The notes under the pieces: generated by a model | What the model was told of the DNA's origin: nothing | Databases searched by the model: none | What the model saw: the letters and a program-made list of their open reading frames with translations, nothing else | Source of the DNA: Thalassobaculum sp. OXR-137 | GTDB lineage: Bacteria; Pseudomonadota; Alphaproteobacteria; Thalassobaculales; Thalassobaculaceae | Length of the DNA: 64,000 nt | Assembly: GCF_034377285.1 (NCBI RefSeq) | Contig: NZ_CP139715.1 | Coordinates: 2,836,001-2,900,000 of the forward strand | Direction: 5' to 3' | Translations under genes and position numbers: made by a program | Shown here: piece by piece, positions 1 through 64,000 of the stretch | How the letters are laid out: each line of letters begins with the position of its first letter | Numbering within the stretch: the stretch's first letter is position 1

Positions 1-114
1 GCAACGCTCCGGGCGAGGAAGCGCGACTTGATAGCCGGGTTGCAGGCGGCATGGGACAAGGCGCAAGACGCGAAACGCGAGATCGACGATGAGTTCGGCG
101 ACATCTTCGCGTGA
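1..114 (+). CDS. C-terminal end of an unidentified protein (partial)
   Basis: Frame 1 is open from the first base to a TGA at 112-114 and encodes 37 residues, rich in Arg, Lys, Asp and Glu and ending in DDEFGDIFA. It reads like the charged helical tail of a protein whose start is outside the window. It runs opposite to the cluster of minus-strand element genes that follows. No family can be assigned from so short a tail. Confidence 0.45.
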   Translation, partial: ATLRARKRDLIAGLQAAWDKAQDAKREIDDEFGDIFA

Positions 115-364
115 ATGGACCATCTGTTCTGCTTTGGAATTGGTCGCTCTGGTATTAGTTCCGTATCAAAAAGGGTCAAGCTCGTATGAAAGGCTTAAAA
201 AAGAATATATTATAAGCCTTTATGAAGACCTTGACCTTTTTCAAGTAACTGAAAAACAAGAATTAATCGCGATTGGAAATAAAACGTTCCTATCGCGGAA
301 AAAAATTCCTATAGCCTGGCTCGCTCAAACGCGTGCGGCTCGCGAACGCGAAGCTCTCTCGTAG
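89..364 (+). CDS. Possible small hypothetical protein, AT-rich
   Basis: An open frame of 91 codons overlaps the end of the partial upstream gene. Its middle (about 150-300) is much more AT-rich than its surroundings and encodes a plausible charged stretch (YERLKKEYIISLYEDLD and onward), while both ends look like ordinary GC-rich shadow sequence. A 9-bp inverted repeat (189-197 with 213-221) with an AT-rich loop falls inside it. It may be a remnant of a longer foreign gene or not a gene at all. Apart from this, 115-495 holds nothing I can recognise. Confidence 0.25.
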   Translation: MSSATSSREWTICSALELVALVLVPYQKGSSSYERLKKEYIISLYEDLDLFQVTEKQELIAIGNKTFLSRKKIPIAWLAQTRAAREREALS

Positions 365-495
365 CACTGCGCCACGGAAAACAAAGATTGCCCTATAAGC
401 CTCGCTGATCAGCTAACGGCCTGATCGGGTAGCGAGGTAGCCGAAGCTCCCATTCTGCTGGCCTAGCGCCTGCTTCTGCGTCATTGGCGCGGGTT

Positions 496-1305
496 CTAAG
501 TCCGGTTCTTCCGTCGGGCTTTTAACCGCGCCTTCCTTCCCAGCTTGCCGGTATGCGGAACCGGGGTTTCGTCGACGTCTTGTGCTGGGGTCGGCTCCGT
601 GACCTTTCGCGTCGCTCGCTTGATCGCGGCGGTCAGTCTCTTGTCGGACTCGATCATCGCCCAGCGGAGGGCGTCCACCTGGCCGAATATCTGGACCGCC
701 GCTTCCCACTCGTCCGGGCGGATCAGGGCGGGGAGGACGACCCGGATCGCGTCCGGATCGCAAACCCCACAGACCGCGTCTTCGGCGATCTGCAACAGTG
801 CGCGCTTCTGATCGGGGATGCGGACGAGGACACTCTGGACCAAGACGACCGCTCGCCGGGTCTGGCTGCTCTCCGTGACCTTGACCCCGGTCGGGAGGAG
901 TTCCCCCGCGTCCTGAGCCCGCTTGATCGCCGCGCGGACTCGCTTCACGGCTTTCCGGACAGCGCCTGTCGCGTCGGTCGCGCAACCTTCACCAAGGGCG
1001 GCGACGTCGCGATTGCCCCAGAGAATCCGGGCGACGTCGGCTTCGGTCTCGGCGAAATCGATGCTCGCTGCGCGGTAATTCTTAATCAGGGCTCCGTCGA
1101 CGGTGTCGGACGTAAACGCCTCTCCGAGTTTGGTCGCGCACGCCATGACGTCAACGAACCGGGGAAGGGACCGGAAGCCACCGCGCCCGTGGACGCGACG
1201 ACCGATCCGCGCGTCGTCGAGCGGAACTATGGCGCTCTCGGGGATGATATCCGGGAAGAGGGACGCTTGAACCTGGGGCATGACCCGGATGATACCGGGC
1301 GCCAT
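496..1305 (-). CDS. Hypothetical protein of the integrated element
   Basis: A 269-residue protein of unknown function. The N-terminal part is mixed, residues about 115-140 form an Arg/Lys/Ala-rich helix, and the last 40 residues are very basic (ending KARLKARRKNRT), which would suit nucleic-acid binding. A second in-frame ATG at 1281 (MPQVQASLF) is an equally good start, since neither has a strong Shine-Dalgarno sequence. It is the last of four minus-strand element genes after the recombinase at 2593-3609. I do not recognise the family. Confidence 0.6.
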   Translation of the reverse strand: MAPGIIRVMPQVQASLFPDIIPESAIVPLDDARIGRRVHGRGGFRSLPRFVDVMACATKLGEAFTSDTVDGALIKNYRAASIDFAETEADVARILWGNRDVAALGEGCATDATGAVRKAVKRVRAAIKRAQDAGELLPTGVKVTESSQTRRAVVLVQSVLVRIPDQKRALLQIAEDAVCGVCDPDAIRVVLPALIRPDEWEAAVQIFGQVDALRWAMIESDKRLTAAIKRATRKVTEPTPAQDVDETPVPHTGKLGRKARLKARRKNRT

Positions 1306-1400
1306 ATTGAAAGTAGAAACCGGACCGGAAGGAAGACCGGGCGAGGAAAGAAAGCCCCGGCGCGGGGCCGGGGCGAGTCTTGGGAGCCAAGCGGAAGTGG

Positions 1401-1613
1401 TTACTGCGCGACCTCCTTCGCCAAAGCGATGAAGCGATCTTCGACGTCGTCGTCGACCTCGATGTTCCGGGTCTCCATGCAGGCGCGGAACGCGGCGAAC
1501 GCGGCAACCCCGGCGGCTTCGGCAGCGGTTTCGGCGCCGACGTCCGAGCGATGCTCTTCGAGGAGACGGAGGTAGTCTTCCTGGATGCCGCCGACGGTGA
1601 TGGGGTTGAACAT
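1401..1613 (-). CDS. Small acidic hypothetical protein
   Basis: A 70-residue acidic, Ala-rich protein (MFNPITVGG..., ending ALAKEVAQ) that is probably all helical. The start is well supported: an AGGA-type ribosome binding site lies about 7 bases before the ATG. It sits between two other minus-strand element genes with short gaps, so all are likely co-transcribed. No domain is recognised. Confidence 0.6.
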   Translation of the reverse strand: MFNPITVGGIQEDYLRLLEEHRSDVGAETAAEAAGVAAFAAFRACMETRNIEVDDDVEDRFIALAKEVAQ

Positions 1614-1657
1614 GATCTGAGTCCTTTCGGTTTGCTAGGGGTAGGGGAGACGTGCGG

Positions 1658-2440
1658 TTAGACCGCGCGCCAGACTTGCGCGAGACCTTCGCCGGTCTTC
1701 GCGATCCGGTAGCCAGCCTGCGCGGCGGTCCGGGTCGCCGTGACGCGCGGGATCGCCCGCCAGCCGGTGATTTCCTTCAACTCTCCGAGGGTAACCCCGC
1801 CTTTCCGGCGTAGGGCGTCGAGGAGCTTCGCCCTCTTCGAGCTGGCACGGGGGAGCTTGATCTCGGAGCCCGTCGCGACCTTGGAGTAGGCTGGGCCGTC
1901 TTCCACCTTCGCCTTTTTCGGCGCGGGAACGACCGACGGCTCGACGGCTTCGATCTCGGTCCAGTTCGGGACGCTGCTGTGAAGCGCGTCCCACTTTGTG
2001 TCGAGCCAGCACCAAGCCTTGCGGTTGATCGCCCACTCGCCCTTTTCGATCTCGTCGATGCAACGCTTCTCGACCAGCGAGCCGAACGTCCCGTTAGCGC
2101 TCTCCTTCGACCATCCCCGGTCGACCAGGGAGCCGGTATCGCACCAGGTGTACTCGTCCATCTCGAAGAAGGACGGGCGTTCGCCGCCGCATCCCGCCAA
2201 TGCGTCGAGGGTCAGGAAGTAGAGGGCGTGGAGTTCATTTTCCGTCAGGTCGAAGACTTCCGCCGGAGCCGGGCGGACGAGGGCGACGATATTCGCCTCC
2301 GTCTTCCCTTGCGCGGTAGCGGCCTTGATAATTCGCTCGATACCGACGGCGCGGGAAGTAAAGCGCTTGACGCCGGAGCCGGTCAGGACGTTGTAGCCAG
2401 TGACGAGTTCGCCGGTCGTTAGGTCGTTGATCGTCGGCAT
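1658..2440 (-). CDS. DUF3489-type protein of the integrated element
   Basis: A 260-residue protein in two parts. The N-terminal 35 residues (GYNVLTGSGVKRFTSRAVG) resemble the short N-terminal motif found in plasmid- and phage-borne proteins of this kind. The C-terminal ~55 residues (SKRAKLLDALRRKGGVTLGE, then a conserved ITGW) match the DUF3489 pattern, which looks like a winged helix and is common on alphaproteobacterial mobile DNA. Residues 70-150 hold a separate segment with several Trp and Cys. The start is supported by GGAGA about 7 bases upstream. A role in DNA binding or element regulation is an inference from the helix-turn-helix-like tail. Confidence 0.7.
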   Translation of the reverse strand: MPTINDLTTGELVTGYNVLTGSGVKRFTSRAVGIERIIKAATAQGKTEANIVALVRPAPAEVFDLTENELHALYFLTLDALAGCGGERPSFFEMDEYTWCDTGSLVDRGWSKESANGTFGSLVEKRCIDEIEKGEWAINRKAWCWLDTKWDALHSSVPNWTEIEAVEPSVVPAPKKAKVEDGPAYSKVATGSEIKLPRASSKRAKLLDALRRKGGVTLGELKEITGWRAIPRVTATRTAAQAGYRIAKTGEGLAQVWRAV

Positions 2441-2592
2441 CTTCTGTCTCCGTGTCTTGCGGTCGGTCGGCGCGTGTCGTTGAAGACACTTTTATTGGCG
2501 AGCCTTCGGTAACGACAGAAAAAAACACGCACAGGTTGTGTTTTTGTTGGTGCTTGGATTAGAAGCTGACCTCGACGGCGTCGATGTGCAGC

Positions 2593-3609
2593 CTAAATAA
2601 TCCCGTCGAGCGCGCTGAACCGAACGCGGTCGAGGTGCTCCTTCAAGATCCCCGGACCGAGCGGCGCTCCGTATACCCGCTGGAACATCGCCGCGTCTTG
2701 ATCCGACCGGGTCCATCCGAAGATCCGGTTCACGACCGGGATCGGGGTCGCCTCCCGCTGATGGTGCGCAGCCGCGCAATGCCGGAAGCTGTGCTGTACG
2801 AGGCGAGCGTCGTCGGTCACGGCTCTGATCGTTCGGTTGATCGACTTCCCGGCCCTGCGGTCCCAAGTCGTCCGGTCGATCTCGGCGAAGCCGTTCGCTA
2901 GGAGTGCCTCAGGGATCGGCAGCGTCCGCGTCGACGCCGCGTTCTTGAGGCGCCGATATCGGTTCGGGCGGATCGCGACAAGCCAAAGGTCGGACGCCTC
3001 GTCCTGATAGACGTCCTCCGGTGCGAGGCCGTGGATCTCCTGCGACCGAGCGCCAAGGTGAAGCTGCGCGACGGCGGCGACAAACCGACGATGGTCCGTC
3101 GCCTTCAACCGGCGCATAACGTCTGCGAGGACGTCGTCCGGGAAGGGAAGGCGCCGGTCCATTGGGTCGCGCTTTTCCCGTATCCGGAGCCCGGCGAACG
3201 GATTGGACCCGGCGACCGCGCCCTCCGCGATTTGGAACCTGAAGACAGTAGACCAAGCGGCGACGTAGAGGTTCGCCGTACTTGCCTTGCGTCCATGGGC
3301 GAAGCGGTCGAGGAGCGCACGGGCTTCGGTCCGGTCGATAGACGAGAGCGGGCGGTCTGGATCCACGCCGGAGGCGGCGAGTGCCTTGCGGTAGTTCAGG
3401 ACCGTCTGGCGACCTCGCTCGCCCTTCTCCGGGGCGGTAAGGAAGGCGTTGAAGGCGTCGGCTACCTTCGGCCCAATCGGTGTCCGTTCAGCGTCTAGCA
3501 GCCGGCAGAGGGCGAAGACGGCGAGGTTTTCGATTGACCGGCAGTCGCGGTCGGCGATTGCTGTCGCGGCGGCTACAAGTTCGTCGGGTATGTTCATTTT
3601 TAGTTCCAT
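2593..3609 (-). CDS. Tyrosine recombinase-like protein
   Basis: A 338-residue protein with the layout of a phage-type site-specific recombinase. Residues about 45-130 resemble a SAM-like core-binding domain, and the rest is the catalytic domain. Visible catalytic candidates are Arg in LGARSQEI, Lys in RRLKNAAS, the HxxR box HSFRH (His273, Arg276), Trp299 in FGWTRS where many integrases have His or Trp, and Tyr313 near the C-terminus. A second start at 3597 (MNIPDELV) follows a GGAAC sequence and may be the real one. It lies 1.7 kb from the second, longer integrase and is clearly different from it, so it may belong to an older or nested insertion or act as an excisionase or resolvase partner. 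Confidence 0.8.
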   Translation of the reverse strand: MELKMNIPDELVAAATAIADRDCRSIENLAVFALCRLLDAERTPIGPKVADAFNAFLTAPEKGERGRQTVLNYRKALAASGVDPDRPLSSIDRTEARALLDRFAHGRKASTANLYVAAWSTVFRFQIAEGAVAGSNPFAGLRIREKRDPMDRRLPFPDDVLADVMRRLKATDHRRFVAAVAQLHLGARSQEIHGLAPEDVYQDEASDLWLVAIRPNRYRRLKNAASTRTLPIPEALLANGFAEIDRTTWDRRAGKSINRTIRAVTDDARLVQHSFRHCAAAHHQREATPIPVVNRIFGWTRSDQDAAMFQRVYGAPLGPGILKEHLDRVRFSALDGII

Positions 3610-3846
3610 CGGCCCAGGCTACGGTGGGGAGCGGGCGATGGCCAGCTGAGCGAAGACCCACCCGCACACAGCAAGTGGTGACTGCTTCGCAGTTCATTTG
3701 CCGATCCATCACCGCGTTAGCAGCGGTAATGCATATATATGGTGCGTCGATAGGGAATGGATGGCATTATATAGAGAGATCTCCCTGGTTGGCGCACGTG
3801 ATTTCGTGTCACCGCTGATGTTGGATCTTTCATTTTGGAGTAACGG

Positions 3847-5109
3847 ATGGCCATTCCAGGATTTGATGATGACCGCTTAAAAGCACTCATTAAGACACAC
3901 CTCAGTGCATCCGACACAATTAAAGATGCCGAGCATCTCCGAGGTAGATCAGTAAACCTTAGAGAAATTGACCGGGCGTTTGGTGCTGGCGGTAGGCACA
4001 TTTTCATTTACGGAGATAGGGGAATTGGGAAAACTTCCCTCGCACAAACCGCAGCTTTTCAACATCAGTCCAGCGAGATCGAACCTCCATTGGTGGCTTG
4101 CTATAAGGAAGCCTCGTTCTCTGATCTTATGGCCACTGCTCTACAGCGCTGCGTGCAACACACCGTATTTAATGGAAGTAAAAGAGACCAAGAAACTCTT
4201 TCTGTTGGACCAAGTTTTTTAAAGTACACTGTTCAGAGAGTTTCTGATAACAATTTAGAATTAGGTGTTGTTTCTGTTAATGATGCGTTGTCGGCGTTTA
4301 AATATCTTATTGAAAAACAAATTGTTCGAGAGCCGGTAATAGTATTTGATGAATTTAATCAAATTGCCGATGATGCTGTAAAGTTAAATATGGCTAATAT
4401 TATTCAACAGACTTCTGTTCAAGGCGTTGGGGTTAAATTTGTTTTTTGTGGTATTGGGCAGTCTTTAGATGATTTGATTGGAACGCATAAATCTGCTGAA
4501 AGATATCTCAAAACAATTCGACTAGAGAAAATAAATCATTCTGCCAGGCATGAAATTATTCAGACTGCATTTGCTGCGGCTGGGCTTGAGATAGATCGGG
4601 AGTTTGTAATTAGGTTGGGCATCATTTCTGATGGCTATCCTCATTACATTCACCTCGCGACTGAATATATCCTTTGGGCAATGTTTGACGATAGCGAGAC
4701 AGTATCTTTTTGCACAAGTGACCATTTTAAAAAGGGTATTTATGATTCGGTCAGGAATGCTGAAACGTCATCCCGTCTGACATATGATCGGGCAACAAAG
4801 AAGTATATGGACGACTATCAAGAGGTTCTCTGGGCTTTTGCCGATACACCGGTTTTGGAAAGGCAAATACAAGAAGTATATGGCTCTTCATATGATTATG
4901 TTATGAAGACGAGAAAAAAAGAGAAACTCTCACTTGATCGTTTTAGGAGTAGAGTTTCTATGCTAGTTAAAGATCGTCATGATCGTATACTGTCTTCAAA
5001 TGGATCTGGTTGGTATAAATTTACAGATAATGTAGTGCGCGGTTTTGTTCGCATGAAGGCCGAAGAAGCCGGAGTTCAGCTAGAAAAGGATCATTATTCA
5101 TCCACTTGA
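3847..5109 (+). CDS. AT-rich AAA+ family ATPase (cargo gene)
   Basis: A 420-residue AAA+ ATPase. Walker A is GDRGIGKT at residues 56-63 and Walker B is VIVFDEFN at about 164-171. A likely sensor-1 segment (FVFCGIG) follows, and the C-terminal third looks like a winged-helix module. The layout resembles Orc1/Cdc6-like or STAND-type NTPases that act alone. The ATG is preceded by GGAG at a 7-base spacing. The gene is far more AT-rich than everything around it, uses codons such as TTT, ATT and AAA freely, and is the only plus-strand gene in this part of the element. Single ATPase genes between integrases are often defence or stability cargo, but nothing here proves that role. Confidence 0.85.
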   Translation: MAIPGFDDDRLKALIKTHLSASDTIKDAEHLRGRSVNLREIDRAFGAGGRHIFIYGDRGIGKTSLAQTAAFQHQSSEIEPPLVACYKEASFSDLMATALQRCVQHTVFNGSKRDQETLSVGPSFLKYTVQRVSDNNLELGVVSVNDALSAFKYLIEKQIVREPVIVFDEFNQIADDAVKLNMANIIQQTSVQGVGVKFVFCGIGQSLDDLIGTHKSAERYLKTIRLEKINHSARHEIIQTAFAAAGLEIDREFVIRLGIISDGYPHYIHLATEYILWAMFDDSETVSFCTSDHFKKGIYDSVRNAETSSRLTYDRATKKYMDDYQEVLWAFADTPVLERQIQEVYGSSYDYVMKTRKKEKLSLDRFRSRVSMLVKDRHDRILSSNGSGWYKFTDNVVRGFVRMKAEEAGVQLEKDHYSST

Positions 5110-5282
5110 TTTGTTCCGATATTTGTAAAATCTTACATCAGCTGCATTTAATGCCCTAATGCTCAAAACTTTTCTGATTTATTTCAATGCTTCAGCGCGT
5201 ATTGTGGTTCTGTTCGCAAGCGAAGAAACGACCGATAGAGTGCCAATCGCTTACCTGATTTGACGCTGTTCCTGACGGGATT

Positions 5283-5293
5283 GGGGGGGGGGG
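5283..5293. repeat. Poly-G tract of 11 bases
   Basis: An uninterrupted run of eleven G on the plus strand lies 4 bases beyond the stop codon of the integrase gene (stop at 5298-5300, read on the minus strand). Such tracts are prone to slippage and to sequencing error. Here it lies outside both flanking genes, so any length change would affect only the 3' end of the integrase transcript. Confidence 0.9.
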
Positions 5294-5297
5294 CGAC

Positions 5298-6770
5298 CTA
5301 TTTTGACCAGGGCGGCGGAACAAGCGAGAATCTAATCGACGCGACCGCTTCCGCAAGGCGGGGAAGTGATGCGCCGCGCCCGTATCCTCGTCCTGCGGTC
5401 GCAGGCGCCCAGCCCTGAAGCCGTTCGATCAAGACCTCGTCGACCCCGGAAGACAGGGCAAGATCGCGAAAACCGTGCCGGAACGAGTGGAATGTAACCC
5501 TCGGGTCGGTGACTTTCGCCTTCTTCCGAAGGAACCGCCCGAACCGCTTCTGGAAATAACCCGTCAGCCGCCCCTTTGTGTCGGGCCTATGATCCGTTAA
5601 GGCACCTGGTCTCGTAGCGACGTAGTCGAGGAAGCCAAGGTTAACGAGATCGGGGTGGACCGGGATACGGCGCCGGGCGTTGACGGTCTTTCCGTCGACA
5701 ACGTCGAGGAAGGTTACGCCGTCCTCGGTCCTCACGTTCGCTGCCGATAGCCCAGCGATCTCAGACATACGGGCTCCTGTCATGTAGGCCAGCGTCGTCA
5801 TCCAGTAGAACGTGAGGTCGTTGGTAGGAAGCGCGCCGAAGATTGCCCGTAGGTGGGCTTCGTCGAATGGATAGCGGGCCTTCTCGTCCCGGTCGTCTAC
5901 GATCCGAATGCCCCCCGCTGGATTGCTGTCAATCAGGCCGTCATTCTCAGCGACCCCGAGGAGCGTCCGCACGAAGCCAATTTGTTTCCTGACCGTCGCT
6001 GAGGAAAGAAGCGCGACCGTCCCGTCCTGTGGGGTCTTCTCAGCGATCTTGTCGACCGAGAGTTCGCGCTGCGTGTTCGGGATGCGCTTCGGCAGCTTTT
6101 CGAGGACCCCACGGAATTTCCGGACGTGGTCTTTCGTGATTTTCCCAAGGGGCAGGTCTCCGTTGACCGCAATAAACCGCCGCATGGCGAGGTCAGCTTC
6201 ACCTACTGAGAGATCGGTCGGATTGGCGCGCTTGCACCAGACAGCGAAAATGTATCCGAGCCCGTCGCCCGCCGAGGGAGTGGTCTTGCGTCCATCGACC
6301 GCCTCAAGGGCGGCGAGGTCCTTCTCCATCTCTGCGGTTGCCACATCGGTTGCCTTGCCTCCGACGGCGTCCAATAGTTTGAGGCTGTCGAGAGCGACCC
6401 TGAACGGCGTACCGGACTCCTCCGCTTCCGCCTCCATCGCCTGACGAGCGCGGTCGTAGAAAATCGTGACCTCCGCCGGTCGATCCGCGACACGCTTCCT
6501 GGCCTCGACCGGATTTCCGTAGTCGTCGAGGAGAATCTCGACTCGGCTCGACGAATCCGCATCGACTCCGCGAAGCTGTTCGATCTTTTCATCGTGAAGG
6601 CTGGCGAGGCGTCGCACCGCCTTTGTCGCCTCGGCCTTGGAGCCGACCTTGAGAGGAATCGTCCAGTGCTTCTTCCCGACGACAGGCTGGAGGTCCTTCG
6701 GGACGAAGCGCTCATAGTACCAGCCGTGAGCGCGGGACTTGAGGTAGCGAACGTCTCTGAGCTTCGGCAT
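5298..6770 (-). CDS. Tyrosine-type site-specific integrase (DUF6538 N-terminus)
   Basis: A 490-residue integrase. The N-terminal ~65 residues (RYLKSRAHGWYYERFVP) match the DUF6538 arm-binding type domain. The catalytic domain follows a helical core-binding region. Catalytic candidates are Arg in TGARMSEIAG, His428 and Arg431 in HSFRH, Trp454 in LQGWAP, and Tyr463 in GYGRG. The start is supported by GGAG 7 bases upstream. Upstream lie a tandem 11-bp direct repeat and then the 3' end of tRNA-Leu, the expected arrangement for an integrase that recombines at a tRNA gene. It most likely catalyses insertion and excision of the element lying to its left. Confidence 0.92.
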   Translation of the reverse strand: MPKLRDVRYLKSRAHGWYYERFVPKDLQPVVGKKHWTIPLKVGSKAEATKAVRRLASLHDEKIEQLRGVDADSSSRVEILLDDYGNPVEARKRVADRPAEVTIFYDRARQAMEAEAEESGTPFRVALDSLKLLDAVGGKATDVATAEMEKDLAALEAVDGRKTTPSAGDGLGYIFAVWCKRANPTDLSVGEADLAMRRFIAVNGDLPLGKITKDHVRKFRGVLEKLPKRIPNTQRELSVDKIAEKTPQDGTVALLSSATVRKQIGFVRTLLGVAENDGLIDSNPAGGIRIVDDRDEKARYPFDEAHLRAIFGALPTNDLTFYWMTTLAYMTGARMSEIAGLSAANVRTEDGVTFLDVVDGKTVNARRRIPVHPDLVNLGFLDYVATRPGALTDHRPDTKGRLTGYFQKRFGRFLRKKAKVTDPRVTFHSFRHGFRDLALSSGVDEVLIERLQGWAPATAGRGYGRGASLPRLAEAVASIRFSLVPPPWSK

Positions 6771-6781
6771 GGATTGACTCC

Positions 6782-6803
6782 GGACTAGGCGCGGACTAGG
6801 CGC
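6782..6803. repeat. Tandem 11-bp direct repeat upstream of integrase
   Basis: Two perfect head-to-tail copies of GGACTAGGCGC lie between the integrase start codon and the tRNA-Leu gene. Position and size suit arm-type binding sites for the adjacent integrase or a repressor operator. That role is inferred from location only. Confidence 0.6.
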
Positions 6804-6867
6804 GTAATTAGGAGAAAATCATAGCGTTTTCAGGACGTTTCGTCCATTCAAAGGGTTAGGTGAGGAA

Positions 6868-6952
6868 TGGTGGCCCCGGAGGGACTCGAACCCTCACGCC
6901 CGAAGGCTCGCGATTTTAAGTCGCGTGCGTCTACCAGTTCCGCCACGGGGCC
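6868..6952 (-). tRNA. tRNA-Leu (anticodon UAA)
   Basis: An 85-nt tRNA including an encoded CCA. The acceptor stem GGCCCCG pairs perfectly with CGGGGCC, followed by discriminator A73 and CCA. The D-arm GCGGAACTGGTAGACGC, the anticodon stem CGCGA/TCGCG with loop CTTAAAA (anticodon TAA), a long variable arm GAGCCTTCGGGCGT and the T-loop GGTTCGAGTCC are all visible. The long variable arm and A73 are leucine identity features. Its 3' end faces the integrase gene and is the likely attachment site of the element to the left. Confidence 0.97.
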
Positions 6953-6980
6953 GTGTGGTCGCGTCGGATCGGTTGACTGT

Positions 6981-7775
6981 CTACCCCAGTTCCGCCGCGC
7001 TGTTCCAGATCGCAGTGAACCAATCCTCCCAACCCGGGCCGAGCATCAGGTTGTGGGGGGCGTCGTCCAGGCGCAGATGGCGGCCGCCGTAGAAATCGGC
7101 GATGGCCCGATCCTGACCCGGCGGGTGTCGGGCCGGGTCGTCGCGGCCGCCCTCCACCACCAGAATCGGCAGGCCGGCGGGCAGGGCGGTGGGGTCCACC
7201 GGGATCTTCAGGTCGTAGCGCTGGTTCAGCAGGCGCGGGCTCTCCGCGCTCAGGCGGGCGGCCATGCGGTCGAGGTCGTCCGGCGCCAGATGCGGGGCGT
7301 AGCGCGCGCCGGCCTGGGCGGGGCTGAGCGGCGGGCAGAGCCGGCTCTCGTCCACCAGCGGCACCTTCGCCGCGCCGGGGAGATTGCCGGGCGGGGAGGG
7401 GCAGAGCAGCAACAGGCCGGCCGTCGCGCGGCGCAGCGCGGCCAGCACCACGATCAGGCCGCCCATGGAATGTCCGGCCACCAGCGGCGGCGTGCCGATG
7501 GCGTCGATGGCGGCGATCACATCCTCCACCATCTCCTCGGCGCCGGATGTGCGGAAGGCGTCGTCCGGCTCCAGCCCCCCATGGCCGCGCAGGTCGAGGG
7601 CGTGGACGCTGCGCCCGTCGGCCGTCAGCCGGTCGACCCAGTGCTCCCAGCACCACGCCCCGTGATAGGCGCCATGCACCAGCAGCACCGGCGGTCGTCC
7701 GTCAGGCTCGGCGGGCAGGGCGGAGTGGAGACGGGCGGGTCCCAGCATCTCCACGGTGACTTGGGGCTGGCTCAT
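6981..7775 (-). CDS. Alpha/beta-hydrolase fold protein
   Basis: A 264-residue single-domain alpha/beta hydrolase, near the usual family length. The oxyanion-hole motif HGAYHGAW starts at residue 34, the nucleophile elbow is GHSMGG with Ser103, the acid is probably Asp212 or Asp213, and the catalytic His is His241 in DAPHNLM. It has no signal peptide and should be cytoplasmic. Substrate cannot be told; esterase, lactonase or amidase are all possible. It lies just beyond the tRNA that bounds the integrated element and downstream of ilvE, from which it is separated by a terminator-like hairpin. Confidence 0.88.
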   Translation of the reverse strand: MSQPQVTVEMLGPARLHSALPAEPDGRPPVLLVHGAYHGAWCWEHWVDRLTADGRSVHALDLRGHGGLEPDDAFRTSGAEEMVEDVIAAIDAIGTPPLVAGHSMGGLIVVLAALRRATAGLLLLCPSPPGNLPGAAKVPLVDESRLCPPLSPAQAGARYAPHLAPDDLDRMAARLSAESPRLLNQRYDLKIPVDPTALPAGLPILVVEGGRDDPARHPPGQDRAIADFYGGRHLRLDDAPHNLMLGPGWEDWFTAIWNSAAELG

Positions 7776-7829
7776 CTGGATGCTCCCCGGTCCGCGCCGG
7801 CTATGGAGGGAGGGGTTTCGGCAAAACGT

Positions 7830-7864
7830 CCAAACGAAAACGCGGCACCCGAGGATGCCGCGTT
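7830..7864 (-). terminator. Rho-independent terminator of ilvE
   Basis: On the minus strand, just after the ilvE stop codon, a perfect 9-bp stem (7839-7847 with 7856-7864, arms AACGCGGCA and TGCCGCGTT) with an 8-base loop is followed by the T-rich sequence TTTTCGTTT. This fits an intrinsic terminator and separates ilvE from the hydrolase gene. Confidence 0.8.
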
Positions 7865-7890
7865 CTTGCTGTTCCGGAGGTCGGCGGCGA

Positions 7891-8832
7891 TCACTCGGCC
7901 GCGTTGGCCTTGGCGGCGCTGTAGACCGGCATGCGCCATTCCGGATGGGCGCCGGACTTGCCGTGGCAGACGTCGAAATACATGTCCTGCAGCTTCTTGG
8001 TGATCGGGCCGACCTTGCCGGTGCCGACCGCCAGCTTGTCGATCGAGGTGATCGGCGTGACTTCCCAGGCGGTGCCGCAGAAGAACGCCTCGTCGGCGGC
8101 GACCAGCTCGGAGCGGTCCACGTCGCGCTCGACCGCCGGGGTGCCCATCTCCTCCAGGAGCTGCAGCACGGTGGTGCGGGTGATGCTCTCCAGGATGTCG
8201 CTGGAGGTATGCGGGGTGATCGGCACGCCGTCGCGGACCATGAAGAAGCACATGCCCGGACCCTCGGCGACCTTGCCGCGGCTGTTCAGCAGGATGGCGG
8301 TGTCGTAGTCGTCGGCGATCGCCTGCAGGGTGGCGAGGCGGCCGTTCTGGTAGTTGGCGTTGACCTTGGCGCGCATCGGCATGGCGTTGTCAGGCACCCG
8401 CATCCAGGAGCTGACCTGGGCGGAGATACCCTCGGTGATCTTGGCGGTGCGCGGACGCTCCTGTGCGGTGATCGACAGCTTGATCGGGCCGGTGACGTTC
8501 TGGCCGCCATGGCCGGCGACATAGGCCGTGGTCATGATGTGGACGTTCTCGCCCTGGATCCCGTTGGCGCGGATCAGCTCGATGGTCTTCTCGGTCACGT
8601 AGTCCGGCGTGATGATCTCGGCATAGCGCATGAAGCGCTGGGAGAAGACCAGGCGGTGCATGTGCTCTTCCATGCGGAACAGGTACATCTCCTGCTCGTC
8701 GGCGTTCCAGTAGCCGCGCACGCCCTCGAACACGGCGGAGCCGAACTTGAAGGCGGCGCTGTCCACATGGACCTTGCCCTCGTCCCAGGGAACGATCTTG
8801 TCATCCATGAAGCAGTATTTGGGGGTCGCCAT
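7891..8832 (-). CDS. ilvE: Branched-chain amino acid aminotransferase
   Basis: A 313-residue class IV PLP-dependent transaminase that makes or degrades leucine, isoleucine and valine by exchange with 2-oxoglutarate/glutamate in the cytoplasm. The PLP-binding lysine is Lys156 in RAKVNANYQNG. Other family features are FEGVRGY near residue 35, the GIYV-like segment replaced by TTAYVAGHGG, and the C-terminal SRTTVLQL-type phosphate-binding segment (SITRTTVLQL). The start was set at 8832 because the ATG follows AAGGACCT at a good spacing; the frame stays open upstream but has no such signal. It appears to be a single-gene unit ended by the hairpin at 7839-7864. Confidence 0.93.
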   Translation of the reverse strand: MATPKYCFMDDKIVPWDEGKVHVDSAAFKFGSAVFEGVRGYWNADEQEMYLFRMEEHMHRLVFSQRFMRYAEIITPDYVTEKTIELIRANGIQGENVHIMTTAYVAGHGGQNVTGPIKLSITAQERPRTAKITEGISAQVSSWMRVPDNAMPMRAKVNANYQNGRLATLQAIADDYDTAILLNSRGKVAEGPGMCFFMVRDGVPITPHTSSDILESITRTTVLQLLEEMGTPAVERDVDRSELVAADEAFFCGTAWEVTPITSIDKLAVGTGKVGPITKKLQDMYFDVCHGKSGAHPEWRMPVYSAAKANAAE

Positions 8833-8989
8833 GATCTGAGGTCCTTCGAGGCTGGATGCGGCCGAGTAGGTATGGGGCGATCCCAGGGAAACCCGGTTCC
8901 GGCAAAAGGGTCGATAAGGGAAACGCCAATTTATGCCCGTGTCGGACCGGCGGCAAGACGGGTCCTGCACCTGGAAAAGGCAGCGGTGC

Positions 8990-10357
8990 CTATTCTCCGC
9001 GCAGCGCGGCCATCCCCTTCTCGCGCAGCTTGTCGGCTTTTTCCGGCCCCTCGGTGAGTTCCACCAGACGCACCGTGCAGAACAGGTCGACGGTGGAGAC
9101 CGTGACGTCGTCGGCCTGAAGCCGCTTCAGCAGGTCGTCGGAACGGGTGTCGAGCTTGGCGCTGATCTGTTTCATCGCGGTGGCGATCTCCGCCTCCAGC
9201 CCGACATCGCCGGCGTACTGCTTGCACAGGCGCAGGGAAACGATCTGGTCCTCGATGGCGCGGAACCGGTCGCGGTTGCCGGTCGCGCTCTCCGGCGGTG
9301 TGTCCAGGGACTCGATCGCCGCCATCGCCTTGGGCGCGGCGCCGGACACGATGGTCTCGCGCGCCACCCGGCCGAGCTCGGCCTTCACCCGCTCGATCTG
9401 CCGGGCGACCCCGCGGCCGCCGCCGCCCGCGGCCTGGGCCTCACGCTGCAGGGTCTTCAGCTCGTTGCCGAGCGCCCGGGCGACCGCGACCGGGTCGTCC
9501 TTCTTGGTCTCCGCCGCGGCGCGCACGTCGATGATCCGGTCTTCCTGCTGGCTGGCGACCGCCTCGCCGACCTGTCCACCCATGGACTGGATCAGGTCGC
9601 CCGCCCCCTCGTCGATCAGCCGCTCGATCAGCGACGGCAGCATCGCCGGGGACTGCAGCCGGGTCATCAGCGACAGCACCAGCATCGGCAGGCCGTCGCG
9701 GTTGAGCGCCGCCGTGCGGGTCAACCCGTCGACGATCAGCATCAGATCGGCCTTGTTCACGTCGGCGATCGGCGGCGGCGGCAGCTTGCGCCGCATCTCG
9801 GTCAGCGGGGCGGCCACGGACAGGGCGGTGATGATGTCGTCGAGGGAGGCCAGCACCTCCGGCCCGCCCAGCTGTTCCTGCAGCTTGGCCGGCCCGCCCT
9901 TGATCTTGCCGCTCTCGTCCCGCAGGCCTTTCAAGACCTTATGGGCGGCGGACCAGAACGGCCGACCGGCGGCATCGACCGCCTCGGCGTCGGCCGGGTC
10001 GAGGGTCTTGAGGGTTTCCAGAACCGGAGCGAGGCCGTCGGCGCCGAGCAGGGCCTCGGTCTCGCTCCAGATCGGTTTCAGCGCGCTTCGGGGAATGCGG
10101 CCGAGCGCCTTGCGCGGGGTGTTGGGATTGTAGAGCAGGTCCTCGAACGGCCGGCAGAACAGGCGCATCGGCGTGAACCTGCGCTCCGGCCGGATCAGGC
10201 GCAGCCGTGGGCGGATCTGCGTCAGCATGGCCACGGAGGCGGCCTGCTGCGCCGGTTTCAGGCGCCGCAGCTCCAGGGCGGTGACCAGCTTCTCGAACTC
10301 GGCTTCCGGGATCTCGAAGACCTTACTCGCCATGTTGTCGAGCGGTTTGTCGTTCAT
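8990..10357 (-). CDS. Conserved hypothetical protein, second gene of an unknown pair
   Basis: A 455-residue protein with no signal peptide and no family I recognise. It is largely helical. The region around residue 230 carries a run of prolines (KLPPPPIADV), followed by leucine-rich helices (LPMLVLSLMTRLQSPAMLPS) and a glycine-rich break (AAGGGGRGVAR) ahead of another helix. The start at 10357 (MNDKPLDNMASK) was chosen because it lies 23 bases after the stop of the upstream gene at 10381-11541. The frame remains open above it, but that stretch overlaps the upstream gene. The two genes look co-transcribed and probably act together. Confidence 0.75.
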   Translation of the reverse strand: MNDKPLDNMASKVFEIPEAEFEKLVTALELRRLKPAQQAASVAMLTQIRPRLRLIRPERRFTPMRLFCRPFEDLLYNPNTPRKALGRIPRSALKPIWSETEALLGADGLAPVLETLKTLDPADAEAVDAAGRPFWSAAHKVLKGLRDESGKIKGGPAKLQEQLGGPEVLASLDDIITALSVAAPLTEMRRKLPPPPIADVNKADLMLIVDGLTRTAALNRDGLPMLVLSLMTRLQSPAMLPSLIERLIDEGAGDLIQSMGGQVGEAVASQQEDRIIDVRAAAETKKDDPVAVARALGNELKTLQREAQAAGGGGRGVARQIERVKAELGRVARETIVSGAAPKAMAAIESLDTPPESATGNRDRFRAIEDQIVSLRLCKQYAGDVGLEAEIATAMKQISAKLDTRSDDLLKRLQADDVTVSTVDLFCTVRLVELTEGPEKADKLREKGMAALRGE

Positions 10358-10380
10358 GATGTCGGTGCCTCGTGGCGGCT

Positions 10381-11541
10381 TCAGGCCTGTTCGCGCATCG
10401 CTTCGGCACGACGCCGCTCGATGCGCAGCTGCAGCTCGATATCGGTGTGGCCGGACTGCCAGTTCTGCAGCGGTTTCACGAACTTGCGCATGGCATTCTC
10501 GAGATCGCCCCAGGCCTTGCCGTTGTTGGTCTCGAGTTCTTTGGTCGGCACGAGGGGGAGCATCCGCACGATCTCTTCCAGCGCATCGCGCTGCTCGTGC
10601 ATCGCCCCATCTAGGACATCTTCCCACAATTCGATCACGTGGTCCCATCCGTCGAGCAGCCAGGAGATCCGGGTCATGCCGTCGGAGATCTCCTTGCCCA
10701 CGGTGCCCCAATTGGCCAGGGCCGCCGTCAGGTCGTTGGCGTGGTCGTCGATCTCACCGATCAGCGTCCGGCCCACATCCAGGGTCAGCAGGGCGACGTC
10801 GGCGACGAGAAAGGCGAGGCCGTCCGGGTCGGCGTTGGAGTTCTTGCCCCAGGCGGTGACGTTCATGCGGAACGCCTTGAGTCGGCTCATCAGCCGGCGC
10901 AGCCGGCATTCGTGCGGCATGGAGGCGATGCCGACCGGGGCGATCAGGTCCGACCATTTCTCGATATCGGCGTAGAGCTGTTCGGAGGAGACGCGCAGGT
11001 CGCTGGCGATGCCGGCCATGATGCCGCGGACCTTCTTCTGGCCGGCGGCGGAGGACAGCTCGACCACGGACAGCTTCACATCCGCCTTGGCCAGGGTCTT
11101 CACCACCGAGTTGACCAGATAGTAGTTGGTCAGCAGCCGTTCGTTCTCTTCCTGCTCGATCGCCTTCTCCGCGGCGTCGATGGCGTCCGGACCCGACAGG
11201 CCGGTCATCGCGATCTCATGGGCGCAGCGCCGCATGTCGCGGGGCGTCGCTGCCTTGCGGGTCTCGATCATGTCGTGGAAGGCGCGGTCGTGGACCGACA
11301 TGCGGAACACCTCGCGCACGCCGGACCAGCCGATGATGTACACGCCGCTGCCGCCGGAGAGCCCCGGGACGATGATCTCCAGGCCCCCGTTGCCGTCCGA
11401 CCGCGCCCGCGCGAAGGCCAGCATCGGCGTGGTGAACGGGACGACGACGCCGCGCTCTTCGAACGTGGCCGGCCAGTACTTGGTGTTCAAGTGTCCGGCG
11501 GCTTCCCCATCGCGCGTAGCTGAGTGCTGCAATTGGCTCAT
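10381..11541 (-). CDS. Conserved hypothetical protein, first gene of an unknown pair
   Basis: A 386-residue protein with no recognised domain. The N-terminal ~75 residues look beta-rich (PGLSGGSGVYIIGWSGVREV), and the remainder is strongly helical with many charged residues, including a coiled-coil-like stretch around residues 110-150. No signal peptide or membrane segment is seen, so it should be cytoplasmic. It directly precedes another unknown gene with only a 23-base gap, suggesting a two-gene operon. Function is unknown; the helical layout would suit a scaffold or protein-interaction role, but that is a guess. Confidence 0.78.
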   Translation of the reverse strand: MSQLQHSATRDGEAAGHLNTKYWPATFEERGVVVPFTTPMLAFARARSDGNGGLEIIVPGLSGGSGVYIIGWSGVREVFRMSVHDRAFHDMIETRKAATPRDMRRCAHEIAMTGLSGPDAIDAAEKAIEQEENERLLTNYYLVNSVVKTLAKADVKLSVVELSSAAGQKKVRGIMAGIASDLRVSSEQLYADIEKWSDLIAPVGIASMPHECRLRRLMSRLKAFRMNVTAWGKNSNADPDGLAFLVADVALLTLDVGRTLIGEIDDHANDLTAALANWGTVGKEISDGMTRISWLLDGWDHVIELWEDVLDGAMHEQRDALEEIVRMLPLVPTKELETNNGKAWGDLENAMRKFVKPLQNWQSGHTDIELQLRIERRRAEAMREQA

Positions 11542-11611
11542 CGGGTCCTTGATCCTGTTCTAGGATCGGCTGCGGTTCCTCCGAACGTCGCCGAAAAAGA
11601 ACGAACTTGCA

Positions 11612-12244
11612 TTAAGTATCATGCATCGCGCCGTTCTTGGAGGCCGGAACCCCCGCCAACAGGCGAAATCGCTTCAGGTAAAGTTCCTTTGCATCTTCCG
11701 GGCCAACCGGATCGATGGTTATCGACGTCTTAACCCGTGGCGTGCCGAAAATCTTGCGCGCCTCGGCCGGATCGAAGCCGGCAATCTGGGTCGCCTCGAA
11801 ATAGGCGGCGATCCGATCCGCCCGCTTGATCAGTTTCTCGACCGTCGCGGGAAGCTCCGCCGGCAGGCCGAAGCGGATGTGAATGGCGGCCGACAGCCGC
11901 TTGTCCACCGCCTTGTAGTCGGGGCCGATGATCGCCTTGAACGGGGTGATCATGTCGCCGATCACGTATTCCGGTCCGTCGTGCAGCAGGGCGGCGAGGC
12001 GCCACTTGCGCGCCAGGGTGTCGTCGATGCCGGTGGCGATGCGTTCGACCAGGACCGAGTGCTGGGCCACCGAATAGGCCCAGGCACCGGAGGTCTGGCC
12101 GTTCCAGCGCGCCACCCGGGACAGGCCGTGGGCGATGTCCTCGATCTCCACGTCGAAGGGGGAGGGGTCGAGCAGGTCGAGGCGGCGGCCGCTCAGCATG
12201 CGCTGCCAGGCGCGGGGCGGCTCGTCGGCACGGGTTCGGCTCAT
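11612..12244 (-). CDS. HD-domain phosphohydrolase
   Basis: A 210-residue HD-superfamily protein. Metal ligands are visible as His62 in SVAQHSVLV, the HD pair His88-Asp89 in LLHDGPEYVIGD, and Asp143 in KRADRIAAYFEAT. This spacing is like YfbR-type 5'-deoxynucleotidases, which remove phosphate from deoxynucleoside monophosphates, but the exact substrate is not certain. It is soluble and cytoplasmic. The next gene downstream in the opposite direction of numbering (12246-12590) ends 1 base before this one begins, so both minus-strand genes are almost certainly co-transcribed. Confidence 0.85.
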   Translation of the reverse strand: MSRTRADEPPRAWQRMLSGRRLDLLDPSPFDVEIEDIAHGLSRVARWNGQTSGAWAYSVAQHSVLVERIATGIDDTLARKWRLAALLHDGPEYVIGDMITPFKAIIGPDYKAVDKRLSAAIHIRFGLPAELPATVEKLIKRADRIAAYFEATQIAGFDPAEARKIFGTPRVKTSITIDPVGPEDAKELYLKRFRLLAGVPASKNGAMHDT

Positions 12245-12245
12245 G

Positions 12246-12590
12246 TCAGGATCGACTCGGTGCAGGTGGAATGGAGCGGGCGGAGCGGCGGACGGCGAGG
12301 GCCGCCAGCAGCAGGACGATCAACGGGCCGCCGCCGATCAGCCCGCGGGTGGCCCTGGCGATGTTGAGGTCGGCGACGAACTTGACGTCGTGCAGGGCCG
12401 TGCAGCGCTCCTTCGCCTCGGGGTCGCTGTAGGTGGCGGCGCAGTCGGCCTTTCCGGCGTCGCGGCTGCGCTCAACGGCCTGGCGGGTGTCCGGCCAGTC
12501 GCGCCAGGACACCAGCGCCACCCCGCCCGCCCAGAGCAGGGCGGCGGACAGCAGCACGGCAAATCCCAACACGACGACGGTCCGGTTCAT
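12246..12590 (-). CDS. Small two-helix membrane protein
   Basis: A 114-residue protein with a hydrophobic N-terminal segment (residues about 5-25), a polar central part of about 50 residues containing two Cys (DCAATYSDPEAKERCTAL), and a second membrane helix near residues 85-105. The two Cys could form a disulfide if the loop is periplasmic. Its stop lies 1 base before the start of the HD hydrolase gene on the same strand. No family is recognised. Confidence 0.65.
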   Translation of the reverse strand: MNRTVVVLGFAVLLSAALLWAGGVALVSWRDWPDTRQAVERSRDAGKADCAATYSDPEAKERCTALHDVKFVADLNIARATRGLIGGGPLIVLLLAALAVRRSARSIPPAPSRS

Positions 12591-12593
12591 CGC

Positions 12594-12617
12594 TTTCCCC
12601 TACCGGGGGAGGGGAAA
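12594..12617. repeat. Short palindrome in a divergent intergenic region
   Basis: An 8-bp perfect inverted repeat, TTTCCCCT and AGGGGAAA with an 8-base spacer, lies between divergent genes at 12590 and 12719. It could be a hairpin in the leader of the minus-strand gene or a member of a dispersed repeat family. It is too close to the start of the minus-strand gene to be a terminator of it. Confidence 0.5.
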
Positions 12618-12718
12618 GGGGGCAAGGGTCTTGCCCGCCCCTGCGCTCCCGCCCCCTTGACCGGCCGCGCGATCCGGGCGCACTTTCGTTGCCCAGCCAA
12701 CTATTCGTCGATCTTTCC

Positions 12719-13957
12719 ATGACCGCCGCCACGCAGACCGTCGAGGATACCGCCGGATCGTTCCGCGATGACATGAAGGTCATCTCGCTGATCGGCACCG
12801 CCCATTTCTTCAGCCACTTCTACATCCTACTGCTCGCCCCGCTGTTCCCGATCCTGAAGGACGCGTTCGGCGTGAGCTATGTGCAGCTCGGGCTGATCCT
12901 GACGGTGGCCAATGCGGCGACGGGGGTGAGCCAGATCCCGTTCGGCTACCTGGTCGACAAGGTCGGGGCGAAATGGATTCTGATCGGCGGTCTGGCGGCG
13001 CACGGTCTGGCCTTCGTGCTGATCGGCATCACCGGCACCTACTGGGCGATGCTGGCCTGCATGGTTCTGGCCGGCGCGGCGAACGGGGTCTATCACCCGG
13101 CCGACTACGCGATCCTGTCGGCCTCGGTGTCGGAGAAACGGATGGGGCGCGGCTTCTCGCTGCACACCTTCACCGGCTTCGCCGGTTTCGCCGCCGTGCC
13201 GATGACCATCGTGTGGCTGGCCCAGGAATTCGGCTGGCGGACCGGCGTGACCGCCTGCGGCGTCGCCGGCATGGTGGCGGCCCTGGCGCTGGTGGTGTTC
13301 GGCCGCGCGCTGAAGCACGCGCCTGGCTCCGACAAGCGCAAGAAGAAGGGCGACGACAGCAAGGCGGCGGCCGGCGGCACGTCGATCATGATGAACCCGG
13401 CCATCCTGATGTGCCTGATGTTCTTCCTGCTGCTGGCGCTGAGCTCGGGCGGCATCAACAACTTTCTGGTCTCCGCCCTGAACCGGGTGCACGGCACGCC
13501 GGTGGATTCCGCCAATCTCGGGCTGACCTTCTATCTGGTGGGCTCGTCGCTCGGCATTCTTCTGGGCGGGGTGATCGCCGACCGGACGACCAAGCACAAC
13601 CAGGTGGCGGCCTGCTGCTTCCTGGCGACGGCGGTGGCGGTGCTGATCGTCGGCCTGGTGACCCTGCCGATCTGGGCGCTGGTAACGCTGATGGCGCTGC
13701 AGGGCCTGACCCACGGCATCATCATGCCGAGCCGCGACATGATCGTGCGCTCGGTCACGCCGGCGGGGTCGATGGGCAAGGTGTTCGGCTTCGTGTCCAC
13801 CGGGTTCAGCCTGGGCGGGATCGTGGCGCCGCTGCTGTTCGGCTTCCTACTCGACCGCGGCGAGCCGGCCCTGGTGTTCTACGTGATCGCCGGATTCATG
13901 GTGGTGTCGCTGCTGACGGTGTTCACCGTCGGCGGCAAGAAGGACGCGGCGGCGTAG
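12719..13957 (+). CDS. Major facilitator superfamily transporter
   Basis: A 412-residue MFS permease with about 12 membrane helices, split by a basic loop (DKRKKKGDD, near residue 205) between the two six-helix halves. The loop GYLVDKVGAKW is the MFS motif A between helices 2 and 3. The overall sequence recalls the fosmidomycin-resistance (Fsr) type group, so it may be an exporter, but substrate cannot be called. The ATG at 12719 was chosen over an upstream TTG at 12689; neither has a strong ribosome binding site. It is monocistronic and divergent from the 12246-12590 gene. Confidence 0.88.
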   Translation: MTAATQTVEDTAGSFRDDMKVISLIGTAHFFSHFYILLLAPLFPILKDAFGVSYVQLGLILTVANAATGVSQIPFGYLVDKVGAKWILIGGLAAHGLAFVLIGITGTYWAMLACMVLAGAANGVYHPADYAILSASVSEKRMGRGFSLHTFTGFAGFAAVPMTIVWLAQEFGWRTGVTACGVAGMVAALALVVFGRALKHAPGSDKRKKKGDDSKAAAGGTSIMMNPAILMCLMFFLLLALSSGGINNFLVSALNRVHGTPVDSANLGLTFYLVGSSLGILLGGVIADRTTKHNQVAACCFLATAVAVLIVGLVTLPIWALVTLMALQGLTHGIIMPSRDMIVRSVTPAGSMGKVFGFVSTGFSLGGIVAPLLFGFLLDRGEPALVFYVIAGFMVVSLLTVFTVGGKKDAAA

Positions 13958-14023
13958 GGGCGCCATCGGAGGGGAGGCACCTGTACTCTTCTCCGTCTAG
14001 TCACGTCTTTCCGTCTTTCCGAT

Positions 14024-14131
14024 CTTCCCGGCCCTGCGCCGGGACCTAGACTTCCGCGCGATGGAGCGCAGAACGCCAATCTCCAGAGCCCCAGCGGCCC
14101 CCATCCTCGGTCCCGGCGCAGGGCCGGGAAG
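14024..14131. repeat. Long palindromic element beside the GIY-YIG gene
   Basis: Two perfect 23-bp inverted arms (14024-14046 and 14109-14131), built on the core CTTCCCGGCCCTGCGCCGGG, flank a 62-bp spacer. A related but imperfect sequence starting GATCTTCCCGGC occurs on the other side of the GIY-YIG gene at about 14538-14562. This is the shape of a REP/BIME-like dispersed palindromic repeat. It also lies downstream of the MFS gene and could end transcription from both sides. Confidence 0.75.
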
Positions 14132-14184
14132 ACGTGGGGAGAAAGGGGGAGAAGTGGGAAGCGGTGTCCTCGCCTCCCGTCCGG

Positions 14185-14484
14185 TTATGTCGGCGGCGGC
14201 CCGATGAGGTCGTAGGAGAGGTCCCGCCATTCGGGGTTCTCCTTCTCGATGAGGTCGAGCTTCCAGTCCCGCCGCCAGCGCTTCAGCCGACGCTCGCGCA
14301 GCAGGGCCTGATCCAGGGTCTCGAGCTCCTCCAGATAGACCAGCCTGGTGACGTCATATGTCGCAGTGAAACCGTCCAGCAGCTTGGCGCGATGCTGATG
14401 GATGCGGCGGGCGAGGTCGGTGGTCTGGCCGACATACAGCGTCCCGTTCCGCCGACTGGCGAGGATGTAGACCCAGGCTCTCAT
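14185..14484 (-). CDS. GIY-YIG nuclease family small protein
   Basis: A 99-residue single-domain protein of the GIY-YIG superfamily. The signature appears as VYILA about residues 5-9 and LYVGQT at 16-21, with the conserved Arg at DLARRIHQH and a conserved Glu in LRERRLKRWRR. Small proteins of this kind are common in Alphaproteobacteria, and their substrates are mostly unknown. It is flanked on both sides by sequences related to the same palindrome, which makes a link between the nuclease and the repeat worth considering. The start is at an ATG without an evident Shine-Dalgarno sequence. Confidence 0.9.
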   Translation of the reverse strand: MRAWVYILASRRNGTLYVGQTTDLARRIHQHRAKLLDGFTATYDVTRLVYLEELETLDQALLRERRLKRWRRDWKLDLIEKENPEWRDLSYDLIGPPPT

Positions 14485-14584
14485 GCCGAGCGCTATGGAA
14501 GGGCGAGGGCGGTTTTCCGGCGACTTCCTGATTTCGGATCTTCCCGGCGCGGAGGCCGCGAAGACTGGTTCGGAAGGAAGAAAC

Positions 14585-15523
14585 CTACCCCTTCTTCGCC
14601 AGGGCGGTCTCGCGGTGGATGACGTAGAGGCCGCTCGCGATCACGATGGTGCCGCCCAGGATCACCCAGATGTCCGGGATGTCGCCGAAGACCACATAGC
14701 CCCAGAACGCCGCGAAGGTGATCTGCACGTACTGGAACGGCGCCAGGGACGAGGCGGTGGCGACCTTGTAGGCGTTGATCATCAGCCATTGGGACACCCC
14801 GCCGATGGCTCCCATCGCCGCCATCCAGCCGAGCTGCTCCCAGGTCGGGGTCTGCCAGAAGAACGGCAGCATGAGCGATGTCCCCACCGTCCCCATCAGG
14901 GCCGCGTAGAACAGAATCGAGAGGGTCTCCTCGGTGCGGGTCAGCATTCGGGTGACGATGACGAAGACGGCGAAGATGAACGCCATGAAGACCATCAGCC
15001 CGTAGGCCCAGTGCACGTCCGTAAAGCCGGGCCGCACGATCACCATCACCCCGATCAGTCCGACCACCACCGCCGCCCAGCGCCGGGGGCCGACCGTCTC
15101 GCCCAGGATCGGGATCGACAGGGCGACCACGAACAGCGGGGCGACGAACCCGATCGCCACCGCGTCCGCCAGCGGGATGTAGCGGATGGCGGTGAAGAAA
15201 CTCATGGTCGCGGTCAGCAGCAGGACGCCGCGCAGCAGCGTCAGCTTCACCTGCCGAACCCGGAGCAGCGGCACCAGCCGGCGGCCCGGGAAGAACATCA
15301 GCATGAAGCCCAGGTGAAAGGCGTAGCGGCCCCAGGCGACCATCGGCACGGGCATCTCCTGGCCCAGATGCTTGGCCAGGGTGTCCATGGTGGCGAACAG
15401 CAGTTCGGCCGTCACCAGCAGCCCGATTCCCCGCACCGCGTTCTCCGACACGTCGGCAGGCCGGGTGGTGGCGGCGGGCGCGCGGTCCGGCGCCGAGGTG
15501 GGAGGCTGGGGCATGGTCGACAT
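14585..15523 (-). CDS. EamA-type (DMT superfamily) membrane transporter
   Basis: A 312-residue permease with about ten membrane helices arranged as two EamA repeats. Typical features are LLVTAELLFATMDTLAKHLG in the first helix, ADAVAIGFVAPLFV, and in the second half APFQYVQITFAAFWGYVVFG with its glycine- and aromatic-rich helices. Such proteins export metabolites such as amino acids or act on S-adenosylmethionine-like substrates; the cargo here is unknown. The start at 15523 (MSTMPQPP) was preferred because the frame upstream is compositionally noise. The N-terminal 30 residues are Pro/Ala-rich and cytosolic. It is transcribed divergently from the next gene. Confidence 0.88.
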   Translation of the reverse strand: MSTMPQPPTSAPDRAPAATTRPADVSENAVRGIGLLVTAELLFATMDTLAKHLGQEMPVPMVAWGRYAFHLGFMLMFFPGRRLVPLLRVRQVKLTLLRGVLLLTATMSFFTAIRYIPLADAVAIGFVAPLFVVALSIPILGETVGPRRWAAVVVGLIGVMVIVRPGFTDVHWAYGLMVFMAFIFAVFVIVTRMLTRTEETLSILFYAALMGTVGTSLMLPFFWQTPTWEQLGWMAAMGAIGGVSQWLMINAYKVATASSLAPFQYVQITFAAFWGYVVFGDIPDIWVILGGTIVIASGLYVIHRETALAKKG

Positions 15524-15675
15524 GGGGCGGAAAGTGACATACGGCTGCCCCATTGGGAAAGCAGGATCGCAGGCCCTTCGTCCCGCCCCCTTCACCCCGG
15601 CGGCTTGACCGGCTAGAACACCGGCGCGGGCGGGGGATTTTGAGAACCGGCAATCCCTCGGCAAGGAAGCAGCAT

Positions 15676-16395
15676 ATGAGCCTTTACGACAGCGAGCGGC
15701 GCTACCGGCGTCGGGTGTGGGGCGGCGTTATCCGCTTCGTCATCTATATCGGCGTCGTTCTGGCGGCCGCGACGGTGTCCTATGAATTCGGGGCGGAGGA
15801 CATCGAAGGCCAGCGCCGCATGCATCAGGAACAGCTCATGGAGTTCGAGCAGGCCCGCGCCGCCAGCGAGCAGGAAGCGGCGAACCTGCGGGTCGAGGTC
15901 GAGCGGGCCAAGCTTGCGGTCGACGAATGGGAGCGGCGCTACAACGCCGACGTTCCGACCGGCCCCCGGCGCGAGCTGCTGGACCTGGTCTCCGAGCGGC
16001 TGGAGGCCGGGGTCGATCCGCAGCGCATCGCCTTCCTGATCCAGTCGGCCGAGGAAAAGCGCGACTGCGAGGAGGTGGAGACCAAGCGGTTCCTCGTACG
16101 CACGCCGCTGTACAACGGTGCCAACACGTCGATCACCTTCGCCAACGACGCGGTCGCGGTGACCGGCAGCGGCGAGTCCGAGGTGACCGGAGCCGGCCTG
16201 CCGCAATCCTGGTACGATCCGCACAAGCCGGTCACCCTGGTCTTCACCCGCATCGACGGGCAGAAGACCGAGGTCTCCGGCACCCTGCCGTTGCAGCAAT
16301 CCGTCGTGCATGACGGGGTCGAGCATCATTTCCTGGTGAAGCCGGGCGCGCGCGGCTTCGCGCAGGTGGCGGCCGAGCGCTGCACCTATCCGTGA
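15676..16395 (+). CDS. Membrane-anchored coiled-coil protein
   Basis: A 239-residue protein with one N-terminal membrane helix (residues about 18-35), followed by a long coiled coil (about 45-90, rich in Glu, Gln, Arg) and a C-terminal beta-rich domain with a pair of Cys. The topology suggests a periplasmic body tethered to the inner membrane. AAGGAAG lies 7 bases before the ATG and supports this start. It is followed by an MFS gene after 7 bases, so the two are probably co-transcribed. Conserved but uncharacterised as far as I can tell. Confidence 0.8.
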   Translation: MSLYDSERRYRRRVWGGVIRFVIYIGVVLAAATVSYEFGAEDIEGQRRMHQEQLMEFEQARAASEQEAANLRVEVERAKLAVDEWERRYNADVPTGPRRELLDLVSERLEAGVDPQRIAFLIQSAEEKRDCEEVETKRFLVRTPLYNGANTSITFANDAVAVTGSGESEVTGAGLPQSWYDPHKPVTLVFTRIDGQKTEVSGTLPLQQSVVHDGVEHHFLVKPGARGFAQVAAERCTYP

Positions 16396-16402
16396 GCCCG
16401 CC

Positions 16403-17596
16403 ATGAGCACCGCGACCACCGGGGCGGCCGGCACGCTGTCCCCCCGTCAGGTGCTCTGGAGCCTGCTCGCGCACTACCTCTCCTCCATGGCGATCGGCCT
16501 GGCGGTCGGCGGCTTCGTGCCGCTGATCGCGGTGACGCTGGAGGCCCGGCAGGTCGACACGGTCATGATCGGGATCAACTCGGCCATGACCTCGCTCGGC
16601 GTGCTGGCGATGGCGCCTTACGCCACGGTGCTGGTGCGCCGGTTCGGGGCCAGCCCGGCCATGGTCGCCGGGCTGCTGCTGACCGCCGCCTCGGCCCTGG
16701 CCATGGCCTTCATCGACAATCTCTGGGCCTGGATGGTCCTGCGCTTCCTGATCGGCGCCGGCATCTCGATCCACTGGGTGGTCAGCGAGACCTGGATGAA
16801 CGCGATCGTCAGCGAGCGCCGGCGGGGCCTCGTCATGTCGATCTACATCACCTCCATCGCGTCGGGTTTCGCGCTGGGGCCGATCATCCTGACCGTTGTG
16901 GGGACGGCGGGGGCGACACCGTTCGTCACCGTGGCCGCGATAACCGCGCTGACGGCGCTGCCCATGGCCCTGATCCATAGGTTCGCACCGGCGCTGGCAC
17001 TGGAGACCAAGGGCAGCGTCGTCCGCCTGGCCCGCGAGGCGCCGACGATCTTCGCCGCGGTGCTGACCGTGGGGCTGGTCGATGCCGCGTTCTTCACCTT
17101 CCTGCCGATCTACGGGCTGCGCATCGGCATGCCCTCGGAGACGGCGATCACCCTGCTGACGGCGGTCTTCGCCGGCAATGTGGCGCTGCAGGTCCCGCTG
17201 GGCTGGATCGCCGACCGGGTCAACCGGCGCGGCATGCTGCTGGTGCTGGGCACGATCTGCGTCGTCTGCCCCGGCCTGGCCGGCTGGCTGCTGCGGGCGG
17301 ATTCGCTGGCCGCCTATCCGATCCTGTTCGTGTGGGGCGGGTGCAGTTTCGGCCTCTACACCGTCGGCGTGACCATGCTGGGCGAGCGCTATCGCGGCGG
17401 CGAGCTGGTGGCGGCCAACGCCGCCTTCGTGATGACATTCGAGCTGGCGAACCTGCTCGGCCCGCCGATCTCCGGCTGGGCGATCGAGGCGTGGGTCCCG
17501 ACCGGGCTGATGCTCTATATGGCCTGCATCGCCGCCGGGTTCGTGCTGGTGTCGCTGATCCGGGGCTGGATGCGGGCCAGCGGCGCGGTAGGGTAG
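16403..17596 (+). CDS. MFS transporter, YcaD-like
   Basis: A 397-residue MFS permease with 12 predicted helices. Visible features include the loop-2 motif (VLVRRFGASPAMVAG), RFLIGAGISIHWVVSETWMN in helix 4-5, and WIADRVNRRGMLL at the start of the second half. This pattern resembles the YcaD group of small-metabolite transporters. Substrate is unknown. It starts 7 bases after the coiled-coil gene and ends 32 bases before the cupin gene, so three genes may form one operon. Confidence 0.88.
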   Translation: MSTATTGAAGTLSPRQVLWSLLAHYLSSMAIGLAVGGFVPLIAVTLEARQVDTVMIGINSAMTSLGVLAMAPYATVLVRRFGASPAMVAGLLLTAASALAMAFIDNLWAWMVLRFLIGAGISIHWVVSETWMNAIVSERRRGLVMSIYITSIASGFALGPIILTVVGTAGATPFVTVAAITALTALPMALIHRFAPALALETKGSVVRLAREAPTIFAAVLTVGLVDAAFFTFLPIYGLRIGMPSETAITLLTAVFAGNVALQVPLGWIADRVNRRGMLLVLGTICVVCPGLAGWLLRADSLAAYPILFVWGGCSFGLYTVGVTMLGERYRGGELVAANAAFVMTFELANLLGPPISGWAIEAWVPTGLMLYMACIAAGFVLVSLIRGWMRASGAVG

Positions 17597-17628
17597 GGGA
17601 AACCCGAAAAACCCAAGGGAGACCCGCC

Positions 17629-17964
17629 ATGGAACCGCTCAAGAACGCCGACCACCTCTACGAGGTCGAGCACCGGGCCCGGCATCTGGAGCGCCCCGGC
17701 TTCCGCATCCAGGAAATTCAGCTTTCGCCGACCCAGAAAGTGCCGTGGCACACCCACACCAACGTGGGCGATACCTTCTATGTTCTGAAGGGGACGCTCC
17801 GCATCTACCTGATGAACCCGAAGGAATCCGTCGAGCTGGCGCCCGGCAAGAGCTACGAGGTGGTCGCTGGCCGGCCGCATCTGGTGACCAACGCGGGGGA
17901 CACCTCGGTCAGCTTCCTGATCATGCAGGGCGTGGGCGAATACGACTACGTGCCGGTCGTCTGA
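17629..17964 (+). CDS. Cupin-domain protein
   Basis: A 111-residue single cupin barrel. Metal ligands are visible in the first motif as WHTHTNVGDTFYVLKG (two His plus Glu position replaced by Asp) and in the second motif as His in GRPHLVTNAG. AAGGGA 8 bases before the ATG supports the start. The function could be a small dioxygenase, isomerase or sensor; none can be singled out. It follows the MFS gene closely, so it may act on the transported compound. Confidence 0.85.
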   Translation: MEPLKNADHLYEVEHRARHLERPGFRIQEIQLSPTQKVPWHTHTNVGDTFYVLKGTLRIYLMNPKESVELAPGKSYEVVAGRPHLVTNAGDTSVSFLIMQGVGEYDYVPVV

Positions 17965-18013
17965 GCAGATTATTCTGGATCATATTGATATCAATCGATC
18001 TCATCGACCGTCA

Positions 18014-18502
18014 TTATGACGGCCCCCAATGCATTGGAAAACTTACAGAGCGGGCGGGTGAAAAATTCCAAGTAAGGAAGCCCGCCCCAATGATCGCTAA
18101 TACAAAGGTAAATAGACTCAATATTACCAAAAATACACCAATTCTATGGAATAATACTCCTCGCAAATGGAATACAACTGCCGCTGGTTCGGCGCTTGAG
18201 ATAGATTTCGATGCGTTCGAGAATGCGTTGGGGATATTAGCATACTCACTTCTTGCATACTCATGCTGCGCAATGTAAGCGCAGGCCGCCGCGCATCCAC
18301 CGAGAAACGCCCCAATTCCCATCGCTATGACGGGCAGACTTGTCTGACTGGCGAGATTTAATAGTGCAGCCTGCTCGCTGGTATAAAGGTGCCCCACAAA
18401 CGCTAAGAGAGCGACTGCGCCTCCACCGTTAAGTAGAATTGCCGATCTAATTGCGGAAGATCCGTATTCTATCACCGAGTCGAAGATCGTTCGGCCAGCC
18501 AT
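18014..18502 (-). CDS. AT-rich membrane protein of unknown function
   Basis: A 162-residue protein with about three to four membrane helices (about residues 20-40, 50-75 and 125-150) separated by a polar region rich in Ser and Asn. It is clearly more AT-rich than its neighbours, which suggests recent acquisition. The start at 18502 has GGAGG about 6 bases upstream. It lies between the cupin gene and a SPOR lipoprotein gene in a small patch of unusual composition that begins near 17970. Similar small membrane proteins are often accessory genes of unknown role. Confidence 0.7.
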   Translation of the reverse strand: MAGRTIFDSVIEYGSSAIRSAILLNGGGAVALLAFVGHLYTSEQAALLNLASQTSLPVIAMGIGAFLGGCAAACAYIAQHEYARSEYANIPNAFSNASKSISSAEPAAVVFHLRGVLFHRIGVFLVILSLFTFVLAIIGAGFLTWNFSPARSVSFPMHWGPS

Positions 18503-18539
18503 TGTCGCCTCCGGGTCTTCCAAGAGAACGGTGGACCGA

Positions 18540-19745
18540 TCAGGGCAGCGGGCCGCGGGCGTCGCAGAACTGGCCGCTGGCCTTGAGCGGGGCGCAGAAC
18601 TGCACCGCCGCATCCCGGTTCGGGAAACCCTGGGCCATCAGCCGGACATAGGTGCCGCGGCCGTTGCCCGGATCGAACTCGCTGGTGACCAGCTTCTTGT
18701 CCTTCAGCGCCGGGAACTTGCGCTGCAGCACCTTCCAGCCGTCCTGCGCCGAGCGCTGGGAGCGGTAGGAGGCGAGATGCACCGCCCACGGACCGGAGGA
18801 TCCGCCGCCGGTCGACGCGGCCGCCCTCGGCGCGCTGCGCCCGGCCGCCACGGCAGCCGGCGCCGCACCCTGGGCGGCATCCATGCCGGCGACCTTCTCC
18901 AGCCGGGCAACCACGTCCTCCAGCCGCGAGATCAGGGCGTCCGCCCGCTGGGCCTCGGTGCCGACCGGTTCCTTGGCGGCGGAATCGCCCGCCATAACGG
19001 GCACCGGCGTGGGCCCCATGACGGCGACCGGCGGGGTGACCGGCTGCTGCACGGTCGGGCCTTCCACCGGATTCGGAGTCCCGGCGATGGTGGCCGGCAG
19101 GTCGCGGGTCCGGTCGTTGGCCAGGGTGACCGACAGCAGTTCCTTGCGTGACTGCCCGGTGCCGAAATCGCGCACCCTCAGGACGTAGTTCTGCACCACC
19201 GGCGAGTAGAAGTAGCTGTCGAGGAAGTCCTTGCGCTGGCAGTCGATGCGGAAGGTCGTGTAGGTGCCGGCGGGGACCTGGACGTCCTCCTGGCCGGAGA
19301 CGACGCAGCGGTGCTCCTCCTGCCAGCCGGCCGGCGCGTTCTCGGCCGAGCCGCGCACGGAGTAGGCGATGACGTTGCCTTCCTGCAGCGGGAAGAGCTG
19401 TTCCGGCGAGCCGATGATGGTCTGCTGGCCGCGGCCGAGCTCGGGATGGGACGACCAGCGCAGCTGCGGGGTGACCAGGGCGGTGTCCTTGGTCCAGATC
19501 AGGCCGCTGTCGTTGGTCCAGACCACCCGGTCCGGGGCGACGGAGACCACCTGTTCGCGGGTCGGCTGGCCGTTCTCGGTGTACACGAACGTGTCGCCGG
19601 CGGCGTAGATCGGCGCCGGGGCAGGCGGCAGCTGGTCCGCGGGCGGGGTTCCGGTGAGGCTGTCGCCGATGCCGCCGACCGACGAGCAGCCGGAGAGCAG
19701 AACGGTCGCGATGGCCAGGAGAAGGAGCGGGCGACGCTGCGCCAT
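18540..19745 (-). CDS. SPOR-domain lipoprotein
   Basis: A 401-residue secreted lipoprotein. The signal peptide ends in a lipobox, LLSGC, with Cys19 as the lipidated residue. The middle is a beta-rich domain with two Cys (RCVVSGQEDV, FRIDCQRKD), then comes a long Pro/Ala-rich linker with a short coiled coil, and the C-terminal ~75 residues form a SPOR domain (WAVHLASYRSQRSAQDGW, YVRLMAQGFPNRDAA). SPOR domains bind denuded septal peptidoglycan, so the protein is expected in the periplasm near the division site. The start at 19745 (MAQRRP) is preferred over the upstream starts at 19775 and 19796. Confidence 0.82.
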   Translation of the reverse strand: MAQRRPLLLLAIATVLLSGCSSVGGIGDSLTGTPPADQLPPAPAPIYAAGDTFVYTENGQPTREQVVSVAPDRVVWTNDSGLIWTKDTALVTPQLRWSSHPELGRGQQTIIGSPEQLFPLQEGNVIAYSVRGSAENAPAGWQEEHRCVVSGQEDVQVPAGTYTTFRIDCQRKDFLDSYFYSPVVQNYVLRVRDFGTGQSRKELLSVTLANDRTRDLPATIAGTPNPVEGPTVQQPVTPPVAVMGPTPVPVMAGDSAAKEPVGTEAQRADALISRLEDVVARLEKVAGMDAAQGAAPAAVAAGRSAPRAAASTGGGSSGPWAVHLASYRSQRSAQDGWKVLQRKFPALKDKKLVTSEFDPGNGRGTYVRLMAQGFPNRDAAVQFCAPLKASGQFCDARGPLP

Positions 19746-19948
19746 TCGGATCGGCCTCTCGCCACTTGGAAGCATGGATTCGTCTCGAATCATCAAGATT
19801 TTGCGGTTCGTGTCAAGGAAACCGCAAGACTGGCACCCCGCAAATCGTTGGCGCCATGGCCAAAACTTGGTGGATTGACCGTCCCGGCGGCTGCCGCCAC
19901 TCTCCGATCAAACCCGACATTCCCGTTCCCTCAGTCGAGGAGGCCGCC

Positions 19949-20725
19949 ATGGCCCTTGCTTACGAGGCAGAAGTACCGTCAGTGCGCGATCAGGTGAGCG
20001 AGGAGGAGTGGCAGATCCGCGTCGATCTGGCCTGCCTCTACCGGCTCGTCGCGTTCTACCGCTGGACCGATTCGATCTACACCCACCTGTCCGCCCGCCT
20101 TCCCGGGGACGATCATCACTTCCTGCTGAACCCCTACGGCCTGATGTTCGAGGAGGTGACCGCGTCGTCGCTCGTGAAGATCGACACCGAGGGCGAGATC
20201 GTCATGGATTCGCCGTTCGAGGTGAACGAGGCCGGCTTCACCATCCACTCCGCCGTCCACATGGCGCGGCCGGAAGTGATGTGCGTCGCCCATACCCACA
20301 CCCGCGCCGGCATGGCGGTCTCGGCCCAGAAGGAAGGGCTGCTGCCGATCACCCAGAACGCGATGATGTTCTACGGCGATCATCTCGCCTACCACACCTA
20401 CGAGGGCATCGCCCTGGACCTGGACGAGCGCGAGCGGCTGCAGGCCGATCTCGGTAACCGTTATGCCATGATCCTGCGCAACCACGGCCTGCTGGCCTGC
20501 GGGCGCACCATCGGCGAGGCGTTCGAGATCCTGCAGAACCTGGAGCACGCCTGCGTCGCCCAGCTCGCCGCCCAGACCGGTAAGGAGCTGATCATGCCGT
20601 CCGAAGAGGTCTGCCAGCACACCGCCGACCAGTTCTGGGGCGACGGCAGCAAGCCCTTCGGCGAGCGCGCCTGGCCGGCCATGCGCCGCATGATGGACCG
20701 CTACAGCCCGGGCTACGATGCCTGA
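19949..20725 (+). CDS. Class II aldolase/adducin family protein
   Basis: A 258-residue class II aldolase-like enzyme. Zinc ligands are visible as HTHTRAGMA (two His) and as His in ILRNHGLLACG; Glu in the early part (FEEVTASSLVKID) may be the catalytic residue. Relatives act on sugar phosphates or small hydroxy-acids in the cytoplasm. GAGGAGG 6 bases before the ATG sets the start. It is followed 109 bases later by an amidohydrolase gene on the same strand, and both may belong to one catabolic unit. The substrate is unknown. Confidence 0.88.
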   Translation: MALAYEAEVPSVRDQVSEEEWQIRVDLACLYRLVAFYRWTDSIYTHLSARLPGDDHHFLLNPYGLMFEEVTASSLVKIDTEGEIVMDSPFEVNEAGFTIHSAVHMARPEVMCVAHTHTRAGMAVSAQKEGLLPITQNAMMFYGDHLAYHTYEGIALDLDERERLQADLGNRYAMILRNHGLLACGRTIGEAFEILQNLEHACVAQLAAQTGKELIMPSEEVCQHTADQFWGDGSKPFGERAWPAMRRMMDRYSPGYDA

Positions 20726-20834
20726 CACCAAGACGCCAGTTCCGGCACCGGCCCCGTCCCAGCGGCGGGGCCGATCCTTTCAGGCCGTCATGGCGCACGG
20801 CTGACAGACACACCCCACTCTAGGAGATGCACGT

Positions 20835-22463
20835 ATGGCTCGGGTGGCCGCTGATACCGTCCTGACGGGCGGAAAGGTCTTTCTTGGCCCCGGACTCGGT
20901 TTCGCCGAGGCGGTGGCGATCTGGCGGGGACGGGTCCTCGCCACCGGCACGGCGTCGGAGATCGCCGATCTGATCGGTCCGAACACGAAGAAGATCGACC
21001 TCGCTGGCCGCCTGGCCGTGCCGGGGCTGAACGACGCGCACCAGCACATGATGGCCGTCGGCATGGGCACCCTGGAGGTCAACCTCAAGGGCGAGGAGAT
21101 CACCTCCATCGGCGACATCCTGTCCGCGATCAAGGCGCGGGTCGACACGCTGGCGCCGGGCGAGTGGGTCATGGGCCGCGGCTACGACCACTTCAATCTG
21201 GCCGAGAAGCGCCATCCGCTGCGCGAAGAGTTGGACATGGTGGCGCCGGACAATCCGGTCTACATCAAGCGCACCTGCGGCCATATGGGCGTGGCCAACT
21301 CCAAGGCGCTGGAACTGGCCCAAGTCCGCGAGGGCATCGCCCAGCCGGCGGGCGGTCACGTCGAGGCGCAGAACGGCAAGCTGACCGGCCTGATGCAGGA
21401 GAACGCCCAGAAGCTCGTGGCCCGGGCCTTCCCGAAGGCCGGCATGGACGATTTCGTCAACGGCATCGAGGCCGGCGCGAAGCTCAACCTGTCCTACGGC
21501 TTCACCTCTTGCACCGATCCGGGGGTCGGCCTGCGCGAGGGCTACCGCGACTGGCAGGCCTATCTCTTCGCCCGCCGCCAGGGCCGCCTGCCGCAGCGCA
21601 TGTACCTGATGCCGCTGGCGGGCGCGACCGGCTGGCCCGACCGCATCCTCGACATGGACTTCATGACCGGCGACGGCGACGAGTGGGTGCGCACCGGCCC
21701 GATGAAGCTGTTCGCCGACGGCTCGGCCGGCGGCAAGACCGCGGCCATGTCCTCGCCCTATGCCGATGATTCCGAGAATTTCGGCATCTTCATCTACGGC
21801 GACGAGGAGATCCACGGCTACATCGCCGACTACCACGCCCGCGGCTTCCAGATCGCCACGCACGCCATCGGCGATGCGGCGATCGAGCAGGTGCTGAGCG
21901 GCTACGAGAAGGCGATCGGCAACCAGGTCCATTCCGACCGCCGCCACCGGATCGAGCATTGCGGCTTCCTGTCGAAGGAGCAGATCGCCCGCATGGCCAA
22001 GGCCGGGGTGCTGCCGGCGCCGCAGTCGATCTTCCTGTACGAGTTCGGCGACCTGTATCTCGACGCGCTCGGCCCGGAGCGGCCGGCGGCGAGCTATCCG
22101 ATGCGCAGCTGGATCGACGCCGGCCTGTATCCCTCGGGCAGCTCCGACGGGCCGGTGTCCCAGACCAATCCGTTCCGCGGGATGTACAACATGGTCACCC
22201 GCAAGACCTCCAAGGGCACGGTCATCGGCCCGGAGGAGCGGATCACGCTGGAGGACGCGATCGGCGCCTATACCGTGAACGGCGCCTACGGCTCGTTCGA
22301 GGAAGGCATCAAGGGCACGCTGGAGGTCGGCATGCTGGGCGACGTGGCGGTGTTCGACACCGACCTCTTCGCCACCGAGCCGGAAGCCTGGATCGACGCG
22401 CAGTGCGACCTGACGGTGCTGGGCGGCGATCTGGCCTACGACCGCCAGGGCGAGGCGGCTTAA
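20835..22463 (+). CDS. Amidohydrolase family protein (YtcJ-like)
   Basis: A 542-residue metal-dependent hydrolase of the Amidohydro_3 type. Features in order are a small beta-sandwich start (residues 1-60), the metal motif NDAHQHMMA, a Lys in PMKLFADGSAGG, His in ATHAIGDAAIEQ, His in RIEHCGFLSK, and an Asp in SGSSDGPVS. Length fits the family (500-560). It should hydrolyse an amide, ureide or lactam in the cytoplasm. AGGAG 11 bases before the ATG supports the start. Its downstream side is a palindromic repeat. Confidence 0.88.
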   Translation: MARVAADTVLTGGKVFLGPGLGFAEAVAIWRGRVLATGTASEIADLIGPNTKKIDLAGRLAVPGLNDAHQHMMAVGMGTLEVNLKGEEITSIGDILSAIKARVDTLAPGEWVMGRGYDHFNLAEKRHPLREELDMVAPDNPVYIKRTCGHMGVANSKALELAQVREGIAQPAGGHVEAQNGKLTGLMQENAQKLVARAFPKAGMDDFVNGIEAGAKLNLSYGFTSCTDPGVGLREGYRDWQAYLFARRQGRLPQRMYLMPLAGATGWPDRILDMDFMTGDGDEWVRTGPMKLFADGSAGGKTAAMSSPYADDSENFGIFIYGDEEIHGYIADYHARGFQIATHAIGDAAIEQVLSGYEKAIGNQVHSDRRHRIEHCGFLSKEQIARMAKAGVLPAPQSIFLYEFGDLYLDALGPERPAASYPMRSWIDAGLYPSGSSDGPVSQTNPFRGMYNMVTRKTSKGTVIGPEERITLEDAIGAYTVNGAYGSFEEGIKGTLEVGMLGDVAVFDTDLFATEPEAWIDAQCDLTVLGGDLAYDRQGEAA

Positions 22464-22470
22464 CTAAAAC

Positions 22471-22567
22471 CCGACTTCCTGGACTTGATCCAGGACCTTG
22501 AACCGAACTGCCGGGGGCAGGGTCCTGGATCACTCCCGGCAGTTGCCGGGAGCGTCCAGGAAGTCGG
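22471..22567. repeat. Palindromic repeat, family 1, copy A
   Basis: Arms CCGACTTCCTGGA (22471-22483) and TCCAGGAAGTCGG (22555-22567) form a perfect 13-bp inverted repeat. A second, inner pairing is present (GATCCAGGACC with GGTCCTGGATC). The interior differs from copies B-D, making this a diverged member. It lies between convergent genes, where it may also stop transcription. Confidence 0.85.
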
Positions 22568-22589
22568 ATTTAAATTTGATACGGGTGAG

Positions 22590-23180
22590 TCACCCCCGCA
22601 GCCGGCGCAGCGCCGCCCAGGCCGGCGGCAGGATCGCCACCGCCAGCGCTGTCTTCAGCAGGGTCGCCGCCCAGAACGGCGCCACGCCGACCGCAAACGC
22701 CGTCTGCGCGCCGATCAGCACCGCCAGCCAAGCGAAGCCGAACACGAACACCGCCGCATGGCCGAGGCCGGCCGCCGCCAGCGTCTTCAGCCAGGACCGG
22801 TCCCAGCCCCGCTCGGCCAGGGCGCCGCAGAGCCACGCACCGGCGACGAAGCCCATCAGATAGCCGCCGGTCGGCCCGGCCATATAGGCGAGCCCGAGGC
22901 CCTTTTCCGGCGTGCCGGCGAACACCGGCAGTCCCAGCGCGCCCTGCGCCAGGTACAGCATCACGGTGGCGGCTCCCAGACGCGGGCCGAGCGCCATGCC
23001 GAGGACCATGATGACGAAGGTCTGCATGGTCATCGGCACGGGATAGAACGGGATCTGCATCTTCGCGGAGAGCGTCAGCAGCACCGAGCCGGCGAGCGCC
23101 AGGCCGGCATCGCGCAGCAGCCGGCGCGAGCGGCCGTCGACCGGCAGGGCGGTGTCGAGAAGGGTGGGGTAAGCGGTCAT
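22590..23180 (-). CDS. bioY: Biotin ECF transporter S component
   Basis: A 196-residue membrane protein of the BioY family, the biotin-binding component of energy-coupling-factor importers in the inner membrane. Typical features are PFYPVPMTMQTFVI, GAATVMLYLAQGALGLPVF, GPTGGYLMGFV and about six membrane helices. Length fits the family. No ATPase or T-component genes lie nearby, so it may work alone or with partners elsewhere. The start at 23180 (MTAYPTLL) was chosen because the longer frame overlaps a region with operator-like repeats (23245-23269) and has no coding character. Confidence 0.9.
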   Translation of the reverse strand: MTAYPTLLDTALPVDGRSRRLLRDAGLALAGSVLLTLSAKMQIPFYPVPMTMQTFVIMVLGMALGPRLGAATVMLYLAQGALGLPVFAGTPEKGLGLAYMAGPTGGYLMGFVAGAWLCGALAERGWDRSWLKTLAAAGLGHAAVFVFGFAWLAVLIGAQTAFAVGVAPFWAATLLKTALAVAILPPAWAALRRLRG

Positions 23181-23244
23181 GTCCCATGTCCGTTGGTGGG
23201 TTGTCGAAGCGGGAACGGTCGGAAGACGGCGGCGGCCTGTCAAC

Positions 23245-23269
23245 GGTGACCCCACGTCACCTGTGGTGA
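23245..23269. promoter_or_regulatory. Operator-like half-site cluster upstream of bioY
   Basis: Three related half-sites occur in 25 bp: GGTGAC, then 5 bases, GTCACC, then 3 bases, GGTGA. The first two form an inverted repeat, and the second and third form another. They lie between the divergent bioY gene (start 23180) and the amidohydrolase (start 23366). This looks like a regulator site, but no regulator is identified and it does not match the TTATMKATAA pattern of BioR. Confidence 0.4.
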
Positions 23270-23365
23270 TTTCTCCGGTTTGACGCCGCCGGCTGCCGCC
23301 CGCAAACTCCAGGCCGCCGCGGGACGCCCCGCCAACCGACTCTGCTATCAAGAACGAGGAAGACG

Positions 23366-24820
23366 ATGAGCCGCACAACGGTGATCAAAAACTGCGACTG
23401 GGTGATCGGCTGGGATCCGGAGGGCGGTTCCGAAGGCACCGGCGGCCATGTCTACCTGAAGGGCGCCGACATCGCCTTTCGCGACCACGAACTGATCCAT
23501 GTGGGCAAGGGCTTCCAGGGCGAGGCCGACGTCACCCTCGACGGCGCCGGCAAGATGGTGATGCCGGGCTTCATCGACGTGCATTCCCATCCGGCCTCGG
23601 AGCCGGGCAACAAGGGGCTGAACGAGGAGCTGGGCTCGCCCAAGCTCGGCCAGTCCTCGCTCTACGAATATATGCCGGTCTTCCGCATGCTGCCGGAGGG
23701 CGCCAGCCCGGCCATGCGCTTCGCCATCCACGAGATGCTGAAGAGCGGGGTGACCACCTATTGCGACCTGTCCATGGCCCGCGACGGCTGGGTCGAGGAC
23801 GTGGCGTCGACCGGCATCCGCGGCGTGCTGTGCCCGATGTACCGCTCGGCCGCCTGGACCACCAAGGACGGCCATTCCGTCGTCTACGACTGGGACGAGG
23901 GGGCCGGCGAGCGGGCGATGGAGCGCGCCATCGCCACCATCGACGAGGCCGACGCCCACCCGTCGGGCCGCATGTCCGGCATGATGGGCCCGTCGCAGAT
24001 CGACACCTGCACCGCCGAGCTGATCCAGGCCTCTCACAAGGAGGCGATGGACCGGGGCATCACCATGCACATCCACGCGGCGCAAAGCGTGGTCGAGTTC
24101 AACGAGATGACCCGCCGCCACGGCATGACGCCGATCGAATGGCTGGACGATCTCGGCGTGCTGACCGACGGCACCATCGTCGCCCACGGCATCTTCCTGA
24201 ACGACCATCCGTGGCTGCACTGGCCCCAGGCCAACGATTTCGGCCGCCTGGTCGCCTCGGGCGCCGGCGTGGCGCATTGCCCGAACGTGTTCTGGCGGCG
24301 CGGCATCGCGCTGAACCATGTGGGCCGCTATATGGACGCGGGCATTCCGCTCGGCCTCGGCACCGACACCTTCCCGCACAACTTCATCCACGAGATGGAG
24401 GTGGCGATGATCGCCGGGCGTCTGATGGCCGGCGACTTCACCAACGCCACCACCGAGCAGATCTTCTACGCCGCCACGGCCGGCGCCGCCCGGCTGATCG
24501 GCCGCGACGACATCGGCCGCCTGGAGGTGGGCTGCAAGGCCGACTTCACGGTGGTGGATTGCGGCCATCCCTACATGCAGCCGCTGCGCGACCCGATCCG
24601 CAGCCTGATCTACTCCGCCGGCGACCGCGCGGTGGAGGATGTCTGGGTGCACGGCAAAAAGGTCGTGTCGAAGGGCGAAGTGGACAGCATCGACGTGGCC
24701 GACGTGTCGGCGAAGCTGAACGCCTTCCAGGAAATCACCATCTCCGGCGTGCGCCAGCGCGACTGGGCGGGCCGCGACATCGACACGATGACCCCGATGG
24801 TCTTCGAGACGCGGGAGTAG
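23366..24820 (+). CDS. TRZ/ATZ-type amidohydrolase (cytosine deaminase-like)
   Basis: A 484-residue metal-dependent hydrolase of the chlorohydrolase/guanine-deaminase group. Metal ligands are in FIDVHSHP, MHIHAAQS and the conserved His in THGIFL-like VAHGIFLNDH, with the final Asp in GLGTDTFPHN. The substrate is likely an N-heterocycle or related deaminated compound; the family includes deaminases and dechlorinases. The protein is soluble. It is followed by a cluster of palindromic repeats. GC content matches the flanking genes. Confidence 0.87.
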   Translation: MSRTTVIKNCDWVIGWDPEGGSEGTGGHVYLKGADIAFRDHELIHVGKGFQGEADVTLDGAGKMVMPGFIDVHSHPASEPGNKGLNEELGSPKLGQSSLYEYMPVFRMLPEGASPAMRFAIHEMLKSGVTTYCDLSMARDGWVEDVASTGIRGVLCPMYRSAAWTTKDGHSVVYDWDEGAGERAMERAIATIDEADAHPSGRMSGMMGPSQIDTCTAELIQASHKEAMDRGITMHIHAAQSVVEFNEMTRRHGMTPIEWLDDLGVLTDGTIVAHGIFLNDHPWLHWPQANDFGRLVASGAGVAHCPNVFWRRGIALNHVGRYMDAGIPLGLGTDTFPHNFIHEMEVAMIAGRLMAGDFTNATTEQIFYAATAGAARLIGRDDIGRLEVGCKADFTVVDCGHPYMQPLRDPIRSLIYSAGDRAVEDVWVHGKKVVSKGEVDSIDVADVSAKLNAFQEITISGVRQRDWAGRDIDTMTPMVFETRE

Positions 24821-24848
24821 GGCCGCCCCCACACACCCCAAATTAATC

Positions 24849-24957
24849 CCGACTTCCTGGACGGACTCCGGGCCCGACCCGGAGACCGATCCAGGATCCT
24901 GCGATCGACGCCGGGACACGGTCCTGGACAGCGGCGCTGCCGCTTCCAGGAAGTCGG
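24849..24957. repeat. Palindromic repeat, family 1, copy B
   Basis: A 109-bp element with outer arms CCGACTTCCTGG and CCAGGAAGTCGG and an inner part GGACTCCGGGCCCGACCCGG. Copies C and D have the same length and nearly the same sequence. It starts 28 bases after the amidohydrolase stop and could terminate its transcript. Confidence 0.9.
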
Positions 24958-25005
24958 TCAGGATTGGGGGGAGAAGACGGGAGTAGGCTTCCAACCCACA
25001 ACAAC

Positions 25006-25114
25006 CCGACTTCCTGGACGGACTCCGGGCCCGACCCGGAGACCGATCCAGGACCCTGCGATCGACGTCGGGACACGGTCCTGGATAGCGGCGCTGCCGC
25101 TTCCAGGAAGTCGG
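25006..25114. repeat. Palindromic repeat, family 1, copy C
   Basis: A 109-bp near-identical copy of the element at 24849-24957, differing by a few bases. The sequence between B and C ends with GTAGGCTTCCAACCCACAAC, and the same string follows copy C, so a longer unit including the spacer was duplicated. Confidence 0.9.
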
Positions 25115-25199
25115 TTAGGTTTGAGTGGGAGTAGGCGGAAGTAGGCTTCCAACCCACAACCCCAAATTAATCCCGAAAATTTTCCCCAGAATATTATCC

Positions 25200-25308
25200 C
25201 CGACTTCCTGGACGGACTCCGGGCCCGACCCGGAGACCGATCCAGGATCCTGCGATCGACGCCGGGATACGGTCTTGGATAGCGGCGCTGCCGCTTCCAG
25301 GAAGTCGG
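25200..25308. repeat. Palindromic repeat, family 1, copy D
   Basis: A third near-identical 109-bp copy. It is preceded by CCCAAATTAATCCCG, which also precedes copy B in slightly shorter form, again supporting duplication of element plus flank. The remainder of 24821-25466 contains no gene I can support; short open frames there are translations of the repeats. Confidence 0.9.
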
Positions 25309-25466
25309 CTAGGTTTTTGGGGCAGTAGAGGGAAACACCCGCCGATCACCGCCCGTCACAAGCGGTTGAAGACCCTGCGAGGCGATTGTAACCGATCGTC
25401 CGGGGGGCTCATTAGGGGCGGGACGTCGATCCGGTCGACGCCCGCAACCGAGGAGCCCGCTTCGCC

Positions 25467-25967
25467 ATGGCCGCCAACGACATGCATCACAGCCCGACCG
25501 TCCCGCCGCTGAACGCCGCCACCCTGGGTCTCATGTTCCTCGCCGGGGCGGCGGCGACCATGGCCTTCGACCTGTGGGGCCAGCTCGTCAGTCCGGCGCT
25601 GGGGTTCGCCAACCTGTCGCCGCACGGCCTGGCGAAAAGCCTGCTCGGCACCTTCGGCCTGCCGAACGGCGATTTCGCCGGCTACTTCGTGCATTTCTAT
25701 CTGGTCGGCCTGCTCGGCTACCCGGTCGGCTGGCTGTTCATCTTCAAGCCGGTCTGGGAGAAGGTGCTGGGCGGCGTCGGCGGCTGGTTCCTGCCGGCGG
25801 CGGTCTACGGCTTCGGCCTCTGGGTCTTCGCCATCGGCGGCATCACCGCGATCGCCGGCCTGCCGTTCTTCCTGAACTTCACCGGCATCACCTGGGTCGC
25901 CCTGGTCGGCCATATGCTCTACGGCATCGTGCTGGTGCTGGTCCTGCACGTCGCCGGCCGCCGCTGA
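25467..25967 (+). CDS. Four-helix membrane protein of unknown function
   Basis: A 166-residue protein with about four membrane helices (about residues 18-38, 72-95, 105-130 and 140-162). A periplasmic or cytosolic loop contains HFYLVGLLGYPVGWLFIF and a trailing HVAGRR. No enzymatic motif is visible. The frame starts at an ATG with GAGGAGCCC about 12 bases before it. The gene stands between the repeat cluster and folD, in the same direction as folD. Confidence 0.7.
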   Translation: MAANDMHHSPTVPPLNAATLGLMFLAGAAATMAFDLWGQLVSPALGFANLSPHGLAKSLLGTFGLPNGDFAGYFVHFYLVGLLGYPVGWLFIFKPVWEKVLGGVGGWFLPAAVYGFGLWVFAIGGITAIAGLPFFLNFTGITWVALVGHMLYGIVLVLVLHVAGRR

Positions 25968-25980
25968 CAAACCCCATCGT

Positions 25981-26078
25981 TCACCCCATCCCCGACACCG
26001 GGGGTCGCGCCCGCACCATGCCCGCGTTAAAAGGCGCGCTATGCGGTCGGCGTGATCGCGGAGCAGGCATGGGGTGAA
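25981..26078 (+). promoter_or_regulatory. Structured leader upstream of folD
   Basis: A perfect 10-bp inverted repeat (TTCACCCCAT at 25981-25990 and ATGGGGTGAA at 26069-26078) brackets about 78 bases that contain smaller hairpins (CCCCGACACCGGGG) and the string GCGTTAAAAGGCGCGC. The 3' arm contains the purine-rich sequence right before the folD ATG at 26081, so closing the long stem would hide the ribosome binding site. That is the shape of a translational riboswitch or autoregulatory leader. Folate-sensing RNAs precede fol genes in other bacteria, but I could not match this sequence to one. Confidence 0.45.
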
Positions 26079-26080
26079 CG

Positions 26081-26926
26081 ATGAAGATCGAAGCCAAGGA
26101 CATCGTCGACGGGATCAAGGCCGAGGTGACGGCCGGGGTCGAGGCGCACAAGTCCCGGGGCGTTGAGCCGACGATCCGGGTAATCGTCGCCACCGACGAC
26201 GCGGCCGTGCTGTCCTATGTCCGCTCCAAGGTGAAGCAGGCCGGCACACTCGGCATCGCCATGGAGGTGGTCGAGTTCGGCCCGGAGAAGGATCAGGCGG
26301 CGTTCGAGGACCTGATCCGCGCCTCGAACGACGATCCGTCGATCCATGGGGTCATGGTCGAGCTGCCGGTACGCGACGGGCTGGACCACGACCGGGTGCT
26401 GTCGATCCTCGACCCGAAGAAGGACGTGGACGGGCTGACCACCCTGAACCAGGGGCTGATCCAGCAGGGCCGCGAGGACGAGGCGATCTGCCCGGCCACG
26501 CCGCAGGCCTGCATCCGTCTGGCCGAGACGGTCGGCGGTCTCTCCGGCGAGCGGGTCGCCGTGGTCGGTCGCGGCCCCACCGTCGGCAAGCCGCTGGCCG
26601 CCATGCTGATCAACCGCAGCGCCACCGTCACCGTCGCCCATAGCCGCACGAAGGATCTGGCGGCGACCATCGCGCCCTGCCGCTTCGTCTTCGCCGCCAC
26701 CGGCCGGCCCGGCCTGCTGAACGCCGGCAACGTAACGGCCGAACACGTGATCCTGGATGCCGGCATCGCCTATAAGGACGACAAGCTGGTCGGCGATTTC
26801 GACGCCGATGCGGCCGAGGGTGTGGCCGCCTACACGCCGGTGCCGGGCGGGGTCGGCCGGGTCACCTCGGCCATCATCTTCGCCAATCTTCTGAAATGCA
26901 TGGACCTTCAGGGGCACCCGCGATGA
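26081..26926 (+). CDS. folD: Methylenetetrahydrofolate dehydrogenase/cyclohydrolase (divergent)
   Basis: A 281-residue FolD. It oxidises 5,10-methylene-THF to methenyl-THF and hydrolyses that to formyl-THF. The catalytic pair Tyr46-Lys50 is in SYVRSKVK, and the nucleotide-binding segment is VVGRGPTVGKPLAAML, which deviates from the usual GRSxxVGKP. The C-terminal TPVPGGVGRVTSAII is well conserved. The conserved QLPLP motif is replaced by ELPVRDG. These changes place it in a divergent alphaproteobacterial branch. It overlaps fchA by 4 bases (ATGA), so the two are translated together. Confidence 0.9.
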   Translation: MKIEAKDIVDGIKAEVTAGVEAHKSRGVEPTIRVIVATDDAAVLSYVRSKVKQAGTLGIAMEVVEFGPEKDQAAFEDLIRASNDDPSIHGVMVELPVRDGLDHDRVLSILDPKKDVDGLTTLNQGLIQQGREDEAICPATPQACIRLAETVGGLSGERVAVVGRGPTVGKPLAAMLINRSATVTVAHSRTKDLAATIAPCRFVFAATGRPGLLNAGNVTAEHVILDAGIAYKDDKLVGDFDADAAEGVAAYTPVPGGVGRVTSAIIFANLLKCMDLQGHPR

Positions 26927-27528
26927 CCGACGCCGCCTTCGAGCAGTCCATCGGCGCCTTCCTGGACGCCATCGCCAGCGACGCCCCGGTGCCGGGCGGC
27001 GGGTCCGTCAGTTCCTACACCGCCGCCGCCGGCATGGCGCTGGTCGTCATGGCGCTGGAGGTCTCCATCAAGAAGGCGGAGGACGCCGCCCCCTTCACCG
27101 CGCTGATCGAGCGCGGCCGCAGCGTCATCGCCGAACTGAAGACCAGCCTGGTGGCGGATATCGACTGCTTCTCCACCTACATGGCGACCCTGAAGTTGCC
27201 GAAGGGCACCGAGGCGGAGATCGCCGCCCGCAAGGCCGCCATGGGCCGGGCGGCCGTCATCTCCACCGCCGTGCCGGTGGCCGCCGCAGCCCACTGCGTG
27301 GAGGGGCTGAAGATCGCCGTGGAAGCCCGGGCGATCTGCCGACCGACGATCCTCAGCGACGTCTACGCCGGCGCCAACCTGCTGGAGGCGTCGTGCCGGT
27401 CGATCCTGCTGAACGTCGACGCCAATCTCGGTTCCATTCCCTCGGAAGCCGAGCGCGGCCGCTTTGCCGAAGCCAAGGCCGAGCTTCTCAAAGAGTCGTC
27501 CGACTTGCTCGCCAAGGCGGCCGGCTGA
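26923..27528 (+). CDS. fchA: Cyclodeaminase/cyclohydrolase family protein (FchA-like)
   Basis: A 201-residue protein of the formiminotransferase-cyclodeaminase C-terminal family (FTCD_C), which includes methenyl-THF cyclohydrolase FchA. The motif PVPGGGSVSSYTAAAG is at about residues 20-36, and helices rich in Ala and Leu follow. The start overlaps the folD stop by 4 bases. Together they could run methylene-THF to formyl-THF. Because FolD in this branch is divergent, FchA may supply the hydrolysis step while FolD mainly does the oxidation; this is an inference. Confidence 0.85.
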   Translation: MTDAAFEQSIGAFLDAIASDAPVPGGGSVSSYTAAAGMALVVMALEVSIKKAEDAAPFTALIERGRSVIAELKTSLVADIDCFSTYMATLKLPKGTEAEIAARKAAMGRAAVISTAVPVAAAAHCVEGLKIAVEARAICRPTILSDVYAGANLLEASCRSILLNVDANLGSIPSEAERGRFAEAKAELLKESSDLLAKAAG

Positions 27529-27618
27529 GCAGCCGGCGAACCAATGCCCCTATGGGCCGCCGCGGCCAGCCGTGCTTAACTTGCCGAAAGGATCAACCGA
27601 CATTTCGGGAGCACACAG

Positions 27619-29079
27619 GTGAGCGAGTACGACGTCATCATCACGGGCGGGACCGTGGTCAACGCGGCCGACACGCAGAAGGCCGATATCGGCATCAAGG
27701 ACGGCCGGATCGTTGCCCTTGCCGAGAAACTCTCCGGCTCCGCCGCGCGCACCATCGATGCCGCCGGCCGCTACGTCCTGCCGGGCGGCATCGACAGCCA
27801 CTGCCACATCCAGCAGCCGTCGTCGGGCGGCGGCCAGAACGCCGAAACCTGGGAGAGCGGCACCCGCTCCGCGGCCTGCGGCGGCACCACCACCGTCATC
27901 GCCTTCGCCGCTCAGGAGAAGGGCAAGGGCGTCAAGCACATGGTGGCGGACTATCACGAGAAGGCGAAGCAGGCCTGCATCGACTACAGCTTCCACATCA
28001 TCCTCAACGACCCGTCCGACGCGGTGATGGACAACGAGATCCCGGAGCTGATCGAGGCCGGCCACCGCTCGCTCAAGCTGTTCATGACCTACCCGAAGAA
28101 CCGGGTGGACGATAAGCAGATCCTGAAGATCTTCGAGACCGCGCGGAAGCATCAGGCGCTGGTCTGCGTCCATGCCGAGAACCACGACGCGATCATGTAC
28201 ATGACCGAGAAGCTGGTCGGGAACGGCTTCGGCAATACTAAGTACCACGCCTGGTGCAAGCCGCCGCTGGTCGAGCGCGAGGCCTGCCAGCGGATCATCA
28301 TGCTGTCCGAGCTGATGGACCTGCCGATCCAGATCTTCCACGTCACCTGCGAGGAGGCGGCCGAAGAGATCCGCCGGGCCCAGGCGCGCGGCGTGAAGGT
28401 CTTCGCCGAGACCTGCCCGCAGTATTTCGTGCTGACCGCCGACGATCTCGACGGCGACCAGCGCCACGGTGCCCGCGTCCTGTGCTCGCCCGCCCCGCGC
28501 TCGGTGGCCGACCAGCAGGCGCTGTGGAATCACGTGCGCATGGGCACGATCGGCAACGTCACCTCCGACCATGCGCCGTACAACATCGACGCGCCCGACG
28601 GAAAGTTCTGGGCCGGCGACAATGCGCCGTTCAGCCAGATCGCCAACGGCGTGCCGGGGCTGGAGACGCGGATGCCGATCACCTTCTCCGAAGGCGTGGT
28701 GAAGGGCCGGATCGACCTGCAGACCTTCGTCGCCCTGACCTCCACCAACTCGGCCAAGCTGTTCGGCCTGTATCCGAAGAAGGGCCGGATCGGCATCGGC
28801 GCCGATGCCGACATCGTCATCTGGGATGCCGAGAAGAAGCAGACCGTCACCCAGGACATGCTGCACCACGACACCGACTACACCCCCTACGAGGGCATGG
28901 AGGTGATCGGCTGGCCGGCGGTGACCCTGTCGCGCGGCAAGGTGGTCTGGAACGACGGCGAGGTCGGCTGCGAGGCCGGCTGGGGCCAGTTCCTGGCGCG
29001 CGAGCCGTACGACTACATCAAGCCGTCGGGCAAGTTCCCGACCCCGTTCAACCCGATCACCGGCAAGATCGAGGGCTGA
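27619..29079 (+). CDS. hydA: Dihydropyrimidinase / D-hydantoinase
   Basis: A 486-residue cyclic amidohydrolase that opens dihydropyrimidine or hydantoin rings to N-carbamoyl products. Metal ligands are His61 and His63 in DSHCHIQQP, the carbamylated Lys is Lys153 in SLKLFMTYP, then His in VHAENHD, His in FHVTCEE and Asp in SDHAPYN. Length fits the family. Translation appears to start at GTG, with GGGAG 8-9 bases upstream. A D-carbamoylase gene 5 kb away (34012-34959) would complete conversion of D-hydantoins to D-amino acids. Confidence 0.92.
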   Translation: MSEYDVIITGGTVVNAADTQKADIGIKDGRIVALAEKLSGSAARTIDAAGRYVLPGGIDSHCHIQQPSSGGGQNAETWESGTRSAACGGTTTVIAFAAQEKGKGVKHMVADYHEKAKQACIDYSFHIILNDPSDAVMDNEIPELIEAGHRSLKLFMTYPKNRVDDKQILKIFETARKHQALVCVHAENHDAIMYMTEKLVGNGFGNTKYHAWCKPPLVEREACQRIIMLSELMDLPIQIFHVTCEEAAEEIRRAQARGVKVFAETCPQYFVLTADDLDGDQRHGARVLCSPAPRSVADQQALWNHVRMGTIGNVTSDHAPYNIDAPDGKFWAGDNAPFSQIANGVPGLETRMPITFSEGVVKGRIDLQTFVALTSTNSAKLFGLYPKKGRIGIGADADIVIWDAEKKQTVTQDMLHHDTDYTPYEGMEVIGWPAVTLSRGKVVWNDGEVGCEAGWGQFLAREPYDYIKPSGKFPTPFNPITGKIEG

Positions 29080-29081
29080 GT

Positions 29082-30230
29082 TTGGACGCGGCGTCCTATC
29101 GGCTGTCGGAGACCCTGGCGAAGCGGGCCATGCGCTCGCTCCGCCAGACCGGCATCCATGCGCCGGAATACTTCGAGACGTCCGGGTTTCTCACCCGGGT
29201 GGAATCGATGGAGGACCTGGTGGTCCTCCTCGACGTCATGCACAACAACCGCTTCGACGATTTCGTCGCCGAGCTGGGCGGGCTGACCGATGCCGACATG
29301 GCGGCGCTGCTGGACGCCTTCGCCGAGTATGCCCGCTTCTTCCTGACCCAGTTCCCGTCGGCGGAGATCCCGATCCCGCTGTCGGGCATGCTGTCGCAAT
29401 ACGCGATCGGCCTGAAGCTGCGCGGTATCCCCGAGCGCAAGTCGGTGCTGGAGATCGGGCCGGGCAGCGGGCTGCTGTCCTTCTTCCTGTCCAAGGATCC
29501 GGGCATCGAGCGCTACGACCAGGTGGAGGCGACTGAGAGCTTCTACCTGCTGCAGAGCCTGGTGAACCGGCATGTCTACGGCCACCGCTTCATCGACCAT
29601 GCCCAGTTCGACACCCGGTCGGCCGGCCTCGGCGGCATCGACTTCGATACGATGCGGACGCGCCACAAGGAGATCCTGCCGAACTACGAAACCCCGGTGT
29701 CGCTCGGCGTCGAACGCAGCCCACGGGCGGAGCATTTCCCCTGGTGGCGCCTGGAGGACGTGGCCGCGCGCCGCTACGACGTGGTGACTTCCAACGCGAA
29801 CCTGACCGAGTTCAACGAGACCGCCCTGCGCTACTACGCGGCGCTGTTCGTCACGGTGCTGAAGCCGACCGGCGTGTTCCTGGCGCAGTGTCCGGGGGGT
29901 GGGAAGACCAGCGGCGATACGGCGATCCGTGCGCTGCTCGACGTGGGTCTCAGGCCGCTGGTGCTGGCGGCGCGTTACATCGGCCGGAACCCGAAACACC
30001 CGGCGGCCCTGCCGGAGGGCAAGCAGCTGGTCACCGCAAATCTTGTTTTCGTGCCGCCGGGCCATCCCCTGTACGAGCGCGCATCGAACGGCGAGCAGAA
30101 GCTGCCGATCTTCGATGCGGAGGACCCGCTGACCCGGGGCATCTTCGGCTACGGACGTGAAACCGGCGCCGCTATAACCCGCAGCGACCTTCTGTCGGCG
30201 ATCGCGGAGCGACTGCGCGGCCTCGACTGA
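29082..30230 (+). CDS. SAM-dependent methyltransferase, putative sugar O-methyltransferase
   Basis: A 382-residue protein. The Rossmann-type SAM-binding signature is VLEIGPGSGLLSFFL near residues 120-135. The middle has a conserved block (YYETPVSLGVERS-like NYETPVSLGVERS) and the end contains LANLVFVPPGHPLY-type TANLVFVPPGHP. This pattern is like putative sugar O-methyltransferases found in surface polysaccharide loci. Translation would start at TTG 2 bases after the hydantoinase stop; a later ATG at 29130 is the alternative. Tight coupling with the hydantoinase may be a coincidence of insertion. Confidence 0.7.
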   Translation: MDAASYRLSETLAKRAMRSLRQTGIHAPEYFETSGFLTRVESMEDLVVLLDVMHNNRFDDFVAELGGLTDADMAALLDAFAEYARFFLTQFPSAEIPIPLSGMLSQYAIGLKLRGIPERKSVLEIGPGSGLLSFFLSKDPGIERYDQVEATESFYLLQSLVNRHVYGHRFIDHAQFDTRSAGLGGIDFDTMRTRHKEILPNYETPVSLGVERSPRAEHFPWWRLEDVAARRYDVVTSNANLTEFNETALRYYAALFVTVLKPTGVFLAQCPGGGKTSGDTAIRALLDVGLRPLVLAARYIGRNPKHPAALPEGKQLVTANLVFVPPGHPLYERASNGEQKLPIFDAEDPLTRGIFGYGRETGAAITRSDLLSAIAERLRGLD

Positions 30231-30250
30231 TCAGGTCGAGCCGACGTCCT

Positions 30251-31285
30251 CTAGGGTTTCGGCGTGAAGATGATTTTCGGATTGGGATCGCGGGGATCCG
30301 GCTTCAGGTCGTCCAGTGTCGCGAGCGGAACGAGCCCGTCATCCGTGAGCTGGTGAATTTCCCACCCGCCGTTCGCGAACATGGTCATCAGGTCGTTCGG
30401 GCCGTGGCCGTAAAGCTGGAGCATATGGGCGTGGTATTCGACAACGAAGATGGTCCGCCGTTTTTCGATCAGCTGTCTGGCCCCCTGAAGGACACTGATC
30501 TCATGACCTTCGACATCGATCTTCACGACGGCCGGAGTCATGCCTGGGGCGGCGAACAGGTCGTCGAGCGGCATGACGGGCACGAAATCGTCCGCAATAG
30601 AGCACGGCTCGTCATGGCGGGCCCGGCTCGTTTCGCCCTCCAGCCCGGCGCCGAAATTGATTCCTGTCCGCCACATGGAGGTCAGACCGGCCCCGGAGGA
30701 GAGCCCCAGGTGGAGGGGTCTGATCAGGTCGAATTCGTTCAGGGTCGCCATCGCTTCGATCTGTGAGATCAGCTCACGCTGGATCTCGATGGCGAAGACC
30801 ACGGCACCCGTGGTCGCGGCGACCCCGCTGACATAACCGACATTGGCGCCGCCATCGACGAAGATGTCCCCCGGTTTCAGGGTCTCAATGAGAAAGTCGG
30901 CCAGAGCCTTCTCGTAATAGGGCTCGAATTCGGCCGCCATGTCCTTGAAGGCGACAGCCGACGGGTCATCCAGGGGAAAGCGCACCGTCTTCCCGTTCGA
31001 CAGCGTCAGACTCCAGGTCGTCCGGCTGGCGTGACGACGGGTGCGCTCGCTGATGACTTTCGCAAGTTCTTGCAGCCGCCACAGCATGACCCGGGGCGAG
31101 AGCACATAGTCAGGCATGGTTCTGGCGCTCGAGCCGAGGGCTACGATCCTGCGCAGAACAGCGGGGATCTTCATCATTTCGGCACGGGAATAGGGCGGCC
31201 AGTAGCCGCCGGCGAAGGCGTTCACACTGTGCGGATTCTCAACCGAGATCCGCCGCGCCTCGCTTCTTGTCTTGAAATCGTTCAT
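30251..31285 (-). CDS. FkbM family methyltransferase
   Basis: A 344-residue protein with a C-terminal FkbM methyltransferase domain (about residues 140-330). SAM-binding features are FVDGGANVGYVSGVAA and an acidic strand end FAIEIQ. The conserved VKIDVEGHEISVLQGA, typical of FkbM, is near residue 265. FkbM proteins methylate sugar or polyketide hydroxyls. The N-terminal 130 residues are unassigned. It converges with the methyltransferase upstream and diverges from the next glycosyltransferase gene. It could modify a surface glycan together with its neighbours. Confidence 0.82.
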   Translation of the reverse strand: MNDFKTRSEARRISVENPHSVNAFAGGYWPPYSRAEMMKIPAVLRRIVALGSSARTMPDYVLSPRVMLWRLQELAKVISERTRRHASRTTWSLTLSNGKTVRFPLDDPSAVAFKDMAAEFEPYYEKALADFLIETLKPGDIFVDGGANVGYVSGVAATTGAVVFAIEIQRELISQIEAMATLNEFDLIRPLHLGLSSGAGLTSMWRTGINFGAGLEGETSRARHDEPCSIADDFVPVMPLDDLFAAPGMTPAVVKIDVEGHEISVLQGARQLIEKRRTIFVVEYHAHMLQLYGHGPNDLMTMFANGGWEIHQLTDDGLVPLATLDDLKPDPRDPNPKIIFTPKP

Positions 31286-31372
31286 GGTCGGACCCGGGCA
31301 GGAACATCAACTCCGATCTGCATTCTATCACACGGCTGGCGCCGAACTCAGTCTCCTCAGGGGCTTAAGTGG

Positions 31373-32881
31373 ATGACGAATTACGATGCGCTCCGAGTGT
31401 TCATCGTCCGATATGCCGGTGACGACAGATTGATCATCCGGCGGCTGCTTTTGGCGTTGTATCGGGGAGAGGTGAGGCCGGACGAGATTGCCGATCTGCT
31501 GCGGTTCGGCCTTCGCTGTGTCAACTTCGTCGCCGTCTTCCAGAATCTCGCCGTCTTCATGATCGCCACCAACGGGGATCTTCACGGCGTCCGGGAAGCC
31601 CTCCCGAATTCACCACGGGTCGCCGCACTCTACGGACCGTTCTCGGCCTGGCTGAAGCAGTGCCTGGTCGATAAGCGCCTCTCGCTTCCCCCTGTTAACG
31701 AAAGTTCGGGGATGGCCTTCGTCGGCACCGTTCTGGACGGTGCGGAGGCGATCCTGCTCAGTCTCAGGGCGAAAGAGGAGGCGCTCAGGGTGTCGGAACT
31801 GCGCCGGATGGTCGACGAGGTCTGGCGCGATCACGGCAAGTATTGGGCCCTGTCGACCGCTTTCAGCAGTCATATCGGCCATTTCACCTACGCCGCGACG
31901 TTTCTGACGCTCCGCGACGCCGGCGAGTTGAAGGGGCCTCCGATCGTCATGCTGCGGGGGGAGACCCAGAACTCCTATCTGCGCTCGATGTTCGAGCGCT
32001 ACATGGTCGACCGGCTGCCGGAGGGAGTCCTCTATGCCGAACTGATCAGCGCCCGCAAACGACAGTCCTTGGCAAAGGGTGGCTCCGCGCCGATGAGCGA
32101 GCTCGTCTCCAGGGCGGCACGCCTTTGGCACGACCGCCGTCCCTTCCTGACGATGGACTCGGCGCTGGAAGAGAGAGGGGCGGCGGTGCTGGCAGGGTTC
32201 GGGGTGTCGCCGGATGCGCCGATCGTCACGGTTCATGTGCGCGAGGAAGGCTACAATGCCGGTCTTTCACGGTTCATGCACCAGAGAGACGGCCGCTTCG
32301 AAACCTATGGTCAGGCGATCGGGGAGCTGGTTCGGCGGGGCTTCACCGTGGTCCGTCTTGGCGACCGCACGATGACCCCCGCTCCGGCCATGGAGGGTCT
32401 GATCGACTACCCCTTCACCGACGCCAAGTCGGACTGGATGGATATCTACCTGGCGGGTCGGTGCGCCTTCCACATCGGAACATCGTCCGGCATGTCGTTT
32501 GTTCCGATGCTGTTCGGGCACCCGGTGCTGTTCACCAACTTTCCGACGCTTTCCCATCTGGTGTGTGCGCCTTCCGTGGTGTCCCTGCCGAAGGTGCTGC
32601 TGACCGAGGACGGAACCACGATCCCGTTCGAGAGCTTCTGCCGGGACCACGGAGACATTCTGGAAGCCTATGACGCCGTCCTGCATGACGTTAAGTTCCA
32701 GGATAACGATCCCCGGGACCTCGCCGACGCGACCCTGATGATGGTCGAGCATCTGGATCTCGCGACCGGGAAGATCGGCTTTCCAGAGGGCAACTTCAGC
32801 CGCGCGCATTCCCTATTGCCCAACCGGCCGCAGATCCCGGACTGGTTCCTGGACCGCCGCTATTCAGACGGCTCCACGTAG
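31373..32881 (+). CDS. TIGR04372-type putative glycosyltransferase
   Basis: A 502-residue protein with a GT-B-like C-terminal half. Conserved segments of this putative glycosyltransferase group are VTVHVREEGYN, a Tyr-rich stretch FETYGQAIGELVRRGF, and the donor-binding block FHIGTSSGMSFVPMLFGHPV. The N-terminal 180 residues are helical and unassigned. The acceptor is probably a surface or secreted glycan; donor sugar unknown. The start at 31373 (MTNYDALR) lacks a strong Shine-Dalgarno sequence. The last 22 bases overlap the end of the convergent FkbM gene. Confidence 0.75.
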   Translation: MTNYDALRVFIVRYAGDDRLIIRRLLLALYRGEVRPDEIADLLRFGLRCVNFVAVFQNLAVFMIATNGDLHGVREALPNSPRVAALYGPFSAWLKQCLVDKRLSLPPVNESSGMAFVGTVLDGAEAILLSLRAKEEALRVSELRRMVDEVWRDHGKYWALSTAFSSHIGHFTYAATFLTLRDAGELKGPPIVMLRGETQNSYLRSMFERYMVDRLPEGVLYAELISARKRQSLAKGGSAPMSELVSRAARLWHDRRPFLTMDSALEERGAAVLAGFGVSPDAPIVTVHVREEGYNAGLSRFMHQRDGRFETYGQAIGELVRRGFTVVRLGDRTMTPAPAMEGLIDYPFTDAKSDWMDIYLAGRCAFHIGTSSGMSFVPMLFGHPVLFTNFPTLSHLVCAPSVVSLPKVLLTEDGTTIPFESFCRDHGDILEAYDAVLHDVKFQDNDPRDLADATLMMVEHLDLATGKIGFPEGNFSRAHSLLPNRPQIPDWFLDRRYSDGST

Positions 32882-33894
32882 CCGGGTGGCGAGAAGAGCA
32901 GTTTGACGTTTTCCACGTCCGGGTCGTGCACGAAGTCATGGCCCCCCGGATCGATCGGGCGGCGCGTGCCGTCGTCGTTCAGGATCTCCCGGCGCCAGGT
33001 GTCCGGCACCATGGTCAGGATCTCTGCGGGCTGGTGACCGAAATTCACGACCGCATGGGGATGAAACTCGATCAGGAACCGGGTCCGGCCGCGGGCGATC
33101 ATCGCCGAGGCGCCCTTGAGCGCCTCGAATTCATACCCCTCGATATCGATCTTGATCAGGCTGGGGATCGCTCCCTCGCGGGCGAAGAGGGTATCCAGGC
33201 GCATGCAGGGCACCGGGTCGTAGACCGCCTTCTCCAGCGCGTCCGGTGGTGGAGCGGCGATGGAATCCTCCACCCGCAGGCCCGGCGTCGGATTGAAGCG
33301 CACATTGAAGATCAGCCCGTCGTAATTGCCGACGGCGGCGTTGATCACATGCGCCCTGTCCAGCTGGTTGGCCCACAGGTTCCGTTTGACCTCCAGCAGG
33401 AGGTCCGGATGCATCTCGCAGGCGATGACCTTGGCGCCGGCCGCCCCAAGAATCGTCGTGTAGTAGCCCACATGGGCCCCGATATCGGCCACCACCTCGC
33501 CCCGCCGGCCGGCGGCGATAAGGTAGCGCAGCACGCCCGGCTCATACCCGTCACCCTCCCGGTCGAGCAGCGCCAGAAAGGCCCGGGCGGCGTTTGTCGC
33601 CGTGCTGAACCTGAGCGGGCCGAGGCCGGGGATGGTGCGGGTCTCGAAGGGACCGGTCTGCTCGGCGACCTTGTCCCGGTGCCGGAACGTCTGATCCACC
33701 CGGGCCAGCATGCTGGACTGTCGGGCGACCGAGTCCGCCGGAACACCCAGCACCCGCAGCCACCGCAGGATGCGCAGCGACCGCCGGACGTCATGCCGCG
33801 AGCGGGCCAGACCCAGAAGTGCCGCCAACGCCACGGGATGGTTCGGGTTGGCCGCGGCATTGCCGAAGGCCGTAAGCAGATTTGACGCAGCCAT
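32860..33894 (-). CDS. FkbM family methyltransferase
   Basis: A 344-residue FkbM-type methyltransferase, distinct from the one at 30251. Motif I is VVADIGAHVGYYTTILG, and the FkbM signature is LIKIDIEGYEFEALKGA. The acidic residue after strand 2 is in VIACEMHPDL. The N-terminal 100 residues are helical. The ATG at 33894 is preferred over an upstream TTG at 33927. The tail overlaps the glycosyltransferase gene by 22 bases. It completes a four-gene glycan-type cassette between hydantoinase and carbamoylase genes. Confidence 0.82.
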   Translation of the reverse strand: MAASNLLTAFGNAAANPNHPVALAALLGLARSRHDVRRSLRILRWLRVLGVPADSVARQSSMLARVDQTFRHRDKVAEQTGPFETRTIPGLGPLRFSTATNAARAFLALLDREGDGYEPGVLRYLIAAGRRGEVVADIGAHVGYYTTILGAAGAKVIACEMHPDLLLEVKRNLWANQLDRAHVINAAVGNYDGLIFNVRFNPTPGLRVEDSIAAPPPDALEKAVYDPVPCMRLDTLFAREGAIPSLIKIDIEGYEFEALKGASAMIARGRTRFLIEFHPHAVVNFGHQPAEILTMVPDTWRREILNDDGTRRPIDPGGHDFVHDPDVENVKLLFSPPGYVEPSE

Positions 33895-34011
33895 GCTCCT
33901 GGAATCCCGGTCGGTTGTCCCGGCCAAGAGCGGTTTGAGCCCCTTTTCCGCAGCCCACCGCGGCCGTAGTATGCGGGGCAGACCATATCATTTTTCGAGG
34001 ACCGAAGCGCA

Positions 34012-34959
34012 ATGAGCCGGATCATTAATATCGGAGCCGCCCAGATGGGCCCGATCGCCCCTGACGAGAGCCGGGTGAGCGCGGTGAACCGGATGATCGA
34101 GCTGCTGAAGCAGGCGAAGTCCCGGGGCGTCAATCTCGTGGTCTTCCCCGAGCTGGCGCTGACCACCTTCTTCCCGCGCTACTACGAGGAAGACATCTCC
34201 AAGATGGACATGCACTACGAGCGCGGCGAGATGCCGACGCCGGAGTGCAAGCCGCTGTTCGAGAAGGCCAAGGAGTTCGGCATCGGCTTCTATCTCGGCT
34301 ATGCCGAGCTGACCGAGGACGGCCACCGCTTCAACACCGCGATCCTGGTGGACGACACCGGCAAGATCGTCGGCAAGTACCGCAAGGTGCACCTGCCGGG
34401 CCATTCCGAATACGACGGCAAGCGCCCCTGGCAGCACCTGGAGAAGCGCTATTTCGAGCCGGGCGATCTCGGCTTCCCGGTCTGGCGCACCATGGGCGGC
34501 ATCATGGGCATGGCGATCTGCAACGACCGCCGCTGGCCGGAGACCTACCGGGTGATGTCCCTGAAGGGGGCCGAGGTCATCATGCTCGGCTACAACACCC
34601 CGGACGTGAACACGTCGGCGCCGGAGCCGAACCACCTGCGGATGTTCCACAACCACATCGTCATGCAGGCCAGCGCCTATCAGAACTCCTGCTTCGTCAT
34701 CGGCACCGCCAAAGCGGGCATCGAGGACGGCTGCATGCTGATCGGCGGCTCCTGCATCGTGCAGCCCTCGGGCGAGATGGTGGCGCTCGCGTCGTCCCTG
34801 GGCGACGAGCTGATCACCTATGCCTGCGACCTCGACCTGGCGAAGATGGGCAAGGAGACGGTGTTCAACTACGCCAAGCACCGCCGGATCGAGCATTACG
34901 GCATCATCACCTCGCAGACCGGCGTCATCGAGCCGCCGATGGACGAGGCGGCGGAGTGA
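34012..34959 (+). CDS. N-carbamoyl-D-amino acid amidohydrolase
   Basis: A 315-residue nitrilase-superfamily hydrolase that turns N-carbamoyl-D-amino acids into D-amino acids, CO2 and ammonia. The catalytic triad is Glu47 in VVFPELAL, Lys125 in KYRKVHLPG and Cys170 in MAICNDRRWPE, at positions matching characterised D-carbamoylases (47, 127, 172). Length is close to the usual ~304. GAGGA about 10 bases before the ATG supports the start. A strong intrinsic terminator follows at 34990-35023. It fits with the hydantoinase at 27619-29079 as the second step of hydantoin use. Confidence 0.93.
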   Translation: MSRIINIGAAQMGPIAPDESRVSAVNRMIELLKQAKSRGVNLVVFPELALTTFFPRYYEEDISKMDMHYERGEMPTPECKPLFEKAKEFGIGFYLGYAELTEDGHRFNTAILVDDTGKIVGKYRKVHLPGHSEYDGKRPWQHLEKRYFEPGDLGFPVWRTMGGIMGMAICNDRRWPETYRVMSLKGAEVIMLGYNTPDVNTSAPEPNHLRMFHNHIVMQASAYQNSCFVIGTAKAGIEDGCMLIGGSCIVQPSGEMVALASSLGDELITYACDLDLAKMGKETVFNYAKHRRIEHYGIITSQTGVIEPPMDEAAE

Positions 34960-34989
34960 CGGTCTAAAGCCTTCGGGTTCAGATGAACG

Positions 34990-35023
34990 AAGGGCGCGCT
35001 CTCACCGGAGCGCGCCCTTTTTC
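34990..35023 (+). terminator. Rho-independent terminator of the carbamoylase gene
   Basis: A perfect 10-bp stem (AGGGCGCGCT at 34991-35000 with AGCGCGCCCT at 35009-35018) with an 8-base loop is followed by TTTTTC. This is a canonical intrinsic terminator for the gene ending at 34959. Confidence 0.9.
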
Positions 35024-35032
35024 ATTTCCACC

Positions 35033-35067
35033 CCCCGTCATCCCGAGCTCGTTTCGGGATGACGGGG
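35033..35067. repeat. Perfect 14-bp inverted repeat between convergent genes
   Basis: Arms CCCCGTCATCCCGA (35033-35046) and TCGGGATGACGGGG (35054-35067) enclose a 7-base loop. The hairpin sits just before the end of the convergent TPR gene (stop at 35090) and after the T-run terminator, and may stop transcripts from the minus strand. The same kind of palindrome is widespread in alphaproteobacterial genomes. Confidence 0.8.
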
Positions 35068-35089
35068 AAGGAGAGCGGGTGCCGCCCGC

Positions 35090-36382
35090 TCAGTTCAACC
35101 CCTTCACCGCGGCACTCGCCACCTTGAGCGGGCGCCGGGTGGAGAGCAGGAGCCGGGCCTCCTCCGCCTTGCCCTGCTTCAGCAGCACGTTCAGCAGCGC
35201 GTATTCCAGCAGGTCGCGCTGGGCGCGGCTGCCGCCGATGCGCTCGTGGCTCGACATGGTGCGGGCGAGATGCGCCTCGGCCTCGGCCCAGTTTCCGGCG
35301 GTCATCGCGGCGAAGGCCTCGGCCAGCTCGCGCACGATGTCGGCGGCCGGCCCCTTGGCCTCCGCGGCGATCTTCGCCACCGCCTCGCCGTTGCCGGCCA
35401 TGGCATGGGCCAGCGCCGCATGCACGTCGGCGAAGGCGATGGCCGGATTGGCGAACACGCGGCCGGCATAGTCGCTGACCGCCCGCCAGCGCGCCGCCGG
35501 CACCTCCACGCCCGCCAGCTCGGCGCGGTAGAGCAGGGCGGCGGCGTCGGTCAGCACGTTGACCGGCGGGCCCCAGGCCCCCGCGCTCCCGCCGCTCGCC
35601 GGCGCGACGTCGGCGTCGTAGACCCGCCACATGGTCTCCACGTCGCCCTGCTCCAGCGCCCAGAGCGCGATGTGCCAGGAGATGTGGCAGTGGAGCTGCC
35701 CCGACTTGTCGTAATCCTTCGCCCAGTCGGTGATGTAGCCGTAGCCGGCCTCGGTCTCGCCGGCCTCGTAATAGACGTGGGAGCGGATATGGGCGCCGTG
35801 GGCGTTATTCGGGTTGAGGCTCATGGAGCGCTCGATGGTCGCCGTCGCCGGGCCGGTCTGGCCGGCCTCCACCTGGGAGAAGGCGTGCTGGCACAGGAAC
35901 CACCAGTCGTCCCCGTAATGCGGCGCCAGGCTGGCGGTGAAGGCGAGCTGTTCCGCCTCCCGCCCCGGCTGGCCGCTGAAGCCGATCAGCCCGAACACGC
36001 CGGTGCAGGTCTGGGCGACCAGGGCGTCGCGCGGGTGGTCGAGCAGATGGGCGCGGATCGCCTTGTAGGCGGCGGGTCCCTGGCCGGAGACCAGCAGGCC
36101 GAGCGCGTTCACGTGGGACGCCTCGCGCCTGCTGAGCCCGGCGGCGAGCTCCTTCGCCCGGCCGGCGGGACCGGCGATGTCGTGGCCCTGGCCCATGCCC
36201 TGGCGCAGGCGGGCGAGGCCGATCTGGCCGAGCGCGAAATCGGGATCGGCCGCGACGGCGGCCTCGAACGCGTCCTCGGCCCCGGACTGGGCCGCCAGGA
36301 AGCGGTCGATGCCGTCGACATAGGCGTCGCGCGCGGCGGTGGAACTGGTGGAGAGGCTATTGCCGTATCGGTCCTGCAGCAT
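35090..36382 (-). CDS. TPR-repeat protein, TTC38-like
   Basis: A 430-residue soluble protein made almost entirely of tetratricopeptide-like helical pairs, resembling the TTC38 group. Conserved segments are HYGDDWWFLCQHAFSQVEAG and NNAHGAHIRSHVYYEAGE, then HISWHIALWALEQGD. Some relatives are thought to be enzymes because of conserved His and Asp residues, but no reaction is known to me. AAGGCGAG 8 bases before the ATG supports the start. It is followed on the same strand by none of the extensin genes, which lie upstream. Confidence 0.82.
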   Translation of the reverse strand: MLQDRYGNSLSTSSTAARDAYVDGIDRFLAAQSGAEDAFEAAVAADPDFALGQIGLARLRQGMGQGHDIAGPAGRAKELAAGLSRREASHVNALGLLVSGQGPAAYKAIRAHLLDHPRDALVAQTCTGVFGLIGFSGQPGREAEQLAFTASLAPHYGDDWWFLCQHAFSQVEAGQTGPATATIERSMSLNPNNAHGAHIRSHVYYEAGETEAGYGYITDWAKDYDKSGQLHCHISWHIALWALEQGDVETMWRVYDADVAPASGGSAGAWGPPVNVLTDAAALLYRAELAGVEVPAARWRAVSDYAGRVFANPAIAFADVHAALAHAMAGNGEAVAKIAAEAKGPAADIVRELAEAFAAMTAGNWAEAEAHLARTMSSHERIGGSRAQRDLLEYALLNVLLKQGKAEEARLLLSTRRPLKVASAAVKGLN

Positions 36383-36493
36383 GGGTCTCGCCTTATGGTG
36401 ACGGTTGCCCGATTGTCGGCGCTGCGGGGCGGGACTTCAAACGGTTAACGCGCACGGAGGATCACAGTCGCTGGCGTCGGTGGATCGGTTGGC

Positions 36494-37240
36494 TCATCGG
36501 CAGACACCCCAATCCCCCATGTCGAGATGGAAGTGGTCGCGATGGGCGGCGTTGTAGTCGGGGCTGAGCACGACCTGGAACAGGCCGCAGGCGGCGTCCC
36601 GGATATCGCGCAGGAAGGCCCGTTCGGCGGTCGTGCCCTGGCTCCAGTCCCCCAGCACCGTGATCCGCCGCCCGTCCTCGAGCCGGAAACCTCCGATGTC
36701 GATGGCGTTCGCGGTGGCATGTTCGCTGGGACGGTTGCTGGAACCGCCTCGCCTGCGCCGGCAGGAATAGGTCCCCATATGGTCGATCCGCACCAGACGG
36801 CTGCCGAGGTATTTCACCGCCGCGGGGCCGACGATCTCGCGCTCCCACAGGTAGAGGGTGGCCGCCATCGGGCAGGTCAGATGCACGGGGCCGGAATAGG
36901 GGACTGTCGAGCGCAGGATCTGCACCACGTCGGAATAGCCGCAATACGCGCCGTTGCGGCGGTCCGGCAGGGTGCGCACCTGAAGCCGGGAGGCGGTCAG
37001 GGTGGCCAGACACTGGGTGGGATCGCGTTTGAGGGCGAGCAGCTGGCGCCCGGTGGCCGGGCCGACGGGCCGCTCCAGGTCCAGCGCTCCGACGGCGGCT
37101 TGCGGGCTCGGTGACGGGAGCCGCTCCACGGTCCCGCAGCCGGCGAGGACCAGCAGGACGAGCGCCAGGGCCGGGACCGCGGCGCGTGCCAGCGCTCCTG
37201 AGACTGCCGCGGATATGCCCGGTTCCGTCGGGTCGTCGAT
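36494..37240 (-). CDS. Extensin-like domain lipoprotein, paralogue 1
   Basis: A protein of up to 248 residues with an extensin-like C-terminal domain (PF06904 type): TCPMAATLYLWEREIVGPAA, YSCRRRR, SEHATANAIDIGGFRLEDGR and HRDHFHLDMGDWGVCR. The histidines and Asp recall M15-type peptidases, so a periplasmic cell-wall role is likely. The only strong in-frame standard start is GTG at 37129, which would leave out an obvious lipoprotein signal peptide (ALVLLVLAGC). The frame is open upstream to ATC at 37240, preceded by AAGGGAG at 7 bases. From there the length (249 codons) equals that of paralogue 2. The start is therefore uncertain. Confidence 0.75.
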   Translation of the reverse strand: MDDPTEPGISAAVSGALARAAVPALALVLLVLAGCGTVERLPSPSPQAAVGALDLERPVGPATGRQLLALKRDPTQCLATLTASRLQVRTLPDRRNGAYCGYSDVVQILRSTVPYSGPVHLTCPMAATLYLWEREIVGPAAVKYLGSRLVRIDHMGTYSCRRRRGGSSNRPSEHATANAIDIGGFRLEDGRRITVLGDWSQGTTAERAFLRDIRDAACGLFQVVLSPDYNAAHRDHFHLDMGDWGVCR

Positions 37241-37381
37241 GGTCCTGCTCCCTTCGGGCGATGGATTTTTCGAAAGAGGGTCCGCGCGCCAGCGTTCGGT
37301 CTGCAGTCTAGATAAGAATGCCGATGCCGGGGCGTCGGGTCTGGACGCCGCGCCGAAAGCCGCCCGCGGCTCCAGCCCCGG

Positions 37382-38128
37382 TCAGCGGCAGACCCCGAAT
37401 CGGCCCATGTCGAAATGGAAGTGATCCCGGTGCGCCGCGTTGTACTCCGGTCCCAGCACCACCCGGAACAGGTCGCAGGCGCCGTCGCGCACGTCGCGCA
37501 GAAAGGCCTTCTCCGCCGCGCTGCCGCCGGACCAGTCGGCGAGCACCGTCACCCGCCGTCCGTCCTCGAGCCGGAATCCGGCGATGTCGATAGCATTGGC
37601 GGTGGCGTGCTCGCTCGGCCTGCCGGTGGGGCCGCCGCCGATGCGCCGGCAGGAATAGGTGCCCAGATGATCGAGCCGCACCACCGGGCTGCCCAGGTGT
37701 TTCTCCGCCGCCGGAGCGACGACCTCGCGTTCCCAGAGATACAGGCCGGCGGCCATCGGGCAGGTCAGCCGCACCGGGCCGGAATAGGGCACGGTCGATT
37801 GCAGGATCTGCACGGCATTGCTGAAACCGCAGAACTCGCCTGTCTTGCGCTCCGGGATCGCCCGGACTTCCAGGGCCGAGGCGTTGAGGATCGCCAGGCA
37901 CTGGTCGGGGTCGCTCTTCAGGTCGGCGAGCTGCATCCCCGTCGCCAGGCCGATCGGGCGTTCCAGGTCGAGGGGTTTGAACGGCAGGTGCTCGCCGGGC
38001 AGCGGAAAGCGCTGGAGGATGCCGTAGAGCGCCGCCGCCAGCAGAGCAAGGCCGAGCAGCGGCAGCGCCGCTCCGGCTACGAACCCGCCGAACCGGCCGG
38101 GCCTGGATGTGTCCTTCCGATCGGCGAT
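37382..38128 (-). CDS. Extensin-like domain protein, paralogue 2
   Basis: The second extensin-like protein, similar to the first throughout (TCPMAAGLYLWEREVVAPAA, SEHATANAIDIAGFRLEDGR, HRDHFHFDMGRFGVCR). Instead of a lipobox it has a membrane anchor (PLLGLALLAAALYGIL). The only standard start in the open frame is ATG at 37936, which would drop the anchor and the conserved LDLERPIGLATG block. The frame is open upstream to ATC at 38128, preceded by GGGAGG at 9 bases, giving 249 codons, the same as paralogue 1. The two genes are separated by 141 bases and are tandem duplicates. Likely periplasmic, membrane-tethered. Confidence 0.72.
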   Translation of the reverse strand: MADRKDTSRPGRFGGFVAGAALPLLGLALLAAALYGILQRFPLPGEHLPFKPLDLERPIGLATGMQLADLKSDPDQCLAILNASALEVRAIPERKTGEFCGFSNAVQILQSTVPYSGPVRLTCPMAAGLYLWEREVVAPAAEKHLGSPVVRLDHLGTYSCRRIGGGPTGRPSEHATANAIDIAGFRLEDGRRVTVLADWSGGSAAEKAFLRDVRDGACDLFRVVLGPEYNAAHRDHFHFDMGRFGVCR

Positions 38129-38301
38129 CGCCCAGATCCTCCCGCGCGCGTTGCTCGATACAGTTACGGAGGCAACGCGGCGGAGCCGTGACCGGTTCTG
38201 GATGACTTGGGGCAGGCGGCGCCTTGCAGCATCGACGGACTGGCTCCGGCGCCTCGGATCTGTAAGGTGAGGCGCATGACAGATACAGCGGTAAGCCTTC
38301 G

Positions 38302-39036
38302 ATGAAACGGCGCCTCGATCAGCTTCTCGTGGACCGGGGCCTGGTGGAGTCCCGGACCCGCGCCCAGGCCCTGGTGATGGCCGGCAAGGTGTTCTCCGGC
38401 GAGCGCAAGATGGAGAAGGCCGGCCAGCAGGTGGCCGAGGATATCGCCCTGGAGGTGCGCGGCCAGGATCACCCCTGGGTCTCGCGCGGCGGCCTGAAGC
38501 TCGCCCATGCGCTGGAGCATTTCGCCATCGACCCGGCCGGCGCGGTCGCCATCGACGTGGGTGCGTCCACCGGCGGTTTCACCGACGTGCTGATCCAGGG
38601 CGGGGCGGCCAAGGTCTATGCGGTCGATGTCGGCCACGGCCAGCTCGCCTGGAGGCTGCGCAACGACGACCGGGTGATCGTGCTGGAGAAGACCAACGCG
38701 CGGCACCTCAGCGGCGAGCACGTGCCCGAGCCGGCGGATATGGTGGTCTGCGATGCCAGCTTCATCTCGCTGAAGACGGTGCTGCCGGCGGCGATCGCGA
38801 TGGTCAAGACAGGCGGACGGCTGGTGGCGCTGATCAAGCCGCAGTTCGAGGCCGGTCGCGGGCAGGTCGGCAAGGGGGGCGTGGTGCGCGACCCGGAGGT
38901 GCATGCGGCGGTCTGCGACGACATCCGGGCCTGGCTCGACGGGATCGGTGGATGGTCGATCGACGGCATCGTGCAGTCGCCGATCACCGGGCCGGAAGGC
39001 AATATCGAGTTCCTGATTTCCGCACGCCGTCTGTGA
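38302..39036 (+). CDS. tlyA: TlyA family rRNA 2'-O-methyltransferase
   Basis: A 244-residue protein with an N-terminal S4 RNA-binding domain (residues 1-60: RRLDQLLVDRGLVESRTRAQ) and a C-terminal FtsJ-like methyltransferase domain. The SAM site is AIDVGASTGGFTDVLIQGGA, and the conserved KPQFE motif (IKPQFEAG) is present. TlyA proteins methylate ribose 2'-OH groups of rRNA; some were first named hemolysins. The start has a weak Shine-Dalgarno (TAAG). It is divergent from extensin paralogue 2. Confidence 0.92.
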   Translation: MKRRLDQLLVDRGLVESRTRAQALVMAGKVFSGERKMEKAGQQVAEDIALEVRGQDHPWVSRGGLKLAHALEHFAIDPAGAVAIDVGASTGGFTDVLIQGGAAKVYAVDVGHGQLAWRLRNDDRVIVLEKTNARHLSGEHVPEPADMVVCDASFISLKTVLPAAIAMVKTGGRLVALIKPQFEAGRGQVGKGGVVRDPEVHAAVCDDIRAWLDGIGGWSIDGIVQSPITGPEGNIEFLISARRL

Positions 39037-39087
39037 TAGCATTTCCCGGATAGGGGGATCGGCGGCCCCAAGGCGGGAGAGGTGACC

Positions 39088-40080
39088 ATGAGCACACGCG
39101 GTGGCGACCAGCCTCCGGCCGGCCCGTTTGTCGGTACCCAGGCCGGCCCCAGCGCTCCCGAACCCGAGGGTGCGGCGCGGCCGCTCGGCCTGCCGAAACC
39201 GGCGGGTCCGTCCACGGCACCGGCGCTCGCCCGGCTCAACGAGATGGTGGTCGCCGCCCTGGGGGCCGCGCAGCGCGACTGGGTGCGCGGCCTTCAGCTC
39301 CACCGCAGCGAGGCGGCCGGCGACGGCAGTCTCGCCAGCCGGATCTCAGAGCGGCTGGATCACGTGGAGTGCCGGCGGCAGCGCAACATCGAGGCGATCC
39401 TGCAGCGCGCCCTGCGTCTGCTGCCCGAGGACGTGGCCGAGGGGATCCCCGACCAGGACTGGGCCGCTGCCTTCTTCACCCATGCTGCCGACACGGCGGA
39501 TCCGGAATTCGCCCGCCTGTGGGCGCGCCTGTTGGTTCAGGAAGTCCGTCGGCCGGGTGCCGTTCCCTGCGGCGTGCTGGTCCGCCTTCCCGGGCTGTCC
39601 AAGACGATCCTGGCGATCTTCCGCCGGCTTTCCGCCTTCGCGGTGAACAATTTCGTGGTCCGCCTGGAGCCGTCCTTCTTCGAGGGCAAGGACGTGACCT
39701 CCGACGACATGCTGCTGCTGGAGGAGTATGGGCTGATCCGCACCAACCGGGACCTGAACCGGGTGTTCCAGAGTCAGCGCGAGGACCGGTTCTCCACCAA
39801 CCTGCTCTATGCCGACAAGGCGCTGCGCATCACCCATGCCCAGCCGGGCAAGCAGCTCGTGCTGTCCTGCATCCGCCTGACCGAGTTCGGCACCACCCTG
39901 TGCCGGGCGCTGCTGGAGGAGGGGGAGCTGCGCTCGGACACCGACTACATCGTCGAAGTGGTCCGTCTGCTCCAACGCCAGGGCTTCCAGACCGCCCAGG
40001 CGGATATCCTGGAGCGGGCTGACGAACAGGTCGTCTCCCGCCATTCCCCGTTCTGCGACATCGTCGCGCTGGGCCGGTGA
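39088..40080 (+). CDS. DUF2806-type protein
   Basis: A 330-residue protein whose middle (residues about 120-240) matches the DUF2806 pattern: QDWAAAFFTHAADTADPEF followed by LWARLLVQEV and LSKTILAIFRRLSAF. The N-terminal 50 residues are Pro/Gly-rich and disordered. DUF2806 proteins occur in many bacteria without a known role. The start at 39088 was chosen over a GTG at 39082. It follows tlyA by 51 bases in the same direction and may share its promoter. Confidence 0.75.
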   Translation: MSTRGGDQPPAGPFVGTQAGPSAPEPEGAARPLGLPKPAGPSTAPALARLNEMVVAALGAAQRDWVRGLQLHRSEAAGDGSLASRISERLDHVECRRQRNIEAILQRALRLLPEDVAEGIPDQDWAAAFFTHAADTADPEFARLWARLLVQEVRRPGAVPCGVLVRLPGLSKTILAIFRRLSAFAVNNFVVRLEPSFFEGKDVTSDDMLLLEEYGLIRTNRDLNRVFQSQREDRFSTNLLYADKALRITHAQPGKQLVLSCIRLTEFGTTLCRALLEEGELRSDTDYIVEVVRLLQRQGFQTAQADILERADEQVVSRHSPFCDIVALGR

Positions 40081-40145
40081 TGGGCTCTATCTTGAATAGG
40101 TTAGCGGGCGATTCACGGTTCTGATCGAGCCGAACCGATCGCGCT

Positions 40146-40616
40146 CTAGAACAGCGACTCGATATAGACGCCCTGGATCACGTCGGGATAGCGCTCGGAG
40201 AGCTGGGTCTGGGCTTCCATCTTGAACAGTTCGATCTGCTCGCGGTTCGGCCGGCCCTGTTCGTAGAGCTTGACCGCCAGCGGGTAGACGATGCCGTTCA
40301 CCGCCCATTTCTGGGCATCCAGGGCGGTCTTGGCCTGCACGTCCTTGGCCTCGATGGCCACCCGCAGACGCGCCTCAAGCGGCTGGCCCTTTACGAAGAC
40401 CGAGATCGAGAACGGGCCGATCGGCAGCACGTTGGGGCCGACGACCCGGCGGTACTGGATCTCGCGGTTGAACTGCTTGTGTTCCTTGTCGCGCTGCTTC
40501 TGCTCTTCCTTGCGTTCCGTGGTGGAACTGGTCTCCGCGGAGGCCGGGGCCGAGAGCACGGGCGCCCCGGCGATCGCAAGCGCGAGCAGGGCTGCAGCGA
40601 AGGAAGTGCGGGTCAT
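40146..40616 (-). CDS. Secreted protein with a signal peptide
   Basis: A 156-residue protein with a cleavable signal peptide (AALLALAIAGAPVLSAPASA, cut after ASA near residue 27). The mature part begins with a highly charged helix (TERKEEQKQRDKEHKQF) and continues with a beta-rich segment LPIGPFSISVFVKGQPLEAR and a helix ending QLSERYPDVIQG. The latter half loosely recalls FliL-type periplasmic domains, but no flagellar genes are near. It is likely periplasmic. Function unknown. Confidence 0.7.
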   Translation of the reverse strand: MTRTSFAAALLALAIAGAPVLSAPASAETSSTTERKEEQKQRDKEHKQFNREIQYRRVVGPNVLPIGPFSISVFVKGQPLEARLRVAIEAKDVQAKTALDAQKWAVNGIVYPLAVKLYEQGRPNREQIELFKMEAQTQLSERYPDVIQGVYIESLF

Positions 40617-40668
40617 GTCGGTCTCTCTCCATGGACCGGCATCGGCCGGTCCGTATCGTCCCCGATCG

Positions 40669-42426
40669 CTATTGTATCACGAGACCGGGCGCGCGGGTCT
40701 GGATACGTCCGCCGGCGCCGCTTAGGTACACGCCGGCGGCATCGAGCCGCTCTCCCAGGATATGGGCATGGCGGGCGAGGCCGGCAATGAGATGGATCGA
40801 CGCCATGATGTCGCGGTCGCGCACCAGCTCGATCAGCCGCTCCCAGGGCTCCTCCTCCTGCGGGAACCGGATCCGCTCCACCGGCGCGTCCGGGGCGATG
40901 CCGGCGGCGTTGCGGGCGAGCTGCATGGCCTCGGCATAGCCGCCGACCGCGTCGACCAGGCCGACGCGTCTCGCGTCCTCGCCGGTCCAGACTCGGCCGC
41001 GGGCCAGGGCGTCGATCTCGTCGCTGGACAGCCGGCGGGCGGCGGCCACCCGGGCGGTGAAGTCGGCATAGACCGCGTCCAGCAGCCGGCGCAGCCGGTC
41101 GCGCTGACCGTCGGTGAACGGCTCGGTCGGCGAGAACATGCCGGCATTCGCGCCGATGCTGATGCGGCCGATGTTCACGTCCCACTCGCGCAGCAGCTGT
41201 TCGGCGCTGATCTTGCCGCCGAGGGTGCCGATGGACCCGGTCAGGGTGCCCGGATGTGCGATGATGTGGTCGGCCGACAGGGCGGCGAAATAGCCGCCCG
41301 AGGCGGCGACATCGGCGAAGCTGACGATCACCGGCCGGCCGCTCTCGCGCACCCGCTCCACGGCGTGGCGGATGGTGTCGGAGGCGACGTAGCTGCCGCC
41401 GGGGGAGGAGACCCGCAGGATCAGTGCCTTGACGTCTGGGTCGGTGCGGACGTCGTCCAGGGCGGCGACGATCGGGCCGGAGGCCGCGTTGTCCCGGTCC
41501 AGCAGACCCTGGCTGTCGCCGCGCACGATGGCGCCGTCCAGATGCACCAGCGCGATGCGGGTGCCGCTCTCGTAGGGTCGGCCGGCGCCGTCGAGATAGC
41601 GGCCGACGCCGACGCTCTCACCCTCCAGCATGGCGCGTGCCTGCTCGCGGTAGCCGAGGCTGTCGACCAGGCCGTTGGTCACGGACTCCGCCGCCAGCAG
41701 CGGGCCGCGGTCGATCACCGCCTGCACCGAGCCGCCGCCCAGGCGACGGGCGGTGGCGATGCCGCTGATCACCTGGCCGAACAGGGATTCCGCCACCCGG
41801 GTCATGTTCTCGCGCACCGGGCGGGGCATATGGTCCTCGGTGACCGCGCCGGCAGCGCCCTTGTACTCGTAGCGCTGCTCGAACTCTGCGCGCAGGCCGA
41901 GCTTGTCCAGCAGCCCGGCGGCATAGGGAAACTCGAGCTGCAGCCCGGTCAGCCCCAGCAGGCCCGACGGTTGCAGCCAGATCCGGTCGAAAGCGCTGGC
42001 GAGGTAGTAGGGGCCGTTCTCCCCGCTCTCGAAACTGTCGGCGAAGGCGATGGCGGTCTTGCCGGCGCTGCGGAAGCGGAACACGGCGGCCCGCAGCTCC
42101 TGCGCCTGGGCGAGCCCGAGGGAAAGGTTGGAGAGGTCGGCGAACAGCCCGGTCACCCGATCGTCGGCCGCCGCCCGGTCGAGCGCGTCGACATAGTCGA
42201 TCATCGACAGCGGCGCGTCCTCGTTCAGCAGCCCGGCCAGCTCCGGCAGCAGCGGCGACTCGTCGATCGGCCCGCCGAAATCGAGCTGCAGGACCATCCG
42301 CTTGGGCAGCGGGTCCGGCGTGCGGAACCCGTCGGCGACCCAGAACCCGGCCGCCACCGCGCCGATCAGCAGGACAAGGCAGAGGACGCCGATTGTGGCG
42401 AAAAATCCGACGAAGAAACGACGCAT
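40669..42426 (-). CDS. sppA: Signal peptide peptidase SppA, long form
   Basis: A 585-residue membrane-anchored serine protease that degrades cleaved signal peptides. One N-terminal membrane helix (residues 8-32) is followed by two SppA repeats. The catalytic Lys is Lys189 in RYEYKGAAGA in the first repeat, and the catalytic Ser is Ser376 in ADVAASGGYFAA in the second. These spacings agree with the 67-kDa type (E. coli Lys209, Ser409). It lies 86 bases downstream of aroC on the same strand. Its active site faces the periplasm. Confidence 0.92.
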   Translation of the reverse strand: MRRFFVGFFATIGVLCLVLLIGAVAAGFWVADGFRTPDPLPKRMVLQLDFGGPIDESPLLPELAGLLNEDAPLSMIDYVDALDRAAADDRVTGLFADLSNLSLGLAQAQELRAAVFRFRSAGKTAIAFADSFESGENGPYYLASAFDRIWLQPSGLLGLTGLQLEFPYAAGLLDKLGLRAEFEQRYEYKGAAGAVTEDHMPRPVRENMTRVAESLFGQVISGIATARRLGGGSVQAVIDRGPLLAAESVTNGLVDSLGYREQARAMLEGESVGVGRYLDGAGRPYESGTRIALVHLDGAIVRGDSQGLLDRDNAASGPIVAALDDVRTDPDVKALILRVSSPGGSYVASDTIRHAVERVRESGRPVIVSFADVAASGGYFAALSADHIIAHPGTLTGSIGTLGGKISAEQLLREWDVNIGRISIGANAGMFSPTEPFTDGQRDRLRRLLDAVYADFTARVAAARRLSSDEIDALARGRVWTGEDARRVGLVDAVGGYAEAMQLARNAAGIAPDAPVERIRFPQEEEPWERLIELVRDRDIMASIHLIAGLARHAHILGERLDAAGVYLSGAGGRIQTRAPGLVIQ

Positions 42427-42512
42427 GGGGTCTCGACCGGTGACGGAAGCAAGGGCGGAAGTCTAGGTCGGTGGGCCGGGCCTGTCGAATGCGGCGCGCG
42501 GCGGCGGCCGGC

Positions 42513-43604
42513 TCACCCGATCGGCCCGACCTGGGCTTCGTGGCGCATCAGGTGGTCGAGCAGGACGCAGGCCATCATCGCCTCGCCAACCGGCACCGCG
42601 CGGATGCCGACGCAGGGGTCGTGACGGCCCTTGGTCACCACCTCCACTTCCTTGCCGAAGCGGTCGATGGAGGCGCGGGGGCTCAGGATGGAGGAGGTCG
42701 GCTTCACCACGAAGCGCACCACCACGTCCTGGCCGCTGGAGATGCCGCCCAGGATGCCGCCGGCATGGTTGGAGGTGAAGACCGGCTTGCCGTCCTGCAT
42801 CCGCATTTCGTCGGACGCCTCGTGTCCCGGGATCGACGCGGCGGCGAAGCCGTCGCCTATTTCCACGCCCTTGACCGCGTTGATGCTCATCATCGCCGCC
42901 GCCAGGTCGGTGTCGAGCTTGCCGTAGACCGGTTCGCCCAGGCCGGCCGGAATGCCGGTGGCCACGGTCTCGATCACGGCACCGGCGGAGGATCCGGCCT
43001 TGCGCACGCCGTCGAGGAACGTCTCCCACTCGCCGGCGGCGACCGGGTCGGGGCAGAACAGAGGGTTGTTGTTCACCTCGGCCCAGTCCCAGCGCGACCG
43101 GTCGATGCCATGCGGGCCGATCTGCACCAGGGCGCCGCGCACGGAAAAGGCATTGCCCAGCCGGCGGGCCAGGATCTTCTTGGCGACCGCACCGGCGGCC
43201 ACCCGCATGGCGGTCTCGCGCGCCGAGGAGCGCCCGCCGCCGCGATAGTCGCGGATGCCGTACTTGGCGTCGTAGGTGTAGTCGGCGTGGCCTGGCCGAT
43301 ACCGGTCCTTGATCTCGCCGTAATCCTTGGAGCGCTGGTCCTGGTTGTGGATCACCAGCGACAGCGGCGTGCCGGTGGTCTGGCCCTCGAACACGCCGGA
43401 CAGGATCTCCACCTCGTCCGGCTCGCGGCGCTGGGTGGTGTGGCGCGACTGGCCGGGCTTGCGGCGGTCCAGGTCGTGTTGGATGTCAGCCTCGGTCAGC
43501 GGGATGCGCGGCGGCACCCCGTCGATCACGCAGCCGATCGCGGGCCCGTGGCTCTCGCCCCAGGTGGTGACCCGGAAGATCTGGCCGAAACTATTGCTGG
43601 CCAT
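42513..43604 (-). CDS. aroC: Chorismate synthase
   Basis: A 363-residue chorismate synthase, which eliminates phosphate from EPSP to form chorismate with reduced FMN as cofactor. Signatures are [17 protein letters not shown] near the start, [26 protein letters not shown] and the C-terminal [17 protein letters not shown]. The length is standard. It starts 21 bases after the fabI stop and both are on the same strand, so they form an operon fabI-aroC. Confidence 0.96.
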
Positions 43605-43625
43605 GGTCTATGCCCCCGATCCCGG

Positions 43626-44438
43626 TCAGACGACGGAGATGTCGGGCGCGTCCACCGCCTTCATGCCGACGATGTTGTAGCCGCAATCCACGTGGTGCAC
43701 CTCGCCGGTCACGCCGGTCGACAGGTCGGACAGCAGGTAGACGCCGGCGCCGCCGACATCCTCCAGCGTCACGTTGCGGCGCAGCGGCGAGTTGTACTGG
43801 TTCCACTTCAGGATATAGCGGAAATCGCCGATGCCCGAGGCGGCCAGCGTCTTCATCGGCCCGGCGGACAGGCCGTTCACCCGCACGCCCTGATCGCCCA
43901 TGTCGACGGCGAGGTAGCGGATGCTGGCCTCCAGCGCCGCCTTGGCCACGCCCATGACGTTGTAGTGCGGCATCACCCGCTCGGCGCCGTAGTAGGTCAG
44001 GGTCAGCAGGCTGCCGCCCGCCTTCATCAGCGGCGCGGCGCGCTTGGCGACCGAGGTGAACGAGTAGCAGGAGATATCCATCGTGCGCCGGAAATTGTCG
44101 CGCGAGGTGTCCAGGTACTTGCCCTTGAGCTCGTCCTTGTCGGAATACGCGATCGCGTGCACGAGAAAGTCCAGGCTGCCCCAGGTCTCGGAGATGCGGC
44201 TGAACACCCGGTCGACGCTGGCGTCGTCGTTGACGTCGCACGCCTCCACCAGGGTGCTGCCGACCTGATCGGCCAGCGGACGCACCCGCTTTTCCAACGC
44301 TTCGCCCATATAGGTGAAGGCAAGCTCGGCACCTTGGTCGGCGGCCGCCTTTGCAATGCCCCAGGCGATCGAACGGTCGTTGGCCACGCCCATGATCAGG
44401 CCGCGCTTGCCCGCCATAATGCGGGGATCTTTAGTCAT
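43626..44438 (-). CDS. fabI: Enoyl-[acyl-carrier-protein] reductase (NADH)
   Basis: A 270-residue FabI, which reduces the enoyl-ACP double bond in the last step of fatty acid elongation. The catalytic residues are Tyr149, Tyr159 and Lys166 (LTYYGAERVMPHYNVMGVAK), matching E. coli Tyr146, Tyr156 and Lys163. The cofactor motif GVANDRSIAWGIA is at residues 17-29. The start at 44438 (MTKDPRIMAG) has GAGGA 6 bases upstream; the longer frame has no support. It is the first gene of the operon with aroC. Confidence 0.95.
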   Translation of the reverse strand: MTKDPRIMAGKRGLIMGVANDRSIAWGIAKAAADQGAELAFTYMGEALEKRVRPLADQVGSTLVEACDVNDDASVDRVFSRISETWGSLDFLVHAIAYSDKDELKGKYLDTSRDNFRRTMDISCYSFTSVAKRAAPLMKAGGSLLTLTYYGAERVMPHYNVMGVAKAALEASIRYLAVDMGDQGVRVNGLSAGPMKTLAASGIGDFRYILKWNQYNSPLRRNVTLEDVGGAGVYLLSDLSTGVTGEVHHVDCGYNIVGMKAVDAPDISVV

Positions 44439-44542
44439 TAAGTCCTCGATATCGCCAATCAGCATGCGGTGACGCATCCTACACCAACGATCCTCACCCG
44501 CAAGCAAGCGCGCCGAGGCCGGTCTCGTGCTAGGATGACCCC

Positions 44543-45964
44543 ATGGAATCACCGGACAAGAAGACCTCCTCCAGCCGGATGGACTACTGGAAGGTCCACC
44601 GTGCCAAGCGAATCGCGATCGATATCGGCAACTACGTGTATTACGCGGTGCGCCGGTTCTACGCCGATCAGGGCGCCCAGTCCGCCGGGGCGCTGACCTA
44701 CACGTCGCTGCTGGCCCTGGTGCCGCTGCTGGCCATCGCCTTCGCCATCTTCTCGGCCTTCCCGGCCTTCGAGACGATCCAGGACCGGTTCGAGGCGATG
44801 CTGTTCGAGAACCTGGTGCCGGAAGTGGGCTACGAGGTCCGCAGGTACATCGCCGATTTCACCCAGAACACCACCAACCTGACCGCGGTCGGCGTGGTGG
44901 CGCTGGGCGTGTCGGCGGTGCTGTTGCTGGCGATGATCGAGGCGACGTTCAACCGGATCTGGCGGGTGCAGCGCAACCGGCCGCTCGTCTCCCGGCTGCT
45001 GATCTTCTGGACCATGCTGACCCTGGGGCCGCTGCTGCTCGCCGCCAGCTTCTCGATGACCTCGGACGCCTTCGTCGCCATCCAGCGCTTGGCCTGGCAC
45101 GGCGCCGACGTCGTGCCGATCGACCTGACGAGCAATCTCGGCATCTTTAAACGGCTGTTCGCGGCGCTGATCCAGACCGCCGCCTTCACGGTCATGTTCA
45201 TGCTGGTGCCGGCGCGCCATGTGCGGCTGCGCGACGCCCTGATCGGCGGCGCGGTGAGTGGGATCGCGCTGGAACTGCTGAAATGGGGCTTCCGCTGGTA
45301 CCTGACCTCGTTCCCGACCTACCAGACGATCTACGGCGCGGTGGCGGTGGTGCCGATCTTCCTGATCTGGCTCTACATGGCCTGGACCATCGTGCTGTTC
45401 GGCGCGGTCTTCGCCGCCTCGTTTCCGGAATGGTGGCGCTCGCGGGTGCCGGGGGTGACGGCGACCCTGTCGCCCGCCCTGCGGCTCGAGGCGGCGGTGG
45501 CGCTGATCGCGGTGATCTCGGCCAAGGCCCGGACCGGCGGGACGGTGGATTCCGAAACCCTCGCCGACGCCCTGCCGCTGGATGCGCGCGACGCGGTGAT
45601 CGAATCCCTGCGCGCGGCCGGCTATGTCGCCGCCACCGACGAGGACAATTACAGCCTGACCCGGGATCTCCGCCACGCGACGGTGGCGGATCTCGCCCGC
45701 GACCTGGGCGTCACCCTCGGCCTGGTGCGCGAGCGCGAGCAGAACAAGATGATGACCCGGGTGCTCGACGGCCGGCTCGGGCCGGTGCCGTCGCTGCTGC
45801 GCGATCTCGCCGATGCCGAAGACCGCCTGCTCAGCGTGCCGTTGTCGGAGGTCATCGACCAATCGATCCGCGAGCGGGCGCCCGAATGGAAGGCCAAGGG
45901 GGTGATCACCGTCCTGCCGGGTACTGAAGCGCCGCGCAATGGGGGAGCCGCCTCGGCGGAGTGA
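44543..45964 (+). CDS. YihY/BrkB family inner-membrane protein
   Basis: A 473-residue protein with about six membrane helices in the first 300 residues, typical of the YihY/virulence factor BrkB family (once called RNase BN). Conserved segments are SAGALTYTSLLALVPLLAIA, EATFNRIWRV and the last helix with LIWLYMAWTIVLFGAVF. The C-terminal 160 residues are cytosolic, helical, winged-helix-like and longer than in E. coli YihY. The function of the family is unknown; it is not an RNase. It is divergent from fabI. Confidence 0.9.
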   Translation: MESPDKKTSSSRMDYWKVHRAKRIAIDIGNYVYYAVRRFYADQGAQSAGALTYTSLLALVPLLAIAFAIFSAFPAFETIQDRFEAMLFENLVPEVGYEVRRYIADFTQNTTNLTAVGVVALGVSAVLLLAMIEATFNRIWRVQRNRPLVSRLLIFWTMLTLGPLLLAASFSMTSDAFVAIQRLAWHGADVVPIDLTSNLGIFKRLFAALIQTAAFTVMFMLVPARHVRLRDALIGGAVSGIALELLKWGFRWYLTSFPTYQTIYGAVAVVPIFLIWLYMAWTIVLFGAVFAASFPEWWRSRVPGVTATLSPALRLEAAVALIAVISAKARTGGTVDSETLADALPLDARDAVIESLRAAGYVAATDEDNYSLTRDLRHATVADLARDLGVTLGLVREREQNKMMTRVLDGRLGPVPSLLRDLADAEDRLLSVPLSEVIDQSIRERAPEWKAKGVITVLPGTEAPRNGGAASAE

Positions 45965-45988
45965 CCGTCAGGGCGTGACCGTCGGACC

Positions 45989-46972
45989 TCAGCCCAGCGA
46001 CTTGCGCGGGTTGTAGGCGTGGGTGGCACCCCACTTCTCGATGAACTGGATCAGGTCGCCGTCGGGATTGTCCGGCAGGACGATGCGCAGGGTGACGTAC
46101 TGGTCGCCGGGTTCGCCGTCGCCCTTGGCCGGTACCCCCTTGCCGCGCAGCCGCATCCGCTTGCCGCCGTTCGATCCCTTCGGGATCTTCAGCGACACCG
46201 AACCGTGCACCGTCGGCACCGTCACGCTGCCGCCCAGGATGGCCTCCTGCAGGGTGATCGGCAGGTCCAGCAGGATATCGTCGCCGTCGCGCGTGAAATG
46301 GGCGTGCGGCTCGACATTGAGTTCCAGATACGCGTCGCCGGCGGGCAGGGCCCCGCTGCCCGGCTTGCCCTGGCCCTTCAGCCGCAGCACGGTGCCGTCC
46401 TCGGTCGCCGGCGGGATCGTCAGGTTCACCACCTTACCGTCGCTCAGCGTCACCCGCTTCTTGATACCGGCCACGGCCTCGATGAACGGCACCTTCAGCC
46501 GGTAGCGCAGGTCCTGGGAGTTGCGCCGCGGCGCGCTGCGGCTGCCGGTGTCGCCGGGCGACGGGCCGCCCGCCGCACCGCCGCGTCCGGCGCGCCACTG
46601 CTTCAGGATCTCCTCGATCGGGTCGCCGTTGGCGTCGTCGAAGGTGTCGTCGAAATCGAAGGTGCTGCTGCGCCCTGAACTCCCGGCGCCGGGATGGCCG
46701 CTGCGCGCCTTCCAGCCCTTGGACCAGAAACTGCCGCGTCCCCGCCGCTCGCGGCCCTCGGGGTCGATCTCGCCGCGGTCGTATTTCTTGCGCTTGGTGG
46801 GATCGCCCAGGAGGTCGTAGGCGGAGCTGACTTCCTGGAACTTGCGGGCGACGGCTTCGTCGCCCTGGTTCAGGTCCGGATGGTATTTCTTCGCCAGCTT
46901 GCGATAGGCGGCCTTCACCTCGTCCTGGGTGGCCGTCTGGCTGACGCCCAGTACCTTATACGGATCGCTCAT
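45989..46972 (-). CDS. DnaJ-like chaperone (CbpA type)
   Basis: A 327-residue J-domain protein. The J domain (residues 1-70) has the HPD motif at 31-33. It is followed by a Gly/Arg/Ser-rich linker and a C-terminal substrate-binding domain with two beta-sandwiches (VPFIEAVAGIKKRVTLSDG and LPITLQEAILGGSVTVPT). The zinc-finger cysteines of DnaJ are missing, so it is of the CbpA (type II) kind. It would stimulate DnaK. The start codon is buried in a 13-bp hairpin (46968-46997), which may control translation. Confidence 0.92.
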   Translation of the reverse strand: MSDPYKVLGVSQTATQDEVKAAYRKLAKKYHPDLNQGDEAVARKFQEVSSAYDLLGDPTKRKKYDRGEIDPEGRERRGRGSFWSKGWKARSGHPGAGSSGRSSTFDFDDTFDDANGDPIEEILKQWRAGRGGAAGGPSPGDTGSRSAPRRNSQDLRYRLKVPFIEAVAGIKKRVTLSDGKVVNLTIPPATEDGTVLRLKGQGKPGSGALPAGDAYLELNVEPHAHFTRDGDDILLDLPITLQEAILGGSVTVPTVHGSVSLKIPKGSNGGKRMRLRGKGVPAKGDGEPGDQYVTLRIVLPDNPDGDLIQFIEKWGATHAYNPRKSLG

Positions 46973-46997
46973 CCGCCGGCTCCGGCCGGCGGATGAG
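46968..46997 (-). promoter_or_regulatory. Hairpin enclosing the DnaJ-like gene start codon
   Basis: A perfect 13-bp stem (46968-46980 with 46985-46997) has the 4-base loop CGGA as read in the mRNA. The ATG (46970-46972, read on the minus strand) is inside the 3' arm, and a GGAG sequence sits in the loop and just after it, about 8 bases before the ATG. The structure would block ribosome access if formed. This suits a translational control element, possibly a heat-sensing one, for a chaperone gene. The stem is very GC-rich, so a simple thermometer melting near 42 C is not obvious. Confidence 0.55.
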
Positions 46998-47132
46998 AGA
47001 GCGACTTGATAGGGAACGCGGCGGCTCGCCGTTCCATTGCAGTGGATACCTCATCGGGACACTGGAAGCGTGAGTGTCCGATCAGAGGTCGTCCCGGATC
47101 AAGACTTTGTAAAGAGGGTCGGAAGACCGTCC

Positions 47133-47606
47133 TCAGTTCATCACCTTCCAGGAGCCGTCCGGCTGGCGGCAGGCGGTGCCGAAGGCTTCTTCCGTGCGCC
47201 CGCCGACATTGATCGTCTGCGAGTACTCGCGGCAGTACTGACCGCTGTTGGTCTGGTAGGTGCGGGTCGGGGTGACCGTGCCGTAATTGCCCGAATCGGG
47301 GTTGCTCCAGGTCGAGCTGCTGCCGCTCGGCTGGTTCTCCAGGGTGTTCTGGGTGGTCGAGGCCAGCGCTGCCTTGTCGGCGCGATCCAGCGACTTGCCG
47401 ACCTCGCTGCCGAGCAGCGCGCCGAGCAGGGTGCCGGCGGCGACGGCGGCGAGCTGGCCCTTGCCCTGGCCGAACTGGGAACCGGCCACGGCGCCGCCGA
47501 GGCCGCCGAGGACGGCACCGCCGGTCTGCTTGGCGCCGGTATCCGCGCAGGCGGCGAGGCCGAGGCTGAGGGCGACGGCGGAGACGATAGCGGTCTTGCG
47601 GAACAT
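47133..47606 (-). CDS. Glycine-zipper outer-membrane lipoprotein
   Basis: A 157-residue lipoprotein of the 17-kDa surface antigen type. The signal peptide ends in a lipobox (LGLAAC, Cys21). A glycine-zipper segment (GGAVLGGLGGAVAGSQFGQG, continuing through AAGTLLGALLGSEVG) spans residues 28-70 and probably forms a membrane-associated helix. The C-terminal half is a beta-rich domain ending in QPDGSWKVMN, with two Cys (YCREYSQT, TACRQPD). It likely sits in the outer membrane. ATG at 47606 is preferred over GTG at 47624. Confidence 0.85.
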   Translation of the reverse strand: MFRKTAIVSAVALSLGLAACADTGAKQTGGAVLGGLGGAVAGSQFGQGKGQLAAVAAGTLLGALLGSEVGKSLDRADKAALASTTQNTLENQPSGSSSTWSNPDSGNYGTVTPTRTYQTNSGQYCREYSQTINVGGRTEEAFGTACRQPDGSWKVMN

Positions 47607-47882
47607 GATCTTCTTACCTTTCACATGAGCCCGGCCCGAGGGCGCGGACTTGATTCCCCTGAATACCCCATCCGCCGCCGGGGCAGGAGGCCCACCGGCA
47701 GCGGAGATCGCGAAACTCGCAGCTACGAACGTAACGGCCGCGATAATCCGTCGGTTCCCTCAACTGATTTTTGAACGGCAATATTCCACCGCGATGGAAA
47801 CGGTTTGGAGTATTCGGCGCTGGATATGGCGCCGGTCTCGCCATATTGAAAGCCCAGGCACCGGTACCGAGGGGATCCGACG

Positions 47883-48497
47883 ATGACTGACGACAAGGCC
47901 ATTTTCGAACCGCAGACGGACGATCCGTTCGAGCAGTTCCGGCTGTGGTTCGCCGACGCGGAGGCCAGCGAGGTCAACGACGCCAACGCGATGACCCTGG
48001 CGACCGCCGGGTCCGACGGGCGTCCCTCCGCCCGGATCGTGCTGATGAAGGACTACGACGAGTCCGGCGTCGTCTTCTACACCAACACCGAGAGCCAGAA
48101 GGGCCTGCAGCTCGCGGTGAACCCGTTCGCCGCCCTGCTGTTCCACTGGAAGTCCCTGCGCCGCCAGGTGCGGTTCGAAGGGGCCGTCACGCCGGTGACC
48201 GCGGCCGAGGCCGACGCCTATTACGACAGCCGTCCGCGCAACAGCCGGATCGGCGCCTGGGCCTCGCAGCAGTCGCGCCCGCTCGCCGACCGCGCGACCC
48301 TGATGCAGTCGGTGGAGCGTTTCAGCGGCGAGTATCCGGGCGAGTCCGTGCCCCGTCCGCCGTACTGGTCGGGCTACCGTCTCTCGCCGCTGCGCATCGA
48401 GTTCTGGCACGACGGGGCGTTCCGGCTGCACGACCGGTTCGTCTTCACCCGCCAGGCGGAAGGCCAGCCCTGGAGCCTTCAGCGCCTGTTCCCGTGA
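47883..48497 (+). CDS. pdxH: Pyridoxamine 5'-phosphate oxidase
   Basis: A 204-residue FMN-dependent oxidase that makes pyridoxal 5'-phosphate from the pyridoxine or pyridoxamine phosphate. Signatures are DGRPSARIVLMKDYDESGVVF (FMN binding), LLFHWKSLRRQVRFEG, SRIGAWASQQS and the C-terminal WSLQRLFP. GAGGGGAT 6 bases upstream supports the start. It is divergent from the glycine-zipper gene. Confidence 0.95.
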   Translation: MTDDKAIFEPQTDDPFEQFRLWFADAEASEVNDANAMTLATAGSDGRPSARIVLMKDYDESGVVFYTNTESQKGLQLAVNPFAALLFHWKSLRRQVRFEGAVTPVTAAEADAYYDSRPRNSRIGAWASQQSRPLADRATLMQSVERFSGEYPGESVPRPPYWSGYRLSPLRIEFWHDGAFRLHDRFVFTRQAEGQPWSLQRLFP

Positions 48498-48521
48498 CAC
48501 CCGAAACGGCGGTGCTGTCGG

Positions 48522-48535
48522 TTGATCTGCATCAA
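48522..48535. promoter_or_regulatory. FNR/FixK-type box upstream of universal stress protein
   Basis: TTGATCTGCATCAA is a perfect match to the TTGAT-N4-ATCAA consensus of the FNR/FixK/Anr regulators. Its centre is 87 bases upstream of the ATG at 48616, which would place a class II start point near 48570. It lies 25 bases beyond the pdxH stop. This predicts low-oxygen induction of the universal stress protein. Confidence 0.75.
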
Positions 48536-48615
48536 GGTTCGTTTGCATAGCCTGACCTAGCCTCCACATACGAGAGGGCGACCGCCCGATCGACTTCCGG
48601 CCATGGAGGCAAGAT

Positions 48616-49470
48616 ATGAAACGGATCTTCGTTCCGCTGCTTGGTGAACTCGGCGACCGCGCCGCCCTGGACGCGGCGGGAAAGCTGCTCGGATCGTCCG
48701 GCGGATTTGTCGATGCGCGCGTGCTGCGCCGGGATCCGCGCGACGTGCTGCCGATCGTCGGCGAGGGCTTCGGTGCGGCGATGATCGACGAGGTCATGAG
48801 CGCCGCCGAGAAGGGCTCCAAGGAACTGGCGGCCAAGGCGAAGAAGACCTTCGACGAGTGGGCGACCGCAGCCGGCGCCAATGTGGGCGCGGCACCGGGC
48901 GCGACCGGGCTGAGCGCCGCCTTCGGCGAGCTGGTCGGACCGGTGCCGGGCGTCGAAGTCGCCGCCGAGCGGGTGAGCGACGTGGTGGTCTGCGGCCGAG
49001 CGCCGCGGGACGTCAGCCCCGACCGCTCGGCCCTGCTGGAAGTGGCGGTGATGGAGGCCGGCCGGCCTGTGATCGTCGTCCCCGACGCGGAGCTGGAGAG
49101 CATCGCCACCGTGATCCTGGTGGCCTGGAACGGCTCGGCCGAGGCGGCGCGGGCGGTGTCCATGTCCATGCCGCTGCTGACCAGGGCCGACAAGGTCGTG
49201 GTCGTCACCGTCGATGACGGCGATGTGAGTGCCGATCCCGAGGCCCTGGCCGATACCCTGCGGGCGAACGGCGTGAAGGCCGAGGCGGTGAAGGCCGAGA
49301 TGGACAAGGCCGGCGTGGCCGCGACCCTGGAGGTCGAGGCCGGCAAACAGAAGGCCGACCTGATCCTGATCGGGGCATACAGCCACAGCCGGGTGCGGGA
49401 ATTCGTGATGGGCGGCGTGACCGACGACGCCTTGACCGACGGTTCGGTGCCCATGATGCTGGCCCGATAA
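48616..49470 (+). CDS. Universal stress protein (tandem UspA)
   Basis: A 284-residue protein of two UspA-like domains (about 1-140 and 150-284). The second half contains ADLILIGAYSHSRVREFVMG, the conserved UspA nucleotide-binding type signature, and a preceding VILVAWNGSAEAARAV. Tandem Usp proteins are often induced under oxygen limitation. The FNR-type box upstream agrees with that. AGGAGGCAAG-like GGAGGCAAG supports the start. It is followed 28 bases later by a small gene on the same strand. Confidence 0.88.
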   Translation: MKRIFVPLLGELGDRAALDAAGKLLGSSGGFVDARVLRRDPRDVLPIVGEGFGAAMIDEVMSAAEKGSKELAAKAKKTFDEWATAAGANVGAAPGATGLSAAFGELVGPVPGVEVAAERVSDVVVCGRAPRDVSPDRSALLEVAVMEAGRPVIVVPDAELESIATVILVAWNGSAEAARAVSMSMPLLTRADKVVVVTVDDGDVSADPEALADTLRANGVKAEAVKAEMDKAGVAATLEVEAGKQKADLILIGAYSHSRVREFVMGGVTDDALTDGSVPMMLAR

Positions 49471-49498
49471 CAACGAAAATTGTGGAGGAACGACCGGA

Positions 49499-49870
49499 AT
49501 GAGTGTGCGAACCATTCGCCTGGAATTGGCGCGCGGACCCGAGTTTCCAGAGGGCAGCGCCTCCCGTGGCTACGAGTTCAAGGCACCGCTAACGGCGGAC
49601 GGTTCGCTCGATCAGAAGGCCTGGTCGAAGGTGCGGGGCGACTGCACGTTCAGGCGGTTCTGGGACGGCGCGGCTGACGAGACCGGCCATCTGGTCCATG
49701 CCCGTGGCAACCGGTGGCTGTTCCACTACGACGGCGTGACCCATGAGGAGGACGAGGAGGACGACATGATCTTCAAGTTCGACCGTCACCACTTCGTCGA
49801 GGGCGAGTACGTCTCGATCACCGAGCACGACGGCGAGCAGCACACCTTCCGGGTGGTCAGCGTCCGCTGA
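49499..49870 (+). CDS. Small hypothetical protein after Usp
   Basis: A 123-residue soluble protein that is mostly beta-rich. It contains an acidic stretch (THEEDEEDDMIFKFDRHHF) and ends in THFTFRVVSV-like HTFRVVSVR. No motif is recognised. GGAGGAACG 6 bases upstream of the ATG supports the start. It lies 28 bases after the universal stress protein gene and is probably under the same FNR-type control. Confidence 0.72.
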   Translation: MSVRTIRLELARGPEFPEGSASRGYEFKAPLTADGSLDQKAWSKVRGDCTFRRFWDGAADETGHLVHARGNRWLFHYDGVTHEEDEEDDMIFKFDRHHFVEGEYVSITEHDGEQHTFRVVSVR

Positions 49871-49899
49871 CCCCCGCGGCGCCGCGGCGGCTGCGAGGT

Positions 49900-50397
49900 T
49901 CAGCCGCCGTCCGCCGACTCCCTGCGCCGCTCGGCGCGCCGCTCCATGAAACCGATGACGACCAGCACGATCACGCCGAGGATGGCGGTCATGCCGGCCA
50001 GATAGAGTTCGCCGACGCCGCAGGCCACGCCCAAAGCGCCGGTGAGCCACAGGCTGGCGCCGGTGGTGATGCCTTCCACCTCGCCCTTGTTGCGGATGAT
50101 GGCGCCGGCGCCGAGGAAGGCGATGCCGGTCACCACGGCCTCCAGCACACGGGTCGGGTCGATCCGCACATGGTCGTCCCAGGCACTGACGGAATCCACG
50201 AGTTCCAGCGCGATCAGCGCGAACGCCGCCGACGCGAGCGAGACCAGCATGTGGGAGCGCAGGCCGGCGGGCTTGCGGCGCAGCTCCCGGTCCACCCCGA
50301 TGACCATGCCCAGCAGCAGGGCGAGGCCCAGCCGTTCGGCGTACATGGCGGTGTCGCTGCCGGCGAGTTGGTCTAGGGTCGGCAAGAGATCCTGCAA
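49900..50397 (-). CDS. MgtC/SapB family membrane protein
   Basis: A 165-residue membrane protein of the MgtC family. Typical sequence is LGLALLLGMVIGVDRELRRKPAGLRSHMLVS, followed by GAGAIIRNKGEVEGITTGASLWL. About four to five membrane helices are present. MgtC relatives are linked to survival at low magnesium and to inhibition of the F-ATPase in some pathogens. The start at 50397 is an ATG with a weak upstream signal. It converges with the small gene at 49499. Confidence 0.92.
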   Translation of the reverse strand: MQDLLPTLDQLAGSDTAMYAERLGLALLLGMVIGVDRELRRKPAGLRSHMLVSLASAAFALIALELVDSVSAWDDHVRIDPTRVLEAVVTGIAFLGAGAIIRNKGEVEGITTGASLWLTGALGVACGVGELYLAGMTAILGVIVLVVIGFMERRAERRRESADGG

Positions 50398-50535
50398 GGG
50401 GTGTCCTTTCGCGGCGGGTGGCGCATCGTCGGGGAACGGCCCGCTCCCCGTCGCGGTTCCTGAACCCGTGCGAATTGGCTTTGCACCCCCTCTAGGGACG
50501 TGACGCCTTCCACCGTTGGGTCTAGGCTCCCGCCC

Positions 50536-51276
50536 ATGTCAGACGACTCAAAGCTCATGCTGCTCACCGGGGCGAGCCGGGGTATCGGCCACGCCACCGT
50601 CCAGATCTTCGTGCGCCGCGGTTGGCGGCTTCTCACCTGCTCGCGCGACGCGCCGCCGGCCGAGTGCCTGCGCGACCCCGACCGGGCCTGGCACATCTCC
50701 GCCGACCTGTCCGATCCCAAGAGCCTGGACGCCTTCATCGACGAGGCGAACGAGTGGCTGGGCGACCGGCCGCTGCACGCGCTGGTGAACAATGCCGGCT
50801 GGTCGCCGAAATCCTCGTTCAAGGAACGTCTCGGGGTTCTGAACGGCGATCTAGAGGCCTGGCACCGGGTGTTCGAGGTCAACTTCTTCGCGCCGCTGAA
50901 GCTGGCGCGCGGCTTCGCCGGCTCCCTGCACAAGGGAAAGGGGGCGATCGTCAACATCACCTCCATCGCCGGCCACGAGATCCATCCCTTCGCCGGATCG
51001 GCCTATTCCACCTCCAAGGCGGCCCTGTCGGCGCTGACCCGGGAGATGGCGAACGAGTTCGCCGAGTTGGGCGTGCGGGTGAACGCGGTGGCGCCGGGCG
51101 AGATCGAGACCGCCATGCTGTCGCCGGAAACCGAGGTGCTGATCCCGCGCATCCCGCTGCAGCGGCTGGGCCAGCCCAAGGACGTGGCCGGTGCCATCTA
51201 CTACCTGTGCAGCGACGACAGCGAGTATGTCTCCGGCACCGAGATCTTCGTGACCGGCGGCCAGCACATCCTCTGA
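50536..51276 (+). CDS. Short-chain dehydrogenase/reductase
   Basis: A 246-residue classical SDR. The NAD(P) motif TGASRGIG is at residues 11-18, NNAG at 85-88, the catalytic Ser is at about 142-143, and Tyr157-x3-Lys161 (AYSTSKAAL) completes the site. Length is standard. Substrate unknown; likely a ketone or alcohol. The start (MSDDSK) was chosen at 50536. It ends 11 bases before the glutamine amidotransferase gene, so both are likely co-transcribed. Confidence 0.92.
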   Translation: MSDDSKLMLLTGASRGIGHATVQIFVRRGWRLLTCSRDAPPAECLRDPDRAWHISADLSDPKSLDAFIDEANEWLGDRPLHALVNNAGWSPKSSFKERLGVLNGDLEAWHRVFEVNFFAPLKLARGFAGSLHKGKGAIVNITSIAGHEIHPFAGSAYSTSKAALSALTREMANEFAELGVRVNAVAPGEIETAMLSPETEVLIPRIPLQRLGQPKDVAGAIYYLCSDDSEYVSGTEIFVTGGQHIL

Positions 51277-51287
51277 GGAGAGCCGAG

Positions 51288-52028
51288 ATGCGGATCTGCG
51301 TGATGGTATGCGCCCATGTCGGGCCGGACCTGGCCGATGTGCTGGACCCGTATCTGGAAATGTTCCGCCGCCTTCTCGCCCCGCATCTCCCGGAGGCGGA
51401 GATCACCGGCTCGATGATCATCGAGGGGACGTTTCCCGCCTCGCCGGAGGATCACGACGTCTACCTCTTCACCGGCAGCCCGCATGGTGTCTACGAGGAT
51501 CTCGACTGGATCCGCCAGGCCGAGCGGTTCGTGCGCGAGGCCGCGGCCGCCGGCAAGGTGCTGATCGGCGGCTGCTTCGGCCACCAGCTCATCGCCCAGG
51601 CGCTGGGCGGCAAGGTGGTGAAGTCGGAGAAGGGCTGGGGCATGGGCGTGCACACCCATCCGCTGCTGAAGCGCGAAGCCTGGATGGAGGGCGGACCGGA
51701 CCGGCCCAACGTGGTGGTCAGCCACCAGGACCAGGTGGTCGAGGCGCCGGAGGGCGCGGTGGTGCTGGCCGGAACTGAGTTCTGCCCGAACGCCATGCTG
51801 CGGATAGGCGACCGGATCCTGACCTTCCAGGGCCACCCGGAGATGACCGTTCCCATCGTGAACCGCCTGCTCGACTTGCGCGAGCAGCGGGTCGGGGCGG
51901 AGGTCTTCGCCGCCGGCAAGAAATCACTGGAGAAGCCGCTCGACCACGACGCCATGGGCGCCTGGATCGCCGGGTTCATCCGCCAGGCGCTGAACGCATC
52001 GGCCGGCAAGACCGAGGCGGCGGAGTAG
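51288..52028 (+). CDS. Type 1 glutamine amidotransferase
   Basis: A 246-residue class I glutamine amidotransferase-like protein. The triad Cys96 (GGCFGHQLIAQ), His183 and Glu185 (QGHPEMT) is intact. Such stand-alone proteins transfer ammonia from glutamine or act as gamma-glutamyl hydrolases. GAGGAG lies 8 bases before the ATG. It sits between an SDR and an AraC regulator (8-base gap), so the three look like one unit. Confidence 0.9.
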   Translation: MRICVMVCAHVGPDLADVLDPYLEMFRRLLAPHLPEAEITGSMIIEGTFPASPEDHDVYLFTGSPHGVYEDLDWIRQAERFVREAAAAGKVLIGGCFGHQLIAQALGGKVVKSEKGWGMGVHTHPLLKREAWMEGGPDRPNVVVSHQDQVVEAPEGAVVLAGTEFCPNAMLRIGDRILTFQGHPEMTVPIVNRLLDLREQRVGAEVFAAGKKSLEKPLDHDAMGAWIAGFIRQALNASAGKTEAAE

Positions 52029-52036
52029 GGCAGGCG

Positions 52037-52831
52037 ATGGGACGCGGCACCGTCACCATCCGCCGCGGCGTGATCGACGGGGTCGACGCGGTCCTGGCCG
52101 ATAGCGACCGCAGCTTTCCCAAACACTGCCACGATCAGTTCGGCGTCGGCGTGATCCTCGACGGCGCGCAGATCTCCGCCAGCGGCCGCGGTCAGGTGGA
52201 GGCCGAGGCGGGCGACGTGATCACCGTGAATCCGGGCGAGGTGCATGACGGGGCGCCGGTCGGCGGCGGGCGCCGCTGGTCGATGCTGTATGTCGACCCG
52301 CGCCGCATGGCCGCCCTGGCCGAGGGACTGGACGACGGCGCTGGAACCGTCTGCGAATTCACTGCACCGGTGGTGACCGACCCGCGGGTCGCCGCTCGGG
52401 TCAAGGCCATGATCGCCGCGCTCCACCGGGCGGCGTTCCGGGGCGAGACCCTGGAGAGCGAGGAGCGCAGCCTCCTGGTGCTGGCGCCGCTGCTCGGTGT
52501 CCGGGTCCGCGAGCCGGCACCGGATGGTGGGCTCCGCCGGGTGCTGGAGCTGATGGACGACGATCCGGCCGCACCTCTCTGCCTGGGGGACCTTGCCGCC
52601 GTGGCGGGGCTCAGCCGGTTCCAGATCGTGCGCGGCGTCGCGCGGGCAACCGGGTTGACGCCCCATGCCTATCTCCTGCGGCGGCGGATCGAGCTGGCCC
52701 GCCGGCATATCCGCGACGGCCTGCCGCTGGCCGAGGCGGCGGCGGCGAGCGGCTTCGCCGACCAGAGCCACATGACGCGGCTGTTCACCCGCAGCTTCGG
52801 CTATCCGCCGGGCGCCTACGCGGCGGCCTGA
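52037..52831 (+). CDS. AraC family transcriptional regulator
   Basis: A 264-residue regulator with an N-terminal cupin-like effector domain (residues 15-120, with HCHDQFGVGVI and HDGAPVGGG) and a C-terminal AraC DNA-binding domain (residues 165-262) containing LGDLAAVAGLSRFQIVRGV and GFADQSHMTRLFTRSFGYPPG. It may control the neighbouring exporter gene, with which AraC regulators often pair. It begins 8 bases after the amidotransferase gene. Confidence 0.92.
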   Translation: MGRGTVTIRRGVIDGVDAVLADSDRSFPKHCHDQFGVGVILDGAQISASGRGQVEAEAGDVITVNPGEVHDGAPVGGGRRWSMLYVDPRRMAALAEGLDDGAGTVCEFTAPVVTDPRVAARVKAMIAALHRAAFRGETLESEERSLLVLAPLLGVRVREPAPDGGLRRVLELMDDDPAAPLCLGDLAAVAGLSRFQIVRGVARATGLTPHAYLLRRRIELARRHIRDGLPLAEAAAASGFADQSHMTRLFTRSFGYPPGAYAAA

Positions 52832-52918
52832 ACGCCGCGCCTGCAACTTCGTTCAAGACCCCATGGGCCACGCTCCGCTCTTCTGACGGCATTCGATACT
52901 GCCGAAAGGAGAGACCGC

Positions 52919-53569
52919 GTGATCGACGAGACAGTCACTGCCGCCTTGGCCCCGGCCCTCGCGCCGGAATATCTGCTGACCTCTCTGGCGGTGTGCGTGA
53001 TGCCGGGCACCGGGGTGATCTATACCCTGGCCCACGGGCTCGGGCGCGGCAGCCGGGCGAGCCTGATCGCCGCCTTCGGCTGCACGTTGGGGATCGTGCC
53101 GCACCTGATCGCCTGCGCGGTGGGGCTCGCCGCCCTGCTGCATTCCAGCGCGCTGGCGTTCCAGGCGGTGAAGCTGCTGGGTGTGGCCTATCTGTTCTAC
53201 ATGGCCTGGGGGATTCTGCGGGACGGCGGGGCGCTGGAGGTGACGTCGGAGCAGGAGGGGAGGCCGGCCCATCGCATTGTCCTGAGCGGCATCCTGCTCA
53301 ACCTGTTGAACCCGAAGCTGACCCTGTTCTTCCTGGCGTTCCTGCCGCTGTTCCTGCCGGCGGACGCGGCGATGCCGGCGCTGTCGATCCTCGCCCTGGG
53401 ATCGGTGTTCATGGCGATGACCTTCGCGGTGTTCGCCGTCTACGGGCTGTGCGCGTCGGCGGCCAGGACCTATGTCCTGGCGCAGCCGTCGGTGATGAAG
53501 GTGCTGAGATACGGGTTTGCCGGCGCCTTCGGCCTGCTGGGCCTGCGCCTGCTCTTCAGCGGGCGGTAG
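52919..53569 (+). CDS. LysE family amino acid exporter
   Basis: A 216-residue membrane protein of the LysE/RhtB family, with about six helices. Signature parts are MPGTGVIYTLAHGLGRGSRA, FGCTLGIVPH and LLNLLNPKLTLFFLAFLP. It would export an amino acid or related metabolite. Translation starts at GTG, with AAAGGAGAG 7 bases upstream. It follows the AraC gene by 87 bases. Confidence 0.92.
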   Translation: MIDETVTAALAPALAPEYLLTSLAVCVMPGTGVIYTLAHGLGRGSRASLIAAFGCTLGIVPHLIACAVGLAALLHSSALAFQAVKLLGVAYLFYMAWGILRDGGALEVTSEQEGRPAHRIVLSGILLNLLNPKLTLFFLAFLPLFLPADAAMPALSILALGSVFMAMTFAVFAVYGLCASAARTYVLAQPSVMKVLRYGFAGAFGLLGLRLLFSGR

Positions 53570-53575
53570 CGCGGG

Positions 53576-54109
53576 TCAGCCGCGCAGCCCGCGCACCCAT
53601 TCGATGCGGCGGTCGATCTGGTCGATCTCGTGGCCCAGCCAGTCGTCCAGCAGGCCGCCGCCCCATTCCTCATGGGCGGCCAGATCGGCCAGACGCGCCC
53701 GCTCGCCCTGGTACATGACCTCGAGCGAATGGAGCTGCTCGTCGCGGCCCTCGGTGTCGAGTTGATCGATGAACCGCAGCTTGAGGGCGAGGACCAGCTT
53801 GTTCAGGTCGGACACGCCCGGGCGCAGCGGTGACGTCAGGTAGCCGGTCAGCGCCTCGCGGCCCTCGTCGCTGAGACGGAGCAGGGCGCTGTCGCCGGAT
53901 CCCTTGCCGGGCACCGCCTCGATCAGGCCCTCGAATTTCAGCAGCTCGATCGAGGTGCCGAGCAGGTCGAGGGACGGGCCGACGATGCGGGCCGCGAACT
54001 CGCGAACCTCGGCGGACAGGTCGCTATAGACCTTGTCGCCCTCCGCCAGCAGGCCGAGCGCGGCGAGACGGATGGCTTCCTTGGGAACGAGAGAATTGTC
54101 GCGGTACAT
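53576..54109 (-). CDS. PadR-like winged-helix regulator
   Basis: A 177-residue protein with an N-terminal winged helix (residues 10-85: IRLAALGLLAEGDKVYSDLS) and a C-terminal helical dimerisation region with LEVMYQGERARLADLAAH and a Trp-rich end (WGGGLLDDWLGHEIDQIDRRIEW). This matches PadR-type repressors. A small palindrome GCGAATGATTCGC at 54181-54193 is upstream of its start. It is the last gene after the ABC importer operon on the same strand and probably controls it. Confidence 0.8.
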   Translation of the reverse strand: MYRDNSLVPKEAIRLAALGLLAEGDKVYSDLSAEVREFAARIVGPSLDLLGTSIELLKFEGLIEAVPGKGSGDSALLRLSDEGREALTGYLTSPLRPGVSDLNKLVLALKLRFIDQLDTEGRDEQLHSLEVMYQGERARLADLAAHEEWGGGLLDDWLGHEIDQIDRRIEWVRGLRG

Positions 54110-54180
54110 GCCCCTGCCTCCAGGCGTGGCGGTTCGTCACTGATATGATGCGTCCGCGTGGAAAAGTCCAGTGGCTTGTT

Positions 54181-54193
54181 GCGAATGATTCGC
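54181..54193. promoter_or_regulatory. Palindromic operator candidate before the PadR-like gene
   Basis: GCGAATGATTCGC is a 6-bp inverted repeat with a single central base, 72 bases upstream of the regulator start. It could be the autoregulatory site. No second copy was seen upstream of the ABC importer operon. Confidence 0.35.
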
Positions 54194-54203
54194 GAAAACG
54201 CCT

Positions 54204-55067
54204 TCAGTAGGTGACGCCCCGCATCCTCTCGTTGCGCCGGCGCAGCAGCTCGATGGTCGCCAGCAGCATGGTGGAGATGATGATCAGCAGGGTCGCCACG
54301 GCGAGAATCGTCGGGCTGATCTGTTCGCGGATACCGGCCCACATCTGCCGTGGGATGGTGCGCTGCTCGAACCCGGCCATGAACAGCACCACGACCACCT
54401 CGTCGAACGAGGTGACGAAGGCGAACAGGGCGCCGGAGATCACCCCCGGCAGGATCAGCGGCATGATCACCTTGAAGAAGGTGGTCGGCATGTCCGCGCC
54501 CATGCTGTTGGACGCCCGGATCAGGTTCTTGTCGAACCCGACCAGGGTGGCGGTCACGGTGATGACCACGAAGGGCGTGCCGAGCGCGGCGTGGGCGAGG
54601 ATGACGCCGGTATAGGTCTGGGCCAGGGCGAAATCGGAGCCGAACGGGGCCGAGTAGAAGAAGAACATGGCCGCCGCGGTGATGATCAGCGGCACGATCA
54701 TCGGCGAGATCAGGATGCCCATCAGCAGGCTCTTGGCCGGCAGCTCCGCCCGCGACAGGCCGAGAGCGGCCAGGGTGCCGAGGGAGGTGGCGACCAGGGT
54801 CGAGGCGATGCCGATGATGAAGCTGTTCTTGATCGAGTGCAGCCACTGCTCGTTGTTCACGATGTCGGCGTACCAGCGCAGCGAGAAGGCCTCCGCCTCG
54901 AACCGCAGCATTTCCGGCGTGAACGTGAAATATGGCTCCGCGTTGAAGGACAGCGGAATGATCACGAGGATCGGGATGATCAGGAAGAAGAAGATCGCCG
55001 CACAGATGAGCCGGTACACGTAATACCAGACCCGCTCCAGGGGACCCGCGTAGCTGGGAATTGCCAT
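54204..55067 (-). CDS. ABC transporter permease (PotC-like)
   Basis: A 287-residue inner-membrane permease with about six helices, of the spermidine/putrescine (PotC) and related importer type. The EAA loop is visible (GADMPTTFFKVIMPLILPGVIS), and FDEVVVVLFMAGFEQRTIP and TIPRQMWAGIREQISPTI follow. GGAGGGACGG before the ATG supports the start. It lies 16 bases from the end of the second permease gene, so they form one operon with the ATPase and binding protein. Confidence 0.92.
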   Translation of the reverse strand: MAIPSYAGPLERVWYYVYRLICAAIFFFLIIPILVIIPLSFNAEPYFTFTPEMLRFEAEAFSLRWYADIVNNEQWLHSIKNSFIIGIASTLVATSLGTLAALGLSRAELPAKSLLMGILISPMIVPLIITAAAMFFFYSAPFGSDFALAQTYTGVILAHAALGTPFVVITVTATLVGFDKNLIRASNSMGADMPTTFFKVIMPLILPGVISGALFAFVTSFDEVVVVLFMAGFEQRTIPRQMWAGIREQISPTILAVATLLIIISTMLLATIELLRRRNERMRGVTY

Positions 55068-55083
55068 GTCGCCGTCCCTCCGC

Positions 55084-56688
55084 TCAGCCGAGCTTCATGT
55101 TGTCGATGCCGACCAGCCGGTCGTAGAGCCAGTACATGATCAGAACCCCGCCGAGCAGGATCGTGCCGAGCGCGGCCGCAAGGCCCCAGTTCAGCGACTT
55201 CTGCATGTGATAGGCGATGAAGTTGGAGATGAGCTGGCCGTCCTGGCCGCCGACCAGGGCCGGGGTGATGTAGTAGCCGATGGCCAGAATGAAGACGAGG
55301 ATCGAGCCGGCGCCGATGCCGGGCACTGTCTGCGGCATGTAGACCCGCACGAAGGCGATCAGCGGATTGGCGCCCAGCGATCGGGCCGCCCGCATGTAGC
55401 TCGGCGAGATCGTCTTCATCACCGAGTACATCGGCAGCACCATGAACGGCAGCAGGATATGCGTCATGGCGATGATCGTGCCGGTCATGTTGTAGATCAT
55501 CTCGATCCGGTTATCGTCGGAGATGATCCCCAGGAACACGAGCGTGTCGTTGATCACGCCCTGGGTCTGCAGCAGCACGATCCAGGAGGTCGTGCGCACC
55601 AGCAGCGAGGTCCAGAACGGCAGCAGCACCAGGATCAGCAGCAGGTTTCCCTTGGACGGCGGCAGCGTCGCCAGCAGGTAGGAGATCGGATAGGCCAGGA
55701 TCAGGCAGGCGAGCGTCACGCCGAGGGAGACGTAGATCGTCTTCATGAAGAGCTGGACGTAGATCTGCTTCCATTCCGGCTGCATGACGATGTTGCCGTC
55801 GATGTCGTACGTCCGGTCGACCGCGTTCAGGTAGTAGCTGAAGGTGACCGGCGAGGAGACCTGCTTGATGATCTTCCAGGTCTTCTGCTCGCCCCAGTCC
55901 TTGTCGACGCCGACCAGCGCATAGCGCAGCGGGTTGTCGCGGATATCGCCGGCCGAGGCGGCGGTCTTCTCCAGCGTCGTGGCCAGCTTCCTGTTCTCCG
56001 CCTGCACCAGGGGCAGTAGGCGGGCGAGCGAGCCGTCGGCCTTCGCCTTCTCCAGCTCCGACAGGATCGTCGGGTAGGTTTCCGGCTTCGGCGTCTTCTC
56101 CGCGAAGGGCGAATTGCCGGTCTCCCACTTGCGCAGCAGGGCGGCGGTCTCCGGCAGAACCTCGGCGAATTCCGGGGTTTCCGCCAGTTCGTCCAGGGTC
56201 GGCCAGGTCTTCTTGTCCTCCCAGCCCTTGTCGAAGCCGACCAGGGCGAACTGCATCGGGTCTTCTTCGATCTTGGCGGCGGCCCGCTGCGACTTGTTGA
56301 TCAGCGAGCGGAAGCCGCCGTCCTCGTAGTTCAGGCGGGCGCCCATGCGGCCGACATTGCGCCGCTGCCCCTCGCCGCGGTCGCCCATCTCCTTGATGAA
56401 GGCGGCGAAGACGGCGTCCGGCGGCATGCCTTCGCCGTCCCACTTCTCCAGTTCGGCAACGGTGAGGGGGATGGCGTCGTTGACTTCCGGGTTGTCGATG
56501 CTGCGCATCAGCATGTCGACGATCGGGAAGATGAAGGTGATCAGAATGAACAGCAGCAGCGGTGCGACCAGCAGGAAGGCGCGGATCTTGCTGCGTCGGG
56601 TGGCGCGGGCCAGAGCCACCTTCAGCGGCGTGCCGTCGGCCATGGTCAAGGGCCGTGCCGGGCCTGCCTCTTCAATAGCATGCGCCAT
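55084..56688 (-). CDS. ABC transporter permease with a long inserted domain (PotB-like)
   Basis: A 534-residue permease, about 230 residues longer than a normal PotB. TM1 is at about residues 36-60, the extra segment runs from about 61 to 310, and the normal permease core with the EAA loop (SLGANPLIAFVRVYMPQTVP) follows. Two stretches in the insert match each other (residues about 140-162, EEDPMQFALVGFDKGWEDKK; and 249-271, RDNPLRYALVGVDKDWGEQK), so the insert contains an internal duplication and faces the periplasm. GGGAG 6 bases before the ATG supports the start. Confidence 0.9.
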   Translation of the reverse strand: MAHAIEEAGPARPLTMADGTPLKVALARATRRSKIRAFLLVAPLLLFILITFIFPIVDMLMRSIDNPEVNDAIPLTVAELEKWDGEGMPPDAVFAAFIKEMGDRGEGQRRNVGRMGARLNYEDGGFRSLINKSQRAAAKIEEDPMQFALVGFDKGWEDKKTWPTLDELAETPEFAEVLPETAALLRKWETGNSPFAEKTPKPETYPTILSELEKAKADGSLARLLPLVQAENRKLATTLEKTAASAGDIRDNPLRYALVGVDKDWGEQKTWKIIKQVSSPVTFSYYLNAVDRTYDIDGNIVMQPEWKQIYVQLFMKTIYVSLGVTLACLILAYPISYLLATLPPSKGNLLLILVLLPFWTSLLVRTTSWIVLLQTQGVINDTLVFLGIISDDNRIEMIYNMTGTIIAMTHILLPFMVLPMYSVMKTISPSYMRAARSLGANPLIAFVRVYMPQTVPGIGAGSILVFILAIGYYITPALVGGQDGQLISNFIAYHMQKSLNWGLAAALGTILLGGVLIMYWLYDRLVGIDNMKLG

Positions 56689-56761
56689 CCGGATCTCCCG
56701 CGATCAGGTTGTCGGCCGCTCTGACGAGCGGTGCGAGAAAGGTCAAAACGAATGAATGGGG

Positions 56762-56788
56762 AGGGGAGAGCGGCGGACCGCTCCCCCC
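56762..56788 (-). terminator. Hairpin after the substrate-binding-protein gene
   Basis: Just beyond the stop of the binding-protein gene, the minus-strand transcript can form a GC-rich hairpin with a core GAGCGG/CCGCTC and a 4-base loop, flanked by G and C runs. There is no clear T-run. Such hairpins often protect the binding-protein transcript or limit reading into the permease genes. Confidence 0.4.
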
Positions 56789-56797
56789 GATAAGGTC

Positions 56798-57871
56798 TTA
56801 GCTGGCGAGCCAGGCGTTGAAACGCTCGTTCAGCTCGTCGCCGTAATCCGCCCAGAACTCGAAGTCGTTCTGCAGCGGGTTCTTGAAGTTGGCCGGCGCG
56901 GTCGGCATGTGCGGCTGCATGTCCGGCAGAACCTTGTCGAAGGACGACTTACGGACCGGGCCGTAGGAGATCCACTTCGCCTGGTCGGCGAGGCGCTGGG
57001 TGTCGGTGGAGAACTTGATGAACTCCCAGGACTGCTCCATCTTCGGGGCGCCCTTCGGGATGACCCAGAGGTCGATGTCCCACACTTGGCCGTCCCAGAC
57101 GATCTCGAACGGCTTCTTCTCGTTCGCGATCGCGTTGAACAGGCGGCCGTTATAGGCGGTGGTCATCACGACCTCGCCGTCGGCCAGAAGCTGCGGCGGC
57201 TGGGCGCCGGCTTCCCACCAGATCGTGTCGTTCTTGATGGTGTCGAGCTTCTTGAAGGCGCGCTCCACACCCTCCGGGGTCGCCAGCACGTCGTAGACCT
57301 CGCCGGACGGCACGCCGTCGGCCATCAGGGCGAACTCGAGGTTGGCCTTCGGAGCCTTGCGCATGCCGCGCTTGCCCGGGAACTTCTCCAGGTCGAAGAA
57401 GTCGGCGATGGTGGTCGGGCCGTCCTTGAACTTGGTCGTGTCGTAGGCGTAGACCGTCGACCAGACGATGGTTCCGACCGCGCACTCATGCACCGTGCCG
57501 GCGATGAAGTCCTCGGCCGCAGGGGTTCCGTCGTCACCGGCCGGCAGATCTTCGGTCGGCAGCACTTCGAGGATGCCCTCGTCGCAGCCGCGAACCGCGT
57601 CGGACAGCTCAACGTCGACCAGGTTCCAGGTCACGTTGCCGGCCTCGACCTGGGCGCGGATTTCGGCGAGACCGCCGTTGTAGTCCTCGGAGTTGATCGT
57701 ATCGCCGGTCTTCTCGATCCACGGCTTGTGGTAGGCCTCGACCTGGCTCTTGGTGTAGGCGCCGCCCCAGGACACGATGGTCAGGGTCTCCGCGGCGGAG
57801 GACGTCCCAGCGTAGCCGAGCGTGGCAAACGCCAGCGCCGCGACTCCCGCCGACTTCAATAGATGGTTCAT
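56798..57871 (-). CDS. ABC transporter substrate-binding protein (PotD-like)
   Basis: A 357-residue periplasmic binding protein. The signal peptide (MNHLLKSAGVAALAFATLGY, cut after SSA near residue 26) precedes a mature domain with LTIVSWGGAYTKSQVEAYHK and later GQVWDIDLWVIPKGAPKMEQ. This is the polyamine/related-cation family, but specificity could be for another amine. It is the second gene of the operon after the ATPase. Confidence 0.93.
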   Translation of the reverse strand: MNHLLKSAGVAALAFATLGYAGTSSAAETLTIVSWGGAYTKSQVEAYHKPWIEKTGDTINSEDYNGGLAEIRAQVEAGNVTWNLVDVELSDAVRGCDEGILEVLPTEDLPAGDDGTPAAEDFIAGTVHECAVGTIVWSTVYAYDTTKFKDGPTTIADFFDLEKFPGKRGMRKAPKANLEFALMADGVPSGEVYDVLATPEGVERAFKKLDTIKNDTIWWEAGAQPPQLLADGEVVMTTAYNGRLFNAIANEKKPFEIVWDGQVWDIDLWVIPKGAPKMEQSWEFIKFSTDTQRLADQAKWISYGPVRKSSFDKVLPDMQPHMPTAPANFKNPLQNDFEFWADYGDELNERFNAWLAS

Positions 57872-57983
57872 TGAACAAGTCTCCCTGTGTTGTGCCGGAA
57901 GTTTCCGGCGACTGCCCCTGAAGTCTTTGTGTTCGAGGGCCGGACGGGGGTCGCGACCGGCCCGTACTCCCAGATGGCGACGG

Positions 57984-59072
57984 TCAGGCGTCGAGCGCCC
58001 GACAATCGTCCAGGGCCCAGCCGACCTGAACCTTCTGTCCTCGGCTCAATGACGCGTGGGCATGGGAATTCGGCACCTTGACGATGAACTCGTCATCGCC
58101 GCAGGTGCTGACGCGCGTGCGGATGTGGTCGCCGAGGTAGATGAGCTCCTCGACGGTGGCATCGAACACGTTGGGCATGGATCCGGGGGCCGGGTCGAGT
58201 GCCACCCGCTCCGGGCGCAGCGACAGGGTCGTCTTCGAGCCGACGCCGTCGTGATTGACGCTCAGGGCCTGGATGATGTGGCCGTCCACATCGACCGTGC
58301 AGCTCGTGCCGCTGACCTCCTTCACCGTCCCGTTCAGTCGGTTGTTCTCGCCGATGAACTGGGCGACGAAGGCGTTGTCCGGCCGTTCGTACAGGTCGGG
58401 CGGCGGGGCGAGCTGCTGGATCTTGCCGTCGTTGAACACGGCGATCCGGTCCGACATGGTCAGCGCCTCGGACTGGTCGTGGGTCACATAGACGACCGTC
58501 ATGCCGAGCTGTTCGTGGATGTGCTTGATCTCGTACTGCATCTGCTCGCGCAGGTTCTTGTCGAGCGCGCCGAGCGGCTCGTCCATCAGCACCAGATCGG
58601 GCTCGAAGACCAGCGCGCGGGCCAGGGCCACGCGCTGCTGCTGGCCGCCGGAGAGCTGGCCGGGACGCCGGCCGCCGAAGGCGCCGAGTTCGACCATGTC
58701 CAGCGCCCGCTGAACCTTGGCCTCGGTATCCGCCTTGGACATTTTCCGGACCTGCAGCGGGAACGCCAGGTTCTCGGCGACGGTCATATGCGGAAACAGG
58801 GCATAGTTCTGAAAAACCATCCCGATCCCGCGCTTGTGCGGCGGCACGTGATTAAGCTCACGGCCGCCGAGCATGATCGTCCCTTCCGTAGGCGTCTCGA
58901 AACCGGCCAGCATCATGAGACAAGTCGTTTTGCCGGACCCGGAAGGTCCAAGCATGGTCACGAACTCGCCAGCCTGAATATCGAGATTGAGGTCTTTAAC
59001 GACGAGGATCTCCCCGTCATAGGTCTTCTGGACCTCTACGAATTGGACGAACGGCGTCTTTTTTTCCGCCAT
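57984..59072 (-). CDS. ABC transporter ATP-binding protein (PotA-like)
   Basis: A 362-residue importer ATPase. Walker A is GPSGSGKT at 42-49, the signature LSGGQ at 140-144, Walker B LVLMDE at 160-165, and the C-terminal TOBE-type domain ([18 protein letters not shown]) follows. AAGGGGG 6 bases before the ATG supports the start. It is the first gene of a four-gene importer operon followed by the regulator. Confidence 0.95.
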
Positions 59073-59388
59073 GTCCCCCTTGCCACCCTAGACTCGAGCC
59101 GTGCCGCTCTCCCTGTAACGACACGCCCTGTTCGGCACGGCATTGCGTGCCCTTTGTTTGACGAAACCCTAAGACAACGGCGCGCGGGCTGTAAAGCGTG
59201 GCGTGCAACGCCCACGCGAACCTCGCCCTGAAGCGCGGCAACCTGCGCCATTGCCACAAATCCGACACCCGACCGTCGCCTACGGGTCGAGAGCGGTTTG
59301 CGAACGGCGTCACTCTGCGCCCATGGCGGGCCGAGGGGTCCGATGTCGGTGGCGGGGCGAGTCCCTGATGCGGTTGCGGGAGACGGAT
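59073..59388. other. Divergent intergenic region between importer operon and DMGDH-like gene
   Basis: A 316-bp region between divergent starts. On the minus strand TTTACA followed after 17 bases by TTAGGG (59192 downwards) is a weak promoter candidate for the importer. No clear operator, riboswitch or small gene is seen; short open frames here lack coding character. Confidence 0.5.
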
Positions 59389-61842
59389 ATGAAGGATACG
59401 GCTCGGGTCGTCGTTATCGGCGGGGGCGTGGTCGGGGTGAGCACGCTGTACCACCTCGCCAAGAAGGGCTGGTCGGACTGCGTGCTGCTGGAGCGCACCG
59501 AGCTGACCGCCGGCTCCACCTGGCACGCCGCCGGCCTGCTGCCGCTGTTCAACATGAGCTATTCGGTCGGCCAGCTGCACCAGTACTCGGTCGAGCTGTA
59601 CAAGACCCTGGAGGCGGAGACCGGCCAGGACGTCAGCTTCCACGGCGTGGGCAACCTGCGGCTCGCCACCAACCGCGACCGCATGGACGAGTACCGCAAT
59701 TACCAGTGCACGGCCGAGACCATCGGCGTCGACTGCCATCTGGTCGGCGTCGACGAGATCAAGAAGCTGTGGCCGCTGATCAACGCCGAGGGGCTGATCG
59801 GCGCCCTGTGGCACCCGACCGACGGCCATATCGCGCCGGTCGACGTGACCATGGCCCTGGCCAAGGGCGCGCGGATGCACGGCGGCACGATCCACCAGCA
59901 CACCGAGGTGACGGGGATCGAGCGCGACAACAACGAGTGGATTGTCCACACGATGCAGGGCGGGCAGGCGGTCTCGATCCGCTGCGAGCATGTGGTCTCG
60001 GCCACCGGCAACTACGCCCGCCAGACCGCGCTGATGGTCGGCCTGCAGATCCCGGCGATTCCCGTCGAGCACCAGTACATCGTCACCGACGTGGACCCGA
60101 CCCTGAAGGCCTATCGCGAGGCCGGGAATCCGGAGCTGCCGGTGCTGCGCGAGTCCGACAGCCAGTACTATTTCCGCGAGGAGCGCATGGGCTGGATCCT
60201 CGGCCCCTACGAGCGATTCGCCCCGGCCTGCTTCGTCGACGGCGTGCCGTCGACCTTCGAGAAGGACCTGTTCCCGGGCGACCTGGAGCGGCTGATGCCC
60301 CATGTGGAGGCCTGCCTGAACCGGGTACCGTCCTTCGAGACCGCCGGCATCAAGGACATCGTCAACGGCCCGATCTCCTACACGCCGGACGGCAACCCGA
60401 TGGTCGGCCCGGCCTTCGGCCTGCCGAATTTCTGGCTGTCCGAGGGCCACAGCTTCGGCGTCACCGCCGCCGGCGGTGCCGGCTGGCAGCTCGCCAACTG
60501 GATCGTCGACGGCGAGCCCTCGGTCGACATGATCGGCGTCGATCCCCGGCGCTTCGGCGTGGTCTCCAAGAACTTCGCCAAGATCAAGAACGAGGAGGCG
60601 TACGAGCACGTCTTCGTCAACCACTTCCCCATGGAAGAGCGCGAGGCCGGCCGCCCGGCCAAGACCGTGCCGATCCACGGCCGGCTCGATGCCGCAGGCG
60701 CGGTCTGGGGCGCGCGCTTCGGCTGGGAGCGGCCGAACTGGTTCGCGCCGGAGGGAGTCGCCCGCAAGGACGAATACTCGTTCCGCCGCTCCAACTGGTT
60801 CCCCCATGTGGGCAACGAGGTGGCGGCGATGCGCGAGCGGGTCGGCCTGCTGGAGCTGTCGTCCTTCGCCAAGTACATGGTCGAGGGACCGGGCGCGCGG
60901 GCCTGGCTCGACCGCATGGTTGCCAACATCATCCCGAAGAAGATCGGCCGCATGAGCCTCAGCCATGCGCTGAACCCGTCGGGCTCGATCCGCTCGGAAT
61001 TCACCATCTCGCGCCTGCCCGACGGGCTGTACGGCGAGCGCTTCTACCTGGTCGGTCCGGGTGCGGGCCACGACTACGACTGGGACTTCCTCACCAAGCA
61101 GCTGCCGCGCGACGGCTCGGTCTTCCTCTCCGACCTGACCACCCAGTACGGCGTGCTGGTGCTGGCCGGACCGATGGCCCGCAAGGTGCTGGAGAAGCTG
61201 GCCGATGCCGACGTGTCGAACGAGGCCTTCCCCTGGCTGACGGTGCAGGACATCCCGGTCGGCTGGTGCCCGACCGTGCGCGCCCTGCGGGTCAATTTCG
61301 TCGGCTCGCTGGGCTGGGAGCTGCACCACCCGATCGAGTACCAGGCGCATCTCTACGACGCGATCATGGAGGCGGGCCGCGAGTTCGATATCGGCCTGGT
61401 CGGCATGCGCGCCATGGACAGCATGCGCCTGGAGAAGAGCTACCGGCTCTGGGGCACCGACCTGAACGCCGAGAACTCGGCGCTGGAGGCGGGGCTGAAC
61501 CGTTTCGTGCGGCTGAACAAGGGCGATTTCGTCGGCCGCGACGCGCTCACCCGGCAGCAGGAGGCCGGGGTGCCGAACACCTACTGCACGCTGGAGATCG
61601 ACGCGGAGGATGCCGACAGCTTCGGCAACGAGCCGGTGTTCATGGACGGCGAGGTGGTCGGCCGCGGCACCGCGGGCGGCTACGGCCACCACGTGAAGAA
61701 GTCGCTGATGCTGGGCTATGTGAAGACCGAGTTCGCCGAAATCGGCCGCGAATGCCAGGTCCGCGTCATGGGCGAGCTCCGCCCGGCCCGCATCGTCCCG
61801 GAGAGCCCCTACGACCCGGACAACGAGATGCTGCGGGCATAG
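59389..61842 (+). CDS. Dimethylglycine dehydrogenase-like flavoprotein (GcvT C-terminus)
   Basis: An 817-residue protein. The N-terminal FAD domain has VVVIGGGVVGVSTLYHLAKK and the motif ELTAGSTWHAAGLLPLF, where His is the covalent flavin attachment site of dimethylglycine and sarcosine dehydrogenases. The C-terminal half is a folate-binding GCV_T domain (ERVGLLELSSFAKYMVEG, LGWELHHPIEYQAHLYDAI) and a final GCV_T_C domain. It should oxidise an N-methyl amine and pass the carbon to tetrahydrofolate. The start at 59389 has GGGAG upstream. It is divergent from the amine importer. Confidence 0.9.
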   Translation: MKDTARVVVIGGGVVGVSTLYHLAKKGWSDCVLLERTELTAGSTWHAAGLLPLFNMSYSVGQLHQYSVELYKTLEAETGQDVSFHGVGNLRLATNRDRMDEYRNYQCTAETIGVDCHLVGVDEIKKLWPLINAEGLIGALWHPTDGHIAPVDVTMALAKGARMHGGTIHQHTEVTGIERDNNEWIVHTMQGGQAVSIRCEHVVSATGNYARQTALMVGLQIPAIPVEHQYIVTDVDPTLKAYREAGNPELPVLRESDSQYYFREERMGWILGPYERFAPACFVDGVPSTFEKDLFPGDLERLMPHVEACLNRVPSFETAGIKDIVNGPISYTPDGNPMVGPAFGLPNFWLSEGHSFGVTAAGGAGWQLANWIVDGEPSVDMIGVDPRRFGVVSKNFAKIKNEEAYEHVFVNHFPMEEREAGRPAKTVPIHGRLDAAGAVWGARFGWERPNWFAPEGVARKDEYSFRRSNWFPHVGNEVAAMRERVGLLELSSFAKYMVEGPGARAWLDRMVANIIPKKIGRMSLSHALNPSGSIRSEFTISRLPDGLYGERFYLVGPGAGHDYDWDFLTKQLPRDGSVFLSDLTTQYGVLVLAGPMARKVLEKLADADVSNEAFPWLTVQDIPVGWCPTVRALRVNFVGSLGWELHHPIEYQAHLYDAIMEAGREFDIGLVGMRAMDSMRLEKSYRLWGTDLNAENSALEAGLNRFVRLNKGDFVGRDALTRQQEAGVPNTYCTLEIDAEDADSFGNEPVFMDGEVVGRGTAGGYGHHVKKSLMLGYVKTEFAEIGRECQVRVMGELRPARIVPESPYDPDNEMLRA

Positions 61843-61935
61843 CCGCGGGACGAGATCGCGAACGGACCCGAGGGGCGGCGGCCGGATTGGCTGCCGCCCT
61901 TTCTCGTGGCGGCGCTGAGGACCACCCTCTTCGCC

Positions 61936-62553
61936 CACTCCCCGGATTTATGCCGGGGCAACGCCCAGGCCACACCGAATCCCTAACGCTCATGCGATCT
62001 GATGGGATCGCCCCGGAATAAATCCGGGGAGTGGGAGCAGGTGGAAGGTGAGGTGGCAATTGTCGGCCGCCCGGACGTCGCCCGTAAACGCCGCCAGCCG
62101 GGCAACTCTCTCTCACCCAACGCACTCCCCGGATTTATTCCGGGGCAACGCTTAGGTCACACCGAACCCCCCGACGCTCATGCGCTCCGATGGGACCGCC
62201 CCGGAATAAATCCGGGGAATGAGAGAAGGGGGAAGTGAGGAGGCAATTGTCGGCCGCCCAGAGGTCGCCAGTGACCGCCGCCAGCCGGGCAACTCTCTCT
62301 CCCCAATACACTCCCCGGATTCATTCCGGGGCAACGCTTAGGTCACACCGAACCCCCCGACGCTCATGCGCTCCGATGGGACCGCCCCGGAATAAATCCG
62401 GGGAATGAGAGAAGGGGGAAGTGAGGAGGCAATTGTCGGCCGCCCAGAGGTCGCCAGTGACCGCCGCCAGCCGGGCAACTCTCTCTCCCCCCAAATACAC
62501 TCCCCGGATTTATTCCGGGGCAACGCCCAGGTCACACCGAATCCCGACGCTCA
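61936..62553. repeat. Tandem array of ~187-bp palindromic units, truncated by an IS
   Basis: Four head-to-tail units begin at 61936, 62123, 62309 and 62498. Each carries the arms CTCCCCGGATTTATTCCGGG and GCCCCGGAATAAATCCGGGG around a ~50-bp loop, and then a conserved spacer with CAATTGTCGGCCGCCC and GCCGGGCAACTCTCTC. Units 2 and 3 are nearly identical; unit 1 is more diverged. The fourth unit stops at 62553, 56 bases in, exactly where the IS21 end begins. Short frames across the array are translations of the repeat. Confidence 0.85.
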
Positions 62554-62613
62554 TGTCAATGCCGCCCGTAATTTCCCCAGAAGCGCCGAAGTAAATTTCC
62601 CCAGTTTCGCCGG

Positions 62614-63486
62614 TCAGGTTGTCGCGGTGATGTGGTCGTTTTTGGGCGGCCGTCCCCTTGGCCGTCGTAGCGGTGCTGGGGTCGGCGGTGTGATGGTAGC
62701 CTTGGAGCGGACGTGCTCGGGCATGAGGTCGGCGTGCTGGCGCAACCGGTAGCTGGAGCCTTCGATCTGGATGACCAGAGCATGATGCAGCAGGCGGTCG
62801 AGGAGTGCGGTGGCGACGACCGGGTCTCCGAACACCTCGCCCCATTCGGCAAAGCCGCGGTTGGAGGTCAGGACCATCGCACCACGCTCGTATCGGGCGT
62901 TGACCAGCTGGAAGAACAGGTTGCCACCCCCAGGAACGACGGGCAGGTAGCCGATCTCGTCAACGATCAGCAGAGCCGGTCGACAGAAGAAGCGTATGCG
63001 TTCCGTCAGCCGTCCCTCGCGCTCGGCGCGGGCGAGTTGCCCGAGCAGGTCGGCGAGTGTGCAAAAGTAGACACTGCGCCCTGCCTTCACCGCCTCGACG
63101 CCGAGGGCGATGGCCAGATGGCTCTTGCCGGTGCCGGGCGGGCCGAGGAAGTGGACGACCTCGCAGCGACCGATAAAGCCGAGTTGTGCGAGGGTGAGGA
63201 TACGATCGCGGTCGAGCGACGGCTGGAAGGAGAAGTCGAACCCTGAGAGCGTCTTGATGGTCGCCAGTCGGCCCATGCGCAGGGCCGTCTTGATGCGGCT
63301 GTTCTCGCGCAGGGTCAGTTCCTCGGCGAGCAGCATGTCGATGGCCTCCAGAGCACCGATCTCCCCGTGCTCGAGGCGGCGCACGACCTGATCGAGGGCT
63401 TCCAGGGCGCGTGGCATTTTCAGACCGACCAGATCGTGGCGGATCCGCTCCAGGGTCGACGGGGTCAGATCACCTGGAGCGCTCAT
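62614..63486 (-). CDS. istB: IS21-family helper ATPase
   Basis: A 290-residue IstB. Walker A is GPPGTGKS at 115-122 and Walker B is ALLIVDEIGYL from 171. IstB is a DnaA-like AAA+ helper that assembles on DNA and activates the IstA transposase. At the C-terminus, beyond the usual end, is a basic tail with RRPRGRPPK, an AT-hook-like motif, so this copy is longer than the typical ~250-265 residues. Its start overlaps the istA stop by 4 bases (ATGA), as usual for translational coupling. Confidence 0.94.
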   Translation of the reverse strand: MSAPGDLTPSTLERIRHDLVGLKMPRALEALDQVVRRLEHGEIGALEAIDMLLAEELTLRENSRIKTALRMGRLATIKTLSGFDFSFQPSLDRDRILTLAQLGFIGRCEVVHFLGPPGTGKSHLAIALGVEAVKAGRSVYFCTLADLLGQLARAEREGRLTERIRFFCRPALLIVDEIGYLPVVPGGGNLFFQLVNARYERGAMVLTSNRGFAEWGEVFGDPVVATALLDRLLHHALVIQIEGSSYRLRQHADLMPEHVRSKATITPPTPAPLRRPRGRPPKNDHITATT

Positions 63487-64000
63487 GACCGGCACTCCCG
63501 GGCAAGACGGCGAGCGACAGCGTCGTAGAACTCCAGGGAGCGCTGAGCGACCACGTCGCCGGTTCGGCTGACGACCACATCTCCGTCGGCTCCACGTCTT
63601 CGTCCTGTGGAGCCCCCTCCTTTTCGGTGTCCAGGAGCCACCCGGCGCTGGTGGCGGCCTTCCAGGACCGGATGGGTCGCGATCAACGTGCCGTCCTCGA
63701 AGATCCTGATCTCCTGGGCGAGCGTGTGCACCTCGACCGTGCGCCGCCGGGTGGCATCCGGAACGCTGTAGAAGTTGCCACCGACGCTTACCATCCCTTC
63801 CCGGGAGATCCGTCGCTCCAGACGTAGTACGGAGCGGAACGGCGCCAGAGGCAGAACCAGCAGGTGCGGCTTCTCCTCGGCGAACGCCTCGTTCACGACC
63901 CGCCGGGTTGTGGCATGCACCCTGGGATTGGCGACACTGTCCAGCCAGCGCCGCAGCTGCTCGTTCAGATCGTCCAGGTTGCGGAACGAACGGGCCAAGA
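63483..64000 (-). CDS. istA: IS21-family transposase, C-terminal part (partial)
   Basis: The 3' end of istA, about 172 residues in the window, continuing beyond the right edge. It contains the C-terminal beta-rich Mu-type segment (YSVPDATRRRTVEVHTLAQE, IRIFEDGTLIATHPVLEGRH) seen after the DDE catalytic domain, which is not in the window. Its stop overlaps the istB start by 4 bases. Confidence 0.92.
   Translation of the reverse strand, partial: LARSFRNLDDLNEQLRRWLDSVANPRVHATTRRVVNEAFAEEKPHLLVLPLAPFRSVLRLERRISREGMVSVGGNFYSVPDATRRRTVEVHTLAQEIRIFEDGTLIATHPVLEGRHQRRVAPGHRKGGGSTGRRRGADGDVVVSRTGDVVAQRSLEFYDAVARRLARECRS

Follow-up and report, generated by a model that had tools for sequence, protein, structure and literature searches.

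In the 64,000-nt stretch of DNA that we analysed (the window), two paralogous genes lie in tandem on the minus strand, copy 2 (38128-37382) followed by copy 1 (37240-36494). Each is an open reading frame that runs from an ATC codon to a TGA and encodes 248 amino acids, and each matches the Extensin-like_C domain (PF06904; E of 5e-60 and 3e-59 and scores of 203.1 and 200.6 bits against a gathering cut-off of 25.4). The two proteins share 69% identity over 213 residues, and the genome that carries the window (G000; 5.65 Mb, 3 contigs) contains no other match to PF06904 with E ≤ 0.001. Among named species, Thalassobaculum litoreum and T. fulvum are its closest relatives. Copy 1 is of the lipoprotein type, with the lipobox LVLAGC near the N terminus of its translation, and has orthologues in T. 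litoreum (G003) and in genome G004; copy 2 carries an N-terminal membrane anchor, which reads as a plain hydrophobic helix, and is 85% identical to its orthologue in T. litoreum. A divergent neighbouring gene at 38302-39036 on the plus strand, whose sequence reads as TlyA-like, is kept beside the homologues as well: one or both of two TlyA-type motifs occurred on the opposite strand next to the gene at all eight loci checked (G000, T. litoreum, T. fulvum, G004, G005, G029, G030, and the more distant G019).

The ATC of copy 1 (37238-37240) is preceded at a distance of 7 nt by the Shine-Dalgarno (SD)-like sequence AAGGGAG (37248-37254), which is identical in copy 1 of T. litoreum, and the ATC of copy 2 (38126-38128) is preceded at 9 nt by GGGAGG (38138-38143). 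The first-pass annotation of the window had proposed initiation at both ATC codons, and on re-reading, the paralogy, coordinates, frames, ATC codons, and both upstream arrangements (AAGGGAG-7-ATC and GGGAGG-9-ATC) were all as it had described them, as was the lack of any ATG, GTG, or TTG that would preserve the export signal of either copy. Its count of 249 codons for each copy is right as to equal length but includes the stop codon, and its argument that such agreement is hard to obtain by chance is weak when taken alone, because the copies align without gaps over residues 36 to 248; yet six of the nine orthologous genes considered below also encode 248 amino acids from the homologous codon, and the other three encode 252 to 254.

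Protein searches found matches in four of six genomes of the genus and in 9 of 36 genomes of the family (the order-level search covered the same 36), with weak extra matches at G004:C31 and G020:C656 in the family search. Nine close genes from seven genomes of Thalassobaculum and a sister genus were compared, namely two each from G000 and T. litoreum and one each from T. fulvum (G028), G004, G005, G029, and G030. The homologous codon is ATC in seven of these genes (both copies in G000 and T. litoreum, and the genes of G004, G029, and G030) and ATA in the remaining two (G005 and T. fulvum), and it is never ATG, GTG, or TTG, a count to be read with the relatedness of the nine genes in mind, as they represent fewer than nine independent lineages. 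The comparison of orthologues that the first-pass annotation had called for thus upholds its reading, and the base error that it had named as a possible source of the ATC codons is very unlikely because seven genomes show ATC or ATA at the homologous place.

When the nine genes are aligned as DNA with MAFFT from positions -60 to +60, the only invariant columns are C(-2), A(+1), and T(+2), the C at -2 (37242 and 38130 in the window, and likewise in the orthologues) being the sole other invariant base besides the A and T of the ATH codon. The residues around this codon are poorly conserved among the N termini, and each of the nine genes encodes a hydrophobic segment. The appearance of ATA is only a mild point: it makes up 18 of 1,941 Ile codons in 131 genes of G000 as against 2 of 9 at the starts, but inside the nine genes themselves 5 of 77 Ile codons are ATA, a rate by which two of nine is unremarkable.

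In a tree of 19 rows, rooted at the midpoint, the nine genes tentatively cluster with more distant orthologues from G019 and G020 (support 88/88), and the three genes of the copy 1 type come together (99/98), with no resolved order among the remainder. The G019 and G020 proteins are 50 and 47% identical to copy 2, and the G019 gene also adjoins a TlyA-like gene. In both, the hydrophobic segment is preceded by ordinary ATG codons, and the ATH codon is accordingly not universal in the family. Among the fetched loci, G004 shows only a gene of the copy 1 type and G005 only one of the copy 2 type. Two further genomes of the same genus, G001 and G002 (1.5 Mb, about 99% complete), have no match to either copy and look like strongly reduced relatives.

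In seven of the nine genes, no ATG, GTG, or TTG occurs in the stretch that runs from 80 codons before the ATH, or from a stop where one lies closer, to the hydrophobic core. The two that do have canonical codons upstream could start canonically: T. fulvum has in-frame ATG, GTG, and ATG codons 4, 10, and 49 codons, respectively, before its ATH, and G004 has a GTG three codons upstream of its ATC that overlaps its AAGGAG SD sequence. These are the only upstream canonical codons among the orthologues, and we found no shared site of the kind that the first-pass annotation had named as evidence against ATC initiation, a clear ATG elsewhere. In eight of the nine genes, the frame stays open for between 37 and 165 codons ahead of the ATH. 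The exception is copy 1 of T. litoreum, whose frame meets a stop 11 codons before the ATC, leaving ten codons open. Its first canonical codon after that is a GTG within the hydrophobic core, 28 codons past the ATC, so that translation of the entire signal segment would require a noncanonical start. The lack of an upstream ATG, GTG, or TTG is weak evidence by itself, as by a rough estimate these make up about 4% of codons and 20 codons often pass without one; in this sequence comparison, it is the conservation over seven genomes that lifts the case above chance.

Pairing with the tail of 16S rRNA was assessed as the predicted duplex energy for positions -18 to -4. The values are -7.6 and -10.6 kcal/mol for copies 1 and 2 of G000, -7.6 and -10.8 for those of T. 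litoreum, -9.1 for G004, -9.9 for G005, -9.3 for T. fulvum, -5.7 for G029, and -11.1 for G030; eight of the nine genes reach -7.6 kcal/mol or stronger, and the site of G029 is weak. The median of -9.3 kcal/mol compares with -3.9 for internal ATH codons (n = 1,932, from 131 genes of G000; one-sided Mann-Whitney p = 9e-6), a comparison that was not fully blind, as some knowledge of the SD positions preceded the choice of codons. In 130 genes, the first shared ATG gives a median of -6.4 kcal/mol. The sites of copy 1 in G000 and T. litoreum are only moderate, in that 13% of internal ATH codons match their -7.6 kcal/mol.

The frequency of such arrangements was surveyed in 131 genes of G000 that have T. 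litoreum orthologues and were picked by codon-position GC. A crude filter for an ATH codon with an SD sequence was passed by five of the 131, copy 1 and four others that do not seem convincing, two of them sitting at codons 71 and 104 of open frames; with four other genes passing, a comparison of just two species could not decide the matter. In 2 of the 131 genes, over 60 codons of the mapped frame precede the first shared canonical start; copy 1, where it comes at 46, is not one of them. Copy 2 is missing from this set. As its composition passes the test, the removal of overlapping frames is the one step left at which it would have been lost. The lack of a canonical start is not rare in itself, and an ATH codon coincides with an SD sequence in both species in the four other genes too; our argument rests on conservation over the nine genes. 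Two other surveys were discarded. One set 320 kb of G000 against a 309-kb T. litoreum contig and flagged 79 of 178; it was dropped because the species are too alike upstream for a crude boundary model and because of shadow frames. The other used 400 kb of a T. fulvum contig, where little gene order is shared; only 69 genes were kept, and 45 of them lacked a canonical start in common, in most cases owing to a match that began elsewhere.

Among 80 PF06904 loci in other genomes, 77 have a clear hydrophobic core, and in 74 of these a canonical codon lies at most 30 codons before the core (ATG in 45), which speaks of presence and is not proof of use. The three loci that have none are L021 and L023, which belong to the clade of Thalassobaculum, and L093, where the core was apparently miscalled. 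Cores were located by a rough method, and the T. fulvum locus (L022) went unflagged owing to its ATG. We also sought an odd initiator tRNA in G000 and found none among the 43 typed of 44 tRNA matches; tRNA-Met(CAT) was found twice among these 43, a list that is incomplete, as tRNA-Ile is absent from it and was probably missed or left out near rRNA operons.

The features of the proteins suggest, as far as sequence goes, that both are exported, as a hydrophobic segment precedes a cysteine-rich domain in which C77, C100, C123, C160, C218, and C247 are invariant or nearly so. A lipobox ending in AGC is found in the three genes of the copy 1 type, and a plain hydrophobic segment is found in copy 2 and the single-copy genes. 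Zinc ligands of the LAS peptidases follow the pattern His-x6-Asp plus His-x-His. H174, D181, H236, and H238 are invariant in 33 sequences and provide H-x6-D and HxH ligands that match this pattern. An AlphaFold model of copy 1 built on the 33-sequence alignment has a mean pLDDT of 90, and the first nine Foldseek ranks in the PDB are chains of a zinc DD-peptidase and of Hedgehog proteins, with a best E of 0.034 and no match at E ≤ 0.001; no PDB match at E ≤ 1 was found by sequence. VIA-align placed Hedgehog (Z to 8.6), MepA (7.4), 1lbu (7.3), and proteins of the VanY/LdcB type at the top, a range that is middling for this tool. The candidate fold neighbors of the modeled copy 1 are the LAS peptidases (DD-peptidase 1lbu, MepA 1tzp, LdcB, and VanXY) and the Hedgehog N-domain, which have the ligands in common with it; a peptidase role of PF06904 proteins is a prediction. 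TagX, a further LAS peptidase (PMC5061870), is not among these neighbors. From the model, Extensin-like_C probably has a LAS-type (MepA/VanY/Hedgehog-like) fold in addition to the LAS ligands, and the best reading of copies 1 and 2 is that of predicted membrane-anchored, exported peptidoglycan peptidases.

Initiation at AUH codons is a textbook property of infC, which is autoregulated by its own product, IF3. We found infC in 34 of the 36 family genomes and fetched 30 loci (L101 to L130), of which all but L102 and L107 could be read; in these 28, the codon at the position expected for the start is ATC in 15 and ATA in 13, and it thus alternates between the two inside one bacterial family. A purine-rich SD sequence precedes it, with no ATG, GTG, or TTG upstream in the listed stretch of up to 19 codons, and in some loci (for example, L105, L114, L117, and L118) a canonical codon lies between the ATH and the conserved GPRVN motif. 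In G000, infC reads AGGAGGTAACCT-ATC-GCC. The extensin-like genes would therefore use the same start class as infC in the same cells, with the same alternation of AUC and AUA behind a strong SD sequence; the difference is that infC encodes its own regulator and the pair described here a predicted exported, wall-type peptidase.

The kind of phenomenon is already known from infC, pcnB, sigR, cvfC1, and ccpN. The E. coli gene pcnB, an otherwise different gene in a different organism, is said, in the title of a 2002 report by Binns and Masters that PMC13009471 cites, to be translationally limited by its AUU start, a limitation through an AUH codon like that envisaged here. Long SD sequences have been described for other rare starts, namely for Streptomyces sigR (PMC5472188) and for cvfC1 and ccpN of Staphylococcus (PMC13009471). 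According to the latter, cvfC1 (AUU) and ccpN (AUA) resemble our pair in having a conserved AUH start with an extended SD sequence but belong to another phylum and encode other proteins, and their starts were shown by retapamulin profiling and reporters, as opposed to sequence alone here; the same paper gives AUU and AUA reporters in S. aureus as yielding about 10% of AUG in poor medium, and ccpN up to 30% in rich medium, and states infC autoregulation as likely for this species (PMC13009471). The sigR gene, as described in its report, has a GTC start that is needed against overproduction and is repressed by IF3 (PMC5472188). Like our genes, it shows a rare start kept in one genus, a long RBS, and a canonical codon within the SD sequence (compare the GTG of G004), but the codon is GTC, the product is a sigma factor, and IF3 repression is proven for sigR (PMC5472188); for our pair it would hold by analogy. 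Among the matches listed from the open literature, no report on these particular genes was recognized by its title or the start of its abstract.

Taken together, these observations very probably mean that both genes start at AUC or AUA with fMet, that this start is kept weak and is probably sensitive to IF3, and that it limits a membrane-anchored LAS-type peptidase. The AUC/AUA start itself is well supported by the comparison of sequences, and the IF3 step and the enzyme activity are the parts that we infer, the former by analogy with infC. Both genes would initiate at the AUC codons at 37240 and 38128, read by ordinary fMet-tRNA despite the third-base mismatch that AUC and AUA entail; the strong SD sequence would position the ribosome and offset the poor codon in part, and IF3 would hold the yield low, as it does for infC. 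The state would have been kept, most simply, since before copies 1 and 2 split. The products would be exported, copy 1 as a lipoprotein and copy 2 tethered by its N-terminal helix, and the likely purpose of the weak start would be to limit a potentially harmful wall hydrolase. Judged by the alignment, the conserved rare start looks maintained and may act as a built-in brake, and a sequencing error does not seem to be its source. The first-pass annotation was thus right in what it observed and largely right about its meaning.

Other readings of the start region were weighed against initiation at the ATH codons. The genes might begin downstream, at the GTG at 37129 and the ATG at 37936, and have no signal sequence; these codons open the longest ATG/GTG/TTG frames, and an ordinary gene caller could pick them. 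The first-pass annotation had named both as the alternatives to consider. The ATG at 37936 is CTG in copy 2 of T. litoreum, and the GTG at 37129, although kept in copy 1 of that species, is missing from G004, where a GTG occurs five codons further on. With such starts, the cysteine-rich domain would lose its lipobox or membrane anchor, and the invariant ATH would go unexplained; the near-invariant cysteines and the ever-present hydrophobic segment suggest export. We consider these starts very improbable. Hardly less improbable is that each species uses another codon upstream (ATG in T. fulvum, GTG in G004, and CTG or others elsewhere) and that the ATH column is a conserved Ile or a coincidence. 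The long open frames and the two genes with upstream canonical codons would allow this, but no further start-like column common to the nine genes was seen, the short open stretch in copy 1 of T. litoreum leaves little room, and a lone conserved Ile would be odd amid poorly conserved N-terminal residues. It is exceedingly improbable that copy 1 is made by frameshifting or by read-through of the copy 2 TGA, with which it is in frame. Nothing but that TGA (37381-37384) separates the two frames in the window, and read-through would fuse both proteins; T. litoreum is unlike the window here, as the stop 11 codons before its copy 1 ATC blocks the fusion frame, and in G004 the copy 1 type gene directly adjoins the TlyA-like gene, with copy 2 absent from the fetched locus.

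A milder alternative accepts the AUC/AUA start and sees in it neutral drift or tolerance, without IF3-dependent control. Expression needs may be merely low, and we regard this reading as possible but rather unlikely, as none of the nine genes has gone to ATG though the third base has switched between C and A, and infC of the same family uses the same start class. Switches to AUU, moreover, are given as very rare in PMC5622118, at 1 in 61,358 AUG starts and 1 in 5,080 GUG starts.

If initiation at AUC/AUA under IF3 control is correct, limiting IF3 might lead to greater translation of infC and of both hydrolases, and the pair offers a simple test of whether IF3 acts beyond infC. More tentatively, a duplicated peptidase gene that keeps its AUH start might tie wall remodeling in Thalassobaculum to IF3 and the state of translation. 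Apart from infC, the bacterial genes known to retain an AUH start are few, and a paralogue pair whose close relatives have only AUC or AUA at that place would be a clean natural case of selection for a weak start. Our findings also suggest that annotation limited to ATG, GTG, and TTG would clip the export signals from such proteins. The start itself is well conserved within its clade and has been doubled by gene duplication.
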